From the NCBI RefSeq assembly GCF_001552595.1, contig NZ_BCRM01000035.1, positions 1 through 64,000 of the forward strand: a stretch of 64,000 bases of DNA, given 5' to 3'. Within the stretch, counting starts at the first letter, position 1, and every line of letters begins with the position of its first letter. Below the pieces are notes generated by a model. That model was given only the letters and a program-made list of their open reading frames with translations. It ran no database searches and had not been told where the DNA came from. The position numbers were made by a program, and so were the translations under genes. Shown here piece after piece: positions 1-64,000 of this stretch. The DNA comes from Rhodococcus erythropolis NBRC 15567. GTDB lineage: Bacteria; Actinomycetota; Actinomycetes; Mycobacteriales; Mycobacteriaceae.

Positions 1-24
1 GTTCTCGAGTACGACGATCGACAT
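1..24 (-). CDS. Possible 5' end of a divergent gene (partial)
   Basis: On the minus strand an ATG at 24-22 opens a frame that runs off the window start (MSIVVLEN...). A purine-rich GAGAGGAA stretch about nine bases upstream could be its ribosome binding site. It would be divergent from the PucR-type regulator at 194. Only eight codons are visible, so neither the function nor the reality of the gene can be judged. Confidence 0.3.
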
Positions 25-193
25 CGGTACCGGTTCCTCTCGAGGTCGAACGAGTTCCGGCCGAGGTGATCAGCACGGAACTCGCACTTTGTGGGGCGTG
101 TGTGAGCAAGTGTGCGCTGACTCACAAGTAAAGGCAGCTGCCAAAAAGGTGAAATCTTTGATCCCCGACGCGCCGAGTTGTACAGTACTGCCC

Positions 194-1711
194 ATGACGA
201 TCGCTGTGCGGTGGATGTTGGCGCAGCCGGATCTCGCGCTGGAACTCAAAGGTGGGGCGCAGGGTGTCGGTCGCGAGATCACATTTGCGCACGCCACGGA
301 GCTGCTCGACCCGTTTCGATGGTTGACCGGCGGCGAATTCATCCTCACCACCGGCATCCGATTGCCGTCCACTCAGCAAAAGCGCGGCCGCTATCTCCGG
401 ATGCTCGATGCGGCGGGTGTGGCGGCGGTGGGATTCGGAACCGGGCTGTCGTACCCCGAGGTCCCGGCCGATCTGGTGGCCGTCGCCGACGAGATCGGAC
501 TCCCGCTGATCGAGGTGCCGCTGCCGACGCCGTTTGCCGCCGTCGTCAAGCGTGTGATGAGCCGGTTGGCAGAGCAGGAATATGAAGCTGTCCTCCGGGC
601 GTCGCGGGCGCAACCGCGGATGACGCGTGCCGTCATTTCCGGCGGAACTGCCGCAACCGTGCGTGAACTGGCGATCGCAACCTCGGCGACGGTGCTTCTT
701 CTCGACGTCGCCGGACGAGTTCTCGAGAGCTCACCTCAACTGCCGACGGACGACGTGATCGACGAACTGCGAGCAACTCTCGGGGGCGGCGCATCCAGCA
801 GCGTGACGCTTGCAAGGTCTGGAGCGTCGATCGCGGTGCAGCAGATCAGCGTCGGGCGAACGCCGTACGGATACCTGGCGGTGATCAGTGCTTCGGCGCT
901 CAGCTACGTCGATCAGATACTGCTCGGTCACGCGAACTCGTTGCTGGCGTTGGACTTCGAGAAACCTGCGCGCTTGCGCGCCACTCAGGATCAGTTGAAT
1001 TCGCACGCCCTCGGGCTGCTGCTCACCGAAGACCGCGACCCGGCACCGGCGTGGCAACAGATCCGGCAGGCCGCCGACGGCGAGGGAATGATCCGAGGGT
1101 TGACAGTTCTTGCCGACACGTCCGACGTAGCGGGACGCGTCGGAGTCGAGATTGCCGAGTTCATGAACAAGGCAGGGCGGCAGTTGTTCTCGCGAATCAA
1201 CGACACTCGCGTCACGGTGCTGCTGCGTGGAACCGACGACGTCCAGTTCGCCCGAGAGCTACTGGGCGGGGTATCGAGGTCGGATCTTCGCTCACTTCGT
1301 GTGGGCCTGAGTGCGCGGCGCGTGGTCGCAGCGCTGGCGGTCGCCGTCGAACAGTCCCAGCTGTGTGCGTCTGCGGCGGAAATAGGTGGCGAGCCTTTGG
1401 AATTCGCGGCGCTGACCGGAAGTGTGCTGCTGTCTTTCGATTCGACGCGTGAAGTACTCAACACGCTGGCGGAAACGATGATCACACCGATCGAGGACTA
1501 CGACCGTGACAACGGCACCGAACTGCTGGCGTCGCTGCGGGCATTCCTCGAGGCCAACGGGCACTGGGAAGCGGCAGCCATCACGATGAGCGTCCACCGG
1601 CACACGCTGCGAAGCCGAATGGCGAAGGTGGAGAGCTTGATCGACTGTCGACTCGAGGTAGCGAGAGTTCGTGCGGAACTGCTGCTCTCGATCATTGCCC
1701 GGCAGTCGTGA
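194..1711 (+). CDS. PucR-family transcriptional regulator
   Basis: Cytoplasmic DNA-binding regulator of about 505 residues. The N-terminal ~130 residues match the PucR (purine catabolism regulator-like) domain, including the FRWLTGGEFILTTG motif. The middle resembles a GGDEF-like CdaR region, and the C-terminus ends in the PucR-type HTH (ASLRAFLEANGH...SVHRHTLRSRM). The frame is open from 89, but the ATG at 194 (MTIAVRWML) begins the conserved domain and is preferred. PucR-type proteins commonly control use of purines, amines or amino acids. The convergent neighbour is putrescine oxidase, so polyamine catabolism is a plausible but unproven target; the divergent gene at the window start is another. 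Confidence 0.85.
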   Translation: MTIAVRWMLAQPDLALELKGGAQGVGREITFAHATELLDPFRWLTGGEFILTTGIRLPSTQQKRGRYLRMLDAAGVAAVGFGTGLSYPEVPADLVAVADEIGLPLIEVPLPTPFAAVVKRVMSRLAEQEYEAVLRASRAQPRMTRAVISGGTAATVRELAIATSATVLLLDVAGRVLESSPQLPTDDVIDELRATLGGGASSSVTLARSGASIAVQQISVGRTPYGYLAVISASALSYVDQILLGHANSLLALDFEKPARLRATQDQLNSHALGLLLTEDRDPAPAWQQIRQAADGEGMIRGLTVLADTSDVAGRVGVEIAEFMNKAGRQLFSRINDTRVTVLLRGTDDVQFARELLGGVSRSDLRSLRVGLSARRVVAALAVAVEQSQLCASAAEIGGEPLEFAALTGSVLLSFDSTREVLNTLAETMITPIEDYDRDNGTELLASLRAFLEANGHWEAAAITMSVHRHTLRSRMAKVESLIDCRLEVARVRAELLLSIIARQS

Positions 1712-1747
1712 CTGCCGGGCAACGATCGAGACTTGGCAAAGCGGCCG

Positions 1748-3109
1748 TCAGGCCTTGCTGCGGGCGATGATGTCGGCGGCGGTTCGCTGCCCCATCCGGA
1801 CAGCACCGTCGACGTGCTGGTACCCCTCGGCCGCGATGTCGGAGCACGAGAAGTGGATCGGGCCGACGGGTGTGCGGGAATCCGCGCCGTATCGGTGCAG
1901 GCCACCGAGGTCGAAGCTGGCCGCGTACGCACCGCGGGTCCATTCCTCCGAGCCCCAGTCGGATTCGTAGTACACAACCGGTTCTTCGGCCTTCGGGCCC
2001 AGATAGCGGGCAAGTGAGGCCAGAATCGTGGCCTTACGCTCCTCGACGGAAAGCTCGAACATCGCGTCGGCCTTCTCGTCGGAGACGAAAGCGACCAGGG
2101 TGCCGCGATCGTCCTCGTGGTTGGTGTTGTCGTACACCTCCTGTACTACCTCGGACGCGCCGAAGCCGGTGCCGGAGAGGCCGTCTTCGCGCCAGAAAGG
2201 CGTCTCGTACACCGCGTGCACCTTGATGACGAGGCCGAGGGACTGGTGCTGGTGCATCTGGTGCTGACGACGCGGCAGCGGGGGATCGTACGAGATCCGG
2301 GAGTAGAGGTTGGGCGGTACGGCCAGGATCACTCGGCTTGCCTCGACGCGAACATCGCCGTCCGCCAACACCGTTGCACCGGACTCGTTCCACTTCACCG
2401 TTCGCACGGGTGCGTTGAGGAAGACGTCGTCACCGAGGGCCTCCGCCATGCGGATCGATACCTGCTGCATTCCGCCGATCACTCGCTTGTCGAGGATGAA
2501 GTCCTCGTCGACGAGGTGGGAGAACGAGCCTGCGGAAGCGGCCATGAGTACGGCCTGCAGGGCAGAGAACGAGTGGGCGGGCTTGGTGAGCATGCCACCG
2601 GCGATGAAGAGGCCGATGTTGTCACGTGCCTCGGCGTCGTCGGACTGATTGATCAGCCACTGCTTGAAGGAGACTGTGTCGAGATCGCGGGCGAGGGGAT
2701 GTGCCCACGGTTCCTCGGCGCCGATCTGTGCTGCGAGATCGTCCATCTCGTCGATGAGACGGTCCATCTCCTTCTTCGTGGTGTCGTTCGTGGGGAAGGA
2801 ATCACCGGTGTACTGCGTCCGCTCACCTGCCGACGAGATGTAGACGGACTCGCCCTCACGGTAGCGCTCGAAAGTTTTCAGGCCGAGTTCGTCGAGCAAG
2901 GAGATCAGCGCGGTCTGGTCGGGGGAGACCCACTGGCCGCCGATTTCCAGAACTGCTCCGTCGATGGTGTCGGTCCACGTGCGGCCGCCGACGCGGTCGC
3001 GCGCTTCGATCACAGCGACGGTCAAACCGGCCTTGCGCAGCGCGGTTGCAGCTGCCAGGCCAGAGGGGCCGGCGCCGACGATTGCAACGTCTCTCTGGAG
3101 AGTAGGCAC
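1748..3109 (-). CDS. puo: Putrescine oxidase (flavin monoamine oxidase)
   Basis: FAD-dependent amine oxidase of 453 residues that oxidises putrescine to 4-aminobutanal with H2O2 release. The N-terminal dinucleotide fold (VAIVGAGPSGLAAA at ~8-21), the ARDRVGGRTW motif and the C-terminal FAD motif (AAEGYQHVDGAVRMG) are intact. Length and sequence fit the R. erythropolis putrescine oxidase, recognised from memory. The GTG start at 3109 has AAGGAG eight bases upstream. It is convergent with the PucR regulator, separated by 36 bases, and its promoter must lie in 3110-3261. Confidence 0.9.
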   Translation of the reverse strand: MPTLQRDVAIVGAGPSGLAAATALRKAGLTVAVIEARDRVGGRTWTDTIDGAVLEIGGQWVSPDQTALISLLDELGLKTFERYREGESVYISSAGERTQYTGDSFPTNDTTKKEMDRLIDEMDDLAAQIGAEEPWAHPLARDLDTVSFKQWLINQSDDAEARDNIGLFIAGGMLTKPAHSFSALQAVLMAASAGSFSHLVDEDFILDKRVIGGMQQVSIRMAEALGDDVFLNAPVRTVKWNESGATVLADGDVRVEASRVILAVPPNLYSRISYDPPLPRRQHQMHQHQSLGLVIKVHAVYETPFWREDGLSGTGFGASEVVQEVYDNTNHEDDRGTLVAFVSDEKADAMFELSVEERKATILASLARYLGPKAEEPVVYYESDWGSEEWTRGAYAASFDLGGLHRYGADSRTPVGPIHFSCSDIAAEGYQHVDGAVRMGQRTAADIIARSKA

Positions 3110-3261
3110 TTGCGAGCTCCTTCATGTTGAGCACCGCTCGAGTCGAAAGCTGCCGACGAGCGAGTGCACGGGTGTCGGTTTTCAGTCTGTCCCGAGGAGA
3201 CGCACACCACACCTGACGAAACGGAGTGTTCGATCGGTGATCTTGTGCCGTTTAGGCGCGG

Positions 3262-3726
3262 CTAGCCGTTGATGACGTGGCGATCGCCGAGCGGTCGACT
3301 CAGCGGAACGTCCAGGCTGCCGAACACGGCAACCAAGATGCACATCTTGTCCGCGGCCTCCGGCAATGCTCCGGTTCGGAGCGTGACGATCACCGTCGTA
3401 TCAGTCTCTTCGACGGTTGCGTACGCGCCGTAGCACTCCGGAGTGCCGGTCACGAAGTGGACTGCCACCGTGTGATCGTCGACCTCGGACCACGATTCGA
3501 ACATGGTGGCCGTCGCACCCACGATGTCGGTGCGGCTGTCGAACTCCGTGCCCATCTCGCTGTCGTCGACCTCGTCGGGAACGGGGGTTCCGAGCGACCA
3601 GTCGGCGGGACTTGCTTCGTTGGCCGCCATCGGATTCGGCGCAGCAACCGGCCCCGTTGTCTGGGCCCCGACGGAGCATCCGGCCACAGCAAGGCAGGCC
3701 AGAACGGCGAGGGTTAGTACACGCAT
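3262..3726 (-). CDS. Putative lipoprotein
   Basis: 154 residues starting at ATG 3726. The signal peptide MRVLTLAVLACLAVAGC ends in a lipobox (LAVAGC), so the mature protein should be lipid-anchored on the outer face of the membrane. The rest is a small acidic soluble domain with two further cysteines (PECYGAY and DKMCILV) that could form a disulfide. No family recognised. It starts 20 bases after the AEC transporter gene on the same strand and is probably co-transcribed with it. An upstream in-frame start at 3804 would bury the signal peptide and is rejected. Confidence 0.8.
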   Translation of the reverse strand: MRVLTLAVLACLAVAGCSVGAQTTGPVAAPNPMAANEASPADWSLGTPVPDEVDDSEMGTEFDSRTDIVGATATMFESWSEVDDHTVAVHFVTGTPECYGAYATVEETDTTVIVTLRTGALPEAADKMCILVAVFGSLDVPLSRPLGDRHVING

Positions 3727-3745
3727 GAATCCACCGTAACCCTGC

Positions 3746-4681
3746 TCAAGCGAGTAGCGCCGTGACCAGCGCAATCGCCGGTATCGACGCCAAAGTGGTG
3801 ACAAAGGCGCTGTCTCGGGCGAGGACCATTCCGCGCCTATATCGGCTTGCGTAGATGAAGACGTTCTGTGCCGTCGGCAACGTCGAGACGACCACGATGG
3901 CGAACAACTGATGGCCGTCGATGCCGAGGAGGAAGTGCGCCATCAGGTAAGCCAGCACTGGTTGGACGACGATCTTGAGGGTCGACGCAAGCGCGACGTC
4001 CCGGCGCGGACTGGAGCCCTTCTCGAGTACTCGTACGCCGTACAACGAGAGCCCGAATGCCAGCAGTGCGCCGGGGACCGACGTGGCGCCGATCAATTCG
4101 AAAGGCTGCATCAAGGGTCTCGGCGGTACCCAACCGATCAACGCCACGATCAACCCCGCAGCGCCCGCGAGCACGATCGGATTCTTGAACGGAGCGGTGA
4201 CAGTGTCGATCAGTGACAGTTTTTCGGCTTCGCCCCGCAATGCCGTGAGATCGAGGATCGTCAAGGCGATCGGGGAGTACACGACGATCTGGAAGAGCAG
4301 GAGCGGCGCGACGAACGTGGCATCGCCGAGCACGAACACCGCGATCGGGATCCCGAGGTTGGCCGAATTCACGTACGACGCCGACAGCGCGCCGATAGTC
4401 AGTTCGGGCAGCGGCCGGTTGAGCCAGATCTTTGCAACGACGACGTACAGAGCGCCGACGGCAAAGGCAGTAGCCGACGCAACCGCGAGCGTCGGCGAGA
4501 AGATCACCGACAGATCGGACGACGCGAGGGTGGTGAACAGCAGGGCAGGCGTCGCGACGAAGAAGACGAGTCGACCGAGAACGAACTGTCCTTGGCTACC
4601 GAGGGTGCCGAGACGGCCGAGCAGATACCCGACCGCGATGACGACAAAAATGACGGTGAAACCCGCAACAACTCCCGACAC
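3746..4681 (-). CDS. AEC-family (auxin efflux carrier-type) transporter
   Basis: 311-residue integral membrane protein with about ten hydrophobic segments in two halves, typical of the AEC family (Mem_trans). These carriers move organic acids or other small anions; the substrate here is unknown. The NSANLGIPIAVFVLG segment matches the conserved central motif of the family. The start is GTG 4681. It lies upstream of the lipoprotein in a likely two-gene unit, separated from the rpsR operon by a terminator. Confidence 0.85.
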   Translation of the reverse strand: MSGVVAGFTVIFVVIAVGYLLGRLGTLGSQGQFVLGRLVFFVATPALLFTTLASSDLSVIFSPTLAVASATAFAVGALYVVVAKIWLNRPLPELTIGALSASYVNSANLGIPIAVFVLGDATFVAPLLLFQIVVYSPIALTILDLTALRGEAEKLSLIDTVTAPFKNPIVLAGAAGLIVALIGWVPPRPLMQPFELIGATSVPGALLAFGLSLYGVRVLEKGSSPRRDVALASTLKIVVQPVLAYLMAHFLLGIDGHQLFAIVVVSTLPTAQNVFIYASRYRRGMVLARDSAFVTTLASIPAIALVTALLA

Positions 4682-4738
4682 GCTGCGGGCACCTCTCGAC
4701 TGGAATGAACGACTTCGGGAAATCTTAGTCCGGGCAAC

Positions 4739-4774
4739 AAAAAGGCCGCGCAGCCGATTGACTGCGCGACCTCT
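4739..4774 (-). terminator. Rho-independent terminator of the rpmB-rpsR operon
   Basis: Read on the minus strand, a 10-bp stem (GGTCGCGCAG with CTGCGCGGCC, one G-T pair) with an eight-base loop is followed by five Ts, directly downstream of rpsR. Confidence 0.8.
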
Positions 4775-4793
4775 TCGGTACTTCTACGTGTGA

Positions 4794-5051
4794 CTACCGT
4801 GCGGCGGTGAAGGGGAGCAACGCCATTTCGCGTGCGTTCTTCACTGCAACGGCGACCTGACGCTGCTGCTGCGGGGTCAGGCCCGTGACGCGACGGCTGC
4901 GGATCTTGCCGCGGTCCGAGATGAACGTGCGAAGCAAGTTGATGTCCTTGTAATCGACATGCGTGATCTTCGCTGCGAACAACGGGTTCTTCTTGGGCTT
5001 ACGACCCTCTACGGGGCGTGGCTTCTTCGACGGTGAACGCTTGACTGCCAT
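4794..5051 (-). CDS. rpsR: 30S ribosomal protein S18, zinc-free paralogue
   Basis: 85-residue S18 ([22 protein letters not shown] core). It contains no cysteine, so it is the C-minus form that replaces the zinc-binding S18 when zinc is scarce. Last gene of the minus-strand rpmB-rpmG-rpsN-rpsR operon, which begins next to the Zur-like sites at 5798-5866. It starts ten bases after rpsN ends and is followed by a strong terminator. Confidence 0.93.
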
Positions 5052-5060
5052 CCGACTTCC

Positions 5061-5366
5061 TTACCAGCTCGACTTGTGTACGCCAGGCAGTTCCCCACGG
5101 TGCGCCATTTCTCGCACGCGAATCCGGGAGAGCCCGAACTTCCGCAGGTGGCCGCGCGGACGTCCATCCGCAGCGTCTCGATTGCGCAATCGTACCGGAC
5201 TGGCGTCGCGTGGTAGACGTTGCAGGGTCGCTTGGGCCTTCGCGCGCTCCTCGGGTGAGCTTTTCGGGGAGCGGATTGCCTCCTTGAGCGCCGATCGCTG
5301 CTCCGCGTATCGCTCGACGATGACCCGTCGCTGGTTGTTCTTGGCGATCTTGGACTTCTTGGCCAT
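5061..5366 (-). CDS. rpsN: 30S ribosomal protein S14, zinc-free paralogue
   Basis: 101 residues with the S14 core ([20 protein letters not shown]...[10 protein letters not shown]). Like other long-form S14 proteins it has no CxxC...CxxC zinc ribbon and no cysteine. It starts two bases after rpmG ends, so translation is coupled. Known mycobacterial counterparts are Zur-repressed and replace the zinc form under starvation. Confidence 0.93.
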
Positions 5367-5368
5367 GC

Positions 5369-5533
5369 CTACTTCTCTTCTCGGAAATCGACGTGCTTGC
5401 GCACCACGGGGTCGTACTTCTTCAGTACGAGGCGATCGGGGTCGTTGCGACGGTTCTTGCGGGTCACGTACGTGTACCCGGTGCCCGCCGTGGACTTGAG
5501 TTTCACGATCGGGCGGATCTCGTTGCGTGCCAT
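5369..5533 (-). CDS. rpmG: 50S ribosomal protein L33, zinc-free paralogue
   Basis: 54 residues ([20 protein letters not shown]...), ATG at 5533. Cysteines of the zinc-ribbon L33 form are absent. It lies five bases after rpmB and two before rpsN. Upstream in-frame extension to 5746 reads through rpmB and is rejected. Confidence 0.93.
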
Positions 5534-5537
5534 CTGC

Positions 5538-5774
5538 TCAGACCTTCTCGCCGCGCGCGCGGATCCGGGCGACGACGGATTCGATGCCGTCGCGGTCGAT
5601 CGTCTTGATGCCCTTGGTCGAGAGGGTGAGCGTGATGCGACGACCCTCGCTGGGCAATACGTATGTCTTGCGCTGGATGTTCGGGTTCCAGCGACGATTC
5701 GAACGCTTGTGGGAGTGCGAGACGGATTTTCCGAACCCCGGCACACGTCCGGTCACTTGGCAGTGAGCCGACAT
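5538..5774 (-). CDS. rpmB: 50S ribosomal protein L28, zinc-free paralogue
   Basis: 78 residues ([20 protein letters not shown]...), ATG at 5774. Only one cysteine remains, so no zinc site can form. First gene of the minus-strand operon. The Zur-like palindrome at 5798-5812 sits 24 bases upstream of its start codon, so zinc repression is very likely. Confidence 0.93.
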
Positions 5775-5797
5775 GGGTGTTCCTTTCAACTTGCAGA

Positions 5798-5812
5798 TGA
5801 CAATCATTTTCG
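5798..5812. promoter_or_regulatory. Zur-like operator 1
   Basis: TGACAATCATTTTCG closely follows the mycobacterial Zur palindrome (TGaaAAT-n-ATTttCA). It is placed to control rpmB-rpmG-rpsN-rpsR. No zur gene is in the window. Confidence 0.75.
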
Positions 5813-5851
5813 ACAATGCGGTGAGATCAATGTAGCGTTCATCCCCGGTAA

Positions 5852-5866
5852 TGACAATCATTCCCA
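5852..5866. promoter_or_regulatory. Zur-like operator 2
   Basis: TGACAATCATTCCCA shares its first ten bases with operator 1 and lies 12 bases upstream of the GTG start of the COG0523-like gene. Its centre is 54 bp from that of operator 1, giving each divergent arm its own site. Confidence 0.7.
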
Positions 5867-5878
5867 GAAAGGTCCGCT

Positions 5879-7132
5879 GTGAACACGATCCTGGACGGCA
5901 GGACTCCGCTGGTCCTGGTCGCCGGCATGAGCGAATCCACTCCACACACCGCACGAGCGTTGCTGCGAACCGGAACTGTTCTGGTTCACCACGACCTGAG
6001 CCACGTCCGTGAAGGGGTGGTCCGGCGGACGGTCACCTCGATGACCGGGGGCACCGGGTCTGCCGGGACGGTGTCCGAACGCGAGACGATCCTCGAGCTC
6101 GCGCACGGCTGCGTCTCCTGCACCCTGCGCGAAGACTTGCTGCCGCTGCTGCGTCGCCTTCACTCGCACAGTTCGGTTCAGCGGATCGTCTTGCTGCTTG
6201 ACCGCCAACTCGAACCCGAAGCGCTGTGCTGGGCGATCGAGCATGTCGTCGTGACGGGCGTCGTCGGCCAATTGGACGGACCGGCGCAGCGTGACTGCCG
6301 CGTCGACGCCGTCGTGACGTGCATCGACGCCCAGACCTGGCTTGCCGACGCCACCGGCGACGACGCCCTCGACGACGACCGCACCCTGGCTCAGGTCATC
6401 GTCGGGCAGGTCGACTTCGCCGACGCTCTCGTACTGCGCGGGTCCGATGGACTCGACGGCTGGCAGCGGTCCCGCTTGAACGCGGTTCTCGCGCGCATTG
6501 CTCCGCGCGTACCCGTCTTCGATGAGGGAGACGACATCGAGGCACTGCTCCTCGAGGTGCCTGCGGATGCGCGACGCGGTGAGCTGGCCGACGCTCACTC
6601 ACCGCTGTTGCGTCGTCAGCCGCCGCTCGACGACGACGGCGGAGTGATGCTCGTCGAGTTCACCGCGAACCGGCCGTTCCACCCCGAGCGTCTGCACGAG
6701 GCGATCGACGTCCTGCTCGAAGGTGTCGTCTATTCCCGCGGGCGCGTCTGGGTGGCGACTCAACCGGGCGAAGCGCTCTGGCTCGAATCGGCGGGCGGTG
6801 GCCTGCGAGTTGCCAGCGCGGACACCTGGCTGGCCGCGATGACGCCGCAGCAACGCGAGCGCGTTCCAGCCGAGCGCCGTGCGCTCGCGGCCCTGAAATG
6901 GGACGAGCGTTTCGGCGACCGTGACACCTCGATGGTCGTTCTGACGTGCGGTGCGAACCCGCTCGAGATCGACCGAACACTGCAGCACGCCCTGGTCACC
7001 GACGAGGAGTTGGCCGACGAAGCGTCGTGGACCACCTGGGAAGACCCGTTCGGAGAGTTCCACGAAGACCCGTGCGACGAATCCGAATCACCCTATGCCG
7101 AAACCGAATCAACGCGAGAGGGAAACGAATGA
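5879..7132 (+). CDS. mrf: COG0523/CobW-like protein, probable Mrf (hibernation factor recruiter)
   Basis: 417 residues, GTG start at 5879 with AAAGG six bases upstream. The overall layout is that of COG0523 proteins: N-terminal domain, GCVSC motif at about residue 80, and a C-terminal CobW_C-like domain ([21 protein letters not shown]...GRVWVATQP). The P-loop is degenerate: [16 protein letters not shown] replaces the GxxGxGKT Walker A, and the cysteine motif is CxxC rather than CxCC. Those are features of mycobacterial Mrf, which works with protein Y on zinc-depleted ribosomes, as I recall the literature. It heads an operon with rpmE and rpmF and overlaps rpmE by ATGA. Zur control is likely. 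Confidence 0.75.
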
Positions 7133-7383
7133 AGAAGCAGATGCACCCCGACTACCACCCCGTGGTGTTCCAGGACGCCAGCACCGGCAAGAGCTTCCTG
7201 ACCCGGTCGACCGTGACGAGTGAGCGCACCGTCGAATGGGAAGACGGCGGCACATACCCGCTGTTGGTCGTCGACGTCACGAGCGACTCGCACCCGTTCT
7301 GGACCGGAGCACAACGAGTGATGGACACCGCCGGACGCGTCGAGAAGTTCGAGCGTCGCTACGGAAAGCGCAAGGCACTCTGA
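7129..7383 (+). CDS. rpmE: 50S ribosomal protein L31 type B, zinc-free
   Basis: 84 residues ([21 protein letters not shown]...), the type B L31 layout without cysteines. Its ATG overlaps the stop of the COG0523-like gene (ATGA) and its own stop overlaps the rpmF start (TGATG), so the three genes are translationally coupled. Confidence 0.93.
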
Positions 7384-7556
7384 TGGCCGTTCCCAAGCGG
7401 AAGATGTCGCGTTCCAACACTCGCAGTCGCCGTGCCCAGTGGAAGGCGACGGCGCCCGATCTGGTCGAGGTCACGGCCTTCGGCCAGACCCACCGGGTTC
7501 CTCGGCGACTGGTCAAAGCAGTTCGACTCGGGGTGATCGACCCGAGCCGCATCTGA
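7383..7556 (+). CDS. rpmF: 50S ribosomal protein L32, zinc-free paralogue
   Basis: 57 residues ([21 protein letters not shown]...). The usual zinc-binding CxxC...C pairs in the C-terminal half are missing. Last gene of the plus-strand zinc-starvation operon; mprA follows 0.7 kb downstream, an rpmF-mprA neighbourhood also known in M. tuberculosis. Confidence 0.93.
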
Positions 7557-7574
7557 CCGTGCGATCCTTGGCCG

Positions 7575-8186
7575 GTGCTGCTGAGGATCCTCGAACTGGT
7601 GGGCATCGTGGCGTTCGCGGCCTCGGGTGCCCTGGTGGGCGTCACCAAGCGACTCGACATCTTCGGGGTGTGCTCGGTGGGTGTGTTCACCGGCATCGGC
7701 GGCGGTATCGTCCGCGACGTCCTCCTCGGCGTCCATCCGCCCAGCTCGCTGAGCAGTTGGCCGTACTTCGGAACGGCCGCCGCCACCTCACTCGCCGTGT
7801 TCTACCTACACGAGCCGCTCAATCGACTGCGTCGTGAAATCCTGGCGCTCGACGCACTGGGGATGGGCTTGTTCGCGAGTACCGGCGCCGTCATCGCGCT
7901 GGACAACAACGCCAGTTCGCTGGCGGCGACATTGATCGGCGCGACCGCGGCGATCGGCGGCGGAGTGATCCGCGACGTCCTCGTCAACGAGGTACCGCTG
8001 CTCCTGCACAAAGACCTGTACGCGGTTCCCGCACTGCTCGGTGCTGCGTTGGTGGTCACAGTCTCGCAAGCCGGACTGTCCACCAACGCCGCTCTGGTGT
8101 GCGGCACGGCGTTCGCCGCGGTGTTCAGACTGCTTGCGTTATGGCGTCATTGGAGCCTGCCCGGGCCCAGGCGAACCCGGGACTGA
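7575..8186 (+). CDS. TRIC-type (UPF0126) trimeric cation channel protein
   Basis: 203-residue membrane protein built of two repeats, each carrying the family's GGGxxRDVL motif ([13 protein letters not shown] near residue 43 and [13 protein letters not shown] near 128). About seven hydrophobic helices are visible. Prokaryotic members of this family form potassium-permeable channels. The start is GTG 7575, 18 bases after rpmF. Confidence 0.88.
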
Positions 8187-8217
8187 CCGCGACACGCCGG
8201 AGGCCGGAATCGGACCC

Positions 8218-8235
8218 TCTCAGCCGCATCTCAGC
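8218..8235 (+). promoter_or_regulatory. MprA-type direct repeat upstream of mprA
   Basis: TCTCAGC occurs at 8218-8224 and again at 8229-8235, an 11-bp spacing (one helical turn), 22 bases before the mprA start. The same heptamer with the same spacing precedes pepD. This fits autoregulation as known for MprA. Confidence 0.75.
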
Positions 8236-8256
8236 ACTTCAGTCCAAACTGTCGGT

Positions 8257-8943
8257 ATGCGTATTTTGGTGGTCGACGACGACCGGGCGGTTCGCGAGTC
8301 GCTTCGGCGGTCGCTCAGCTTCAACGGCTACACGGTCGAGCTCGCGGTCGACGGGCTCGACGCACTCGAGAAGATCCTCGCCAACCGGCCAGACGCCGTC
8401 GTGCTCGACGTCATGATGCCGCGACTCGACGGACTCGAAGTGTGCCGTCGTCTTCGCAGTGCCGGCGACGACCTGCCCATCCTCGTGCTCACCGCCCGCG
8501 ATTCGGTCAGCGAGCGAGTCGCCGGCCTCGATGCCGGAGCGGACGACTACCTGCCCAAGCCCTTCGCTTTGGAAGAGTTGCTTGCCAGGTTGCGTGCACT
8601 ACTTCGCCGCACCGCGCCCGATCTGGACGCCGATTCCGAAATGATGGCGTTCGAGGACCTCACCCTCGACCCGGTCACCCGTGAGGTCAAGCGCGGTGAA
8701 CGATCGATCAGCCTGACCCGCACCGAGTTTTCCCTCCTCGAAATGCTCATGGCCAACCCGCGTCGCGTGCTCACCCGTGGACGCATTCTCGAAGAGGTGT
8801 GGGGGTACGACTTCCCGACGTCCGGCAATGCGCTCGAGGTGTACGTCGGCTACCTGCGTCGCAAGACGGAAGCCGACGGCGAACCGAGGTTGATCCACAC
8901 CGTCCGCGGAGTCGGCTACGTCCTGCGGGAGACGCCTCCGTGA
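8257..8943 (+). CDS. mprA: Response regulator MprA
   Basis: 228-residue OmpR/PhoB-type regulator. The receiver domain has the acidic pocket (VVDDDR), the phospho-acceptor Asp near residue 51 ([12 protein letters not shown]) and the KPFALEEL lysine; a winged-helix domain follows ([16 protein letters not shown]). Length and sequence match M. tuberculosis MprA, which responds to envelope stress. ATG 8257 (MRILVVDDD) is the correct start; the longer frame from 8041 overlaps the TRIC gene. The stop overlaps the mprB GTG start. Confidence 0.95.
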
Positions 8944-10388
8944 TCACCGCTCCGTTCGGCAAGAACGCCGAACCGAAGAAATCCTCCACCACCCAAGCGT
9001 CCGTCGAAATGCGCCCGCCGATGCCACTGACCCGTTCGGTGTCATTGCGTTGGCGTGTGACGCTCCTCGCTGCGTCGGTGGTGGCCATTGCCGTCGCAGT
9101 CATGGCGATCGCGGCGTACGCGGTGGTTTCGCGTGCGCTCTACGCGGACGTCGATCACCAGTTGCGTACCAGGGCGGCGGTGCTCATCGACAGCAATGTC
9201 GTGCGATTCGATCCTCGCTACATCTCCGGTGCGACGCTGTACACCACCGACATCAGTGTGGCCCTGATCTTCTCGGACCTGAGCACGTACCAGCCGCCCG
9301 GTTCCGACGTGCCGATCGGTGAAGCCGAAGATGCCGTAGCGCGTGGCGAATCGGATTCTTCGCTGCGAACCGTCGACGGTCAGCGAGTGCTTGCTCAACG
9401 GACGCATGACGGAAGCACTTTGGTGATCGGTCAGCGGCTCGCGCCGACCGTTGCGGTACTGGATCGGCTGGCCTGGGTGCTCTTCGTGGTCGGCGGGTGT
9501 GGCGTCATACTTGCTGCGGTGGCGGGTACTACCGTGGGCCGCACCGGTTTACGGCCCATCGCCAGGCTGACTGCCGCCACCGAACGCGTTGCACGGACCG
9601 ACGATCTGACGCAGATCCCCGTTACCGGCAGCGACGAATTAGCGCGCCTGACAGAGAGTTTCAACACGATGCTGCGGGCGCTCGCCGAGTCCCGTGAGCG
9701 TCAGTCGCGCCTCGTCGCGGACGCCGGACACGAGTTGCGCACACCGTTGACTTCGTTGCGTACCAACATGGAATTGCTGATCGCGTCCAGTCGCCCAGGT
9801 GCGCCGCAGATTCCCGACGAGGACATGGCGGAACTTCGTGCCGACGTCGTCGCGCAGATCGAGGAACTGTCGACTCTGGTAGGTGACCTTGTCGATCTGG
9901 CCCGCGAAGACGCGCCCGAAACCGTGTACGAGCGCGTAGACGTCAGCGACGTCGTCGAGCGTGCGCTCGAACGAGCGCGGCGCAGGCGCAACGAAATCGA
10001 GTTCGAAGCGGTCACCACTCCGTGGTACGTCTACGGAGATCAAGCGGGCCTGTCGCGTGCGGTGCTGAACGTCCTCGACAACGCTGCGAAATGGAGTCCG
10101 AAGGGCGAACAGGTACGCGTCGAAATGCGTCCGGTCGGCCAAGGATTGTTGGAATTGACCGTAAGTGATGCGGGACCCGGCATTCCGGAGGAGGATCGGG
10201 AGTTGGTGTTCGATCGTTTCTACCGGTCGACCGCGGCACGTTCGATGCCGGGATCGGGTCTGGGACTTGCGATTGTGCGTCAGGTTGTCGTCAAGCACGG
10301 CGGCACCATCGCGATCGACGAATCCGATCGTGGGGGAGCGCTTGTTCGTATCGTGCTTCCCGGCGAACCAGGGCCGAGCGCCGAGTAG
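8940..10388 (+). CDS. mprB: Sensor histidine kinase MprB
   Basis: 482 residues from the GTG at 8940, which overlaps the mprA stop (GTGA). Domains in order: N-terminal membrane helix (~[24 protein letters not shown]), extracytoplasmic sensor of about 110 residues, second membrane helix, HAMP, HisKA H-box ([14 protein letters not shown]) and HATPase_c with N ([11 protein letters not shown]), DAGPGIP and GSGLGLAI motifs. MprB partners MprA and is linked in mycobacteria to sigma E stress signalling. An alternative ATG (MRPPMPL) lies 70 codons into the longer open frame. Confidence 0.94.
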
Positions 10389-10523
10389 CGCGTTCTGTAG
10401 ACCCGTTGGTCCCGTGCTTCGGTGACTGACGTCACGAGTTAATGCGTTCGGCCCGAGAGTCTTTCGGGCCGAGCCGACAACACCGGATTTTCACGTCGAA
10501 CTCTGGGTAAAGTGACAGGCACG

Positions 10524-10541
10524 TCTCAGCGCCTTCTCAGC
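10524..10541 (+). promoter_or_regulatory. MprA-type direct repeat upstream of pepD
   Basis: TCTCAGC at 10524-10530 and 10535-10541, again with 11-bp spacing, 31 bases before the pepD start. It implies that pepD has its own MprA-responsive promoter in the 184-bp gap after mprB. Confidence 0.75.
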
Positions 10542-10572
10542 AGCGCAAGGCAGCATTGTCGGCAGAACAGTT

Positions 10573-12072
10573 GTGACTGCCCGTCCGGTGGTCACCGTAG
10601 ACGAAAGCGAGCCGATGACCGAGGACCGTAACGTCGGGCCGACCCGGCCCGAGCAGCCCAACAGCGAGCCCACCGCCCAAGCGCAGCCGCAAGCACCTCA
10701 AGTGCAGCCGCAGCAGCCTCAGGGGCAGGCGCCTCAGCAGCCGTACCAGCCGACCGAATCCTTTTCTCGACCCACCGAAGCCTTCGGGCAGGCGCAGCAG
10801 CAGCCCACGCAGGCTTTCGGCCACCCGCACGGTGCCCATGAGGCCGCGTACCAGCAGAGCGCCCCGTACGGCGCACCCAACCCTGGTGGCCCCAGCGGTC
10901 CGAACGGCCCGGGCGGCCACAACCAGATCCCCGCACCGCTACAGGGGCCGAACTCCGGTTCGACCACCACCAAGCCGAAGTCGGGACGCATGGCGCTGGT
11001 TGCCGGCGCTCTCGCCCTGGTCCTGGTCAGTGGTGGTGTCGGTGGCGTGGTCGGTGCCGTCGTCGCGGACCGCAACGGTGGAACCGCGACGGTCACCAAC
11101 TCTCTGAACGCTCCGAAGCCTACTGCGACCAACACGTCCAACGCTCCCGCCGGCTCGGTTCAGGCCGTTGCCTCGAAGGTGGTGCCCAGCGTCGTGCAGA
11201 TCGAGGTGGCCACCGCGCAGGGACAGGGCGGTGAGGGTTCCGGTGTCATCCTGTCCTCCGACGGTCTGATCCTGACCAACAACCACGTTGCCGGTGCTCA
11301 GGGAGCGCAACTTCGCGTCGCGTTCTCCGACGGAACCAAGGCCTCGGCCACCCTTGTCGGTGCCGATCCCGTCTCCGACATCGCCGTCATCAAGGTCGAC
11401 GGCCGCAACGACCTCACGCCCATCGATCTCGGGAACTCCGGCGACGTTCAGGTCGGACAGCAGGTTGTGGCCGTCGGGTCCCCGCTCGGCCTGGCCGGCA
11501 CGGTCACCGAGGGCATCATCTCCGCACTCGATCGCCCGGTGTCCACGAGCGGCGAGTCCGGCAACCAGAACACCGTCATCGACGCGCTGCAGACCGACGC
11601 AGCGATCAACCCCGGCAACTCCGGCGGCGCCCTCGTCAACATGGACGGCCAGCTGATCGGCATCAACACGGCGATCGCCTCGCTCGGAGCCTCGTCGGGT
11701 ACCCAGGGCGGTTCGATCGGCCTCGGGTTCGCCATCCCGATCGATCAGGCACGCCGCGTCGCCGACGAACTGATCAAGACCGGCAAGGCGACTCAGGCCA
11801 TGATCGGCGTGACCGTGCCGTCGCAGGACAACGCCGACGGCGCAACCGTCATGGATGTCACTGCTGACGGGCCGGCCGCCAAGGCCGGTATCCCGAAGGG
11901 TGCAGTCATCACCAAAGTCGACGATCGTGTTGTCGCAGATGGCGATTCGCTGATCGCGGCAGTGCGTTCACATGCTCCCGGCGACAAGGTCTCGATCACG
12001 TACAGCGACGGCGGGCAGACCAAAACCGTCGACGTCACGTTGGGAACCGCGGCAGCGCAGGGCGGCCGATGA
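10573..12072 (+). CDS. pepD: HtrA-type membrane serine protease PepD
   Basis: About 499 residues. A Pro/Gln-rich cytoplasmic N-terminus (~1-135) precedes one membrane helix (MALVAGALALVLVSGG) and an extracytoplasmic trypsin-like protease with His (LTNNHVAGA), Asp (SDIAVIKVD) and Ser (NPGNSGGALVN). A C-terminal PDZ domain (GPAAKAGIPKGAVITKVDDRVV) recognises substrates. It handles misfolded envelope proteins under MprAB control. The start is GTG 10573 or ATG 10615; the sequence does not decide between them. The stop lies upstream of moaB. Confidence 0.92.
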   Translation: MTARPVVTVDESEPMTEDRNVGPTRPEQPNSEPTAQAQPQAPQVQPQQPQGQAPQQPYQPTESFSRPTEAFGQAQQQPTQAFGHPHGAHEAAYQQSAPYGAPNPGGPSGPNGPGGHNQIPAPLQGPNSGSTTTKPKSGRMALVAGALALVLVSGGVGGVVGAVVADRNGGTATVTNSLNAPKPTATNTSNAPAGSVQAVASKVVPSVVQIEVATAQGQGGEGSGVILSSDGLILTNNHVAGAQGAQLRVAFSDGTKASATLVGADPVSDIAVIKVDGRNDLTPIDLGNSGDVQVGQQVVAVGSPLGLAGTVTEGIISALDRPVSTSGESGNQNTVIDALQTDAAINPGNSGGALVNMDGQLIGINTAIASLGASSGTQGGSIGLGFAIPIDQARRVADELIKTGKATQAMIGVTVPSQDNADGATVMDVTADGPAAKAGIPKGAVITKVDDRVVADGDSLIAAVRSHAPGDKVSITYSDGGQTKTVDVTLGTAAAQGGR

Positions 12073-12152
12073 TGTTCGGCGATCAGCAGACGATCGACCC
12101 GATCTTCGGCCAGATCGCAACGGCGTCGGGATCGGACACTACGGTAGGTGTC

Positions 12153-12650
12153 ATGGAACTCGAAGCCACATCGGCCGGCCGCGCTCTGGTCGTCATCGTC
12201 GACGATCGCACAGCCCACGGCGACAACACCGACTCCATCGGTCCACTGGTTACGGAACTGCTGAACGAAGCGGGTTTTCTCGTCGATGCGACGGTCGCCG
12301 TCGCCGCCGACGAAGTGGAGATCCGCAACGCTCTCAACACCGCAGTCATCGGTGGCGTCGACCTCGTCATCTCGGTCGGCGGTACCGGGGTATCCCCGCG
12401 TGACGTCACTCCCGACGTGACCGCAGAGGTTCTCGATCGCGAGATCCCGGGAATTGCCGAAGCACTTCGCGCTTCCGGTCTGTCGGCCGGATCGCTCGAA
12501 GCAGGCTTGTCCCGCGGCCTCGTCGGGGTTTCGGGAAGCACCGTGGTCGCCAATCTGGCGTCGACCAGGCCGGCAATTCGCGACGGCATGGCAACCCTGA
12601 CGGCATTGGCGAGTCACGTCATCGCCGAGCTGTCCAGCCTCGAGGGCTGA
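12153..12650 (+). CDS. moaB2: MoaB/Mog-type molybdopterin biosynthesis protein
   Basis: 165 residues from ATG 12153 (MELEATSAGRALVVIVDD), which has GGTAGG a few bases upstream and aligns with the start of M. tuberculosis MoaB2. The MoCF domain carries the SVGGTGVSPRDVTPD motif used in molybdopterin binding. It probably adenylates molybdopterin. The frame is open back to 12069, overlapping the pepD stop, so a start there cannot be excluded. The position after pepD matches Rv0983-Rv0984. Confidence 0.88.
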   Translation: MELEATSAGRALVVIVDDRTAHGDNTDSIGPLVTELLNEAGFLVDATVAVAADEVEIRNALNTAVIGGVDLVISVGGTGVSPRDVTPDVTAEVLDREIPGIAEALRASGLSAGSLEAGLSRGLVGVSGSTVVANLASTRPAIRDGMATLTALASHVIAELSSLEG

Positions 12651-12656
12651 GACAGC

Positions 12657-12833
12657 TTGTCGGAGCAACCAGATACCCCGAAGAAGCCGCCAGTCGACAA
12701 GAAGCGCCTGGCGCACATCTTCGGGGACGTCTTTCCCGAGACGACGTCGGACGAGCGGGGTCCTGAAGGTTCCTCGCGATCCTCGGACGACGACTGGCTG
12801 CGCAGTCAGCGGCCCCCGCACCACGGCGGTTGA
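12657..12833 (+). CDS. Small conserved acidic protein, TTG start
   Basis: 58 residues starting at TTG 12657, seven bases after moaB2. The sequence is hydrophilic (DKKRLAHIFGDVFPETTSDER...DDDWLRSQRPPHHGG) and resembles short uncharacterised actinobacterial proteins with an RLxxIFGDVxPxTTxDER block and a DxWLRxxxPPHH end. Function unknown. It ends just before a strong bidirectional terminator, supporting its place as the last gene of the mprA operon. Confidence 0.7.
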   Translation: MSEQPDTPKKPPVDKKRLAHIFGDVFPETTSDERGPEGSSRSSDDDWLRSQRPPHHGG

Positions 12834-12838
12834 GAAGT

Positions 12839-12877
12839 AAATCAGGCCCTCGGACACAATGTCCGAGGGCCTGATTT
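12839..12877. terminator. Bidirectional terminator
   Basis: A perfect 18-bp inverted repeat (AAATCAGGCCCTCGGACA with a CAA loop) between the plus-strand mprA-pepD operon and the minus-strand mscL. Confidence 0.9.
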
Positions 12878-12893
12878 GTTCTGTGAGCGCTGC

Positions 12894-13316
12894 CTATTCG
12901 AGCGTCTTGGCGTGAGCTCCCGTGTCGGCGCCACCGGCATTGGCGGAGAGGATGTCGCGGATCTGGATGAGCAGATCGGTTTCGCTGGCTTCCTTGTCCT
13001 CGGGCTCGGAGACGAACTTCTTCTTCGCCGCATTCGCGGGAACGATCAGCACGAAGTAGACGACCGCCGCGATGATGATGAAGTTGATGATCGCGGTGAC
13101 CACGGCGCCGAAGTTCAAGAACGTCTCAGCGGTGTCACCCGTCAGCTGAATGCCCCACCCGTATTCGTTGCCGCCGCCGATCGAAGCGACGAGTGGGTTG
13201 ATGATGTTGCTGGTGAATGCCGTGACGATGGCGGTGAAGGCTGCGCCGATGACCACGGCGACGGCCAGGTCGAGCACGTTTCCGCGAAGCAGGAAATCCT
13301 TGAATCCCTTGAGCAT
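12894..13316 (-). CDS. mscL: Large-conductance mechanosensitive channel
   Basis: 140 residues from ATG 13316. It has the amphipathic N-terminus (MLKGFKDFLLRGNVLDLAV), TM1 (AVAVVIGAAFTAIVTAF), a periplasmic loop, TM2 (NFIIIAAVVYFVLIV) and a charged cytoplasmic tail (AKKKFVSEPEDKEA). It opens under hypo-osmotic stretch. The position next to the mprA operon matches Rv0985c. Confidence 0.94.
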   Translation of the reverse strand: MLKGFKDFLLRGNVLDLAVAVVIGAAFTAIVTAFTSNIINPLVASIGGGNEYGWGIQLTGDTAETFLNFGAVVTAIINFIIIAAVVYFVLIVPANAAKKKFVSEPEDKEASETDLLIQIRDILSANAGGADTGAHAKTLE

Positions 13317-13415
13317 GTCGGTGTCCCCTCGAGTCTCCGATGGCAAGTGCCAGATGGTCCGTTGATACCGAACCGACTGGAAAAATCCTAGAGGAGCTTC
13401 GGACGCTTTGTGCGG

Positions 13416-14162
13416 TCAGCGGAATGTCACGGTGATCGCATTGGACAGGGATGCCGCGGCAACGACGTTGGCTGCCGGTGTCGGCAGAGCCAGCAGAATC
13501 ACCTGTTCCTGCTGGTTACGTGTACTTTCCGACGTGGTGACCAGAGCGACTACTGCTCCCGCCGCAAGAATCTGCGGGGCCTGGTCGGCAATTGATTCGT
13601 TGGGTGTGTCGGGGCGGGATGTGTCAGTGCGGGATGTGTCAGGGCCGACGGTCAGGACGTCGACGACATCCCCGCTGCGCAACATGTCCGCGACGGCTGC
13701 ATCGGCCAATCGAACGGGGACGATACGGGCGTCGTCGGTTCCTACCGACAACCCGGCCAGCCGTGGGCTGAGAACGCGCACGTCGGTAACGGTTTCTCCG
13801 GAGCGAATCGGGCCGGCAACGGTTCTCCCGACTACCAGGTCGGTATCGGAGACAATTCCTTCGGGAAGTTGTTTCGAGTCGATCTCTCGGATCTCGACAT
13901 CCGAATCCGCGATCACCTGTCCGGGAGTGAGATCGCGACTCGAGACAACTGCAGAGACGGTATCGGTCGCTGGATCGCCTCGGAAGAAAAGAACGACGCC
14001 GAGTGCGGCCAGGGCAACGGCTGCGATCTTGCGGACTGTCGCCGTGCGGAACCGAGTGCCGCGCGTCAGTTCGACGACGCGATCGAAGGTGCTCGGGGTG
14101 AGATCGAGCTGGGCGCGCAGTGGATCGGAGCGCCTCGGCGAGCGAGAACGTGCTGACGGCAT
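13416..14162 (-). CDS. SAF-domain membrane-anchored protein (CpaB-like)
   Basis: 248 residues. A basic cytoplasmic N-terminus is followed by one membrane helix near residues 46-62 (KIAAVALAALGVVLFF) and a SAF domain (VVSSRDLTPGQVIADSDVEIREI...). The architecture matches CpaB/RcpC-like proteins of pilus assembly, but no pilus gene is nearby and single actinobacterial copies are common between mscL and fmdB. Extracytoplasmic; function unknown. Confidence 0.75.
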   Translation of the reverse strand: MPSARSRSPRRSDPLRAQLDLTPSTFDRVVELTRGTRFRTATVRKIAAVALAALGVVLFFRGDPATDTVSAVVSSRDLTPGQVIADSDVEIREIDSKQLPEGIVSDTDLVVGRTVAGPIRSGETVTDVRVLSPRLAGLSVGTDDARIVPVRLADAAVADMLRSGDVVDVLTVGPDTSRTDTSRPDTPNESIADQAPQILAAGAVVALVTTSESTRNQQEQVILLALPTPAANVVAAASLSNAITVTFR

Positions 14163-14169
14163 TCATGCA

Positions 14170-14204
14170 CGTTAGGGCCGGAAGCGGTGCTTCCGGCCCT
14201 AACG
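14170..14204. terminator. Terminator between fmdB-like gene and SAF-domain gene
   Basis: Perfect 16-bp inverted repeat (CGTTAGGGCCGGAAGC, loop GGT), 36 bases downstream of the FmdB-like stop on the minus strand. Confidence 0.8.
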
Positions 14205-14239
14205 ATGTGAAACTGTGGACAACCCGGAGGTTGTGGAAA

Positions 14240-14551
14240 TCAGCTTGCGGCAGCCTTCGCGGGCGCCGGCGTGCTGGTCGACGAACTCGATGTCGAAGAG
14301 GAGTCCGACTTGGACTCGGACTTCGCAGCGGGTGCCGAATCACTCTTGGCGGGCTCGCTCGCAGTCCCGGAGCCGCCGCGGCTGTCGGTGCGGTAGAAGC
14401 CGCTGCCCTTGAACACGATGCCAACAGAGTTGAACAGCTTGCGGAGCTTGCCTGAGCAAGCTGGGCAGACCGTCAGCGAATCTTCGCTGAAGGACTGGAC
14501 GATGTCGAAACGGTTGTCACATTCCGTACATGCGTATGAGTAGGTGGGCAC
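14240..14551 (-). CDS. FmdB-family zinc-ribbon protein
   Basis: 103 residues. The first ~45 form the FmdB zinc ribbon (MPTYSYACTECDNRF ... VCPACSGKLRKLF) with two CxxC pairs. The remainder is a disordered Ser/Lys/Ala tail. FmdB-type proteins are putative regulators; the specific role is unknown. The zinc site contrasts with the zinc-free ribosomal proteins earlier in the window. Confidence 0.88.
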   Translation of the reverse strand: MPTYSYACTECDNRFDIVQSFSEDSLTVCPACSGKLRKLFNSVGIVFKGSGFYRTDSRGGSGTASEPAKSDSAPAAKSESKSDSSSTSSSSTSTPAPAKAAAS

Positions 14552-14662
14552 CGGGCTTCCTCCGCACTGTGATGTTCGAGCAGCCGCGTATTTACACCGC
14601 AGCCTTTAGCACTCTACAAGTGACAGTGCCAACAGCGCTAATCAGGGATCTATTCCCGCAGA

Positions 14663-15241
14663 TCAATCGCCTTGGAGCCGCGTGAGACCGCCGCTCGGCG
14701 TCAATGCCCATCCCATCGGAATGTCGTGGTCGTCGGCAGGCAAGGTCTCGACGAGTTCGGAGTCTCTGACAATTGCCACGAGCCGAGTCTGCGGTCCGAC
14801 CGACCCGAGCGTCCGGTCGTAGAAGCCTGCGCCGCGGCCGAGGCGTGTTCCACGAAGATCCACCGCGAGAGCAGGGATCAGCATGCATTCCACGTCGGAC
14901 AGGGTTTCCGGTGGTAGGACGGGTCCGGCGGGCTCCCGAATGCCGTACTTCGCGGGGCGTAAACCGTCGGCACCGCTGTATTGAACCCAGGACAACGGTC
15001 CGGGTTCCCCGGTGATCGGAAGTAGTACACGCTGCGCGATCTCGGCAACGGCGTCGAGCAAGTCGGTGGATCCTGGTTCGGTGCGGGTGGGGACGTACGC
15101 ACAGACGGTTGAGCCGTCGACAATCACTGAACGTATGTGCGTGATCAACGCCGCAGTTTCCGTATTTCGAGTGTGCTCGGAGACTGCATCACGTGCTGCG
15201 AGTGCGATTTGTCGCCATTGTGCTTTTGTCTGAGGTGTCAC
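14663..15241 (-). CDS. 5-formyltetrahydrofolate cyclo-ligase
   Basis: 192 residues from GTG 15241. Cytosolic enzyme converting 5-formyl-THF to 5,10-methenyl-THF with ATP. Motifs: substrate-loop YVPTRTEPGSTDLL and the C-terminal VDLRGTRLGRGAGFYDRTL nucleotide and metal loop. It is divergent from galU by 59 bases, as in M. tuberculosis Rv0992c/Rv0993. A longer frame from 15280 overlaps the galU promoter and is less likely. Confidence 0.9.
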   Translation of the reverse strand: MTPQTKAQWRQIALAARDAVSEHTRNTETAALITHIRSVIVDGSTVCAYVPTRTEPGSTDLLDAVAEIAQRVLLPITGEPGPLSWVQYSGADGLRPAKYGIREPAGPVLPPETLSDVECMLIPALAVDLRGTRLGRGAGFYDRTLGSVGPQTRLVAIVRDSELVETLPADDHDIPMGWALTPSGGLTRLQGD

Positions 15242-15300
15242 CCCGCAACGATATTCGTCGTGCTGACCGAGCGGTAACAAGCGGCGGCTAAGGTGTTGGC

Positions 15301-16212
15301 ATGACAGACGTTGTCGCTAGCAGCACGAGGGCCTTCCGTACGGCCGTGGTTCCCGCAGCCGGACTTGGTACGCGTTTCCTGCCTGCCACCAAGACGGTTC
15401 CGAAAGAATTGCTGCCGGTCGTGGACACACCGGGTATCGAACTGGTGGCGGGTGAAGCTGCGGACTCGGGAGCCGAGCGGCTCGTCATCGTGACGTCCCC
15501 GGGCAAAGACGGAGTGGTTGCGCACTTCGTCGAGGATCTCGTGCTCGAAAGCAAGCTGGAAGCGAGCGGAAAACTTGCTGCCCTGGCAAAGGTGCGCAAA
15601 GCGCCGGGTTTGCTCGAAGTCGATTCCGTGATTCAGGAGCAGCCCCTCGGCCTCGGGCATGCAGTCGGTTGCGTCGAGTCGGTTCTCGACGACGACGAAG
15701 ATGCCATCGCGGTCCTTCTGCCCGATGATCTCGTACTCCCGCGTGGCGTCCTGGAGATCATGGCGCGAGTTCGGGCCAAGCGCGGCGGGTCCGTTCTCTG
15801 TGCAATCGACGTTCCCAAGGACGCAGTGAGCGCTTACGGCGTCTTCGACGTCGAAATCGTTCCCGACGCGGTCAATCCCGACGTCCTCAAGGTCGTCGGC
15901 ATGGTCGAGAAGCCGGCTGTGGAAGACGCGCCGTCGACCTTTGCCGCTGCGGGTCGCTATCTGCTCGATCGTGCGATTTTCGACGCACTTCGTCGCATCA
16001 AGCCGGGAGCCGGCGGTGAGTTGCAACTCACCGACGCCATCGCTCTCCTGATTTCCGAGGGTCATCCGGTTCACGTGGTGGTGCACCGCGGAACGCGTCA
16101 TGACCTGGGCAACCCCGGCGGGTACCTCCGCGCTTCGGTTGACCTGGCACTCGACAGCGACGATTACGGTCCGTCCTTGCGTAAGTGGCTCGCGGATCGG
16201 CTCGACCGCTGA
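15301..16212 (+). CDS. galU: UTP-glucose-1-phosphate uridylyltransferase
   Basis: 303 residues. It makes UDP-glucose for trehalose, polysaccharide and cell-wall arabinogalactan precursors. The nucleotidyltransferase motif AAGLGTRFLPATKTVPKE lies near residue 18, and LPDDLVLP and the GRYLLD region are present. Followed by moeA 125 bases downstream, as in mycobacteria. Confidence 0.95.
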   Translation: MTDVVASSTRAFRTAVVPAAGLGTRFLPATKTVPKELLPVVDTPGIELVAGEAADSGAERLVIVTSPGKDGVVAHFVEDLVLESKLEASGKLAALAKVRKAPGLLEVDSVIQEQPLGLGHAVGCVESVLDDDEDAIAVLLPDDLVLPRGVLEIMARVRAKRGGSVLCAIDVPKDAVSAYGVFDVEIVPDAVNPDVLKVVGMVEKPAVEDAPSTFAAAGRYLLDRAIFDALRRIKPGAGGELQLTDAIALLISEGHPVHVVVHRGTRHDLGNPGGYLRASVDLALDSDDYGPSLRKWLADRLDR

Positions 16213-16337
16213 GCGTGTCGCCACGGTGGTTGATCGCCCGATAACGCAGTATCAATGTGCTTGTCCCTTTTCGAAGGCAAGGCATCATGAGCTGACGGAT
16301 ATCACCGAATTTCCAGACACAGGAGGACGCGGACCAG

Positions 16338-17597
16338 ATGCGGTCGGTTGAGGAGCAGCAGACCAGGGTTACCGCTGCTGCAGTGGCACCCCGTCCGGTT
16401 CGGGTCGCCATCTCGGAGGCGCAGGGACTGCTGTGTGCCGAGGAAGTGGTGACCGAACGCCCATTGCCGGGATTCGATCAAGCTGCCATCGACGGTTACG
16501 CGGTTCGCAGTGTCGATGTCGCCGGCGCTGGAGCCGACCTCCGCGGCGAGGACGGCGAGCCTACGGACCTCAGCTTGCCGGTGGTCGGCGAGGTGACGGC
16601 GGGCTCACGCCAACCGATCCGGTTGCAACCGCGTCAGGCCGTTCGAGTCGACACGGGCGCGCCGCTGCCCACGCTGGCCGACGCCGTGCTCCCGCTCGAA
16701 AACACCGACGGTGGTCGCGCTCGCGTTCGGATCTTCGAGCCGGTGCGTTCGGGCGATTACGTTCGCCGTGCAGGTGACGACGTCCAGCCGGGCGACGTGG
16801 CCGTTCGGGCAGGCACCATCATCGGAGCCGCACAGGTCGGTTTGCTTGCCGCGGTCGGTCGCGACAAAGTGCTCGTCCATCCGCGTCCGCGTCTCTCCGT
16901 CATCAGCGTCGGTGGAGAACTTGTCGACGTGGATCGCACGCCGGGGCCTGGTCAGGTCTACGACGTCAATTCGTATGCCCTCGCCGCCGCAGCGCGCGAT
17001 GCCGGCGCCGACGTCAACCGTGTGGGAATCGCAGGCAACGACTCGCGCCGTCTTCGCGAAGTAGTCGAAGGACAGCTGATTCGCTCGGAAATCGTTGTCA
17101 TCGCCGGTGCCGTGGGCGGCGGAGCGTCCGACGAGGTTCGTGAGGCGCTTGCCGACCTGGGGACACTCGAGGTGGAGCGCGTTGCCATGCATCCGGGATC
17201 AGTGCAGGGCTTCGGCAAGCTGGGACGAGACGAGGTTCCGACCTTTCTCCTACCGTCCAACCCGGTCAGCGCACTGGTGGTATTCGAAGTCATGGTTCGC
17301 CCGCTGATCAGAATCGCGCTCGGACGCCGCCAACCGATGCGGCGAGTAGTGAAGGCGCGCACGGTGGGAACGATCACGTCGATTGCCGATCGCAAGGGTT
17401 TCCTGCGTGGTCAGCTGATGCGTGACGAAGCGACGGGGGAGTACCTGGTGCAGGCACTCGGGGGTGCGCCCGGTGCGTCCTCACATCTCCTCGCGACCTT
17501 GGCGGAAGCCAATTGCTTGGTTCTTGTCGATCGAGACGTCACCGAAGTGCACATCGGTGAAGAAGTCGACGTAGCTTTTCTCGCCCAACGTGGGTAA
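16338..17597 (+). CDS. moeA: Molybdopterin molybdenumtransferase MoeA
   Basis: 419 residues. Inserts molybdate into adenylated molybdopterin. The N-terminal MoeA domain has PLPGFDQAAIDGYAVRS and DTGAPLPTLADAVLPLE. The MoCF domain carries ISVGGELVDVDRTPGPGQVYDVNSY; the equivalent of the usual GDE loop is GAVGGGASDEV. The C-terminal domain starts near residue 335. GGAGGA precedes ATG 16338. It complements moaB2 at 12153. Confidence 0.92.
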   Translation: MRSVEEQQTRVTAAAVAPRPVRVAISEAQGLLCAEEVVTERPLPGFDQAAIDGYAVRSVDVAGAGADLRGEDGEPTDLSLPVVGEVTAGSRQPIRLQPRQAVRVDTGAPLPTLADAVLPLENTDGGRARVRIFEPVRSGDYVRRAGDDVQPGDVAVRAGTIIGAAQVGLLAAVGRDKVLVHPRPRLSVISVGGELVDVDRTPGPGQVYDVNSYALAAAARDAGADVNRVGIAGNDSRRLREVVEGQLIRSEIVVIAGAVGGGASDEVREALADLGTLEVERVAMHPGSVQGFGKLGRDEVPTFLLPSNPVSALVVFEVMVRPLIRIALGRRQPMRRVVKARTVGTITSIADRKGFLRGQLMRDEATGEYLVQALGGAPGASSHLLATLAEANCLVLVDRDVTEVHIGEEVDVAFLAQRG

Positions 17598-17618
17598 CGC
17601 CGACCCGAGTGGGGTGTG

Positions 17619-18254
17619 ATGTCAGTCCATCCAGGATGGCCGGAAGATCTCGGCCCACTGCGAGTGCCCGCGGGAGTGGTGACCGTCCGCCCCGTGAAGC
17701 TCCGTGACGCTGCTGTGTGGAGTCGCCTCCGCATTCGCGATCGCGAGCACCTGGAGCCGTGGGAGCCCACCGGAGAGTCGCCCTGGGATGCTCGCCACCA
17801 CATCACTGTCTGGCCGTCCCTGTGCGGGAATCTTCGCTCCGAGGCGCGCAAGGGCCGGATCCTTCCCTTGGTGATCGAACTCGACGGGAAGTACTGCGGG
17901 CAGGTCACCATCGGAAATGTCGTGCGCGGCGCTCTGCGGTCCGCCTGGGTGGGCTATTGGGTCGCCTCGCACGTCACCGGTGGGGGCGTAGCCACAGCGG
18001 CCGTGGCGCTCACACTCGATCACGCATTCTCGAAGGTCGGTCTGCATCGAGTGGAGGCGACCGTTCGGCCGGAGAACGCGTCGAGTCGCGCAGTCCTACG
18101 AAATGTTGGGTTCCGGGAGGAAGGTCTTCTCAAGCGCTATCTCGATGTCGACGGCCAATGGCGTGATCATCTTCTGGTCGGAATGACCATCGAGGAAGTA
18201 CCCACCACCGTCGTCGACAGATTGGTGCGGTCCGGACGCGCTTCGTGGGTGTGA
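17619..18254 (+). CDS. rimJ: GNAT N-acetyltransferase, RimJ-like
   Basis: 211 residues. GNAT fold of the RimJ/RimL protein-N-terminal acetyltransferase type: TVRPVKLRDA start, VGYWVASHVTGGGVATAAV acetyl-CoA loop (a variant Q/RxxGxG/A) and HRVEATVRPENASSRAVLRNVGF. The start is ATG 17619, with GTG 17616 in the same frame. Order galU-moeA-rimJ-glpR matches Rv0993-Rv0996. Confidence 0.88.
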   Translation: MSVHPGWPEDLGPLRVPAGVVTVRPVKLRDAAVWSRLRIRDREHLEPWEPTGESPWDARHHITVWPSLCGNLRSEARKGRILPLVIELDGKYCGQVTIGNVVRGALRSAWVGYWVASHVTGGGVATAAVALTLDHAFSKVGLHRVEATVRPENASSRAVLRNVGFREEGLLKRYLDVDGQWRDHLLVGMTIEEVPTTVVDRLVRSGRASWV

Positions 18255-18371
18255 CCAATACGGCGCCACGAGCGTGAGAAACGCGAGCTAAACGGCAGTT
18301 ACCGCTGAGTAGTCCTACTTTCGGCCGGAAAAATGTGGTTTTTGATTCAACCAGAACTTGAGACTTTTGGG

Positions 18372-18390
18372 ACTGAACCGGAAGTTCAGT
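18372..18390. promoter_or_regulatory. Inverted repeat in the rimJ-sepX gap
   Basis: ACTGAAC-5 nt-GTTCAGT, perfect 7-bp arms, in the 267-base gap before sepX. It could be an operator; no cognate regulator is identified. Otherwise this gap holds no gene that I can see. Confidence 0.35.
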
Positions 18391-18521
18391 TCGGTACGCG
18401 TGTGACACATGAGTATGGTGGGGTTCGGCGCGTCGGCAACGATGCGAGGGCGTCGGCCGTTAACCTTGACTCGTCAACGGCTGGCATAGGTGCTGGTAGG
18501 TGATCGGGAGGAGGCCGCGGC

Positions 18522-19256
18522 ATGCCTAGCTCATTCGTGTGGATCGGGCTGGTGGCCGTGTGGCTGTTCGTCCTGGTGCCGATGCTTGTCAACAAGCGCC
18601 CCAGGATCCGGCAGACGAGTGACGCGGCGCTCGCGACTCGAGTACTCCACCGCGGCGACAGCAACCCTGTTCAGCGCGGGCCGGCAGCAGGACATCGAAG
18701 CGATCCGAACTGGCAACCAGAACCAGTGCGCAGCAGCTACGACGCGGAGGACCAGATGGACACTCACGCAGAAGACGACTACACCGGCGGTCGTGCACCG
18801 GTCGGAGAATTTGTTCCCGTTCGGCGCGGCCGAGGCGGATTCGACCCCGAGGCGGATGCCATCGCCCGGGAGGCGCGGTACGCATTCCGTCAGCGGACAT
18901 TGCTGGGCCTGGCATTCGTCGCGATTCTCTCGGGCGCTCTCGCATTGATCATCTCGCCGATGGTGTGGTGGTTGTTTGTGCTGACCGTGTGCGGCCTCGG
19001 TGGGTACATGGCGTACCTACGTCGGCAGGTTCGGATCGAGCAGGAGATTCGCCGTCGTCGCACCGAGCGCCTCAACCGATCGCGACTCGGAGTCGAATCG
19101 CACACCGACGAAGAGCTGCGCCTGATTCCCGCGCGATTGCGCCGGCCAGGAGCGGTTGTTCTCGAGGTCGACGACGAAGATCCGGCGTTCGATCACTTGG
19201 ATCACTACGAAGAAGAGGTCAGGCACACCGAGATGCGTCGCGCATCCGGTCAGTGA
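18522..19256 (+). CDS. sepX: Divisome protein SepX/GlpR
   Basis: 244 residues. N-terminal membrane helix (SFVWIGLVAVWLFVLVPMLV), a hydrophilic linker, a paired hydrophobic stretch at ~127-165 and a C-terminal charged region (RRRRTERLNR...). This is the actinobacterial GlpR family (Rv0996), named SepX in Streptomyces where it interacts with cell-division proteins. GGGAGGAGG precedes the ATG. Confidence 0.85.
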   Translation: MPSSFVWIGLVAVWLFVLVPMLVNKRPRIRQTSDAALATRVLHRGDSNPVQRGPAAGHRSDPNWQPEPVRSSYDAEDQMDTHAEDDYTGGRAPVGEFVPVRRGRGGFDPEADAIAREARYAFRQRTLLGLAFVAILSGALALIISPMVWWLFVLTVCGLGGYMAYLRRQVRIEQEIRRRRTERLNRSRLGVESHTDEELRLIPARLRRPGAVVLEVDDEDPAFDHLDHYEEEVRHTEMRRASGQ

Positions 19257-19358
19257 CCTTCTGGGCCGATCTTGTCAGGTCGAAAGTTCGTGTCGGGTGA
19301 TTCCAACGGGAGTATTCGTTCCTGTTAGAGTTGCCGAGCACCGCTGAGGCGGTGGCAC

Positions 19359-19434
19359 GGGGCTGTGGCGCAGTTGGTAGCGCGCTTCGTTCGCATCGAA
19401 GAGGTCAGGGGTTCGATTCCCCTCAGCTCCACCA
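19359..19434 (+). tRNA. tRNA-Ala (anticodon CGC)
   Basis: 76-nt cloverleaf with acceptor GGGGCTG/CAGCTCC, D-arm GCGCAGTTGGTAGCGC, anticodon stem CTTCG/CGAAG with loop TTCGCAT (CGC at 34-36), T-arm AGGGGTTCGATTCCCCT and an encoded CCA. It reads alanine GCG codons. The accessory-looking block 19.7-23.4 kb starts just 3' of it. Confidence 0.96.
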
Positions 19435-19446
19435 AGAAGTACCAGC

Positions 19447-19483
19447 AAAAAGGGTCTTTCAACGAAAGTTGAACGGCCCTTTC
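19447..19483 (+). terminator. Terminator after tRNA-Ala
   Basis: Hairpin with arms AAAGGG...TTTCAAC and GTTGAA...CCCTTT around a GAAA tetraloop, 13 bases after the tRNA. Confidence 0.7.
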
Positions 19484-19708
19484 CTGCATTTTCAGAGCCT
19501 GCCCGAATTGTGAAGATTTAGCTCGAGTGTGCGCCGTTTCATACGATTGCGACCGCTGATCCGGACCGTTGAGCTTCCAAGTGAGGGATGATCCTTGGGC
19601 GGATACATGTTTGCCGGAAATGTAACGAGGGTGTGTCCGGTGCGATAGGCACGATGAGTCTGCCGCAGTTTTCCGCAGGTCGGACGTATGTGTCGGGGAG
19701 GAATGTCG

Positions 19709-20746
19709 ATGAGCCAGCCACGACGGCTAGCGATGATGCTTGTTGCTGTGATGTGCCTGATGGGTATCGGCGTCCTTGCCGTATCGGTCTTCCCTGCCAT
19801 CGTCGCCGCCCAACCTGGCGGCAACAGTGGCGGTGGAAACAATGGCAACGGAAACGGCAATTACGGCAACAACGGTGGCAATAACAACGGCAACAACGGC
19901 AACGGTGGCGGTAACAACGGCAACGGTGGCGGTAACAACGGCAACGGCAACTATGGCTGGCATTGCCACCATCACAACTGCGGTACAACCGTAATTCCGA
20001 CGCCGACCACGACGACTGAGCCCACGACCACTGAGCCCACGACGACGACTGAGCCCACGACGACTGAGCCCACGACGACGACTGAGCCCACGACGACTGA
20101 GCCCACGACGACTGAGCCGACCACGACGACTGAGCCGACCACGACGACTGAGCCGACCACGACGACTGAGCCCACGACAACTGAGGCCTCGACCAACCCT
20201 TCGGCGTCGCAACGTCCGAGCAGCAGCGCTTCCCCTGCGACCAACGCAACTTCGCAGACTGAGAGTTCATCTAGCGAAGCAGCCTCCGAGACGACGCAGT
20301 CCCCTTCCGAGTCGCAGTCGAGTTCCGAGCCATCCTCGGAGGCAGCGGTTCCGCCGGCTGGACCGTCTGATCCGCAGGGGCCGTCAGCAGGCGGCGGAGC
20401 ACCTGCACCCTCTGCCGGTGGACCGGCGAACGCTGCGCCGGGCGCAGTCGCAGCACCGTCCGCGCCCGAGGTTCTGGCCGCACCGGCTCCCGTAGCTCCC
20501 CAGGTACCGTCGAACGCTCCGAACGTCGCGAGTCCCAGTGAGAACCCGCAGGCATTCCCGACGGCGTTCACTCAAGGCCTTCCACCGATTCTCAACGCTG
20601 CCGCCGTCGCAGGCGGTGTGGGCGGAATGGCAGTCGTAGCGGCCGGTGCGGGAGCAATGACTTTCCGCGGAGCATCGTTGCAGAAGGCACGTATGGCTGC
20701 CGCACGTGCCGAATTCCTGGCACCCGGATCACAGGGAGGTGCGTGA
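19709..20746 (+). CDS. Secreted low-complexity Asn/Gly and Thr/Glu/Pro repeat protein
   Basis: 345 residues from ATG 19709, which has GGGGAGG seven bases upstream; ATG 19703 is too close to that site. Layout: basic N-terminus and signal or anchor helix (MLVAVMCLMGIGVLAVSVFPAIVAA); Asn/Gly-rich repeats (NNGNGGGNNGNGG); a His/Cys cluster (WHCHHHNC); eleven TTTTEP or TTTEP units; a Ser- then Pro/Ala-rich stretch; and a C-terminal hydrophobic helix (AAAVAGGVGGMAVVAAGAGAM) with a basic tail. It looks like an exported protein anchored at one or both ends, with a flexible, possibly glycosylated stalk. No family recognised. First gene of an operon with the ImmA-like peptidase and a membrane protein. 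Confidence 0.75.
   Translation: MSQPRRLAMMLVAVMCLMGIGVLAVSVFPAIVAAQPGGNSGGGNNGNGNGNYGNNGGNNNGNNGNGGGNNGNGGGNNGNGNYGWHCHHHNCGTTVIPTPTTTTEPTTTEPTTTTEPTTTEPTTTTEPTTTEPTTTEPTTTTEPTTTTEPTTTTEPTTTEASTNPSASQRPSSSASPATNATSQTESSSSEAASETTQSPSESQSSSEPSSEAAVPPAGPSDPQGPSAGGGAPAPSAGGPANAAPGAVAAPSAPEVLAAPAPVAPQVPSNAPNVASPSENPQAFPTAFTQGLPPILNAAAVAGGVGGMAVVAAGAGAMTFRGASLQKARMAAARAEFLAPGSQGGA
20006..20186 (+). repeat. Tandem repeat encoding (T)TTTEP units
   Basis: Eleven imperfect 15- or 18-bp units built on ACGACGACTGAGCCC, all in frame, so slippage would change stalk length without a frameshift. Confidence 0.9.
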
Positions 20747-20749
20747 GTC

Positions 20750-21250
20750 GTGCCGGACAGACGTTCACATCGCCGCGTTCTGGCCGCGGTGGATGCCGTA
20801 TGTGACGCAGCAGCGTCGTCGGAGGCTGTGTCACTGCTTACGGTGGTGCAGACAGTCGCCCGAGAGCGCGGGCGCCCGATCGAGATCGATCTGGAAACCC
20901 CTCTCGCCACCGGAGTGTGCGGTCAGCGCCGGGCCTACGACGACCACGACGTCATCGTTTTGGCTCCCGGGCTACCCAATGTCGAGCGGACTCTGGCACA
21001 TGAGTTGGGGCACATAGTGTTTCGCCACGAGGGTGCCGAGATCGCCGAGGCGACGCTCGAGGTCAGTGATGATTTGATCGCCTACATGTTGAGTCAACGT
21101 TCTCTGCGGCGCAACGAACCCGTGCCGATGGATGACATCGCGGAGTGGGAAGCCGAGACGTTCGCGTCGATGTTGATCATGCGTCTGCGAACGATGAGTG
21201 GCCGTGGGACACCGCTGTCGGTGTTGCGGTACGACGAGGCGATCGGATGA
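20750..21250 (+). CDS. ImmA/IrrE-family metallo-endopeptidase
   Basis: 166 residues, GTG start 20750, three bases after the previous stop. The zinc-protease motif HELGH sits in LAHELGHIVFRHEG (~residues 83-96), and the distal acidic motif EWEAETFASMLIMR provides the third ligand region. Proteins of this family cleave or bind XRE-type repressors in mobile elements (ImmA) or act in stress responses (IrrE). An XRE regulator is encoded convergently 1 kb downstream, a plausible substrate or partner. The ATGA overlap couples it to the membrane protein. Confidence 0.85.
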   Translation: MPDRRSHRRVLAAVDAVCDAAASSEAVSLLTVVQTVARERGRPIEIDLETPLATGVCGQRRAYDDHDVIVLAPGLPNVERTLAHELGHIVFRHEGAEIAEATLEVSDDLIAYMLSQRSLRRNEPVPMDDIAEWEAETFASMLIMRLRTMSGRGTPLSVLRYDEAIG

Positions 21251-22248
21251 TCTTTTGGGCTGTGGCCCTTCTCGTCTGGGTTGCAGCCGGCGCGAGACTG
21301 GGTCGAGTTGTCGCGCGCACCGCGACGCCGTTGCGAATGTCGATGGTCTTCGCAGGCTTCTCGGTCGCATTGTCGTCGACGGTCATGGTGCCGGCGGTGT
21401 GGGACATCGTCGATCGAATTGCGCCGGAGCAACATGCCGCAGCGATGATCGTCATCGTCTTGTGGACCGCGTTGTCTGCGGCCAGTGCAGTCGGCGCCGT
21501 GTCTGCCTGGCCGGTGATGTCGCGTCCAGCTATGCGCGGCCTCGCCACGGTGCTGTACTCGGTGGGGCTCCTGGTGGCGATCGCGGTTCTTTTCGGATAC
21601 CCAGCGCCGGCCCTGATCTTTATCATTGTCGCTCTGTCCCTTGTCATTTCGACGGGGCTACGGCACGTTGCCTGGGCGCCGTTGGGTCGCGGTATCGCAT
21701 TGATCGTGACAGGTTCGTCGGTCTTGCTTGTCGTGGTCGTCGTGATGCTGGTCGAATCGATCGGTGGCACCAGCGCACTCGAATCGGATATCTGGACGGG
21801 CGCAGGGGTGTGGTTCATCGCTGCCTCGAGTGTTCTGATAGCGCTGGGCATCACGTGGGTGCTTCTCGAGACGTGGTTGCGCGCACGACGAGACTTGTAT
21901 CGCCTACGGCGGATGCATGCGCTTCTGGTGAAGCGATTCCCCGAGGTTGTCGACGCGGACAGCGCCGGAAGTACGTCAGTACTCCGGGCATCGGACATGA
22001 TCGCCCAGATCATGGATGCGATGTACATACAGTCCGGCGCCGGGATGTTCGACGTCGGTGGTCAGGAACCGCCCCGGGCAGTTACCGCCCATGCAGGAAT
22101 ACTTGCGGGGTGGATCGCGGATCCATTGGCCTCGGATGTGTTGGACACCAGATGGATTGCGCCACCGGAGAAGATGTCGGCGCGCCGATGGGTGTTGTTG
22201 TTGGCGAAGGAACTCGATGAAACGACAAAAGTAGGTCGACGTTCGTAG
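21247..22248 (+). CDS. Multi-pass membrane protein, MAB_1171c-like
   Basis: 333 residues from ATG 21247, overlapping the peptidase stop (ATGA). About seven hydrophobic helices fill residues 1-210. A soluble C-terminal part contains RRLRRMHALLVKRFPEVVD, reminiscent of the DUF6545/MAB_1171c family, whose genes often sit beside ImmA-type peptidases and XRE regulators in actinobacteria (from memory). Transport or signalling has been suggested; the function is not established. The longer frame from 21145 overlaps the peptidase gene and is rejected. Confidence 0.75.
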   Translation: MIFWAVALLVWVAAGARLGRVVARTATPLRMSMVFAGFSVALSSTVMVPAVWDIVDRIAPEQHAAAMIVIVLWTALSAASAVGAVSAWPVMSRPAMRGLATVLYSVGLLVAIAVLFGYPAPALIFIIVALSLVISTGLRHVAWAPLGRGIALIVTGSSVLLVVVVVMLVESIGGTSALESDIWTGAGVWFIAASSVLIALGITWVLLETWLRARRDLYRLRRMHALLVKRFPEVVDADSAGSTSVLRASDMIAQIMDAMYIQSGAGMFDVGGQEPPRAVTAHAGILAGWIADPLASDVLDTRWIAPPEKMSARRWVLLLAKELDETTKVGRRS

Positions 22249-22258
22249 TCGACCTACT
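22230..22258. terminator. Bidirectional terminator
   Basis: Perfect 11-bp inverted repeat (AGTAGGTCGAC, 7-nt loop) overlapping the last codons of the membrane protein, between convergent genes. Confidence 0.8.
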
Positions 22259-22290
22259 CCATGTCAATTCAGTGCTTCAGCACATTTGCA

Positions 22291-22707
22291 TCAGCGTGAC
22301 GCGTCGGGCGGAACCTCTGGCAAACCCTCACTCGCGCGGAGCTTTTCAGCCATCGTGGTGAGCAGATTCTGCGATTCTTCCGACAGGTCGAATGCGCGGC
22401 TCGAGAGGCGGCGAAGGCCGTAACCTTGGAGCTGCGAGAGCAGTTCGAGGTCGTGATCGATCTTGGCAGCGTAGATGTCGTTGAAGAAGTAGTCGGGCTT
22501 CACCTTGAAGAACCGGGCGAACGCAGCGACTGTCTCGTCCGAGGGGTTGGTGCGCTGTCCCGAGCGGAGCTGCGAGATGTACGGCTTGGAGATCTGATGG
22601 CCGTCTTCGATGAGCGCTGCCGCAACCTCGGCGTTGGTGTGGGGTTTGCGCCCCGGAGGATGAACACTGTCGAACAGTTTGTTCAATCGTTCTGCAAAGT
22701 CAGCCAT
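22291..22707 (-). CDS. EspR-like XRE-family transcriptional regulator
   Basis: 138 residues. The N-terminal HTH with FAERLNKLFDSVHPPGRKPHTNAEVA and SKPYISQLRSGQRTNPS closely follows M. tuberculosis EspR, a nucleoid-like regulator of ESX-1 and cell-wall genes. The C-terminal half (KIDHDLELLSQLQGYGLRRLSSRAF) is the dimerisation region. It is convergent with the ImmA-peptidase operon, the likely functional partner, and nested palindromes lie upstream of its start. Confidence 0.85.
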   Translation of the reverse strand: MADFAERLNKLFDSVHPPGRKPHTNAEVAAALIEDGHQISKPYISQLRSGQRTNPSDETVAAFARFFKVKPDYFFNDIYAAKIDHDLELLSQLQGYGLRRLSSRAFDLSEESQNLLTTMAEKLRASEGLPEVPPDASR

Positions 22708-22759
22708 TGTGAACCGCCCCGTAATCCTCTCTAGCTAGCAATTGTCCGTTCAGTGAATC

Positions 22760-22800
22760 CTACGGTATCACGCGGATAACCGATCGGTAGCTCACCGTAG
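22760..22800. promoter_or_regulatory. Nested palindromes upstream of the EspR-like gene
   Basis: Outer arms CTACGGT (22760-22766) and ACCGTAG (22794-22800) enclose the perfect palindrome ACCGATCGGT (22779-22788), about 55-95 bases upstream of the start codon. Candidate binding sites for autoregulation. Confidence 0.45.
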
Positions 22801-23046
22801 TCTGTTTAGTGGACCAGTTGTCAAATGTGTCCGAGATTCGTTTCGTTCGGCCATTGAGTGCTCAGCTATGTCTCAGCGCACATTGAGTATCGGCCGCACG
22901 AAGATTGTGCAGCTACGGTCGCGCTATTTGAACCTTCCATTACTTGGTTAATGTGCCCAGTATCAAACCTTTTACCCGTTTTGGCGATATTAGCTAAGCG
23001 TTAGCCTGGTTTTTCATATGTGTTCCGAAAGGAAAACCGCAGTTCA
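22801..23046. other. AT-rich intergenic stretch
   Basis: About 250 bases without a convincing gene, clearly richer in A and T than the surroundings, especially 22930-23030. It contains the short palindrome GCTAAGCGTTAGC (22993-23005). It may hold promoters, EspR-type binding sites or an RNA gene; nothing specific can be identified. Confidence 0.4.
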
Positions 23047-23172
23047 GTGACGGTGTGGAGTGATGCGGTTGCAATTATGGCGACTGTTCGCGATGTTGCT
23101 CGAATCACTTCGGGGTTGAACCTTGAACGGTTTGCCGGAATGCAATCTGCGCTAGCTAAACCCCCTGCGTAG
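23047..23172 (+). CDS. Possible small protein (41 residues)
   Basis: GTG at 23047 opens a 41-codon frame (VTVWSDAVAIMATVRDVARIT...ALAKPPA) preceded by AAAGGA at 12 bases. It ends 15 bases before the next small gene, so they could form one transcript. Only weak evidence: no family recognised and below-average G+C. Confidence 0.3.
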   Translation: MTVWSDAVAIMATVRDVARITSGLNLERFAGMQSALAKPPA

Positions 23173-23187
23173 GTGCAGAATTGTGAT

Positions 23188-23343
23188 ATGAAACACACGA
23201 TGAGCGATGACGAACTGCGCCGCGCGATCCGTGAAATCCAGGATCGAGCCCACGACGCACGCAAGCGTGGGGACGATGTAGCGGCGGAAGAACTCGACCG
23301 TACGGTCAGGGGCTATCAAGAGCAGATGGCTCAGCGTCTGTAG
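23188..23343 (+). CDS. Small charged hypothetical protein (51 residues)
   Basis: Frame MKHTMSDDELRRAIREIQD...GYQEQMAQRL, strongly charged and predicted helical, with normal high-G+C codon use. ATG 23188 or ATG 23200 (MSDDELRR) could start it. No family recognised. It lies between the EspR-like regulator and the SDR gene. Confidence 0.55.
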   Translation: MKHTMSDDELRRAIREIQDRAHDARKRGDDVAAEELDRTVRGYQEQMAQRL

Positions 23344-23485
23344 CTGTCGGTGGGTTCGGCGGCTGCCGCCGAGGTCGTGGGTTCTGGCATGCTCACGGCC
23401 GCAATGCGTGTTTCGGGGCGGCCGCACAACGCGTGCGTAGACTTTCCCGCATGTCCACAGTACGAGTGCGGGGGAGTGTCGATCC

Positions 23486-24331
23486 ATGTCAGTAAGGTCG
23501 CTCGAGGGTAAGAAATGCCTGATCACCGGCGCTGGTAGTGGGATAGGACGCGCAACTGCACTGCGGGCATCCGAGGCCGGAGCCGAATTGTTTCTCACTG
23601 ATGTCAACGACCGTGGATTGCAAGAGACTGCCGCAATGGTTGGTGCCGGAGGCGGCACGGTCAGTTTGGCCAAGGCACTCGATATCTCGGATTACGACGA
23701 GGTCGTGAAATTCGGTACCGAGATTCACACTCAATTCTCTCCGATGGATGTCGTCATGAATATCGCCGGCATTTCAGCGTGGGGAACTATCGAGAACCTC
23801 GAGCATCGGCACTGGAAGTCGATGGTTGACGTCAACCTGATGGGACCGATCCATGTCATGGAGACGTTCGTTCCGCCCATGATCCGCGCCGGCAAGGGTG
23901 GGCACCTGGTCAATGTTTCTTCGGCCGCTGGGCTCTTGGCACTGCCGTGGCATGCCGCTTACAGTGCGAGCAAGTTCGGCCTTCGCGGGGTCTCCGAGGT
24001 GCTGCGATTCGATCTGAAGCGGCACGGAATCGGCGTCAGTCTGGTTGTGCCTGGTGGGGTGAAGACGCCTTTGGTGGGAACCGTGGAGATCGCGGGTATC
24101 GACCGGGATGACCCGCGGGTCAAAAAGCTCACGCACCGGTTCGAGAAGCGCGCGGTCTCCCCGGAGAAGGTGGCCTCGTGCATTCTGCGGGGAATCGAGA
24201 AGAACACGTACCTCGTGTATACGTCCAATGACATTCGATTCGGATACTGGTGGGCCCGCAAATTCGCCCCGCCTTACGAGTTCGTGATGCAAAAAGCGAA
24301 CGACCAGTTCAGTAAATTGCTCAAGCGATGA
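23486..24331 (+). CDS. Short-chain dehydrogenase/reductase
   Basis: 281-residue NAD(P)-dependent SDR. Glycine motif TGAGSGIG near residue 14, NIAG, catalytic Ser (VNVSSAAG) and the YSASK motif are intact. The C-terminal extension (YLVYTSNDIRFGYWWARKFAPP) is typical of SDRs acting on hydrophobic substrates in mycolata. Substrate unknown. A DUF2505 gene follows 48 bases downstream. Confidence 0.88.
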   Translation: MSVRSLEGKKCLITGAGSGIGRATALRASEAGAELFLTDVNDRGLQETAAMVGAGGGTVSLAKALDISDYDEVVKFGTEIHTQFSPMDVVMNIAGISAWGTIENLEHRHWKSMVDVNLMGPIHVMETFVPPMIRAGKGGHLVNVSSAAGLLALPWHAAYSASKFGLRGVSEVLRFDLKRHGIGVSLVVPGGVKTPLVGTVEIAGIDRDDPRVKKLTHRFEKRAVSPEKVASCILRGIEKNTYLVYTSNDIRFGYWWARKFAPPYEFVMQKANDQFSKLLKR

Positions 24332-24379
24332 GCATTAACTCCGACGGGACTTTTATCTAGTCGAATAGGGACCAAAGTC

Positions 24380-24862
24380 ATGCCGAAGAGTTTTCACTTC
24401 GATATCGAATTCAAATATCCGATCGACGACGTGCATCGAACTTTGACAGACCCGAGTTATTGGAAAGTCCGACTCGGAGACCTTTATGCCACCTCGGACA
24501 TCGAAGCTGGAGACGGATCGATCGAAGTATCCGTGTCCGAGGAAATCGACTCCGCCTCCCTCCCGACCCTGGTCGCCAAGGTTGCGCCGAGTCGACTGGG
24601 TCTGACACGGGTCGACCACTGGGGGCCTCTGTCTGACGGGAAGGCCGCAGGGTCGGTCACCGGGATCGCGCACGGACTGCCGATACGAATCGAGACGACG
24701 CTGGGCCTCACCGCCGCCGAGTCCTGCACGCGACTGGTCGTCGACGGGACGGCCGAAGTGAAGATGCCGATTATCGGCGGCCAGATCGAGAAGTTGCTGA
24801 AGAAGACCGTCGAGGACTTGCTGGGGCGCGATCGGGACGCTGTCGAGTCATTTCTCGCCTGA
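24380..24862 (+). CDS. DUF2505 (SRPBCC-fold) protein
   Basis: 160 residues resembling the actinobacterial DUF2505 family, a START/SRPBCC-like ligand-binding fold: FHFDIEFKYPIDDVHRTLTDPSYW at the start and an IIGGQIEKLLKKTVEDLL C-terminal helix. Cytoplasmic, ligand unknown. Its end overlaps the convergent soxR end by 15 bases. Confidence 0.8.
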   Translation: MPKSFHFDIEFKYPIDDVHRTLTDPSYWKVRLGDLYATSDIEAGDGSIEVSVSEEIDSASLPTLVAKVAPSRLGLTRVDHWGPLSDGKAAGSVTGIAHGLPIRIETTLGLTAAESCTRLVVDGTAEVKMPIIGGQIEKLLKKTVEDLLGRDRDAVESFLA

Positions 24863-25327
24863 GTCGGCGCCGAAATCCACCTCCAGAACGCGTGCACCTG
24901 GGCCGGCGGCAGCGAGTTGATCGTGAGGGTTTGCGAGGGCGCATCCCTCCAGTGAGAGACACCCGCAACCTATGCAACCGGTGAGATTGTCGCGTAGTCG
25001 TTCCAGTTGCTCGATGCGGAGATCGAGGTGGCGCCGCCATCCGGTCGACAACCGTTCCCAATCTGCGCGGTTCGGGGTACGGCCTTCAGGAAGTGTGCCG
25101 AGGGCTTCCCGGATTTCCGACAGTGGAATGCCGACGCGTTGCGAGATTCGGATGAAGCCGACGCGTCGAAGCGTGTCTCGTTGGTATCGACGCTGGTTGC
25201 CGCTGGTCCGGCGACTGACGATGAGGCCTTCTCGTTCGTAGAAATGCAGGGCCGAGACGGCGACACCGCTGCGCTCGGAGAGCTGGCCGGGCGTAAGTTC
25301 CTTGGCTTTCCACGACGGCATCTCCAT
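24848..25327 (-). CDS. soxR: Redox-sensitive MerR-type activator SoxR
   Basis: About 159 residues. MerR HTH (LTPGQLSERSGVAVSALHFYEREGL), dimerisation helix, and the SoxR [2Fe-2S] motif C-x2-C-x-C-x5-C in GCIGCGCLSLEGC. Oxidised by redox-cycling compounds, it activates target promoters. The start is ATG 25327 or 25321. It follows the nitrobindin gene by five bases and is probably in the same transcript. Confidence 0.93.
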   Translation of the reverse strand: MEMPSWKAKELTPGQLSERSGVAVSALHFYEREGLIVSRRTSGNQRRYQRDTLRRVGFIRISQRVGIPLSEIREALGTLPEGRTPNRADWERLSTGWRRHLDLRIEQLERLRDNLTGCIGCGCLSLEGCALANPHDQLAAAGPGARVLEVDFGADSGEK

Positions 25328-25332
25328 GGCGA

Positions 25333-25821
25333 CTACCGGTCCGTCGCCCGGTGGAGGGTGGCGTGGAGATGATGCGTCAGCGGGGTGTCGCCGTGCGCCA
25401 TCCACAAGTCGTAGGTCAGGGTGTCGCCTTGGACGCGCATGACTCGCCGGACGTCGTGAACCGGTTTTGCGTCGGGCGATGCTGCGAGCGTGAGACGGGT
25501 CAAGGCGAGAGTGCCTTCGGAGTCGACGGTGCCGCGATGGATCTCGACAAAACCGGTGGGCTGGCTGACCAGCAGTTCGAGCTCACCACCAGGTGTCGGG
25601 CGCAGGTATCCCGATTCCATGTGAAGTGGTCGGCCGTCGGGGAGCCCTCGAGTGCGCGACGAGTAGGTGACAAACGGTTTCGGAGTCGGAGCGAACTCGA
25701 TCTCCTCGGAGTACTCGAAGTCGTCGATGGTGGGGAAATGTCCGGCTCCAGCGCCGACCCAGCGCCCGGTGAACCTGTCGATTCCGGCGCCGCCCAGCGC
25801 CGCCTGATCCGTGCTACTCAT
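25333..25821 (-). CDS. Nitrobindin-type heme protein (FABP-like)
   Basis: 162 residues of the nitrobindin/DUF1794 ten-strand barrel, with the N-terminal GRWVGAGAGHFPTI motif (GxWxGxGxGxYPTI) and the C-terminal THHLHATLHR, which contributes the heme-iron histidine region. Such proteins bind ferric heme and react with NO or peroxynitrite. Upstream of soxR in a likely redox-stress operon. Confidence 0.88.
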   Translation of the reverse strand: MSSTDQAALGGAGIDRFTGRWVGAGAGHFPTIDDFEYSEEIEFAPTPKPFVTYSSRTRGLPDGRPLHMESGYLRPTPGGELELLVSQPTGFVEIHRGTVDSEGTLALTRLTLAASPDAKPVHDVRRVMRVQGDTLTYDLWMAHGDTPLTHHLHATLHRATDR

Positions 25822-25920
25822 TGCGTGGTCCTCTCGCCTGCGTCGGATCAGACGTTACGCGGGAAGATATGGCAGCTGCTCATCCCTGCTGGGTGGGGCC
25901 TACGGGATTAGTGTTCACTC

Positions 25921-27138
25921 ATGAACGCTTCTGGCTCCGTCCCCCTCGGTGTCGATTCCGAGGTGGGCCGATTGCGATCGGTCATTCTTCATCGTCCGGG
26001 CGACGAGTTGAAACGATTGACTCCGCGCAACAACGACGAGCTGCTGTTCGACGCGTTGCCGTGGGTGGACCGCGCGCAGGAAGAACACGATCAGTTTGCG
26101 ACCGTCCTTCGTGAGCGCGGCGTCGAGGTACTGCTTTTGTCCGATCTCCTCACCGAGGCGCTCGAGGTCAGTGGCGCAGCGAGGATCCAGGGAATCGCGG
26201 CCGCCGTCGACGCACGCAAGATCGGCCACGCGCTCGGACAACACCTGGCTGCGTACCTGCGAAAGGTAGAACCGAAGGAGCTGTCGTCGATCCTTACTGC
26301 CGGAATGACGTTCGACGAGCTGCCGATCGACGCCGGCTCGACCTCGTTGGTGCGCAGGATGCATCACGGCGGTGACTTCGTGATCGACCCGCTGCCCAAC
26401 TTGCTCTTCACCCGCGATTCGTCGTTCTGGGTCGGGCCACGGGTCATCATCACGTCCTTGGCGTTGTCAGCGCGAGCTCGCGAATCCTCGATCACGGATC
26501 TGGTCTACGCGCATCACCCTCGATTCAAGGGAGTGCGCCGCGCGTACGAGTCGCACACGGCTCCTGTCGAGGGAGGTGACGTGCTGCTTCTCGCGCCTGG
26601 GGTGATCGCGATCGGTGTCGGTGAACGTACGTCACCCGCCGGCGCAGAAGCATTGGCGCGTAGCGTGTTCGACGATGGTCTCGCCCACACGGTGTTGGTT
26701 GTTCCGATCGAGCAACGCCGAGCGTCGATGCATCTCGACACGGTCTGCACCATGGTCGAGGCCGACGCGGTCGTCATGTATCCGGCCATTCAGGACACAT
26801 TGGCAGCGTTCACCCTTCGCAAGGAAGACGACGGGGTGAGTATTCGCGGTGCGACGCCGTTCCTCGAAGCGGCAGCCGACGCCATGGGAATCGGAAAACT
26901 TCGAGTGATCGACACCGGACTCGACACGGTCACTGCCGAGCGTGAGCAATGGGACGACGGCAACAACACGTTGGCCGTCGAACCGGGCGTCGTCGTCGCT
27001 TACGAGCGCAACGTCGAAACGAATGCCAGGCTGGAGGCCTCGGGTATCGAGGTTTTGCGAATCGCGGGTTCCGAACTGGGCTCCGGTCGCGGTGGACCTC
27101 GCTGCATGTCCTGCCCGATCGCCCGCGATCCGCTGTGA
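25921..27138 (+). CDS. arcA: Arginine deiminase
   Basis: 405 residues. Hydrolyses arginine to citrulline and ammonia. Catalytic features: [10 protein letters not shown] with the guanidinium-binding Asp, the HHPRFKG region, [10 protein letters not shown] with the His/Asp pair, and the nucleophilic Cys in [14 protein letters not shown] at the end. No carbamate kinase or ornithine transcarbamylase gene is next to it, as in M. tuberculosis Rv1001. Confidence 0.95.
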
Positions 27139-27148
27139 GCGGTAGACG

Positions 27149-27502
27149 TCAGAGAATCTCTTCCACCTTGGCTGCCGGACGCGCGAGCACCGTGCCCTTG
27201 TCAGTGACGACGAATGGGCGTTCGATCAGAATTGGGTGCTCGATCATCGCGTCGAGGATCTCGGATTCGGAAGCGTCGGCGAGTCCGAGGTCCTTGTACT
27301 GCGTTTCGCGCTTGCGAACCGCTTGACTGGGCTCGAGGCCGGCGTCGGCGATGAGTTTTTCCAGCTCGGATCGGGTAGGCGGAGTATCGAGGTACTTGAC
27401 GATGGTGGGTTCGATGCCGGCTTCCCGGATGAGCCCGAGAACGGTCCGCGAGGTGTTGCACCGTTGATTGTGGAAGATGGTTGCAGATGCCATGTTCGTC
27501 AT
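27149..27502 (-). CDS. ArsC-family (thioredoxin-fold) reductase
   Basis: 117 residues from ATG 27502 with GAGG at a good distance; ATG 27493 is the alternative. It has the ArsC/Spx fold with HNQRCNTSR (catalytic Cys) and HPILIERPFVV with the conserved Arg. Arsenate reductase activity is possible, but there is no arsenic-resistance gene nearby, and such orphan copies often have other redox roles. Confidence 0.8.
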   Translation of the reverse strand: MTNMASATIFHNQRCNTSRTVLGLIREAGIEPTIVKYLDTPPTRSELEKLIADAGLEPSQAVRKRETQYKDLGLADASESEILDAMIEHPILIERPFVVTDKGTVLARPAAKVEEIL

Positions 27503-27596
27503 TCTGCCTCTGCGTCCGAACTCGTGGGACAAACAGGGGAACAACGGGCCGCTCCGGAGTGCTGCACTTGAAGTACCGACGTGTGAGGAGAAAACG

Positions 27597-28280
27597 ATGA
27601 CGGAACATCGAAGTGTGGACGAACGACGCGTGGTCATTGCCGGTGGGCACGGCAAGATCGCGCAGCACCTGACGTACCTGCTGGCAGGGCATGGTGATCG
27701 GCCGGTAGCGCTGATCCGCAACTCCGCGCACGAGGGTGCGGTCCGCACACTCGGCGCGTTCCCCGTGGTGATCGATCTGGAATCCTCCACGGTCGAGGAA
27801 GTTGCGAAGGTACTCGACGGTGCCGACGTCGCGGTCTTCGCCGCGGGCGCCGGACCTGGTAGCTCGATCGAGCGCAAGGACTCCGTCGACCGAGCTGCGG
27901 CGGTGCTGTTGGCCGATGCCGCCGAGAAAGCGGGAGTACGTCGGTTCATACAGATCAGCGCCATGGGTGCCGGTGACGAAATACCGGAGAACACCGACGA
28001 GGTTTTTGCCGCCTACCTGCGGGCGAAGACGGCAGCGGAGGAAGACCTGAAGACAAGGTCTTCGCTCGATTGGACGATTCTTCGGCCAGGACTTCTGACG
28101 GACGACGACCCGACCGGTGAAGTATTGCTTGCGCAGCCGCCCGTCGATCGAGGCTCTGTGCCTCGAGCCGATGTCGCCGCGGTCGTCGAAGCGCTCATCG
28201 ATGCGCCGTCCAGCGTCGGCAAGACATTGGTTCTGACCTCCGGCCCGCATACGATCCGCGAGGCGATCGAGGGCCTGTGA
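27597..28280 (+). CDS. NAD(P)-binding SDR-like protein (NmrA/YwnB type)
   Basis: 227 residues from ATG 27597 with GAGGAG upstream. Rossmann motif VVIAGGHGKIAQHL near residue 12 and a YLRAKTAAEEDLK segment in place of the YxxxK pair; the TILRPGLL motif is typical of atypical SDRs. Probable NAD(P)H sensor or oxidoreductase; substrate unknown. A GntR gene follows 25 bases downstream. Confidence 0.82.
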   Translation: MTEHRSVDERRVVIAGGHGKIAQHLTYLLAGHGDRPVALIRNSAHEGAVRTLGAFPVVIDLESSTVEEVAKVLDGADVAVFAAGAGPGSSIERKDSVDRAAAVLLADAAEKAGVRRFIQISAMGAGDEIPENTDEVFAAYLRAKTAAEEDLKTRSSLDWTILRPGLLTDDDPTGEVLLAQPPVDRGSVPRADVAAVVEALIDAPSSVGKTLVLTSGPHTIREAIEGL

Positions 28281-28305
28281 CCGAGAAGATACGACGAGGG
28301 TGACG

Positions 28306-28665
28306 ATGAAGATCGCAATCGAACACGATTCCTCCACAGCTCCGTACGACCAACTGCGGCAACAGATTATCGAGCAGGTTCACGGCGGCGGATTGATCGC
28401 GGGAACCAAGATCCCGACGGTGCGAGCGTTGGCCTCGGAGCTGGGATTGGCGGCCAACACCGTCGCGAAGGCTTATCGCGCGCTCAGCGATCAGGGCGTC
28501 ATCGAAACGAGGGGAAAGCAAGGGACATTCATCGCTTCGGGGACCGATCCGGTGCAGGCGCAGGCCGAGCAGGCGGCGACCGCGTTTGCGCATAGGGTCC
28601 GCTCGCTCGGGTACTCCGACAGTGAGATCGTCGCCATGGTGGAGTCGGCATTGAGAGGTGCGTGA
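28306..28665 (+). CDS. GntR-family regulator (YtrA subfamily)
   Basis: 119 residues from ATG 28306 (ACGAGGG upstream; GTG 28300 also possible). Winged-helix GntR domain (PYDQLRQQIIEQVHGG...IPTVRALASELGLAANTVAKAYRAL) followed by a short dimerisation tail of about 45 residues, the mark of the YtrA type. These usually control their own transporter operons. No ABC transporter is adjacent; the target is unknown. Confidence 0.88.
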   Translation: MKIAIEHDSSTAPYDQLRQQIIEQVHGGGLIAGTKIPTVRALASELGLAANTVAKAYRALSDQGVIETRGKQGTFIASGTDPVQAQAEQAATAFAHRVRSLGYSDSEIVAMVESALRGA

Positions 28666-28672
28666 CACAATG

Positions 28673-28696
28673 TTTAAGTTGACGCTTCAACTTAAA
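28673..28696. promoter_or_regulatory. Perfect 10-bp inverted repeat upstream of doxX
   Basis: TTTAAGTTGA-CGCT-TCAACTTAAA, 17 bases before the DoxX start. The form is typical of MarR-family operators and overlaps a possible -35 TTGACG (28679-28684). Confidence 0.75.
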
Positions 28697-28713
28697 GCTG
28701 TCAGTCTTGGCTC

Positions 28714-29145
28714 ATGAATTCGTCGATTGCTCGTGACCTCGGACTCCTCATCGCCCGTGTCGGCCTCGGGATCATCTTCATCGCCCACGGTTGGCAGAAG
28801 TTCTTCACCTACAAGATCGCCGGAACGCAGGCCGCGTTCGAAGGGATGGGCGCCCCGCTCCCCAAGATTTCTGCGGTTGTGGCTGCATCCATCGAACTCG
28901 GCGGCGGAATCCTGCTCATCGCGGGTCTGTTGACCCCGCTCGTCGGCGCGCTGCTGTTCCTCGACATGGTTGGCGCGTTCTTCATCGTGCACGCGGACAA
29001 GGGTGTCTTCATCGACAACGGTGGCTACGAACTCGTCGTCGCACTCGGTGTCGGATCGCTCTTGATCGCTGTGATCGGCGCAGGACGCATCAGTATCGAC
29101 GGATTGATCGGCAAGGGCAACGGTTGGGTTAAAACCCCAGCTTGA
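28714..29145 (+). CDS. DoxX-family membrane protein
   Basis: 143 residues with four hydrophobic helices and the DoxX pattern (LLIARVGLGIIFIAHGWQKF ... GGILLIAGLLTPLVGALLFLDM). In mycobacteria, DoxX works with SodA and SseA in a membrane oxidoreductase complex; other homologues act on quinones or thiol stress. The upstream operator suggests induction by an electrophile or oxidant through a MarR-type repressor not in this window. Confidence 0.85.
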   Translation: MNSSIARDLGLLIARVGLGIIFIAHGWQKFFTYKIAGTQAAFEGMGAPLPKISAVVAASIELGGGILLIAGLLTPLVGALLFLDMVGAFFIVHADKGVFIDNGGYELVVALGVGSLLIAVIGAGRISIDGLIGKGNGWVKTPA

Positions 29146-29154
29146 TCGGGGTGA

Positions 29155-29188
29155 GAAGGCGGGTTCAACGGACGTTGAGCCCGCCTTC
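29155..29188. terminator. Terminator after doxX
   Basis: Inverted repeat GAAGGCGGGTTCAACG with CGTTGAGCCCGCCTTC, 16-bp arms with a two-base loop centre. Confidence 0.8.
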
Positions 29189-29229
29189 CGGCTTGCTTTT
29201 GGCCCATAAAGTGACGAACGTAGTCATCT

Positions 29230-30864
29230 ATGGTGACGAAATCTGATCGATCCGAACAAGATTCCGGGGCCAACGAAGAGCGCCCGGAGACGGGCTTTAC
29301 TCGAGTAGGCGTTCGGACCGACTACGTGGTGTTTTCCGTGGCGGCTGCCGCGGTGCTGGCTATTGTCGTGTGGGGCCTCGTAGCTCCCGACAACCTCGAT
29401 TCGGTAACCGGAAGTGTTCTCGGCTGGTTGGTGACGAACATCGGCTGGCTCTTCGTACTCGCAGCTTCGGCTTTCGTGCTGTTTTCCATCTACCTCGCGG
29501 TCAGTCGATTCGGCGACATTCCGCTGGGCAAGGACGGTGAGAAGCCCGAGTTCCGAACCGTCAGCTGGATCGCGATGATGTTCAGCGCCGGCATGGGGAT
29601 CGGCCTGATGTTCTTCGGTGTCGCGGAACCGCTTGCGCACTACGTGACTCCGCCTCCCGGCACCGACGGTGGCGTCGGAACTGCCATGGCCACCACCATG
29701 TTTCACTGGGGTCTTCATCCTTGGGCGATGTATGCCGTTGTGGGCCTTGCCATTGCATACGGGTCGTATCGCCGAGGACGCAAGCAACTGTTCAGTTCGG
29801 CCTTCATTCCGTTGCTCGGTCGCAAGGCCGAAGGGCCGATCGGCAAGGTCATCGACATCCTGGCGATCTTTGCCACACTTTTTGGTACCGCAGCATCTTT
29901 GGGGCTCGGCGCACTTCAGATCGGCTCCGGTTTCGAGGTAGTCGGCTGGATGGAAGAAGCCGGCGTTTTCCTGCTCGTGGCCATCGTTGCGGTGCTGACC
30001 CTGGCATTCGTCGCTTCGGCAGTTTCCGGTGTGGCCAAGGGAATTCAGTGGCTCTCCAACATCAACATGGTGCTCGCGCTGATCTTGGCCCTGTTCGTGT
30101 TCGTTCTCGGGCCGACCGTGCTGATTCTCAATCTGCTCCCGACGACCATTGGCGCATACGTTTCCGACCTCGCCCAGATGTCCGCCCGCACGGGTGCATC
30201 ATCGAATCCTGAAACGGGCGCGTGGCTTTCGTCGTGGACGATCTTCTACTGGGCATGGTGGGTGTCTTGGACGCCGTTCGTCGGCATGTTCCTGGCACGC
30301 ATCAGCCGCGGCCGCACGATCCGCCAGTTCATCGTCGGCGTCATCGCCGTTCCCACGACTGTCAGCTTGCTCTGGTTCGCGATCTTCGGCGGCGCGGGCA
30401 TCGGCGAGGAACGTGACGGAATCGGCTTGTCCGGCCGAGGCTCGGAAGAGGCTCAACTGTTCGGCATGCTCGACAATCTGCCGTTGGCCGGAGTGACGAC
30501 TGTCCTCGTCATGCTGCTCGTGGCAGTGTTCTTCGTTTCCGGCGCAGACGCTGCGTCGATGGTGATGGGGACGCTCTCGCAGCGCGGAACGCTCGAACCG
30601 AGTCGCTGGGTCGTGGTCTTCTGGGGCATGTTGACCGGTGGCGTCGCGGCGCTTCTGCTGTGGACCGGTGGCTCTGAAGCGCTCGACGGCTTGCAGACCA
30701 TGACGATCATCGCTGCGGCGCCGTTCGTGCTGGTCATGATCGGACTGTGCTTCTCGCTGTACAAGGATCTTTCGCACGACCCGATCATCATTGCGGCGAA
30801 GGAGCAGAAACGTGCTCTCCTACGCCCGAGGCGGGGACGTCGCGTCGGTAAGCCGACAGAGTAA
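29230..30864 (+). CDS. BCCT-family betaine/carnitine/choline transporter
   Basis: 544 residues with 12 predicted membrane helices. Motifs: GMGIGLMFFGVAEPLAHY (glycine-rich TM3 unwound region) and WAWWVSWTPFVGMFLARISRGRTIRQF (TM8 aromatic box). It imports a quaternary ammonium osmolyte such as glycine betaine coupled to sodium or protons. Short N- and C-terminal tails suggest limited osmosensing. Confidence 0.92.
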   Translation: MVTKSDRSEQDSGANEERPETGFTRVGVRTDYVVFSVAAAAVLAIVVWGLVAPDNLDSVTGSVLGWLVTNIGWLFVLAASAFVLFSIYLAVSRFGDIPLGKDGEKPEFRTVSWIAMMFSAGMGIGLMFFGVAEPLAHYVTPPPGTDGGVGTAMATTMFHWGLHPWAMYAVVGLAIAYGSYRRGRKQLFSSAFIPLLGRKAEGPIGKVIDILAIFATLFGTAASLGLGALQIGSGFEVVGWMEEAGVFLLVAIVAVLTLAFVASAVSGVAKGIQWLSNINMVLALILALFVFVLGPTVLILNLLPTTIGAYVSDLAQMSARTGASSNPETGAWLSSWTIFYWAWWVSWTPFVGMFLARISRGRTIRQFIVGVIAVPTTVSLLWFAIFGGAGIGEERDGIGLSGRGSEEAQLFGMLDNLPLAGVTTVLVMLLVAVFFVSGADAASMVMGTLSQRGTLEPSRWVVVFWGMLTGGVAALLLWTGGSEALDGLQTMTIIAAAPFVLVMIGLCFSLYKDLSHDPIIIAAKEQKRALLRPRRGRRVGKPTE

Positions 30865-30871
30865 TCGTGAA

Positions 30872-30910
30872 ACGAAGGAGGCACCGAACCAGGTTCGATG
30901 CCTCCTTCGT
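30872..30910. terminator. Bidirectional terminator
   Basis: Long near-perfect inverted repeat (ACGAAGGAGGCA...TGCCTCCTTCGT, inner CGAACC/GGTTCG) between convergent BCCT and pmt genes. Confidence 0.9.
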
Positions 30911-30918
30911 CTGTCCCA

Positions 30919-32478
30919 CTATTTCCAGCTAGGCAGCCACAGATGGTTCTGCCACGATTCCGGCGTGATCGGCATGGCGGTGAGTATCGGCCAGAGGTAG
31001 ACGAAGTTGGCCACGACCAGACCGATGTACAGACTGACCGCAAGAAGTCCGGTGGTACGACGCTCGACGGACGCGCTCGCCTTGCCCAGAACATCGCCGA
31101 GGACCAGCGCAAATCCCATGACCATGAACGGGGCGAGTGCAACTGCGTAGAAGTAGTACATCTGGCGGTCGAGCGTCGCGAACCACGGAAGGTAAGCGGC
31201 GCCGTAGCCCGTCAGGACCACGGCGTATCGCCAGTCCCTGCGCACGAACGTCTGCCAGATCGCCCACGCCAACATCGGTAGTGCCAGCCACCACATCGCC
31301 GGTGTGCCGATCAGCATCACGGCCTTGACGCAGCTGGCGGCCCCGCAACCGGTGACCTGCTCGCCGTCGGCGTAGTAGTAGAGCATCGGTCGTAGCCCCA
31401 TCGGCCACGTCCACGGTTTCGACTCCCACGGGTGGTGGTTTCCGGCGGAGTTGGTCAGACCGGCATGGAACTGGAGAACGTTTCCGCTGTAGTACCAGAG
31501 TGAACGCAGTGCGGAGGGAATGAAGCTCCACGTGCCGCCCTCACCGATCTCGTTACCGACGGCATGGCGGTCCACGCCGGTCTCGCTGGTGAACCAGGCC
31601 CAGTAGCTCGCGAGGTACACACCGAGCGGAATGACCACCAGCGCATACAGAGCTGGACCGATGTCGCGAACTGCGGTGCCGACCCACGGGCGCTGCACGC
31701 GGTATGCGCGGCGCGCTGACAGGTCGAAGGCAACACTGAGCAATCCGAAGAACAGAATGAAGTACATGCCGGACCACTTGGTTCCGCATGCCAGACCGAG
31801 CAGGATGCCGGCGCCGAACCTCCACCACCGGAAACCCAGCCGTGGACCCCAGGCGGAATCGCCGATTCGACCTTCCTCGTACACCTTCGCCATTCGTTCG
31901 CGGACTTGATCGCGATCGACCACCAGACATCCGAGGGCGGCGAGGACGAAGAAGGCCAGGAAGATGTCAAGCATCCCCAGGCGTGAGGAGACGAAGGTGA
32001 CGCCGTCCACGATGAGCAGGATTCCGGCAATCGCCCCGATCAGCGTGGACCGCGTCATGCGGCGGACGATCCGGATGATCAGCAGGACCATCAGCGTCCC
32101 GACCAGGGCTGACGAGAATCGCCACCCCCAACCGTTGTAACCGAAGAGTGCTTCGCCGATCGCGATCATCTGCTTACCGATCGGCGGGTGCACCACCAAT
32201 CCGTAACCGGGATTGTCCTCGATGCCACCGCCGGTCAGAACTTGCCAGCCCTGCGGAACGTAGTGCTTCTCGTCGAATACAGGTGTGCCGGCGTCGGTCG
32301 GGTAGGCGAGCATCGTGAAGCGGGTGATCGCCGCGATGGCGGTGATGAAAGCGGTGACGATCCAGCCGCGCAATCTGTCGGTCGGGCCGAAATCAGGATC
32401 CGGTACCAGCGGGCCGGGACTACGCACTACCCGATCGCTCGTGGCGGGCGTTGGCCGCTCGTCCGTCTGCACAGTCAC
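30919..32478 (-). CDS. pmt: Dolichyl-phosphate-mannose-protein mannosyltransferase
   Basis: 519 residues from GTG 32478. Polytopic GT39 enzyme that O-mannosylates secreted proteins using polyprenyl-phosphate mannose (Rv1002c orthologue). The first loop carries the catalytic acidic pair in PVFDEKHYVPQGW, with VVHPPIGKQM nearby; about ten membrane helices and the PMT_4TMC C-terminal domain follow. It is divergent from rsmI by 23 bases. The secreted Thr-rich protein at 19709 is a conceivable substrate. Confidence 0.92.
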   Translation of the reverse strand: MTVQTDERPTPATSDRVVRSPGPLVPDPDFGPTDRLRGWIVTAFITAIAAITRFTMLAYPTDAGTPVFDEKHYVPQGWQVLTGGGIEDNPGYGLVVHPPIGKQMIAIGEALFGYNGWGWRFSSALVGTLMVLLIIRIVRRMTRSTLIGAIAGILLIVDGVTFVSSRLGMLDIFLAFFVLAALGCLVVDRDQVRERMAKVYEEGRIGDSAWGPRLGFRWWRFGAGILLGLACGTKWSGMYFILFFGLLSVAFDLSARRAYRVQRPWVGTAVRDIGPALYALVVIPLGVYLASYWAWFTSETGVDRHAVGNEIGEGGTWSFIPSALRSLWYYSGNVLQFHAGLTNSAGNHHPWESKPWTWPMGLRPMLYYYADGEQVTGCGAASCVKAVMLIGTPAMWWLALPMLAWAIWQTFVRRDWRYAVVLTGYGAAYLPWFATLDRQMYYFYAVALAPFMVMGFALVLGDVLGKASASVERRTTGLLAVSLYIGLVVANFVYLWPILTAMPITPESWQNHLWLPSWK

Positions 32479-32501
32479 CTGGCAATCGTAGGCTGTCAGG
32501 T

Positions 32502-33332
32502 ATGACTGGTCGTTTGGTACTCGCCGCAACACCCATGGGAGATGTCGGTGACGCGTCCCCGCGTCTTCGGTCTGCTCTCGCAACCGCCGACGTCGTCGCT
32601 GCGGAGGACACACGACGCACCAAGTCTCTGGCGTCCGCGCTCGAGGTCACCATCACGGGGAAGATCGTCAGTTTCTACGACCAGGTCGAGATTTCGCGGC
32701 TGCCCGCGTTGGTCGCCGACGTGGCCGAAGGCAAGACCGTCCTGCTGGTCACCGATGCAGGCATGCCGTCGGTCAGTGACCCCGGATATCGCCTCGTTGC
32801 CGCCTGCGTAGCCGAGAACCTCGCCGTCACGTGTCTCCCGGGCCCGTCGGCGGTCACGACGGCGCTGGCACTCTCGGGTTTGCCGGTGGAGCGGTTCTGC
32901 TTCGACGGATTCCCGCCGCGAAAGCAGGGGCAGCGCAAGACCTGGCTTTCGGCCCTGGCAACCGAGCAGCGAGCGTGTGTGTTCTTCGAAGCACCCCATC
33001 GCCTTGCCGACTGCCTCGCAGATGCGGTGGAAGTTCTCGGGCCCGATCGCCGCGCCGCCGTGTGCCGGGAATTGACCAAGACCTACGAGGAAGTGAAGCG
33101 CGGCACTCTCGGAGAGTTAGCTACTTGGGCGGCCGAGGGCGTTCGCGGAGAGATCACGGTGGTGCTCGAAGGCGCAGTACTGGTGGCATCTGATCCTGCC
33201 GATCTGGTCGACGAGGTGGAAAGGCTGGTCGAGGGGGGAGCACGATTGAAGGACGCGTGTGCTCTGGTCGCAACGGCCGGAGTCTCCAAGCGTGAGTTGT
33301 ACGAGACGGTCCTGGCCGCTCGAAAGGACTAG
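32502..33332 (+). CDS. rsmI: 16S rRNA 2'-O-ribose C1402 methyltransferase
   Basis: 276 residues from ATG 32502. Tetrapyrrole-methylase fold SAM enzyme: LVLAATPMGDVGDASPRL start, AAEDTRRTKSL, DAGMPSVSDPGYRLV and the GLPVERFCFDGFPPRKQGQR motif. Modifies C1402 in the decoding centre. Its 3' end overlaps that of the convergent DUF2786 gene by four bases. Confidence 0.94.
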   Translation: MTGRLVLAATPMGDVGDASPRLRSALATADVVAAEDTRRTKSLASALEVTITGKIVSFYDQVEISRLPALVADVAEGKTVLLVTDAGMPSVSDPGYRLVAACVAENLAVTCLPGPSAVTTALALSGLPVERFCFDGFPPRKQGQRKTWLSALATEQRACVFFEAPHRLADCLADAVEVLGPDRRAAVCRELTKTYEEVKRGTLGELATWAAEGVRGEITVVLEGAVLVASDPADLVDEVERLVEGGARLKDACALVATAGVSKRELYETVLAARKD

Positions 33333-34576
33333 CGGGAGCGGTTCACGGCGGGTGCGCCGGGACGCAGGTTGGCGTCGTCGGCTGCGGCCTGGCCGGCGTG
33401 CCAGCCTTCGGCGTCGACGGACCGTCCGCGAGTTTTGCGGGTTGTCGGGAACAATCGATCGAATTCGGCGTCGACGGCCTCGGAAGTGGTGGCCAGGATC
33501 GGCAGAAGATCCGCGACGTCCATCGATGCCGCGTCGGCCGCTTCGGCGGTGGCTTTGGTGCCGGCGTCACGCAGGCGGTGTCCGATGCGGCTGGCGAACC
33601 CGGCCAGGAATCCCTTGCGGAACGAGGTGGTGCGTGAGCCGCCACGATTGCTCGAGTCGGCGAATTGCATTGCACGGGTTGCCTGTACGAGCAAGGAAGT
33701 GAACAGCATATCGACTTGCTGAAGGTCGACCGGAGTGCCGACGACGGTCGCGAGTGCAATGTCGCTGAACCAGACAGTCCTGACTCGATTCGATTCGCCG
33801 ATCTCGGTCAGGAGGTGAACCTTTTCCTTCACGTACGGGTTCTCGATGTGAATGCGTCGGGCATTCACGGATGTGTCGGTGACCCCGGCGCGAGAGTGGA
33901 GCAGCGCGGAATCGATGGCGTACCGGGTCATCAACTCCTGAGCCTTCGCGGTGAAAATCTCGGCTTCTTCCGCGAAGTTGGTGGCTTCGGCTTTGGCGAG
34001 TAATCCACGAATTCGCTTGAGTACCTTGGCGTCGACCTCGGTATCACCGACGCCGGCATAGGTGGTGTCGGTCCGTTGCGACGGCCAGGTGGATGGTGGC
34101 GCGAGCAACACCGTCCACTGAGGTAGGCGCATCCACGATCGCGCGACGTCGACGATTTGCGAAACAAGGAAGTAGGGATCCTGGAACAGAAGGCCGGCCG
34201 CGAGGGAGCGAAAAACGTCGTCGTCCACGGTGATTCGAGAAGCGATGCGTCGAGACTTCGCATACTGCTCGCCGATCGTCTGCAACTGCCCCACCCATTC
34301 GAGCGGTGCGCGATCGGAGGCGCGCGACGCTTTCGCATCGAACAGGATGGTGGTGGCGGCGAGATCGGCGTCGGACGCTTCTTTGCTTCGACGCGCCAGA
34401 TGAATCAGATCCGCCGGCTGCCATCCGCGGTCGTACGCCGCGGACAGTTCGGAAACGAGATCTCGCACCGCGGAAACGGATTGAGGGCTGACCTCCTGAG
34501 TGGACACCCGCGCTCCGTTCCATGGCAGTGTCTGCGCCGAAGCGCTGGTTCGAATGTATGTTCTATTCGTCGTCAT
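33329..34576 (-). CDS. DUF2786-domain protein
   Basis: 415 residues from ATG 34576. The middle contains the DUF2786 helix pair (VLKRIRGLLAKAEATNFAEEAEIFTAKAQELMTRY at ~195-230), followed by a conserved C-terminal region containing KEKVHLLTEIGESNRVRTVW. Cytoplasmic; function unknown, although related genes occur in phages and actinobacterial chromosomes. A GTG at 34591 is an alternative start within the metG terminator repeat. Confidence 0.8.
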   Translation of the reverse strand: MTTNRTYIRTSASAQTLPWNGARVSTQEVSPQSVSAVRDLVSELSAAYDRGWQPADLIHLARRSKEASDADLAATTILFDAKASRASDRAPLEWVGQLQTIGEQYAKSRRIASRITVDDDVFRSLAAGLLFQDPYFLVSQIVDVARSWMRLPQWTVLLAPPSTWPSQRTDTTYAGVGDTEVDAKVLKRIRGLLAKAEATNFAEEAEIFTAKAQELMTRYAIDSALLHSRAGVTDTSVNARRIHIENPYVKEKVHLLTEIGESNRVRTVWFSDIALATVVGTPVDLQQVDMLFTSLLVQATRAMQFADSSNRGGSRTTSFRKGFLAGFASRIGHRLRDAGTKATAEAADAASMDVADLLPILATTSEAVDAEFDRLFPTTRKTRGRSVDAEGWHAGQAAADDANLRPGAPAVNRSR

Positions 34577-34587
34577 GGCTGGAGTGT

Positions 34588-34641
34588 GCACGTGGGGTCC
34601 GACACATCCGCCTGTAACCGGATATCTCGGACCCCACGTGC
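34588..34641. terminator. Long inverted repeat downstream of metG
   Basis: Perfect 15-bp arms GCACGTGGGGTCCGA (34588-34602) and TCGGACCCCACGTGC (34627-34641) around a 24-base loop containing ATCCG/CGGAT. Probably the metG terminator, but it also overlaps the DUF2786 gene's leader. Confidence 0.7.
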
Positions 34642-34657
34642 GGCACTCTCGCTTAGC

Positions 34658-36256
34658 TCATTCCTCGACGAAGCGGGGGAAAACTGGCGCCGGAGCAGGC
34701 AGTTTCCGGTTGGCGTCGATGCGAACCGCGATGTCGGCGAACTGCCGGTTCTCTTCGCTCTGGCCGAGCAGATCGAGGATGCGTGACGCCGCGTCGGGCA
34801 TCACCGGCTGAACGAGAAGCCCGACGATACGGACCACTTCGAGCGTCACGTACAGAACCGTCGCCATGCGTGCCGGATCGGTCTTACGCAGAACCCACGG
34901 TTCCTGCTTGGAGAAGTACCGGTTGGTCTCGCCGAGAACGCCCCAGATGGCTTCCAGTGCGAGATGCAGAGCCTGCACGTCGAACTCGCTGCGGCACTTG
35001 GCGAGCAGGGCATCCACCGATGCCAGCATCGCCAGGTCGTCCTCGGTGAACTCGCCGGGGGTGGGTACCTGGGCGTCGCAGTTCTTCGCGACCATCGTCA
35101 GCGAACGCTGCGCGAGATTGCCGAGTTCGTTCGAGAGATCAGCATTCATGCGCGTCACGATCGCTTCGTGACTGTAGCTGCCGTCCTGACCGTACGAGAT
35201 CTCGCGGAGCAAGAAGAAGCGGACCGCGTCGAGGCCGTACTGATCGACCATCGCGATGGGGTCGACGACGTTGCCGACGGACTTCGACATCTTCTCGCCC
35301 TTGTTGTACAAGAAGCCGTGGACGAACACCCGCTCCGGCAGTTCGATGCCGGCAGACATGAGGAATGCCGGCCAGTACACGGTGTGGAACCGCGTGATGT
35401 CCTTGCCGATGATGTGCAGGCTCGCGGGCCAGAACTTCTTGAACTCCTCCGAATCGACGTTCGGGTATCCGACGCCCGTCAGGTAGTTGGTGAGGGCGTC
35501 TACCCAGACGTACATGACGTGGTCCGGGTCGCCCGGCACCTTGACGCCCCAGTCGAACGTGGTGCGCGAGATCGAGATGTCCTTGAGGCCGCCCTTGACG
35601 AAGCTGACGATCTCGTTGCGGCGTGTCGTGGGGGCGATGAATTCGGGGTGCTCTTCGTACAGCGCGAGGAGACGCTCCCCGTACGCCGAGAGACGGAAGG
35701 TGTAGTTCGACTCCTCGGTCCACTCCACCGGGGTGCCGGTCTCGGTGGACTGACGGGTGCCGTCCTCCAGAAGCGTGGTCTCGGCTTCGGTGTAGAAGGC
35801 CTCGTCCCGAACCGAGTACCAACCCGAGTACGTGTCGAGGTAGATGTCGCCCGATGCGGCCATCTTCTCCCAGATCGCCTTGCTGGCGACCTGGTGATCA
35901 GCGTCCGTGGTGCGGATGAACCGGTCGTACGAGATGTTCAGGACCTTGTCGAGGTTCTGGAACACGTCGGAGTTTCGAGCCGCGAGTTCGCGTACGTCGA
36001 TGCCCTCTTTGATCGCTGTCTGCTGCATCTTCAGACCGTGCTCGTCGGTACCGGTCATGAAGAACACTTCATGACCGTCCAAACGCTTGAAGCGGGCGAG
36101 CGCGTCCGAGGAGATGTACTCGTACGCGTGGCCGATGTGCGGAGCGCCGTTGGGATACGCGATCGCTGTCGTGATGTAGAACGGCGATCGTTCCGCGCCT
36201 TCCGGGGCGGCGGAGTCCGGGCGCGGGGTCTGGGAGGGTGAGGCAGGCACAGTCAT
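34658..36256 (-). CDS. metG: Methionyl-tRNA synthetase
   Basis: 532 residues. Class I aminoacyl-tRNA synthetase with PHIGHAYEY (HIGH), [10 protein letters not shown] and [13 protein letters not shown] (KMSKS) motifs, then the anticodon-binding helices. It lacks the four-cysteine zinc knuckle and the C-terminal EMAP domain, as in short actinobacterial forms. Divergent from tatD by 21 bases, matching Rv1007c-Rv1008. Confidence 0.96.
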
Positions 36257-36277
36257 GGTGGGCTTACTCTATCGGGC

Positions 36278-37105
36278 GTGAGCAAAGACCGTCCCGCCCC
36301 CGATGCCCCTGAGCCCTTGTCGCCTCTGATCGACGCCCATACGCACCTCGACGCGTGCGGCGCACACGACGCTGCGACCGTGGCCGAAATAGTCGATCGA
36401 GCCGAGGCCGTCGGCGTCGGACGGGTCGTCACGGTGGCCGACGACCTCGATGCTGCACGCTTTGCCGTCGACGCTGCGAACTGGGATTCGAGGGTTTACG
36501 CAGCCGTCGCAATCCATCCGACCAGGGCGAACGTCCTGGATGCCGACACCAGGGCCGAGATCGAACGGTTGGCGTCCGATCCGCGGGTCGTCGCGGTGGG
36601 GGAGACCGGGCTGGATCTCTACTGGCCAGGCAAGCTCGAAGGGTGCGCCACGATCGAGGAGCAGGTCGACGGTTTCCGGTGGCACATCGATCTGGCGAAG
36701 CGTCTCGGTAAGACGCTGATGATTCACAATCGCGAAGCCGATCAGGATCTGCTGCGGGTGCTGCAAGAGGAAGGCGCGCCGGAGACAGTGGTCTTCCACT
36801 GCTTCTCCTCGGATTCGGAGATGGCGCGGGAGTGCATCGCAGCCGGGTACGTGTTGAGTTTTTCGGGAACCGTGAGTTTCAAGAATGCGAAGGCGCTGCG
36901 TGAGGCCGCGCTGTTGGTGCCGTCGGATCAGCTGATCGTCGAGACGGATGCGCCGTTCTTGACGCCGCACCCGTTCCGCGGTGCGCCTAACGAGTCGTAC
37001 TGCCTGCCGTACACAGTGCGTGCACTCGCAGACATCCGCGGCGAGGATCCGCAGACGCTGGCGGCAGCGTCCACGGCGACAGCGGAGCGCGTCTACAAGA
37101 TCTGA
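36278..37105 (+). CDS. tatD: TatD-family metal-dependent hydrolase
   Basis: 275 residues. Cytosolic nuclease-type hydrolase with the metal ligands of the amidohydrolase barrel: IDAHTHLDACG, VGETGLDLYW, MIHNREADQDLL, FHCFSSD and ETDAPFLTPHP. Start at GTG 36278. Confidence 0.93.
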   Translation: MSKDRPAPDAPEPLSPLIDAHTHLDACGAHDAATVAEIVDRAEAVGVGRVVTVADDLDAARFAVDAANWDSRVYAAVAIHPTRANVLDADTRAEIERLASDPRVVAVGETGLDLYWPGKLEGCATIEEQVDGFRWHIDLAKRLGKTLMIHNREADQDLLRVLQEEGAPETVVFHCFSSDSEMARECIAAGYVLSFSGTVSFKNAKALREAALLVPSDQLIVETDAPFLTPHPFRGAPNESYCLPYTVRALADIRGEDPQTLAAASTATAERVYKI

Positions 37106-37182
37106 CGCTATTCTGGTTCGACAGGTAACTCCGCGCCCGGGATCGTCGTGTCCCGGTCCGTCTACTGCGCGGGGTATTTCAG

Positions 37183-37572
37183 ATGAATGACTACAACGTG
37201 GTCACAGTCCGCATCGAAACGTGGGAATTAGAGTGCTGTGCACCGTTGCCGGTGGTCGGCGAAAAATCTTCGTGGGCTTTGCACCCGATACCTGACTCGC
37301 TGTGGTTCGACGGGTCGGTTCATGGAGGAATCTTTCCCGACGACGTGGAACCTACTGCCGGGATCGTTCTCTCGATCCGACTCGAGCGCGGGGAATTTGT
37401 CGAACAAGAACCCAGACACTGGGTGTTGGTGCCTGGAAGCACCGATCATGTTCGAGTCGAGAAGGTCCCACCACATTTTCGCGGAATGTCGTCGCTGGTT
37501 GCCGGTCGGCGTGGCTGGATGGAGACGGCCGTTGTCGTCGAATTGGCCACCACCCGTGCGCCTTTCCGGTAG
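37183..37572 (+). CDS. Hypothetical protein (129 residues)
   Basis: Soluble acidic protein with an N-terminal VRIETWELECCAPLPVVGEKSSWAL segment. The W-x-(L/M)-x-CC pattern recalls small actinobacterial DUF6578-type proteins, but the match is tentative. No membrane segment or catalytic motif. The last codons are part of a 10-bp inverted repeat that continues into the gap before the amino-acid transporter. Confidence 0.6.
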   Translation: MNDYNVVTVRIETWELECCAPLPVVGEKSSWALHPIPDSLWFDGSVHGGIFPDDVEPTAGIVLSIRLERGEFVEQEPRHWVLVPGSTDHVRVEKVPPHFRGMSSLVAGRRGWMETAVVVELATTRAPFR

Positions 37573-37595
37573 TCCCCACTACCAAAAAGGCGCAC
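37556..37595. terminator. Two-level hairpin between convergent genes
   Basis: Outer arms GTGCGCCTTT/AAAGGCGCAC and inner arms GGTAGT/ACTACC around CCCC. It starts inside the coding end of the hypothetical gene and serves both directions. Confidence 0.8.
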
Positions 37596-37608
37596 AGGGG
37601 GCTTGCCC

Positions 37609-38376
37609 CTACAGGACCTTCGCCAGGAAGTCCTGGGTGCGCTGCTGCTGGGGGTTGCCGAACAGGTTCTCCGGCTTGCCTTCTTCGACGATGTATCCAT
37701 CGGCCATGAAGATGACTCGATCGGAAACCTCACGGGCGAAGCCCATTTCGTGGGTTACGACGACCATGGTCATGCCCTGCTTGGCGAGGTCACGAAGCAC
37801 CTGCAGAACCTCTCCCACCATCTCCGGGTCGAGAGCGCTGGTGGCCTCGTCGAAGAGCATGATGTCCGGGCTCATCGCCAGTGCGCGGGCAATGGCCACG
37901 CGTTGCTTCTGCCCACCGGACAGGCTGGCGGGCTTGGCATCTGCCTTCTCCGCGAGACCGACCTGGCCCAGCAGTTTGACGGCGATCTCGCGAGCCTGAT
38001 CCTTGGTCGATCGCCCGGTCTGCACCGGGGCGAGCATCACGTTTTCGACGACGCTCATGTGTGGGAACAGGTTGAAGTGCTGGAACACCATCCCGATGTG
38101 CTGGCGCACCTTGTCGATGTCGACGTCCTTGTTCGTGAGGTCGAACTGGTCGACGCGCACGGAGCCGGCGGTGATGTCTTCGAGGCGGTTGAGGCAGCGC
38201 AGGAAGGTGGACTTACCCGAACCGGAAGGCCCGATGACGCAGACCACTTCACCGCTCTTGATGTCGACGTCGAGGCCTTTGAGGACCTCGTTGTCGCCGA
38301 ACGACTTCTTCAGTCCCTTGACCGAAATCTTGACCTCGGTGTCGGACTTACCCATGTTGACGGCTGTTTCGGTCAC
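37609..38376 (-). CDS. Polar amino-acid ABC transporter ATP-binding protein
   Basis: 255 residues from GTG 38376, overlapping the permease stop (GTGA). Complete ATPase: Walker [11 protein letters not shown]-loop VFQHFNLF, signature LSGGQKQR, Walker [13 protein letters not shown] and switch His VVTHEM. GlnQ-type subunit energising the fused permease upstream; likely substrates are glutamine, glutamate or another polar amino acid. Confidence 0.93.
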
Positions 38377-39821
38377 TTGTTGATCCTCTTCTCGAGGCGG
38401 TTCGACAGCTTGGTGAGCGCCATGATGATGATGAAGTACATGACGCCGATGATCAGCCACATGTTGAACGACTGGAAGTTGCGCGCGATGATGATGCGCC
38501 CTGTCTGAGTGAGCTCGGCGAGTCCGATGACCGACAGGATCGACGTGTCCTTGAGGGTGATGACGAACTGGTTGATGTACGACGGGATCATCGTGCGAAT
38601 TGCCTGCGGCATGATGACTTTTCGCATCGACTTCATGTAGCTGATGCCCAGGCTTCGTGACGCCTCCATCTGTCCCTTGTCGACGGACAAGATGCCGCCG
38701 CGGACGATTTCAGCCATGTACGCGCCGGCGTTGAGCGAGAGCGTGATGATGCCTGCGGTGAAGGCGGACATCTGGAAATGCAGGGCTGCCGGGATGCCGA
38801 AGTAGATGAAGAACGCCTGCACCAACAGCGGTGTGCCGCGGAAGATGTCGACGTAGGTCGTGCCTATACCTCGGACGAACATGTTGGTGGACACGCGGCA
38901 GAGACCGAAGATCGCACCCAGGACCAGAGCGATCGCGATCGAGACGACCGAGAGAACGATCGTCAACCACAGGCCCTTGAGGAGCTGGGGATAGGTGCTC
39001 TTGATCAAGCCGATGATGGAGTTGTCCGACGTCGACGCGCCCTGACCGAGGTAGGTCGAGACGATTTCGTCGTACTGGCCGTCGTCGCGCAGGTTCTGCA
39101 GTCCAGCGTTGAACATCTGGAGCAGTTCGGCGTTCTGGCCCTTGTTGACTGCGAAGCCGTAGCTCGCGCCCACCTCTTTTTCGGTGACCGTCTTGAGGCC
39201 GTTGCCCTGGGTGATGCCGTAGGCGAGGACGGGGTAGTCGTCGAAGACTGCGACGGAGTTTCCGGTGCGGACCTCGTCGTACATGCTGGCGGAGTCGGCG
39301 AAATAGACTGTGGTGAAGCCGTATTGGTCCTTGATGGACTCGGCGAAGCTGGCGCCCTCGGTGCCGTTCTTGACCGCGACGCGCTTGCCCTTCAGATCCT
39401 CGTACGACTTCACGTCGTTGTCGGTCTCGAGGACCGCCATCTGCACGCCCGACTCGAAGTACGGGTCGGAGAAGTCGAAAACCTGCTTGCGGGCGTCGGT
39501 GATGGACATGCCGGCGATGACGCCGTCCGCCTGCCCGGCTTGCACGGCCTGAAGCGCAGCGTCGAAGCCGAGCTGCTTGATGTCGACCTTGAAACCTTGG
39601 TCCTCGGCGATCGCGTTGAGGAGATCGATGTCGATGCCGACGAGTTTGCCGTCTTCGTTCTCGAATTCGAACGGGGCGAATGTCAGATCGGTGGCGATCG
39701 TGTAGGTGCGACCGGGTTGCGCGCTCGCGATTCCGGGGGCGAACAGCGCTGCGATCAGCGCCAGCAGGATGGCCAGGATCGGCCACCTGGCATTACGTGG
39801 TCTGTCGAATCTTCTTCGCAC
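38373..39821 (-). CDS. Fused substrate-binding protein and permease, amino-acid ABC transporter
   Basis: About 482 residues from GTG 39821. Residues ~14-36 form a signal or anchor helix ([22 protein letters not shown]). Residues ~40-265 are a periplasmic-type binding domain ([32 protein letters not shown]). From ~275 comes an HisM/GlnP-type permease with the inner-membrane signature ([33 protein letters not shown]). Fusion of receptor and channel is known in GlnP-type transporters of Gram-positives. The start is inferred from the signal helix. Confidence 0.88.
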
Positions 39822-39988
39822 TATCGCCCAGCTTTCTTCTGTCGCGCCCGGGATCGCCGGACTGCTTTGAACCAGACGAGAACATACTGCGCCCAGAGCT
39901 GAATCGATACACGGGTATCGGAGCCGGAAAGTGCAGAACACACGACACGCCGTTGCCGTTCCGTGACAAAAGTCGCATTTCGTTGTGA

Positions 39989-42343
<2,355 letters not shown>

Positions 42344-42352
42344 GTTCTACTG

Positions 42353-43252
42353 GTGTCAGACGCCGAACAATCGAACGAACCCATCGCTACTCCGCGCGGG
42401 CAGGCAGCCCTGCTCGGTCCGGTCGAGGTGCGCGCTCTTGCCGAGGAATTCGGTGTCCGGCCCACGAAACAGTTGGGGCAGAACTTCGTTCACGACGCCA
42501 ATACCGTGCGACGCATCGTCACCACGGCAGGCGTCACTCGTGACGATGTCGTTCTCGAGGTGGGGCCGGGTCTCGGTTCGCTGACGATGGCGCTGATGGA
42601 TGTCGTCGATCGTGTGATCGCGGTCGAGATCGATCCCAACCTTGCGGCTCGCCTTCCCAAGACGGTGGCCGAGCGAGCGCCGGAGTTGGCCGATCGACTG
42701 ACCGTCGTCGAAGCGGACGCGATGCGTGTGCTGCCTTCACAGATTCCAGGCGAGCCGACCGCGCTTGTCGCGAACCTGCCGTACAACGTCGCGGTGCCGG
42801 TGCTGTTGCATCTGTTCGCGTCGCTCCCGAGTCTGCGGACCGCACTCGTGATGGTGCAAGCCGAGGTTGCCGGTCGCCTGGCGGCTGATCCGGGAAGCAA
42901 GATCTACGGCGTTCCCAGCGTCAAGGCCAACTTCTTCGGCGAGGTTCGCCGCGCCGGGGCCGTCGGACGCAACGTCTTCTGGCCGGTGCCGAAGGTGGAA
43001 TCCGGACTGGTTCGTATCGATCGGTACGCGGAGCCGCCGTGGCCGATGGACGAGAAGCACCGCAAGCAGGTTTTTGCTGCCATCGACGCCGCATTCGCGC
43101 AGCGCCGCAAGACTTTGCGTGCCGCGCTCAGTGGTTGGGCAGGTTCGCCTGCCGAAGCCGAGCGACGGCTCCTCGCTGCCGGCATCGAGCCACAGACGCG
43201 TGGCGAGATGCTCGACGCAGCAGCCTTCGTTCGGCTGGCTGGAGGCGAATAG
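42353..43252 (+). CDS. rsmA: 16S rRNA dimethyladenosine transferase (KsgA)
   Basis: 299 residues, GTG start. SAM-binding motif [12 protein letters not shown], the acidic loop [11 protein letters not shown] and catalytic [11 protein letters not shown]; dimethylates A1518 and A1519. N-terminal [12 protein letters not shown] is the family signature. In M. tuberculosis ispE follows directly; here copper and drug-export genes intervene. Confidence 0.95.
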
Positions 43253-43302
43253 CCCCGTGCGCGGTTAAGGAGTGCAGGGACTCCCTAACCGCGCACAGGG
43301 GC
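43252..43302. terminator. Bidirectional terminator between rsmA and copA
   Basis: Stacked inverted repeats: CCCC/GGGG, GTGCGCGGTTA (43257-43267)/TAACCGCGCAC (43286-43296), and inner GGAGT/ACTCC. Confidence 0.85.
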
Positions 43303-43310
43303 TCGCCCCC

Positions 43311-45572
43311 TTACTTGAACCGCCGCAACCTCAGGCTGTTGCTCACCACGAACACACTGCTGAATGCCATTGCGGCACCAGCGAGCATCGGGTTGAGCAG
43401 GCCGGCCGCAGCCAGCGGGATCGCTGCCGTGTTGTAGGCGAATGCCCAGAACAGGTTGCCCTTGATGGTCTTGAGCGTCTTGCGGGACAGTCGAATTGCA
43501 TCGGCTGCCGACCGCAGGTCACCTCGAACCAGGGTGATGTCGCTGGCCTCGATTGCAACGTCGGTACCCGTGCCCATCGCCAGACCGAGATCGGCCTGAG
43601 CCAGGGCCGCCGCGTCGTTCACGCCGTCGCCGACCATGGCTACGACGCGTCCTTCCGCCTGCAGCTTCTTGACGGCGTCGACCTTGTCCGCCGGCATGAC
43701 CTCGGCGAAGACGGTGCTGATCCCGACCTGATCCGCCACGGTGCGGGCAACGGTGGCGTTGTCACCGGTCAGCAGAACCGGTTCGAGGCCGAGTGCCTTC
43801 AACTGCGCGATTGCTTCGGCGCTCGTGTCCTTGACCGCGTCGGCGATCACGAGGACGCCGTGCGCCTTACCGTCCCAGCCCACCGCGATTGCGGTGCGCC
43901 CGGCCTTCTCTGCTTCAGCTTTCGCGTCACGGAGATTTTCCGGCAACGGCATCGACCAGTCGGCGAGCAGCGCGTCTCGGCCGGCAACAACGGCATGACC
44001 GTCGACCATTCCCTGCACGCCGCGACCGGCGACGTTCACGAAATCCTCGACCGCAGGCAATTCGCCCACGGCTTCGGTCGCACCCTTCGCGATCGCAGCG
44101 GCGATGGGGTGCTCGGAGCGATGCTCGAGTGCACCGGCCAGCCGAAGGACCTCGTCGACGGTTGTTCCTTCGCCCACCACGGTGTCCAGCAATGTCATCT
44201 GACCGGTGGTGACGGTCCCCGTCTTGTCGAGCACGACGGTGTCGACTGCGCGCGTCGATTCGAGCACCTCGGGTCCCTTGATGAGGATTCCCATCTGGGC
44301 TCCGCGGCCGGTGCCCACCAACAGAGCTGTGGGCGTTGCCAATCCGAGAGCACAGGGGCACGCGATGATCAGGACGGCGACCGCAGCGGTGAACGCCATC
44401 TCGATGGGGTTGCCGGTACCGAGCCAGTAGCCCAGTGTCGCAACGGCAATCGCGATGACGACCGGTACGAAGATGCCGGCGATTCGATCGGCGAGGCGCT
44501 GAACTTCGGCCTTGCCGTTCTGGGCGTCTTCGACCAGTGCCGCCATCTGGGCGAGTTGGGTGTCGCTCCCGACTCGGGTGGCCTCGACGGTCAAGGTTCC
44601 ACCGACATTGACGGTGGCCCCGACGACGGTGTCTCCGACACCGACCTCCTCCGGGACGGATTCGCCGGTCAACATGCTCATGTCGACGGCTGAGCGGCCT
44701 TCGGTGATGATGCCGTCGGTGGCGATCTTCTCGCCGGGCCGAACGATGAAGGAGTCGCCCGCTGCCAGTTCTTCGGCGGGGATTCGTACTTCGACGCCGT
44801 TTCGCAGTACCGCGACGTCTTTTGCACCGAGTTCCATGAGCGCGCGTAGTGCGGCGCCGGACGTGCGCTTGGACTTGTGCTCGAAGTAGCGTCCGGCGAG
44901 CACGAACGTGATGACGCCCGCGGCAACCTCGAGGTAGATGTTGGCGCTGCCGTCCATCCGGTCGACCGTCAGTCTGAACGCGTGTTTCATTCCCGCTTCG
45001 CCCGCGGTGCCGAAGAACAGTGCATACAGCGACCAGACGAACGCTGCGATGGTGCCCAGCGAGATGAGCGTGTCCATCGTTGCGGCGCCGTGACGCAGGT
45101 TGACCCAGGCAGCCCGGTGGAAGGGAAGGGCCGCCCACACGATGACCGGTGCGGCCAGCGTGAGGGAGAGCCACTGCCAGTTGTCGAACTGCAACGCAGG
45201 AATCATCGCCATCGCGATGACCGGCACGGAGAGCAGAGTCGAGATGATCAGGCGGGTACGAAGCTCGCGCAGATCACGATCCTGCGGGGTTTCCGCATCC
45301 GGGTCGACGGTGTCTGGCGCGCTGGGCGGTTTCGGGAGCGCGGCAGCGTAACCGGCATTCTCGACGGCGGTGACCAAATCTTCGACGGGTACCCCGTCCG
45401 GGAAGGTGACCTTGGCTTTTTCCGTCGCGTAGTTGACGGTGGCTGTGACGCCGTCGATCTTGTTGAGCTTCTTCTCGATTCGTGACGCGCAGGAGGCGCA
45501 GGTCATTCCGGTGATCGCGAGTTCGACGCTGCTCGAGTTGGCAGCATTGTCGACCGCAGTCGGTGACGTCAT
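43311..45572 (-). CDS. copA: Copper-exporting P1B-type ATPase
   Basis: 753 residues. One N-terminal heavy-metal-associated domain ([18 protein letters not shown]), eight membrane helices, the copper-binding CPC in [15 protein letters not shown], phosphorylation motif [24 protein letters not shown] (HP motif) and the [10 protein letters not shown] hinge. Exports Cu(I). Its ATG overlaps the stop of the upstream membrane-anchored gene (TGATG), completing a copZ-(anchored protein)-copA operon. Confidence 0.95.
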
Positions 45573-46486
45573 CAGTGCCCTCCCTCGTGATTGTCTGGAA
45601 CTGAAGCTGCGGAAGTGCCTGCATCAACAGTGAATTCGGCGGTGCGAACCACGCCCTCGTGCTGGAAGTCGAGGAACAGTCGGTATGTGCCTTCGCTCGG
45701 CGCCTGTGCGTGGAAGGAAACGTCAGGACCGGGAGAAGTGACGCCGTCGCCCGGTTCACCCTCGGGGTGAACGTGCAGGTAGGCGAGGTCGCCGGTGCGA
45801 AGCGCAACAAGATGACCGTAGGCACCGAGGTACGGATCGAGATCGGTGACCGGGGCTCCGTCGCGAGCAACGCTCAGCGTGATCGGGCCGCCGGCAGTGG
45901 TCAGATCACCGTCGAGAGTCACGGTGTATCCGTCGACGGTTGCGGTCGCGCTCTTCGCGGGCAGCGGCGCAGGAGTGAATTCGCCTGCCACGTCGAAGTT
46001 TCGGCCGAGTGTCAGTTGGGTGCCGTCGGCGGGATCGAAGTCCGCGAAGACTCGGTAGGTGCCGGCGACGGGCCAGGTCCAGTCGATCGACCAGGTGCCG
46101 TCTGCGGCGAGAGAAGGATGTACGTGGCGGAATTCGCTGGTGTCGTTTCGGACGACGATGAGGTGGAGCTTCTTCTCGTGCAGGAGGTCGAAATCGACGA
46201 CGGGCTTGTTGGTGCTGTCGAGAATCCGGAAGGTCAAGGTTCCCGGCTCCCCAGCTCGACCGGGTGCCGTCACGTCGGTGAGTGTGTATCCGCCGGAAGA
46301 GACTTCGAGCCCTGCGGGTGTCGCCGAATCCATGCCTGGCATCGATTCAGCGGTTGATTCGTGGGTGCTGTGCTGGGTAGTGGACATGTCTATCGGGCTT
46401 CCGATTGCGGCCCCCACGCCGAGGGCGGCGCCGAAGACGGCGACCAACCCTACGGCGTAGGTGGCAAGTGTTGTCGAGGTGCGCAC
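45572..46486 (-). CDS. Membrane-anchored copper-operon protein
   Basis: About 304 residues from GTG 46486, eight bases after copZ. One membrane helix ([24 protein letters not shown]), then a Met/His segment ([20 protein letters not shown]) that could bind Cu(I), then a beta-rich extracytoplasmic part with [18 protein letters not shown] and [15 protein letters not shown] motifs. Similar proteins occur beside copA in Rhodococcus and relatives. Probably a periplasm-side copper handler; not characterised as far as I know. The longer frame to 46603 overlaps copZ. Confidence 0.75.
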
Positions 46487-46493
46487 GGCTGAC

Positions 46494-46703
46494 TCAGCTT
46501 GGTACGACTGCGTAGCCGGCTTCGTCGACTGCTGCGACGACGTCGGCTGCGGAGACGGGGGCATCGCTGGTGACAACGACGCGTCCGCTCGCCAATTCGA
46601 CATCCACCGCGGTTACGCCCGCGATGTTGCCGATCTCTTCCTTGACGGATCCGACGCAGTGTCCGCAGGTCATTCCGGAAACGGTGTATTCGGCGGTGGT
46701 CAT
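46494..46703 (-). CDS. copZ: Copper chaperone CopZ
   Basis: 69 residues consisting of one HMA domain with GMTCGHCVGSVKEEI (MxCxxC). Delivers Cu(I) to CopA. First gene of the operon; the CsoR-like operator lies 72 bases upstream. Confidence 0.93.
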   Translation of the reverse strand: MTTAEYTVSGMTCGHCVGSVKEEIGNIAGVTAVDVELASGRVVVTSDAPVSAADVVAAVDEAGYAVVPS

Positions 46704-46774
46704 CGCAGATCCCTTCGCTTGTGTAAAACTCATTTTACGGATACCCGGTGTAGGTATCTCCCTGGGACTGAAGG

Positions 46775-46789
46775 TACCCCCAGGGGGTA
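46775..46789. promoter_or_regulatory. CsoR-type copper operator
   Basis: TACCCCCAGGGGGTA, a perfect palindrome around A, matches the CsoR consensus TACCC-n-GGGTA. A weaker related element, ATACC-7 nt-GGTAT, lies at 46741-46757, between it and copZ. No csoR gene is in the window. Confidence 0.8.
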
Positions 46790-46891
46790 TGCCTGTCAAC
46801 GGGTTGGGCAGTGACGAAGGCCTCAGGGAAGACAACAGGGCGGATGTGTGGTCTACTTGTGTTGGTCGTAAGTGTTTGTGTTTGTGTTTCC

Positions 46892-46920
46892 ACGCTCGCA
46901 AATGGTTAGGTTGCGAGCGT
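46892..46920 (+). other. Hairpin in the cold-shock gene leader region
   Basis: Perfect 10-bp arms ACGCTCGCAA/TTGCGAGCGT with a nine-base loop, about 100 bases upstream of the cold-shock start codon. No T-tract follows, so a 5' UTR structure is more likely than a terminator. Confidence 0.5.
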
Positions 46921-47017
46921 TTGGACATCCTCCACGGATTTGTCTCAGAACGGTCGTAGTAAGTGACCCGGGCGGTCGAAGCGACTGCCTGTTGACACTG
47001 TGTTAGAGGAGATTTAC

Positions 47018-47221
47018 ATGGCAGAGGGCATCGTGAAGTGGTTCAACTCCGAGAAGGGGTTCGGCTTCATCGCTCCCGAAGACGGCAGTGCTGACGTCTT
47101 CGTTCACTACTCCGAGATCCAGAGTGGCGGCTTCCGCACTCTCGAGGAGAACCAGCGCGTGGCGTTCGAGATCGGTCAGGGCAACAAGGGCCCGCAGGCC
47201 ACCGGCGTTACCATCGTCTAA
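47018..47221 (+). CDS. cspA: Cold-shock protein
   Basis: 67 residues: [23 protein letters not shown]... with RNP1 (KGFGFI) and RNP2 (VFVHY) nucleic-acid-binding motifs. ATG 47018 has AGAGGAG seven bases upstream. Single-domain RNA chaperone. A long leader with a hairpin precedes it. Confidence 0.95.
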
Positions 47222-47261
47222 GACGTCCATGTGAGTCGGGCAACCGACGCATGACGTACTG

Positions 47262-47295
47262 ACAAGACCCCAACTCTTCGGAGTTGGGGTCTTGT
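47262..47295 (+). terminator. Terminator after cspA
   Basis: Perfect 15-bp stem ACAAGACCCCAACTC with a TTCG tetraloop, 41 bases after the stop. Confidence 0.95.
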
Positions 47296-47318
47296 TGCAT
47301 TTTGGGTGAAAAGTGCTC

Positions 47319-48287
47319 TCACGCATCGAGATAACGCTGAGCGGCCACTGCGGTTTCTGCTGCGATCGCGCGGCATTCCTCGCGGAGTTCGGGTGGATTC
47401 ACAACGGTGAAATCGACGTCGAAAGCCCTGAGCCACATTGCGATCGACCGTAGGGAAGTGCCCGAAAGCACTATGACGCAACGCCCTTCGTCGGTGGACT
47501 CCACTGATCCCCACTGCTCACTGACCATGGGCGCTATCTGCTCGATGGGTGCATGCAGTAGAACTGTTGCGCGCGTGGAGGAATAAGCCCGGGCGACGCC
47601 GCGCGAAACGAAGTCTGCCGCACCACCGGCTGGTAGTTCCCGCGGCGTGAACCGCGGACCGGTGGGAATCTTGGGTTCCATCCGGTCGACGCGGAACGAC
47701 CGCCAGTCTTCGCGAGATAGATCCCAAGCCACCAGATACCACCGAACACCCGACCGCACGAGCCTGTACGGTTCCACCTCGCGTCGGCTCTGGGTGCCGT
47801 CGTGAGTGCTGTAGTCGAATCTCAAACGCTCGTGGTTGTGGCATACGGACGCGATGGCGGACAGTACCGACGCATCGACTGCGCTCGCGGCGGGCTCGCG
47901 TGGCACGACGTCGATCGACAGCGACTCCAGACGGTGTCGCAGCCTCGACGGCATGATCTGCCGCAGCTTCGCCAGCGCGCGCATCGAAGCCTCGCCGATG
48001 CCGACCACAGAGCCGGTCGCTCCGGACTGCAAAGAGAGCGCCACCGCGAGCACTTCTTCGTCATCGAGCTGTAGCGGGGGCATCTCCGCGCCCGCTCCCA
48101 GGCGATATCCACCGCCGACGCCGACCGTCGCGTCGACCGGGTAGCCGAGATCGCGGAGGCGGTCCACGTCACGTCTGACTGTGCGCGGGGTGATCGCGAG
48201 CTTGTCTGCGAGTTCGGCACCGGACCAGTCTCGACGTGTCTGGAGCAGTGACAGCAACCGCAGTAGGCGAGCCGATGTCTCCTTCAT
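47319..48287 (-). CDS. WYL-domain transcriptional regulator (DeoR-type HTH)
   Basis: 322 residues from ATG 48287. N-terminal HTH_11 (LLSLLQTRRDWSGAELADKLAITPRTVRRDVDRLRDLG), then the WYL domain (LRFDYSTHDGTQSRREVEPYRLVRSGVRWYLVAWDL) and the C-terminal extension. WYL regulators sense small ligands or nucleic acid. It is divergent from the ABC exporter genes by 96 bases, which it probably controls. Confidence 0.88.
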   Translation of the reverse strand: MKETSARLLRLLSLLQTRRDWSGAELADKLAITPRTVRRDVDRLRDLGYPVDATVGVGGGYRLGAGAEMPPLQLDDEEVLAVALSLQSGATGSVVGIGEASMRALAKLRQIMPSRLRHRLESLSIDVVPREPAASAVDASVLSAIASVCHNHERLRFDYSTHDGTQSRREVEPYRLVRSGVRWYLVAWDLSREDWRSFRVDRMEPKIPTGPRFTPRELPAGGAADFVSRGVARAYSSTRATVLLHAPIEQIAPMVSEQWGSVESTDEGRCVIVLSGTSLRSIAMWLRAFDVDFTVVNPPELREECRAIAAETAVAAQRYLDA

Positions 48288-48383
48288 GGCAAGAAGTCTG
48301 CCAAACATTTAGGACCCAATGCGTCCTCAATTGAATTTAGGTTGGTCCACATCCGACCAGTCGAGAAGAAATTGGGGCACATC

Positions 48384-49379
48384 ATGAGTCGCATCAACAA
48401 CGGCAGACCGATGATCGAGACGGAGGCGCTCACCAAGCACTTCGCCCAGGGCAAGAAACTCGTGGAAGCAGTCAAGGGAGTCACTCTCGACGTAGCGGAG
48501 GGCGAGTTGGTTGCCTTGCTTGGGCCGAACGGTGCCGGAAAATCGACGACGTTGCGCATGCTGACCACCTTGCTCGAGCCCACATCCGGTACTGCGCGGA
48601 TCGCAGGATTCGACATCGCTGCGTCACGAAACGAGGTGCGCTCCAGCCTCGGATACGTCGGACAGGGGAACGGAGCCGGCCACAACCAGCGGGTTCGCGA
48701 CGAGTTGGTGACGCAGGGGTTGTGCTACGGAATGCCCAAGGGCGACTCGCAGGTCCGGGCCGACGAATTGCTGCGTGATCTCGAACTCACCGAGTTGGGT
48801 ACTCGAAAGGTCAGTACGCTGTCCGGCGGGCAGCGACGGCGGCTCGATATCGCTCTGGGCCTGGTCCATCGCCCACCACTCCTGTTCCTCGACGAGCCGA
48901 CCACGGGCATGGACCCGCAGAGTCGGGCCAACCTCTGGGACCACATCCTGCGGTTGCGGCGAGAGATGGGCACCACGATCGTGCTGACCACGCACTACCT
49001 CGAAGAAGCGGATTCGATGGCAGAGCGGGTCATCGTCATCGACGAAGGCACTGTCATCGCGGACAACACCGCTGCCGCACTCAAAGCGGATCTCGCGGGG
49101 GATCATCTTCTGCTCACCTTCGACAGTGCCGAAGCGGCCGCCATCGCGGCGTCGGTGGCCGAGCAACTTGTCACTGTGCGTGACGTCACGGTCGAGGCAA
49201 GCTCGGTGAGTATCCGTGCCGGCGAGGGTGATTCGACGCTACCGGTATTGCTGCGTGAAGCCGATACCCACGGCGCCCGCGCAGTCACTGCGGACATCAC
49301 CAGGCCGACTCTCGACGACGTTTTCCTCACTCTCACCGGCCGCAGCCTGCGCGAGAGCGCCGCCGCGGTTGCTTCCTAG
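48384..49379 (+). CDS. Drug-resistance-type ABC exporter ATPase (DrrA-like)
   Basis: 331 residues from ATG 48384 (MIETEALTK at 48411 is an alternative). Walker A GPNGAGKST, signature LSGGQRRRLD, Walker B LLFLDEPTTGMD, TTHYLEEAD, then the DUF4162-like C-terminal region common in DrrA. Works with the permease downstream to export an unknown lipophilic compound. Confidence 0.9.
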   Translation: MSRINNGRPMIETEALTKHFAQGKKLVEAVKGVTLDVAEGELVALLGPNGAGKSTTLRMLTTLLEPTSGTARIAGFDIAASRNEVRSSLGYVGQGNGAGHNQRVRDELVTQGLCYGMPKGDSQVRADELLRDLELTELGTRKVSTLSGGQRRRLDIALGLVHRPPLLFLDEPTTGMDPQSRANLWDHILRLRREMGTTIVLTTHYLEEADSMAERVIVIDEGTVIADNTAAALKADLAGDHLLLTFDSAEAAAIAASVAEQLVTVRDVTVEASSVSIRAGEGDSTLPVLLREADTHGARAVTADITRPTLDDVFLTLTGRSLRESAAAVAS

Positions 49380-49416
49380 AACTACGACGAAGAACTACGA
49401 CGAACAGGAATCCGCC

Positions 49417-50193
49417 ATGACAATCACACTCGATACCCCACGTAGCGCGCACGGCAACATTGTTCGAGACAGCGCGATCGTGATGGGCCGTGAACTGCGG
49501 CCGATGTTGCGTGACCCGGTCAGCGTCATCTTCAGCCTCATCCAGCCCCTGATCCTGTTGGCCCTGTTCGGGCCTCTGCTCAAAGGGGTCCCGGGTACCG
49601 GTGACGGCGTATGGAATTGGTTCATCCCCGGTGTATTGGTGATGATCGCGATCTTCGGCACGACGATGACCGGTTCCAACCTTCTGATGGAGATGCAGCA
49701 GGGATCCCACGAGCGAATGTTGGTGACTCCGCTCAGACGCTCGTCGTTGTTGATCGGGAGGGCATGCAAGGAGATGGTTCCGCTTGCCGCGCAGGCGATT
49801 CTGATCATTCTTGTTGCGCTACCGCTCGGATTGGACGTCAATGCAGCGGGCGCCGCGCTCGGAATCGTCCTGCTGGGAGTGTTCGGCGTCGGACTCGGTG
49901 CGCTCTCGTACGCTCTCGCTCTGGCTGTGCGGGAGCAGGATTGGATGTTCTGGGTCGTTCAGCAGACGCTGATGTTCCCGCTCCTGATCCTGTCGGGAAC
50001 CATGCTTCCACTCGATGACGCACCAGGTTGGATGAAGGTCCTCGTGAACATCAATCCGCTGGGCTACGTCGTAGATGCCGAGCGGGCTCTCTTTGCCGGT
50101 GACTTCGCGTCGGGCAGCGTTTTGGCAGGAATCTTCGCTGCCGTCAGCGTGGCTGTGGTCGGGCTGGGGATAGGCGTGCGCGCGGTGAAATAG
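49417..50193 (+). CDS. ABC-2-type exporter permease (DrrB-like)
   Basis: 258 residues with six membrane helices, starting at ATG 49417, 37 bases after the ATPase. ABC-2 core with EMQQGSHERMLVTPLRRSSLLIGR (cytoplasmic coupling region) and the PLLILSGTMLPLDDAPGWMKVLVNINPLGYVVDAER signature. Forms the channel for the DrrA-like ATPase. Confidence 0.9.
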   Translation: MTITLDTPRSAHGNIVRDSAIVMGRELRPMLRDPVSVIFSLIQPLILLALFGPLLKGVPGTGDGVWNWFIPGVLVMIAIFGTTMTGSNLLMEMQQGSHERMLVTPLRRSSLLIGRACKEMVPLAAQAILIILVALPLGLDVNAAGAALGIVLLGVFGVGLGALSYALALAVREQDWMFWVVQQTLMFPLLILSGTMLPLDDAPGWMKVLVNINPLGYVVDAERALFAGDFASGSVLAGIFAAVSVAVVGLGIGVRAVK

Positions 50194-50274
50194 CGTGGGT
50201 GTGCTTGCTGTCGGATGGGGTGCGGCGGTCGCAGGTTTTCGCCCAGGTGTTCGCAGCGCCTATTGTTGTTCCTT

Positions 50275-51210
50275 GTGCTCTCCGTCGTTCCTCGCCCCGT
50301 AGTTGTCCGGGCCCCGTCCAAGGTGAATCTCCACCTTGCCGTCGGGGACCTGCGAGACGACGGCTATCACGAACTGACGACCGTTTTTCAGGCATTGTCG
50401 CTGGCAGACACCGTCACGGTGGCGCCTGCGGACACCTTGACAGTGCGGGTGATCGGCGACGACGCCGCGGCCGTACCGACCGATCGCACCAATCTCGTGT
50501 GGCGTGCCGCCGAGATGCTGGCCGCCGAGGGTGGCGTGGCTTCGAATGTCGAGATCGTCATCGAGAAGGGCATTCCCGTCGCAGGCGGTATGGCCGGCGG
50601 GAGCGCCGACGCGGCAGCCGCGTTGGTTGCGCTCAATTCGTTGTGGAAACTCGACTTCTCGCGGCCTGATCTCGACGCCTTCGCGGCACGTCTCGGGAGT
50701 GACGTTCCGTTCTCGCTGCACGGTGGCACTGCCCTCGGAACCGGTCGCGGTGAACAACTTGTCCCCGTCTTGACGCGCCGCACCTTTCACTGGGTGTTGG
50801 CGCTGGCCAAGGGAGGCTTGAGCACGCCGGTTGTCTTCCGGGAACTCGACAAGCTTCGCGCCGAAGGCACACCGAATCGATTGGGTACCGCTGACGAGTT
50901 GATTCACGCGCTCACCACCGGTGACCCTCATGTGCTCGCTCCGCTGCTCGGAAACGATCTGCAGGCGGCAGCACTCTCACTCAACCCGGATCTACGACGG
51001 ACGCTGCGAGCGGGTGTCGAAGCCGGAGCTTTGGCCGGCATCGTCTCCGGCTCCGGACCGACATGCGCCTTTCTCTGCGCCGACGCACAGTCCGCGGTGG
51101 AAGTGAGCGCAGAACTTGCGGGAGCGGGGGTGTGCCGCACCGTTCGCGTGGCGAGCGGACCCGTTCCCGGAGCACGAATACTCGACAATGCGGCAAAGGG
51201 ACAGCACTGA
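50275..51210 (+). CDS. ispE: 4-diphosphocytidyl-2-C-methyl-D-erythritol kinase
   Basis: 311 residues from GTG 50275. GHMP kinase of the MEP isoprenoid pathway. [21 protein letters not shown] at the N-terminus, the ATP loop [16 protein letters not shown], and [10 protein letters not shown] near the end. The frame is open to 50215, but the start at 50275 aligns with the family. It overlaps the ABC-F gene (TGATG). Confidence 0.93.
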
Positions 51211-53018
51211 TGGCGAATCTGATCAATCTGGAAAACGTGTCGAAGTCTTTCGGCGTCAAGCCGTTGCTCGACGGGGTCTCCCTGGGCGTGGAGGAAGGCG
51301 AGCGCATCGGTGTCGTCGGCCTCAACGGTGGCGGCAAGACGACCATGCTCGAAGTCCTCGCGGGTGTGGAGCAGCCGGATTCGGGACGCGTGAGCCGCGT
51401 CGGCGGATTGCGCATGGCCGTCGTGACGCAGCGCGGTGTGTTGCCTCCAGGCTCGACGGTCGGTGAAGTGGTCCTGGGGCCGCTCGGAGTGGCTCAGCAC
51501 GAGTGGGCCGGCGACGCGCGCATTCGTTCAGTGCTCTCGGGAATCGGCATCGACAACTTGGGCGCCGGCGGCGAGCGGTCCGCATTGGACGCCAAGGTCG
51601 ACGGCCTGTCCGGCGGTGAGCGTCGCCGCGTGGCTCTCGCTGCGGCTCTGGTTCAGGACCTCGATCTGCTGGTGCTCGACGAGCCGACCAACCACCTAGA
51701 CGTGGAAGGTGTTCAGTGGTTGGCCGAGCACCTCGTCTCGCGTCGCAGCGCGCTTGTCGTCGTGACCCACGATCGCTGGTTCCTCGACACCGTCGCCACC
51801 CGCACCTGGGAGGTTGTCGGTGGCGGCGTCGAAAGCTACGAGGGTGGCTACAACGACTGGGTGTTCGCCCGCGCCGAGCGTTCGCGTCAGGCCGACGCTT
51901 CCGAAGAGCGTCGACGCAACCTTGCGCGCAAGGAACTCGCATGGCTGCGCCGCGGTGCGCCGGCCCGTACATCGAAGCCGAAGTACCGCATCGAGGCCGC
52001 GGAGGCCTTGATCGCTGACGTTCCGGCACCTCGTGACGCGGTGGCACTTGCGTCCTTCGCCCAGCGTCGACTCGGCAAGGTTGTCATCGAACTCGAAGAC
52101 GCGCGTCTGGAGACCCCGGACGGCCGCGTACTCGTCGAGGATCTGACCTGGCGGCTCGCTCCGGGGGAGCGTGTAGGCCTGGTCGGCGTCAACGGCTCGG
52201 GCAAGACGACTCTGCTGCGGACACTGGCCGGTGAACTCGAGCCGGCAGCAGGCAAGCGCATTCAGGGGCAGACCGTCCACATCGGTTGGCTCAAGCAGGA
52301 ACTCGACGATCTGCCGACCGACATGCGTGTACTCGACGCGGTCAAGGACGTAGCCGAGCGAATCACGCTGGGGGACAAGGAAGTATCAGCCGGTCAGCTG
52401 GCTGAGCGGCTGGGCTTCACACCGGCGCGTCAGCGCACCCCCGTCGGCGATCTGTCCGGTGGTGAGCGCCGCCGTCTGCAGTTGACGCGTGTCCTCATGG
52501 CCGAGCCCAACGTTCTGCTTCTCGACGAGCCCACCAACGATCTCGACATCGACACGCTTCAGCAACTCGAGGATCTGCTCGACGGCTGGGCGGGCACCAT
52601 GGTGGTCATCTCGCACGACCGGTACCTGATCGAGCGCATCTGTGACACCACCTGGGCTCTCTTCGGTGATCGCAAGCTCACCAACCTGCCGGGTGGTATC
52701 GAGGACTACCTGCGTCGACGCGCAGCGATGGGGGATGGCGACAACCCGTCAGTGGCCTCGACCGCGAGTGGTGCGTCGAAGAGCAAGCAGGTCCGCGACG
52801 GTGCCGCGGATCGCGCTGCACGCAAGGAACTTTCGAAGCTCGAGCGGTCCATTGCGAAGTTCGACGACCGCGAGAAGAAGCTGCACGCTTCCCTCGCCGA
52901 CGCAGCCACCGACCCGGACAAGCTGCAGAAGCTCGGGGCTGAACTCAAGCAGGTCATCGCGGACAAGGAAGCCGCCGAGGAGCAGTGGATGGAGCTGTTC
53001 GCCGAGCTGGACGGCTAG
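51210..53018 (+). CDS. ABC-F family ATPase
   Basis: 602 residues. Two ATPase cassettes without membrane domains: Walker A GLNGGGKTT and GVNGSGKTT, signatures LSGGERRR in both, Walker B LLVLDEPTNHLD and VLLLDEPTNDLD. A linker (PtIM) region with AWLRRGAPARTSKPKYRI and a C-terminal coiled coil (KELSKLERSIAKFDDREKKLHASL...) follow the Uup-like type. Acts on ribosomes. Coupled to ispE; ends four bases into the opposing tetR remnant. Confidence 0.9.
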   Translation: MANLINLENVSKSFGVKPLLDGVSLGVEEGERIGVVGLNGGGKTTMLEVLAGVEQPDSGRVSRVGGLRMAVVTQRGVLPPGSTVGEVVLGPLGVAQHEWAGDARIRSVLSGIGIDNLGAGGERSALDAKVDGLSGGERRRVALAAALVQDLDLLVLDEPTNHLDVEGVQWLAEHLVSRRSALVVVTHDRWFLDTVATRTWEVVGGGVESYEGGYNDWVFARAERSRQADASEERRRNLARKELAWLRRGAPARTSKPKYRIEAAEALIADVPAPRDAVALASFAQRRLGKVVIELEDARLETPDGRVLVEDLTWRLAPGERVGLVGVNGSGKTTLLRTLAGELEPAAGKRIQGQTVHIGWLKQELDDLPTDMRVLDAVKDVAERITLGDKEVSAGQLAERLGFTPARQRTPVGDLSGGERRRLQLTRVLMAEPNVLLLDEPTNDLDIDTLQQLEDLLDGWAGTMVVISHDRYLIERICDTTWALFGDRKLTNLPGGIEDYLRRRAAMGDGDNPSVASTASGASKSKQVRDGAADRAARKELSKLERSIAKFDDREKKLHASLADAATDPDKLQKLGAELKQVIADKEAAEEQWMELFAELDG

Positions 53019-53434
53019 GGGAACTTCGCTCCGAATTTCTTGAAGATTCGCTCTGGATCCACGCCCTCCGGTGCTTGCTCGCGTAGCAGTGCGTCCAGAA
53101 CGACCCCGTCCAATGCTGCGACCAACTCCGTTGCATCGGACGAGGTCATGCCGCGTTCGGCCAAGATGTCGACAAACCGATCCCGACCACGCACCAGTTC
53201 CACTGCGAGGTCGGGATCGTGGAATGACGCGATGATCAGTTCGTAACGCGCCCGGGTGCGGCCGGATTCAGGCCCCAGCCACCGGGCCACTTGTTGCTTC
53301 GGCGTCTCGCCTGGGCGAGGAAGATCGCCGTCCAGAAGGTGTCGCACCACCTCGACTATCAGTCCACGTTGATTTGCGAAGTAGTGCCGTGCGCTGCCGT
53401 GTGGCACGCCTGCCTCGTCTTCGACGCCTCTCAT
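53015..53434 (-). pseudogene. TetR-family regulator lacking its N-terminus
   Basis: Frame MRGVEDEAGVPHGSARHYFANQRGLIVEVVRHLL... continues to a TetR-type C-terminal domain (139 residues from ATG 53434). That start falls inside the HTH. The same frame stays open upstream and still reads as TetR (VEKDGRVGFRAWS), but then turns to unrelated residues and reaches a stop near 53530 without any ATG, GTG or TTG. The first helix of the DNA-binding domain is therefore missing. Probably a 5'-truncated gene; a short functional product from 53434 cannot be excluded. Confidence 0.7.
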
Positions 53435-53652
53435 CGACCAGGCTCGAAACCCAACCCGGCCGTCTTTTTCGACATCCTGCTCGTGCTGTGTGTTGTTGCG
53501 ATTGTGTGTTTTTGCGGGGTATGTCTTCTATCGCGTGATATTGGACGACTAGGTGAATGTTGATGTACTTCAACAGGTCTCGAGTCTTCATGTTCCCGAA
53601 GTTGTCCGCTTTGTCTCTGGCTATCGAAAATATGTTCGATTAAACTCTCGGT

Positions 53653-54891
53653 ATGGATAGTCGGGAAGCATGGCAGCTGGATGGTGAGGGCCTCAAGGGT
53701 GAGGTTCTCGATCTGGTGCGCGCCCGGCACGAGTTGCAGTCGCGGTTGGTGTTGCTGATCGTGGAGATGTTTTCCCGGGAGGTTCTCGGTGGGAAGGGTT
53801 TTCGGGCGATCGCGCAGTGGTTGCATGGTTCGACGAATCTGGAGATCGGTGAGTGCAGTCTGCTGGTCGGGTTGGCGCGGTTGTTGATGCTCGAACCCGT
53901 TGTGGGCGATGCGTTTCACCGTGGCGATGTGGATGCGTTGAAAGCCCGGCAGGTGGCGTCGTTTTGTCAGCATCCGCCGAAGAACATGACCCTGGCGGAT
54001 GTGGACAAGGCTCGCGAGATTTTGTTGTCGTTGGCGTCGAAGAACATTGCGGATTGTGATGCGGTGCGGGCGGCGATTCGGCGGATCGAGAAGCAGTACG
54101 GCAAGCGTGAGGACGGTGTTCCGGTCGGCGAGGATTCCGAACGTAACGAGTTCTACGCCTCGAAAGGCCTGTACGGGCGGGTCACTGTGAAGGGTGATCT
54201 GGATGCGATCAACGGGGCCCGGTTGATCACGTTGCTGTCGAGCCTGTCCGCTCCGACACCGGAGAAAGACGGCGTCAAAGACACCCGCACGCCAGCACTA
54301 CGGCGCGCGGACGGGTTCTGCGAACTCCTGCGCCGCTACGAGCGAGCGGGGTTGGGCCCGATCGAAGGCGGAGTGAAACCACACATCACGGTCACCGCCA
54401 GCGCGAAAGACATGACGGACCTGCAAGCTTTGAAAGACCTCCTGCCGTCCACTGAGGAACTCGGGTTTGCGTGGACGGATTGGGTGGGCCCGATCAGTAT
54501 CGACACTGCCCGGATGCTGGCGTGCGACTGCACCGTCACCCGGATCCTCCTGGATGAGAATGGTGTTCCGCTCGACTGCGGTAAGGAAGCGAGAACAGCG
54601 ACTGTTCCGCAGCGGCGGGCGTTGGCGGTTCGGGATGGTGGGTGTGCGTTCCCAGGGTGTGGGACACCGTCGGGGTGGTGCGATGCTCACCATATCGTTC
54701 ACTGGAACGATGGTGGCCCAACAGATCTCGACAACCTGATCTTGTTGTGCGGTCATCACCACCGGACGATGCACCACACCGAGTGGCGTGTCGAGATCGG
54801 ACCGGATCGGAAGACGGTGTTCTACCCACCGATGTCGGTTGATCCGCACCAGCAGCCGATCGGCGGGAACAGTCCGCCCACCGCGGCGTGA
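53653..54891 (+). CDS. DUF222-HNH endonuclease (13E12-type repeat protein)
   Basis: 412 residues. The N-terminal DUF222 region (~35-300) is followed by an HNH nuclease domain: CAFPGCGTPSGWCDAHHIVHWNDGGPTDLDNLILLCGHHHRTMHH. This is the 13E12-repeat family that occurs in many copies in mycobacteria and rhodococci. It may be a mobile or selfish nuclease. The 5' side of the gene is AT-richer than the neighbours, and the adjacent tetR is truncated. Confidence 0.88.
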   Translation: MDSREAWQLDGEGLKGEVLDLVRARHELQSRLVLLIVEMFSREVLGGKGFRAIAQWLHGSTNLEIGECSLLVGLARLLMLEPVVGDAFHRGDVDALKARQVASFCQHPPKNMTLADVDKAREILLSLASKNIADCDAVRAAIRRIEKQYGKREDGVPVGEDSERNEFYASKGLYGRVTVKGDLDAINGARLITLLSSLSAPTPEKDGVKDTRTPALRRADGFCELLRRYERAGLGPIEGGVKPHITVTASAKDMTDLQALKDLLPSTEELGFAWTDWVGPISIDTARMLACDCTVTRILLDENGVPLDCGKEARTATVPQRRALAVRDGGCAFPGCGTPSGWCDAHHIVHWNDGGPTDLDNLILLCGHHHRTMHHTEWRVEIGPDRKTVFYPPMSVDPHQQPIGGNSPPTAA

Positions 54892-54908
54892 ATCGCGACA
54901 ACTGAAGA

Positions 54909-54946
54909 CGTGAGCACCGGGGCACAAACATGCCCCGGTGCTCACG
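54909..54946. terminator. Bidirectional terminator
   Basis: Perfect 16-bp inverted repeat CGTGAGCACCGGGGCA (six-base loop) between the HNH gene and the convergent thiolase-like gene. Confidence 0.9.
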
Positions 54947-54957
54947 GCTGTCGACCG

Positions 54958-56448
54958 TCAGAACGTGAGCGTGAGCTTTCCGTTCTCGTCGCTGATATGA
55001 ACGGTCCGTCCGATCGCCGCCGGGTTGTCACCGCGAAGCTGGGTCAGTTCGGCGGCATTCTCGGGACCGGTGTGACCGGCGACGCGGCCGCCGTCCGGCG
55101 TTGTTGCAATCACGAACCCGATCTCAGGTTCGCCAGTGCGACCGTATTCGACAGAGGCAGTGACAATTTCCGCAGTGCCCTGGTAATCGGTGATCAGTTC
55201 CGGAGCCTCCGCGGTCAAAGCGCGCGCGTCGGGATCGCCGACGTACCCGTCGGCATGAGCGGCGGCCGACAGCAGTACGCAGTGCTGGTATGTGAGGAAT
55301 CCACCGTTGGCGTGGACGAGGGCAAGGTTCGCGCCGTCGCGAATTCGCCTGGTGACTTCAGCGACGGAATGCAGGGTGTAGCTGTTGAGCGGTCCGCCGA
55401 AGAACGAGTGACCTCCGGTGACGCTTGGGATCGCGGTATCGGGAAGTCCGAGTTCGCGGATCAACAGCTTGGGCACGATTGGGAAGCAGCTGTAGGCATC
55501 GACGATGTCGAGTGCGTCGGCGCCGACTCCGGCACCATCGAGTGTGCGATGTACGGCGTCATGCATCGCGGCCGAGCTGTCGAAGCTGTTGCGGCTGAGG
55601 ATGTCCAACGGATCACTCGCACCAGCGCCGCCCCAGAGGTACACCAGTTTGCTTTCATCGATCCCGAACTCGCGGGCGGTCGACAACGAGCAGACGACAA
55701 CGGCCGCAGCCTGATTGACGAAGGGCATGGCGTTGAGCATCAGCGGGTACGGCTCGGAGACCATCCGATTGCCAGGTCCGACGGTGCCGATCTCGTCTGC
55801 CGATCGGATCTCCGACGTCCAGGAGGCGGGATTCTTCGATGCCAGTTCCGAGAATGCGGCGTACATCTTCGCGGACCAGGCGAGCGATTCGCGGGCGCCG
55901 TGGCCCTCGGAAGCACTGAAACAGTTCTCGAAGAGCGGGTAGACGCGCGTCGGCACGATGAAACCGGCGCGCTGCATTTCAGGGCTTCCCAGGTCGGCCG
56001 GATCGAATCCGGGAGGCCCACCGGGCGCAGCGGTCCACCCGATCGAGTCGGGAGCGACTCCGGACTTTCGCAGCGCGGTGCTGCTGGCGTGCGATTCGCC
56101 GCCCACGAGCAGAGCAGCCGAGGATTCACCGCGAGCGATGGCCGCGCCGATCCGATCGAGGAGTGCCGCCGGCCAGTGGCCACCGATCGGCGAGGTAGAG
56201 GTGACAGTGGGGGTCGCGCCTAATCGTGAGGCAAGCAGCCCGGGGAGATCGTCGTACGACCAGCTGACTGTCTTGATCGCGAACACGGAATCGATCTGTG
56301 TTCCCAGTTCAGCGTGTCCACTGTCGTTCAACGCGGCGACGGTGACGTCGTGAATCAAGTCAAGAGGTTCGCGGTGCCCGTCGGTAGGATTCCAGCGCAG
56401 ATCGCCGACGCCGACGATGACCGGGATTCGTGATGCGTCAACCATCAT
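54958..56448 (-). CDS. Thiolase-like acetyl-CoA acetyltransferase family protein
   Basis: 496 residues, ATG 56448 (or 56445). Thiolase fold of the SCP2/acetyltransferase type with a C-terminal OB-like domain (TASVEYGRTGEPEIGFVIATTPDGG). ALLVGGESHAS stands at the nucleophile position (no obvious catalytic Cys), and GGHSFFGGPLNSYTLHSVAE and HANGGFLTYQHCVLLS correspond to the later motifs. Possibly acts in lipid or steroid side-chain degradation; substrate unknown. Confidence 0.8.
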   Translation of the reverse strand: MMVDASRIPVIVGVGDLRWNPTDGHREPLDLIHDVTVAALNDSGHAELGTQIDSVFAIKTVSWSYDDLPGLLASRLGATPTVTSTSPIGGHWPAALLDRIGAAIARGESSAALLVGGESHASSTALRKSGVAPDSIGWTAAPGGPPGFDPADLGSPEMQRAGFIVPTRVYPLFENCFSASEGHGARESLAWSAKMYAAFSELASKNPASWTSEIRSADEIGTVGPGNRMVSEPYPLMLNAMPFVNQAAAVVVCSLSTAREFGIDESKLVYLWGGAGASDPLDILSRNSFDSSAAMHDAVHRTLDGAGVGADALDIVDAYSCFPIVPKLLIRELGLPDTAIPSVTGGHSFFGGPLNSYTLHSVAEVTRRIRDGANLALVHANGGFLTYQHCVLLSAAAHADGYVGDPDARALTAEAPELITDYQGTAEIVTASVEYGRTGEPEIGFVIATTPDGGRVAGHTGPENAAELTQLRGDNPAAIGRTVHISDENGKLTLTF

Positions 56449-56551
56449 GTACCTCTCGTTGCCGACCCGTAGCCGGGAGTTGCAGTCACGATATCGGGGA
56501 GCCTGGTATGTGTAACTCTGGGGTCACAGTCAACAATTTTCGGGTTCCTAT

Positions 56552-56566
56552 TTAGGTATGCCTAAC
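56552..56566. promoter_or_regulatory. IdeR/DtxR-type iron box 1
   Basis: TTAGGTATGCCTAAC follows the IdeR consensus (TWAGGTWAGSCTWACCTWA) and lies 21 bases before the ATG at 56588. It overlaps the earlier in-frame ATG at 56558, arguing against that start. Confidence 0.8.
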
Positions 56567-56587
56567 GAAAGTCCTATACTCGTCTTC

Positions 56588-57412
56588 ATGACAGCTGTGG
56601 CAGAGAGAATTTCGGTGCCCGTGGGGCCGCGTTCCATCGATCACCCCTACTCGATGACAACGGTGACTCTGAAGCTCTCTCATCAGCGGCAGTGGGCCCC
56701 GCATCGTCATCCTGAACATGAGCTGATCTGGGGAAACTCCGGTGGAATGCTCACGGTTGTCGCTGACGGCATCACCTGGGAGGTGCCGCCTTCGGCCGGA
56801 CTGTGGCTGCCTGCCGGTGCGTTGCATGCCGTGAAGGCGGGCCCAGGTACCGAGTTCTTCTGCACGTACTTCCGGCCTGAGGCGCACGCCGCGCCGTCGG
56901 GTGTTCCGGGCTTGTTCGGTGTCAGCGCTCTCCTGCGTGAGGTACTCCTGCACATGCATCGGCGGAACATGCCCGACGAGGCGCGCAGTCGCGCTGAGCG
57001 GGTGGCCTTCGACATGTTGCAGCCGCTCGAAGTTGCTGCGGTGGAGGTTCCGATGCCGACCGATCCGCGAGCGTTGTTCGTTGCCGAAGCGTTGGTCGCC
57101 AATCCGGCAGACCAGCGGTCGCTGTCCGAATGGGCGCTGACGGCCGGCGGTAGCGTCCGTACGCTGACGCGTGTGTTCGCTCAGGGTACGGGAATGACCT
57201 TTGCACAGTGGCGAATTCAGGTTCGAGTCCGCGCAGCACTGACGTACCTGGCTGCTGGCGTGCCGGTTTCGGTTGTCAGTAGGCGGGTCGGATACGAAAC
57301 TCCGAGTGCTTTTGTCGCAGTGTTCCGCCGGGTCACCGGCCGGACACCCGGCAGCATGATGAACAAGGGGAGCGTGGCTCCCGAATCGGTGCCGTATCTC
57401 CTGCACGCTTGA
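56588..57412 (+). CDS. AraC-family regulator, probably iron-responsive (RipA-like)
   Basis: 274 residues from ATG 56588. N-terminal cupin-like sensor (HRHPEHELIWGNSGGMLTVVADGITWEVPPSAGLWLPAGALH) and C-terminal AraC double HTH (SLSEWALTAGGSVRTLTRVFAQGTGMTFAQWRIQVRVRAAL...VGYETPSAFVAVFRRVTGRTPG). The IdeR-like box and the siderophore-related genes next door recall corynebacterial RipA, a DtxR-controlled AraC repressor of iron-containing enzymes. Orthology is inferred, not tested. Confidence 0.85.
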   Translation: MTAVAERISVPVGPRSIDHPYSMTTVTLKLSHQRQWAPHRHPEHELIWGNSGGMLTVVADGITWEVPPSAGLWLPAGALHAVKAGPGTEFFCTYFRPEAHAAPSGVPGLFGVSALLREVLLHMHRRNMPDEARSRAERVAFDMLQPLEVAAVEVPMPTDPRALFVAEALVANPADQRSLSEWALTAGGSVRTLTRVFAQGTGMTFAQWRIQVRVRAALTYLAAGVPVSVVSRRVGYETPSAFVAVFRRVTGRTPGSMMNKGSVAPESVPYLLHA

Positions 57413-57416
57413 GTTG

Positions 57417-57448
57417 GGTTGCACCGGGCGGAAGTGCCCGGTGCAACC
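57417..57448. terminator. Bidirectional terminator
   Basis: Perfect 13-bp inverted repeat GGTTGCACCGGGC (six-base loop) between the AraC gene and the convergent ABC genes. Confidence 0.9.
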
Positions 57449-57455
57449 GTCGCGG

Positions 57456-59213
57456 TCAACGCCGCGGCGCGGACCACGCTTCCCACAGTTCCGCGTACCG
57501 ACCCCCGAGGTTGACCAACTCGTCGTGAGAGCCGTGCTCGACGACACGGCCGTCGTCCATCACCAGGATCTGATCGGCGTCGACGGCCTGTGAGAGTCGG
57601 TGTGCCACTGTGACAGCAGTGCGACCCCGGGTCAGAGCCAGAGCTGCATCGTCGAGGACCTTGGCTCCGGCGCTGCCCGCTTCGGCGGTCGCCTCGTCGA
57701 GAATCAGCAGCGGCGGATCCAGTAATTCGATTCTTGCCAACGCAAGTTGTTGTGCCTGTGTTGCGGTCAGCCGGTGTCCACCGTCTCCGACGACGGTTTC
57801 GAGTCCGTCCGGGAGTGCCCGCAACCAATCGGAGGCGCCGACGGTATCGAGCGCTGCGATGATGTCGTTGTCCGTTGCCGACGGGTCGGCCAGCCGCAGA
57901 TCCTCGGCCAACGTGCCGGCAAAGACGTGGACCTCCTGAGTCACGAGGGCCACCGCGCTCCGAGAGGTCGACGTTGGCAGTTCGTTCCGGGGCACCGTCC
58001 CGATCTTCACGACGCCTTCGGTCGGTTCGTAGGTCCCCGCGACCAGTTTTGCGACTGTCGATTTTCCGGCTCCGGTAGCGCCGACGAGTGCCGTGACGGT
58101 TCCTGCCGGAAGGGTGATGTCGATGTCTCGCAGAACAGGAGCGTCGCCGCTTCGGTACGAGAATGTGACGCGTTCCAAAGACGCCGAGCTGTCGACAGGT
58201 TCCTGCGGATCATTCGGTGCGGATGGCACGGGCGCAAGGGTGACTCCGACCAGGCGAGCCAACGCGATTGTGCCTTCCTGTAATTCGTCGAACACGCTGA
58301 GAACTGCGCCCACCGGATCGAAGAGGCGGTGGAAGAACAGGGCTGCGGCGGTCGCGGCGCCGATGCTGATCTGACCGTCTTTCACCAGCCAGAAGCCTGT
58401 GATCAGCACAGCGGACAGGCCGATGTACTCCGCGATGTTGAGCCGGCCGAAAAACCTGGTGCGTAGACGCGTGGTCAACAAGCTCAGGCGGACGGCGGCC
58501 ATCGATCGAGATTCGATCTGTTCGAGATGCGGCTGGGCCAGGCGAAGCGATCCGACGGTGTCGGAGTTGCTCAGCGAGTCCAGGAGCTGTTGCGCACGTG
58601 CACCTTCTGCCTCCCGCTCCTCGCGGTAGACCGGTGCCGACCTCGAGAGGTACCAGCGCAGCGCCTGGATCTGGATGGGTGCCGCGATCACCGCGGCGAC
58701 GGCGAATCTCCAATCGAGGCTACCCAATCCGATCAGCGTCAACACGATGGTCAGTGCCGCGGTGGCAAAAACCGGAAGTGCTTCGGATACGGCCCGAGTC
58801 ACCAACCGCACGTCGCCGGTGATGCGGGAGACGAGATCTCCGCGCCCGGCGCGTTCGACGTCGCTCTGCGGAAGGTCGAGAACCCGGACGACGACTTCTT
58901 CGCGAAGGTCGGCGACAACGCGTTCGCCGACGCCGGCGAGCAGGTAGTTGCTCACTCCGACGAGAAGGGATGAGGCAACCGCGATGCCGACCAACGCGAG
59001 AGTCAGTGTGCCGATGCGAGAGACAGCGTCGCCGTCTCCGTCGGTCACGGCGTCGACCATGGCGCCGAGGATCAGCGGTGTGAGCAGACCTATCGCGGTC
59101 GCGGCGGTCAGGGTGACGACTGCTGCGATCGCGGAGATCCGGTGGGGTCCCATCAACCGAAGTGCCGCGCGGCGAGCTTGTTTCGGTGTTGCGGTGGGGA
59201 GTAGTTCGTTCAC
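57456..59213 (-). CDS. ABC exporter-fold subunit with intact Walker A/B and degenerate signature
   Basis: 585 residues from GTG 59213, overlapping the upstream gene's stop (GTGA). Six-helix transmembrane domain (~20-310), then the ATPase domain: Walker A LVGATGAGKSTVAKLV and Walker B PPLLILDEATAEAGSAG are normal. The LSGGQ signature is replaced by LTATQAQQLALAR. Partner of the 59210-60877 product, which shows the opposite pattern. Siderophore or other metal-related cargo is inferred only from the neighbours. Confidence 0.88.
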   Translation of the reverse strand: MNELLPTATPKQARRAALRLMGPHRISAIAAVVTLTAATAIGLLTPLILGAMVDAVTDGDGDAVSRIGTLTLALVGIAVASSLLVGVSNYLLAGVGERVVADLREEVVVRVLDLPQSDVERAGRGDLVSRITGDVRLVTRAVSEALPVFATAALTIVLTLIGLGSLDWRFAVAAVIAAPIQIQALRWYLSRSAPVYREEREAEGARAQQLLDSLSNSDTVGSLRLAQPHLEQIESRSMAAVRLSLLTTRLRTRFFGRLNIAEYIGLSAVLITGFWLVKDGQISIGAATAAALFFHRLFDPVGAVLSVFDELQEGTIALARLVGVTLAPVPSAPNDPQEPVDSSASLERVTFSYRSGDAPVLRDIDITLPAGTVTALVGATGAGKSTVAKLVAGTYEPTEGVVKIGTVPRNELPTSTSRSAVALVTQEVHVFAGTLAEDLRLADPSATDNDIIAALDTVGASDWLRALPDGLETVVGDGGHRLTATQAQQLALARIELLDPPLLILDEATAEAGSAGAKVLDDAALALTRGRTAVTVAHRLSQAVDADQILVMDDGRVVEHGSHDELVNLGGRYAELWEAWSAPRR

Positions 59214-60877
59214 AGCTCGATCACCCGATCGCAGATATCGAGCAGCACGGGGCTGCTGGTCAGAAGTATTGTGGCGTGCGCCCCGCGTACCTCGGCGATC
59301 CCGCGAGCAATGCGCGCTTCGGTGACGGAGTCGACGGCAGTGGTGGGATCGTGCAGCACCAGGACGGGCGCTTCGCTTGCCAGTGCCCTCGCCAACGCGA
59401 TGCGCTGACGCTGTCCGCCGGACAAAGAATTCCCTTGCTCGGTGACTCGGGTGGCGAGGCCGAGCGGCAGTGCCGAGATCACTTGATCTGCGGCGGCCGC
59501 GGCGATGGCCTCGTCGTTGCGGCGACCGATCGGTGCGAGGGCGTCGATGTTGTCGCCGACTGTGCCGATGAACAGTGCCGCGTCGTGCGGTGCTGCCAGA
59601 ACGTGAGTGCGAAGTTCGTCGATGTGCAGCTCGTGAATGGCGTTGTCGCCGAGATGAATTGTTCCGCTCGAAGGGTCGATTCGACGCGCCAGTGCGTCGA
59701 CCAACGCATCCGCCCACGCCGCATTCTCGGTGACGATGCCGATGATCTCGCCGCGTTTGACATCGAGATCGACTGGTGACGCTCCGGCCAACACGACGTC
59801 GCGCAGCGTCAGGAACTCGGAGTGATTCAGGGGCACAGGTGCACCCGCGGGAGTCACAGCCTCGGTGGTCCCGAGAAGTGCTCCGACGCGGTTGGCGGAA
59901 GCACGCGCCCGTGCCAGGCCGGCGCCGAAGTAGATGATGTCGATCAACGGACCGCGAAGGAACTGTGCCAGACCCACCACGGCAACGAATTCACCGACCG
60001 AGATGCTCCCGGACGCTGCCATCCGTCCACCCACGTACGCGATGACGGCGAGGAAAGCACCGGCGATCGCAACATTGGCGGCGGAGTACATCGCTTGGTA
60101 TCTCTGTGCGCGAAGGGTTGCTTCCAACGAAGTCCGGCTGGCTCCCCGATACCGCTGCGCTGCAGCATCTCCGGCGCCGATGCCGGAGAGGATTCGGAGT
60201 CCGGAGAGCAGATCTGCGGCCAGGGCACCGGCCTTGGCGCCCTGCCATTGATCGGTCTCGGCTCGGCGTTCGAGCGGTCGACTGACCACCTGCATGAGAG
60301 CCAGCACCGGGGGCGTACCGAGAATGACGAGCAGGCCGAGTGGCACCGAGATCACCAGAAGCGAAATCGCGGCGGTCAGCACTCCGCAGGCGGCCGCAAG
60401 TTTTGTGCTCAGCGTGTGGGTGAATCCGGCCACCGAACCCGCGTCGGATGTTGCAATCGAGTAGACCTCGCCAGGCATGCGCCGCGGCGACATGCCGTGC
60501 GGATCGAGGCCTCGGCGCGCGATGTCCATCCGCAAGCGATGCGCACCGTGCTCGGTGACGGAATCGGAGATGCGTGCCGCGAAGCGCCAACTGAGCAACA
60601 AGCCGGTGAAGAGAATTCCGAGAACGAGGATCCACTTTCCGAGTGCGGCGGCATCGCTGGTCGCGACAGCACGGTCGATCACCGCACCGATCACCACCGG
60701 CACCAACGCTTCCGCGACCTGGTGGCCGGTGAAGCCGACGGACGCCGCCGCCAACTTGGCTCCGCGACCTTCGGAAGCGATCGCGCGTGTGATTACCTGG
60801 CGCGGCGTGATCGCCGTGCCGGTTGGGGGACCGTTTGTCTCGGCCGAAAGAAGTGGTGTCGAAGGCACTGGGTCCAC
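59210..60877 (-). CDS. ABC exporter-fold subunit with lost Walker A and catalytic Glu
   Basis: 555 residues. Transmembrane domain over ~1-330, then an ATPase domain where the P-loop reads GIVTENAAWADALV: no lysine, no GxGKS. Walker B is PVLVLHDPTTAVD, so the catalytic Glu is Pro. The signature NSLSGGQRQRIALARAL is intact. Alone it could not bind or hydrolyse ATP normally; it needs the partner encoded downstream. A divergent 249-base gap with an IdeR-like box separates it from the siderophore-interacting protein. Confidence 0.88.
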   Translation of the reverse strand: MDPVPSTPLLSAETNGPPTGTAITPRQVITRAIASEGRGAKLAAASVGFTGHQVAEALVPVVIGAVIDRAVATSDAAALGKWILVLGILFTGLLLSWRFAARISDSVTEHGAHRLRMDIARRGLDPHGMSPRRMPGEVYSIATSDAGSVAGFTHTLSTKLAAACGVLTAAISLLVISVPLGLLVILGTPPVLALMQVVSRPLERRAETDQWQGAKAGALAADLLSGLRILSGIGAGDAAAQRYRGASRTSLEATLRAQRYQAMYSAANVAIAGAFLAVIAYVGGRMAASGSISVGEFVAVVGLAQFLRGPLIDIIYFGAGLARARASANRVGALLGTTEAVTPAGAPVPLNHSEFLTLRDVVLAGASPVDLDVKRGEIIGIVTENAAWADALVDALARRIDPSSGTIHLGDNAIHELHIDELRTHVLAAPHDAALFIGTVGDNIDALAPIGRRNDEAIAAAAADQVISALPLGLATRVTEQGNSLSGGQRQRIALARALASEAPVLVLHDPTTAVDSVTEARIARGIAEVRGAHATILLTSSPVLLDICDRVIEL

Positions 60878-61026
60878 GCTAGGGATCGTGGGCGGTAGTC
60901 AGAAGTCACACCGGTGCCAATACTTGTCGTGAACAGGCCATATGTATTGCGTTGGCCGAATTGCGATAGTAGTTGGCCCCGTTGCAGCGGAGAAGGCATC
61001 GACTCATCGACAACACTGCAATAAAT

Positions 61027-61045
61027 TAAGGTCTACCTTACTTAG
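61027..61045. promoter_or_regulatory. IdeR/DtxR-type iron box 2
   Basis: TAAGGTCTACCTTACTTAG; contains the perfect palindrome TAAGGT-CT-ACCTTA (61027-61040) and matches about 14 of 19 IdeR consensus positions. It lies 82 bases before the SIP start and can serve the divergent ABC pair as well. Confidence 0.7.
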
Positions 61046-61126
61046 CGCGGGTTAACTATGTCCGGAAGTCGGATTTGATCCTTGTGTTCGGGTCCGGTTC
61101 ATGTTCCATCGATGTTGGAGATTGTT

Positions 61127-62014
61127 GTGAGTCTTGTGTTCGGCGAGGTACTTCACAAGGAGTACGTGACCCCGGGAATGGTTCGTATCGTGTTCGGAGG
61201 GGAGGAACTGACCGCCTTCGAAACCACCGGTACCGGTGACGAATACCTGCGCCTCCACTTCCCGGTCCCGGCTACAGGCGAGTTCGTTCTACCGGCGGAA
61301 GATCCGGACGCACCGCGCGGTTGGCGGTACCCGGAGGGCGAGGAACCGTCCCCGTGCCAGCCGTACACCGTGCGACGGTTCGATGCCGAAACCAGCCGAA
61401 TGACAATCGACTTCGTCGTTCACGAGGGCGGAATCGCCAGCGACTGGGCGCAGAAAGCCGAGATCGGTGACAAGTTGGCGATCGGCGAGTCTCGTGGCCT
61501 CTACGAGCCGCCGGCCGACGCACGCTGGCAGGTGTTCGTCGCCGACGCAACCGGACTCCCCGCACTCGGTCGTCTGATCGAACAGTTGCCGGCCGGCATG
61601 TCGGCCAAGGCGATCGTCGAGGTGGTGGACGAGTCGCACAAGCAGCAGATCACCTCGGACGCCGACGTCGAGTTCATCTGGCTGGTCGGCAGTGGCAACG
61701 GTGTTGCACCGTCGAAGCTGCCGGACGCGGTTCGCGCGATGAACCTGCCCACTGAACTCGGATACGTGTGGGTGGCAGGCGAGAGCACGATGCTCCGTGA
61801 CATCCGCAAGTACCTTCGCCACGAACTCAAGTTGCCGGGTGAGCAGTACAAGGTCATCGGCTACTGGACCTACAAGGCAGAGGTCTGGAACGCGAAGTAC
61901 GAGGCCCTCGACGAGAGTGTCCGCGCGGCACTCGATGCGGCCTGGGAATCGGACCGCGACGAGGAAGAGATTCGCGACGAGGTCGAGAAGACTCTAGAGA
62001 GCGCCGGCTTGTGA
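61127..62014 (+). CDS. Siderophore-interacting protein (FAD-dependent ferric reductase)
   Basis: 295 residues from GTG 61127, with GGAG six bases upstream. ViuB/SIP family: N-terminal FAD-binding barrel (GDEYLRLHFPV...CQPYTVRRFD...IDFVVHEGGIASDWA) and C-terminal NAD(P)H domain (VADATGLPALGRLIEQLP...WVAGESTMLRDIRKYLRHEL). Releases iron from ferric siderophores in the cytosol. Coupled to the FecCD genes downstream by a GTGA overlap. Confidence 0.93.
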   Translation: MSLVFGEVLHKEYVTPGMVRIVFGGEELTAFETTGTGDEYLRLHFPVPATGEFVLPAEDPDAPRGWRYPEGEEPSPCQPYTVRRFDAETSRMTIDFVVHEGGIASDWAQKAEIGDKLAIGESRGLYEPPADARWQVFVADATGLPALGRLIEQLPAGMSAKAIVEVVDESHKQQITSDADVEFIWLVGSGNGVAPSKLPDAVRAMNLPTELGYVWVAGESTMLRDIRKYLRHELKLPGEQYKVIGYWTYKAEVWNAKYEALDESVRAALDAAWESDRDEEEIRDEVEKTLESAGL

Positions 62015-63138
62015 CCGTTGGATTAGACAAGAGTGCCGTCGACCAGAGTGCGGCTGACGAGAGAGCCGTCGACAAACACACCGAAGAACTGATCGACGAG
62101 TCGCTGCAAGAGAAGCAGAAGCAACCGGACGGCCTGGTATCGACCAACTCTCGTCGTATGGCGGGTCTTCTGGTGTGCCTGGTGGTGCTCGCCGCCGTGC
62201 TCCTTCTGAGCATTGCGGTTGGATCGAAGACCATTCCGTTCGGCACGGTCATCGACGCGCTGGTGAACTACGACGACTCGAACGATCACGTGATCATCCG
62301 TGACCTGCGGCTGCCGCGTACTCTGCTCGGTCTGATAGTCGGCATGGCGCTCGGCGTGGCCGGTGGCCTCATCCAGGCGATGACACGAAATCCCTTGGCT
62401 GATCCCGGAATTCTCGGTGTCAATGCCGGAGCAGGCTTTGCGATGGTTGTCGCCGTCGCGGTCTTCGGCCTGACCAGCATCTGGTCGTACATCTGGTTCG
62501 CGTTCCTCGGAGCGGTGATAGCCACGGCGATCGTCTACACGCTGGGCTCGATCGGTCGAGGTGGTGCGACGCCCATTCGGCTGACACTGGCCGGTGTTGC
62601 CATCGGCTCCGTGCTCGGCGGCATCTCGTCCGGCATCACCTTGCTCAACCCGACCGCCTTCGACCAGATGCGCCAGTGGAATGCCGGCTCACTCAGCGGG
62701 CGTTCCTTGGAAATCGTTCTGGCTGTTGCACCCTTCATCCTCATCGGGCTCTTCCTGGCGCTCGCGTTGGCACGCCAGCTCAATGCCGTGGCTTTGGGTG
62801 ACGATCTGGCACGTTCGCTCGGTGCCAATATCACTCGCACTCGTATTCTCGGCGTCATCGCGGTGACCTTGCTGTGTGGCGCAGCGACAGCGGCGGCCGG
62901 GCCGATCGGATTCGTCGGTTTGATGGTTCCGCACGTCGCGAGATGGTTCGTCGGACCGGATCAGCGATGGATTCTCCCGTACACATTGGTGTGCTCGCCG
63001 ATTCTTCTTCTCTTCTCCGACGTCGTCGGCCGAATCGTGCTGCGCCCGGGTGAACTTCAGGTCGGCATCGTCACGGCATTCATCGGAGCTCCGGTGCTGA
63101 TCATGCTGGTGCGTCGAAGCAAGGTGAGCGGTCTGTGA
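62011..63138 (+). CDS. FecCD-family iron-siderophore permease 1
   Basis: 375 residues, GTG start overlapping the SIP stop. A hydrophilic ~50-residue N-terminus precedes about nine to ten membrane helices with FecCD signatures: DLRLPRTLLGLIVGMALGVAGGLIQAMTRNPLADPGILGVNAG and the EAA-like ALGDDLARSLGANITRTR. Forms half of the channel for ferric siderophore uptake. The stop overlaps the next start (GTGA). Confidence 0.94.
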   Translation: MTVGLDKSAVDQSAADERAVDKHTEELIDESLQEKQKQPDGLVSTNSRRMAGLLVCLVVLAAVLLLSIAVGSKTIPFGTVIDALVNYDDSNDHVIIRDLRLPRTLLGLIVGMALGVAGGLIQAMTRNPLADPGILGVNAGAGFAMVVAVAVFGLTSIWSYIWFAFLGAVIATAIVYTLGSIGRGGATPIRLTLAGVAIGSVLGGISSGITLLNPTAFDQMRQWNAGSLSGRSLEIVLAVAPFILIGLFLALALARQLNAVALGDDLARSLGANITRTRILGVIAVTLLCGAATAAAGPIGFVGLMVPHVARWFVGPDQRWILPYTLVCSPILLLFSDVVGRIVLRPGELQVGIVTAFIGAPVLIMLVRRSKVSGL

Positions 63139-64000
63139 GCATCGATTTCGGGCGCCCCACCACGGTGGTGCGCTCACCCAAAGAAGGGTGGTCCGCGCGG
63201 ATCGACGTCCGCACGGTCACGGTCTGTCTCATCCTCGTTGCGCTTGCACTGGCGATCGGCGTCATCGCCCTCGGTAGTGGTGACTACCAGGTGCCGATCG
63301 GGGACGTCCTCGGCGCACTGTTCGGCGAGGCTCCCGCGCGTATCCACATGGTCGTCGTGGAATGGCGTCTGCCCCGAGTTCTGTTGGCGCTGATGCTCGG
63401 TGCGGCACTCGGCATGAGCGGTGCGATCTTCCAATCGCTCACCAGGAACCCGTTGGGTAGCCCAGACATCATCGGCTTCAACTCCGGTGCGTACACGGGC
63501 GCTCTTGTGGTCATCCTCCTCATCGGTGGTACTTACTACGAGATCGCAGTCGGCGCCTTGGTGGGCGGAATCGCGACCGCAGCAGTGGTTTACCTCCTTG
63601 CGTACAAGCGTGGTGTGCAGGGATTCCGGTTGATCATCGTCGGTATCGCCATCAGTGCGATGTTGGGCTCGGTCAACACCTGGATGATTCTCAAGGCGAA
63701 GCTTGACGACGCCATGGCCGCCGCAGTGTGGGGTGCCGGTTCGTTGAACGGTCTCGGCTGGACTCAGGTGTGGCCGGTGGTCGTCGTGCTGGCCATCCTC
63801 GTTCCGCTGATCCTGGTGTTGGGCAGGCGGATGCAGATGCTCGAGATGGGCGACGACGCCGCCAAGGCACTCGGAGTCCGGGCCGAACCCACGCGGCTTT
63901 CCCTGGTTGTTCTGGGTGTCGCTCTGACGGCCATGGTGACAGCAGCGGCCGGACCGATCGGGTTCGTCTCGCTGGCGGCTCCGCAATTGGTGAGGCGATT
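63135..64000 (+). CDS. FecCD-family iron-siderophore permease 2 (cut by window end)
   Basis: GTG 63135 opens a frame that remains open to the window end (about 288 codons). Translation shows WRLPRVLLALMLGAALGMSGAIFQSLTRNPLGSPDIIGFNSG and LEMGDDAAKALGVRAEPTRLS, the FecCD hallmarks. It is the second channel half, coupled to the first by a GTGA overlap. An ATPase and binding protein are expected beyond the edge. Confidence 0.92.
   Translation, partial: MSIDFGRPTTVVRSPKEGWSARIDVRTVTVCLILVALALAIGVIALGSGDYQVPIGDVLGALFGEAPARIHMVVVEWRLPRVLLALMLGAALGMSGAIFQSLTRNPLGSPDIIGFNSGAYTGALVVILLIGGTYYEIAVGALVGGIATAAVVYLLAYKRGVQGFRLIIVGIAISAMLGSVNTWMILKAKLDDAMAAAVWGAGSLNGLGWTQVWPVVVVLAILVPLILVLGRRMQMLEMGDDAAKALGVRAEPTRLSLVVLGVALTAMVTAAAGPIGFVSLAAPQLVRR

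What the first reader, a model, noticed from the sequence alone, without database searches (positions are those of the whole stretch)
19709..22707. Candidate system: repeat-rich surface protein, ImmA-type protease, membrane protein and EspR-like regulator
Three tightly coupled genes (an exported Asn/Gly and TTTEP-repeat protein, an HELGH metallopeptidase and a roughly seven-helix membrane protein) face an XRE regulator that resembles M. tuberculosis EspR. ImmA-like proteases usually inactivate XRE repressors. One model: a membrane signal activates the protease, which clears the EspR-like repressor and changes surface-protein expression. The module looks inserted between sepX/tRNA-Ala and backbone genes. 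I know of no described function for this combination.
Basis: partly seen in the sequence, partly recalled or inferred. Interest (0 to 1): 0.75.

Follow-up and report, generated by a model that had tools for sequence, protein, structure and literature searches.

The report
Envelope cassette beside EspR-type regulator
Three coupled genes (a stalk-like surface protein, a metalloprotease of a kind that cuts gene regulators, and a seven-helix membrane protein) come and go as one block beside a relative of EspR, a global gene regulator of mycobacteria, which suggests an unstudied route by which signals from the cell envelope control that regulator.

Summary
In a Rhodococcus genome, SURF (19709-20746), an ImmA/IrrE-type protease PROT (20750-21250) and a 7-TM protein MEMB (21247-22248) are translationally coupled and converge on an EspR-family gene ESPR (22291-22707, minus). 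Co-conservation is very strong. In 201 genomes of the GTDB family, 74 of 74 strong PROT places have an EspR-like gene within 4 kb (about 0.14 expected). In Mycobacterium, 80 of 84 PROT places converge on EspR itself; contig breaks explain the other four. The trio is absent as a block, ESPR staying behind, in three gene neighbourhoods; ESPR is therefore backbone and SURF-PROT-MEMB the variable cassette. SURF is a single-pass protein with a variable ectodomain and a conserved TM plus cytosolic tail. PROT models on IrrE, PprI and CapP, proteases of XRE-type repressors. MEMB models as an N-out, C-in seven-helix, receptor-like protein, and is a diverged relative of the MAB_1171c 'putative transporter' family, itself linked to protease and EspR-like genes across actinobacteria. 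Best reading: an envelope-signal-gated protease that controls an EspR-type regulator. Cleavage, signal and direction are not shown.

The parts
18522..19256 (+). sepX/glpR divisome gene, upstream backbone
   Evidence: NCBIfam SepX_GlpR_1 3e-94
19359..19434 (+). tRNA-Ala (CGC), upstream backbone
   Evidence: ARAGORN, Rfam RF00005
19709..20746 (+). SURF: exported single-pass protein with variable low-complexity ectodomain (345 aa)
   Evidence: ORF (whose longest version starts at 19688); tail under purifying selection, third-position changes dominate; orthologs
19964..19981 (+). CHHHNC Cys/His cluster in the SURF ectodomain
   Evidence: sequence; similar Cys/His clusters in several other Rhodococcus SURFs and L055, not general
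20002..20178 (+). TTTEP/TTEP coding repeat array of SURF
   Evidence: TRF period 33, 5.3 copies, score 253
20588..20743 (+). conserved SURF transmembrane helix and cytosolic tail (aa 294-345)
   Evidence: alignment A4; profile search
20750..21250 (+). PROT: ImmA/IrrE-type (M78) metalloprotease, 166 aa
20999..21013 (+). HELGH zinc motif of PROT; a downstream EWEAETFA stretch follows at 21143-21166
   Evidence: H84, E85, H88, E132 invariant in 24 of 24 rows and 42 of 42 rows; positions checked
21247..22248 (+). MEMB: seven-TM protein with a long seventh helix and a cytosolic helical domain, 333 aa
   Evidence: AF2 pLDDT 90.5, pTM 0.83; NF042915 2.6e-6, below cut-off; charge pattern
22228..22260 (.). 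13-bp palindromic stem between the convergent genes, possible terminator
   Evidence: terminator scan; number found is not above shuffles, so weak
22291..22707 (-). ESPR: EspR-family XRE regulator, 138 aa
   Evidence: PDB EspR E 1.2e-35; 86-100% identical in L037-L054
23486..24331 (+). SDR oxidoreductase, downstream backbone
   Evidence: NF005881 4e-146; next to ESPR with the trio (L037-L047) and without it (L077, L078, L080, L081)

Best explanation
SURF-PROT-MEMB is an accessory signalling cassette for an EspR-type global regulator. An envelope state is sensed by the seven-helix protein MEMB, in most lineages together with the single-pass stalk protein SURF. MEMB passes the signal through its long seventh helix and cytosolic helical domain to the small soluble metalloprotease PROT, which cuts or otherwise inactivates the EspR-like regulator and so retunes envelope and surface genes. 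Shown here: gene coupling, linkage, clean presence and absence, predicted folds and conserved catalytic residues. Inferred: sensing, MEMB-PROT contact, cleavage of ESPR, and the output.
For: 74 of 74 strong PROT places (71 genomes) in 201 family genomes have an EspR-like gene within 4 kb, 67 convergent downstream and 7 same-strand upstream, so the link survives rearrangement. The regulator does not need PROT (74 of 114 ESPR matches with PROT, 40 without). In 148 genomes of the Mycobacterium genus EspR is in 146 and PROT in 83; 80 of 84 PROT places converge on EspR, and the other 4 are cut by contig ends. Block absence beside ESPR: in 25 of 25 trio-lacking Mycobacterium loci EspR lies 72-213 bp from the next gene, and in the 24 trio-bearing loci with both flanks in view the cassette lies between these two genes; likewise in the Rhodococcus and Nocardia-type neighbourhoods. 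A second PROT and MEMB-like pair with an EspR-like gene is in the same genome. Class-wide, 27 of 30 MAB_1171c-family loci hold a PROT-like and 21 of 30 an EspR-like ORF within about 1.5 kb (two of the 30 are the Mycobacterium trio itself). The five best structural matches of PROT are IrrE, PprI and CapP, proteases that cut XRE-type regulators (PMC7907104 abstract; PMC10904395 start of abstract and passages). MEMB has receptor-like topology. In the EspR ChIP study, targets are mainly cell-wall and surface functions and EspR-delta-10 is called dimerization deficient (PMC3315491, passages).
Confidence: 0.55

Rival explanations
1. EspR is upstream only: it regulates the cassette, and PROT's real substrate is the conserved cytosolic tail of SURF or MEMB itself. 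The cassette is then an envelope proteolysis unit that merely sits beside its regulator.
For: SURF's conserved TM and tail are coupled to PROT (42 of 74 PROT places have SURF upstream within 4 kb); the tail is on the same side of the membrane as PROT (inference). Two EspR boxes lie upstream of SURF in the window.
Against: Plasmid-type and more distant loci (no SURF tail in L058-L076) and 3 of 41 named loci keep PROT and an EspR-like gene without SURF next to PROT. The EspR box is upstream of SURF in 3 of 17 loci only, all near-identical genomes.
Confidence: 0.22
2. A toxin-antitoxin-like or selfish pair: PROT is toxic when released and the XRE protein is its antitoxin.
For: COG2856-Xre pairs were listed as candidate toxin-antitoxin systems (PMC2701414 passages); PROT relatives occur on plasmids, 39 plasmid records.
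Against: The regulator is kept without a strong PROT match in 29 of 100 family genomes in the pasted list and 64 of 146 Mycobacterium genomes; it forms its own convergent unit in 67 of 74 cases, and the trio occupies stable orthologous places. A 7-TM partner is not usual for such pairs (recalled).
Confidence: 0.1
3. Passive linkage: the genes stay together through shared ancestry and have no functional relation.
For: Within one lineage the neighbourhood is inherited with its flanks; most trio-minus mycobacteria form one clade (24 of 25).
Against: The linkage recurs in several different neighbourhoods, in two gene orders, on plasmids (L061, L063) and in other families of the class.
Confidence: 0.06

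Closest known systems
IrrE/PprI-DdrO of Deinococcus
   Different: PROT has only the 166-aa protease domain; PprI carries HTH and GAF-like parts and responds to ssDNA, and IrrE to zinc (PMC10904395 passages, PMC7907104 abstract). Here a 7-TM protein and a stalk protein accompany the protease.
ImmA-ImmR of ICEBs1 and COG2856-Xre pairs
   Same: A stand-alone ImmA-size protease next to an XRE regulator (PMC2701414 passages)
   Different: No sign that the window cassette is on an ICE; the regulator is EspR-type, usually convergent, and conserved without the protease
CapP-CapH of CBASS
   Different: No defence effector was recognised among the four proteins of the locus
EspR of M. tuberculosis
   Same: Window ESPR aligns over residues 3-129 with the EspR chains. 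In Mycobacterium the cassette sits beside EspR itself.
   Different: Many mycobacteria carry EspR without the cassette (64 of 146). The window gene lies at sepX-SDR, not sodA, so orthology is unproven.
MAB_1171c family 'putative transporter' (NF042915) / DUF6545
   Same: Weak kinship with MEMB (2.6e-6; 23 of 41 relatives below 1e-3) and the same gene partners
   Different: MEMB scores 26.7 bits against a cut-off of 100, so it is a diverged relative. The model looks like a receptor.

Membership tests
ImmA/IrrE (Peptidase M78) protease | Family profile above curated cut-off | tested here: met
   PF06114 24.0 bits against cut-off 22
ImmA/IrrE (Peptidase M78) protease | HExxH plus downstream Glu conserved | tested here: met
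   H84, E85, H88, E132 invariant in 24 of 24 and 42 of 42; that E132 is the third metal ligand is recalled from the family pattern
ImmA/IrrE (Peptidase M78) protease | IrrE-like fold | tested here: met
ImmA-XRE derepression system | XRE regulator gene linked to the protease | tested here: met
   74 of 74 places
ImmA-XRE derepression system | Protease cleaves the regulator | not testable with these tools
   needs biochemistry
EspR | Homology over the full chain | tested here: met
   residues 3-129 of 138, E 1.2e-35
EspR | Orthologous gene neighbourhood (sodA / Rv3850-like) | tested here: not met
   window ESPR lies between the trio and SDR; mycobacterial EspR lies by sodA
EspR | Nucleoid-associated, global DNA binding | not testable with these tools
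   needs ChIP
MAB_1171c family (NF042915) | Score above curated cut-off of 100 bits | tested here: not met
   26.7 bits
DUF6545 (PF20182) | Score above gathering cut-off 24.4 | tested here: not met
   10.7 bits; 11 of 41 relatives below E 0.01
GPCR-like seven-helix fold | Structural similarity well above unrelated helical bundles | tested here: inconclusive
Type II toxin-antitoxin | Toxicity of one partner, neutralised by the other | not testable with these tools
   genomic pattern argues against

The most novel reading that the evidence does not exclude
A receptor-gated proteolytic circuit, common in Rhodococcus, Nocardia and many mycobacteria, controls the EspR-type nucleoid regulator from the cell envelope: a stalk protein with a conserved cytosolic tail and a GPCR-like seven-helix protein gate a bare ImmA-type protease. 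One large mycobacterial clade lost the whole circuit and kept EspR, which would leave EspR without its original off-switch there.
Probability: 0.33. Interest if true: 0.86.

Novelty: new variant of a known kind. Interest (0 to 1): 0.66.

Why it matters
EspR is studied as a global regulator of the M. tuberculosis envelope and ESX-1 (PMC3315491). It would also give a role to MAB_1171c/DUF6545 membrane proteins, now called putative transporters, as partners of ImmA-type proteases across actinobacteria, and would add membrane signalling to the inputs known to me for ImmA/IrrE proteases (ssDNA, zinc, partner proteins).

Tried and rejected
EspR box (TTTGC[TC][GA], PMC3315491) as sign of EspR control of SURF: present upstream of SURF in 3 of 17 loci, all near-identical genomes. 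Upstream of ESPR 9 of 21 regions hold 12 sites against about 4 expected from shuffles. The script stopped with an error before its control promoters were counted, so I draw nothing from the second figure (my note says 16 SURF regions, the output shows 17).

Four-gene island inserted at the tRNA: rejected. In L078 and L081 sepX, tRNA-Ala and ESPR follow each other without the trio, so ESPR is backbone.

Antisense ORF 19972-20571 (199 aa), which my simple gene caller preferred: rejected, because changes in the SURF tail follow the plus-strand codons and the longest antisense ORFs in 11 relatives vary from 144 to 401 aa.

Conserved extracytoplasmic Cys/His cluster as a general metal sensor: not general, absent in most Nocardia SURFs and several others.

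Phage origin: two Adler phage records at 28.6% identity only. PADLOC hits were weak. An EspR identical to that of M. tuberculosis was not among the 25 trio-lacking Mycobacterium loci (best 87%), so the state of that species rests on recalled gene order (sodA, Rv3847, Rv3848, espR, Rv3850) and is not claimed from a call. No viral-structure search was run for MEMB. The cytosolic domain of MEMB (about 230-333) was not modelled or searched alone. Profiles of PROT and MEMB found no solved structure by sequence.

The four Mycobacterium PROT places without EspR nearby were looked at: each runs into a contig end inside or just after MEMB. G334 has the end of EspR at the contig edge; in G397, G370 and G334 the separately listed EspR lies at or within about 0.5 kb of the end of its own contig; G385 (63% complete) has no EspR match.

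Circularity to note: profile A2 (ESPR) was built from genes found beside PROT; profile A4 (SURF tail) from genes upstream of PROT. Counts use the listed rows only (lists were cut by the tool): PROT rows to E 8.3e-24, and 126 ESPR rows, of which the first 114 (to E 2.6e-31) were counted. SURF was examined in 41 of the 49 named loci. My note gives 26 trio-lacking Mycobacterium loci; the output shows 25, used here. My note gives 43 SURF hits upstream of PROT; these are 43 SURF rows at 42 PROT places (G046 has two).

Not in print, as far as searched: EspR with ImmA 0 papers, DUF6545 0, MAB_1171c 1 (passages read), ImmA IrrE + Mycobacterium + XRE 0. Only open PMC papers are held. Searches gave nothing on this combination in their listings.
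Full report
What is there. Three plus-strand genes are coupled: SURF 19709-20746, PROT 20750-21250 and MEMB 21247-22248. A minus-strand gene, ESPR 22291-22707, converges on them. Upstream are sepX and tRNA-Ala, downstream an SDR gene.

SURF is more than a repeat protein. Its ectodomain is variable and rich in Pro, Thr, Ala, Gly or Ser, and differs in repeat number and type even between close genomes, but the TM helix and cytosolic tail are conserved (alignment A4). In the tail, window against its relatives, third codon positions take most of the changes (40 against 16 and 9 for L039), so the plus-strand frame is real. A profile of the tail hit 46 places in 44 of 201 family genomes: 43 lie just upstream of PROT on the same strand, at 42 PROT places. 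Of the other three, two are in genomes that have PROT (G057, where SURF is missing beside PROT, and a second copy in G202), and one (G204) is a weak 31-residue match in a genome without a strong PROT. Mycobacterial SURFs have a different but equally conserved tail (GYRQAKAG...RF). SURF was found upstream of PROT in 38 of 41 named loci examined (49 were returned), and not in L122, L132 and L134.

Linkage. With a PROT profile, 201 family genomes gave 74 listed places at E 8.3e-24 or better, in 71 genomes. All 74 have an EspR-like gene within 4 kb, 67 convergent downstream and 7 same-strand upstream; about 0.14 would be expected by chance. MEMB was detected beside 50 and SURF beside 42; profile A3 for MEMB is narrow and misses diverged members, for example in Mycobacterium, where one search shows them. 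The reverse does not hold: of 114 strong ESPR matches 40 have no PROT nearby. ESPR itself is the best conserved protein of the set (in L037-L054: ESPR 86-100% identical to the window, PROT 55-99%, MEMB 34-99%) and stays well conserved where the trio is absent (85-96% in L077-L082).

Presence and absence as a block. Rhodococcus-type neighbourhood: sepX, trio, ESPR, SDR in L037-L046, with tRNA-Ala in the four checked; sepX, tRNA-Ala, ESPR, SDR without the trio in L078 and L081, and ESPR-SDR without it in L077 and L080. Nocardia-type neighbourhood: SDR gene, trio, ESPR, thiolase-like gene (L050; thiolase is a recalled label) against SDR genes, ESPR, thiolase-like gene in L082. Mycobacterium: sodA, Rv3847-like, UPF0016-like, EspR, Rv3850-like (names recalled). 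In 25 of 25 trio-lacking loci EspR lies 72-213 bp from the Rv3850-like gene (between alignment ends); in 24 trio-bearing loci with both flanks in view MEMB and PROT, and usually SURF, lie between them, and two further loci run off their contigs. Four of those 24 leave under 300 bp between PROT and the Rv3850-like gene, too little for SURF. Across 148 genomes of the genus EspR is found in 146 and PROT in 83 (84 places): 80 converge on EspR and the other 4 run into contig ends inside or just after MEMB; 64 genomes have EspR alone. On a tree of neighbour proteins and EspR 24 of 25 trio-minus loci form one clade (support 98, quick tree), and one (L154) stands apart. The named trio-bearing mycobacteria (M. 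rhodesiae, M. elephantis, M. senegalense, M. setense, M. llatzerense, M. pyrenivorans and others) are rapid growers as far as I recall. That the minus clade is the slow growers is a guess.

Wider system. The same genome has a second PROT with a seven-segment membrane protein that a profile comparison joins to MEMB (98.4%, E 4.5e-15) and a shorter convergent EspR-like gene (C29); that membrane protein matches no NCBIfam model. PROT relatives occur on 39 plasmid records, 32 of them Rhodococcus; in two whose surroundings I read, L061 (R. jostii RHA1) and L063 (R. oxybenzonivorans), an EspR-like gene converges on PROT, and the L061 membrane protein is MAB_1171c-like (1.2e-16). In 148 genomes of the class, 25 carry the MAB_1171c family. 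Of 30 loci fetched, 27 hold a PROT-like and 21 an EspR-like ORF within about 1.5 kb; in 15 of these 21 the order is regulator, protease, membrane protein in one direction (my reading of the coordinates). Two of the 30 are the Mycobacterium trio itself. A MAB_1171c knockout in M. abscessus formed about half the biofilm mass (PMC8707978, passages), the only phenotype I found.

Mechanism. PROT's nearest structural relatives cut XRE-type regulators: PprI/IrrE cuts DdrO and CapP cuts CapH, both activated by ssDNA, IrrE also by zinc (PMC10904395 start of abstract and passages, PMC7907104 abstract). PROT is the bare protease domain, and the partner that never leaves it in the family list is an EspR-like regulator. 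The simplest reading is that MEMB, with SURF where present, replaces the built-in sensor and gates PROT, which acts on ESPR. In the EspR ChIP study cell-wall and surface functions are over-represented among the targets, EspR binds upstream of its own gene, and EspR-delta-10 is called dimerization deficient (PMC3315491, passages; that the ten residues are C-terminal is recalled), so a cut near the C terminus would suffice to disable it (inference). What is not shown: any contact, any cut, the signal, and the direction of the effect.

Verdict. Observation confirmed, interpretation partly supported. It is a new variant of the ImmA-XRE kind: the regulator is EspR-type, the membrane protein receptor-like, and a stalk protein is added in Rhodococcus, Nocardia and mycobacteria. 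No paper found in the searched library joins these.

Noticed in passing
G000:C29:70333-72841 (L002, L067): Second PROT and MEMB-like pair with a shorter, convergent EspR-like gene and no SURF tail detected, next to a gene of the opposite strand that looks like a DUF3068 membrane protein (recalled name); related sets sit on Rhodococcus plasmids.
   Followed up: partly
window 23188-23343: Small ORF (51 aa, MKHTMSDDELRRAIREIQDRA...) between ESPR and SDR with close counterparts in L078, L080 and L081; a conserved small protein without a name here.
   Followed up: no
G000:C1:1075266 and C1:1335654: Two further EspR-family genes (55% and 49% identical to ESPR) without a PROT match nearby, so this Rhodococcus has several EspR-like proteins.
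   Followed up: no
window 19964-19981: CHHHNC cluster in the SURF ectodomain, with similar Cys/His clusters in several other Rhodococcus SURFs and L055; possible metal site, not general in the family.
   Followed up: partly
L096 (G057:C1:2150500-2162500): In G057 the SURF gene is not beside PROT but elsewhere in the genome, about 506 aa with the same kind of tail: SURF can be kept in trans.
   Followed up: partly
L043, L044, L045: ESPR lies 3.0-3.4 kb from the PROT match start instead of about 1.6 kb; something lies between MEMB and ESPR there that I did not identify.
   Followed up: no
L166-L195: MAB_1171c family, named putative transporter by NCBI, is found beside ImmA-type protease genes in 27 of 30 loci; the name may mislead.
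   Followed up: partly
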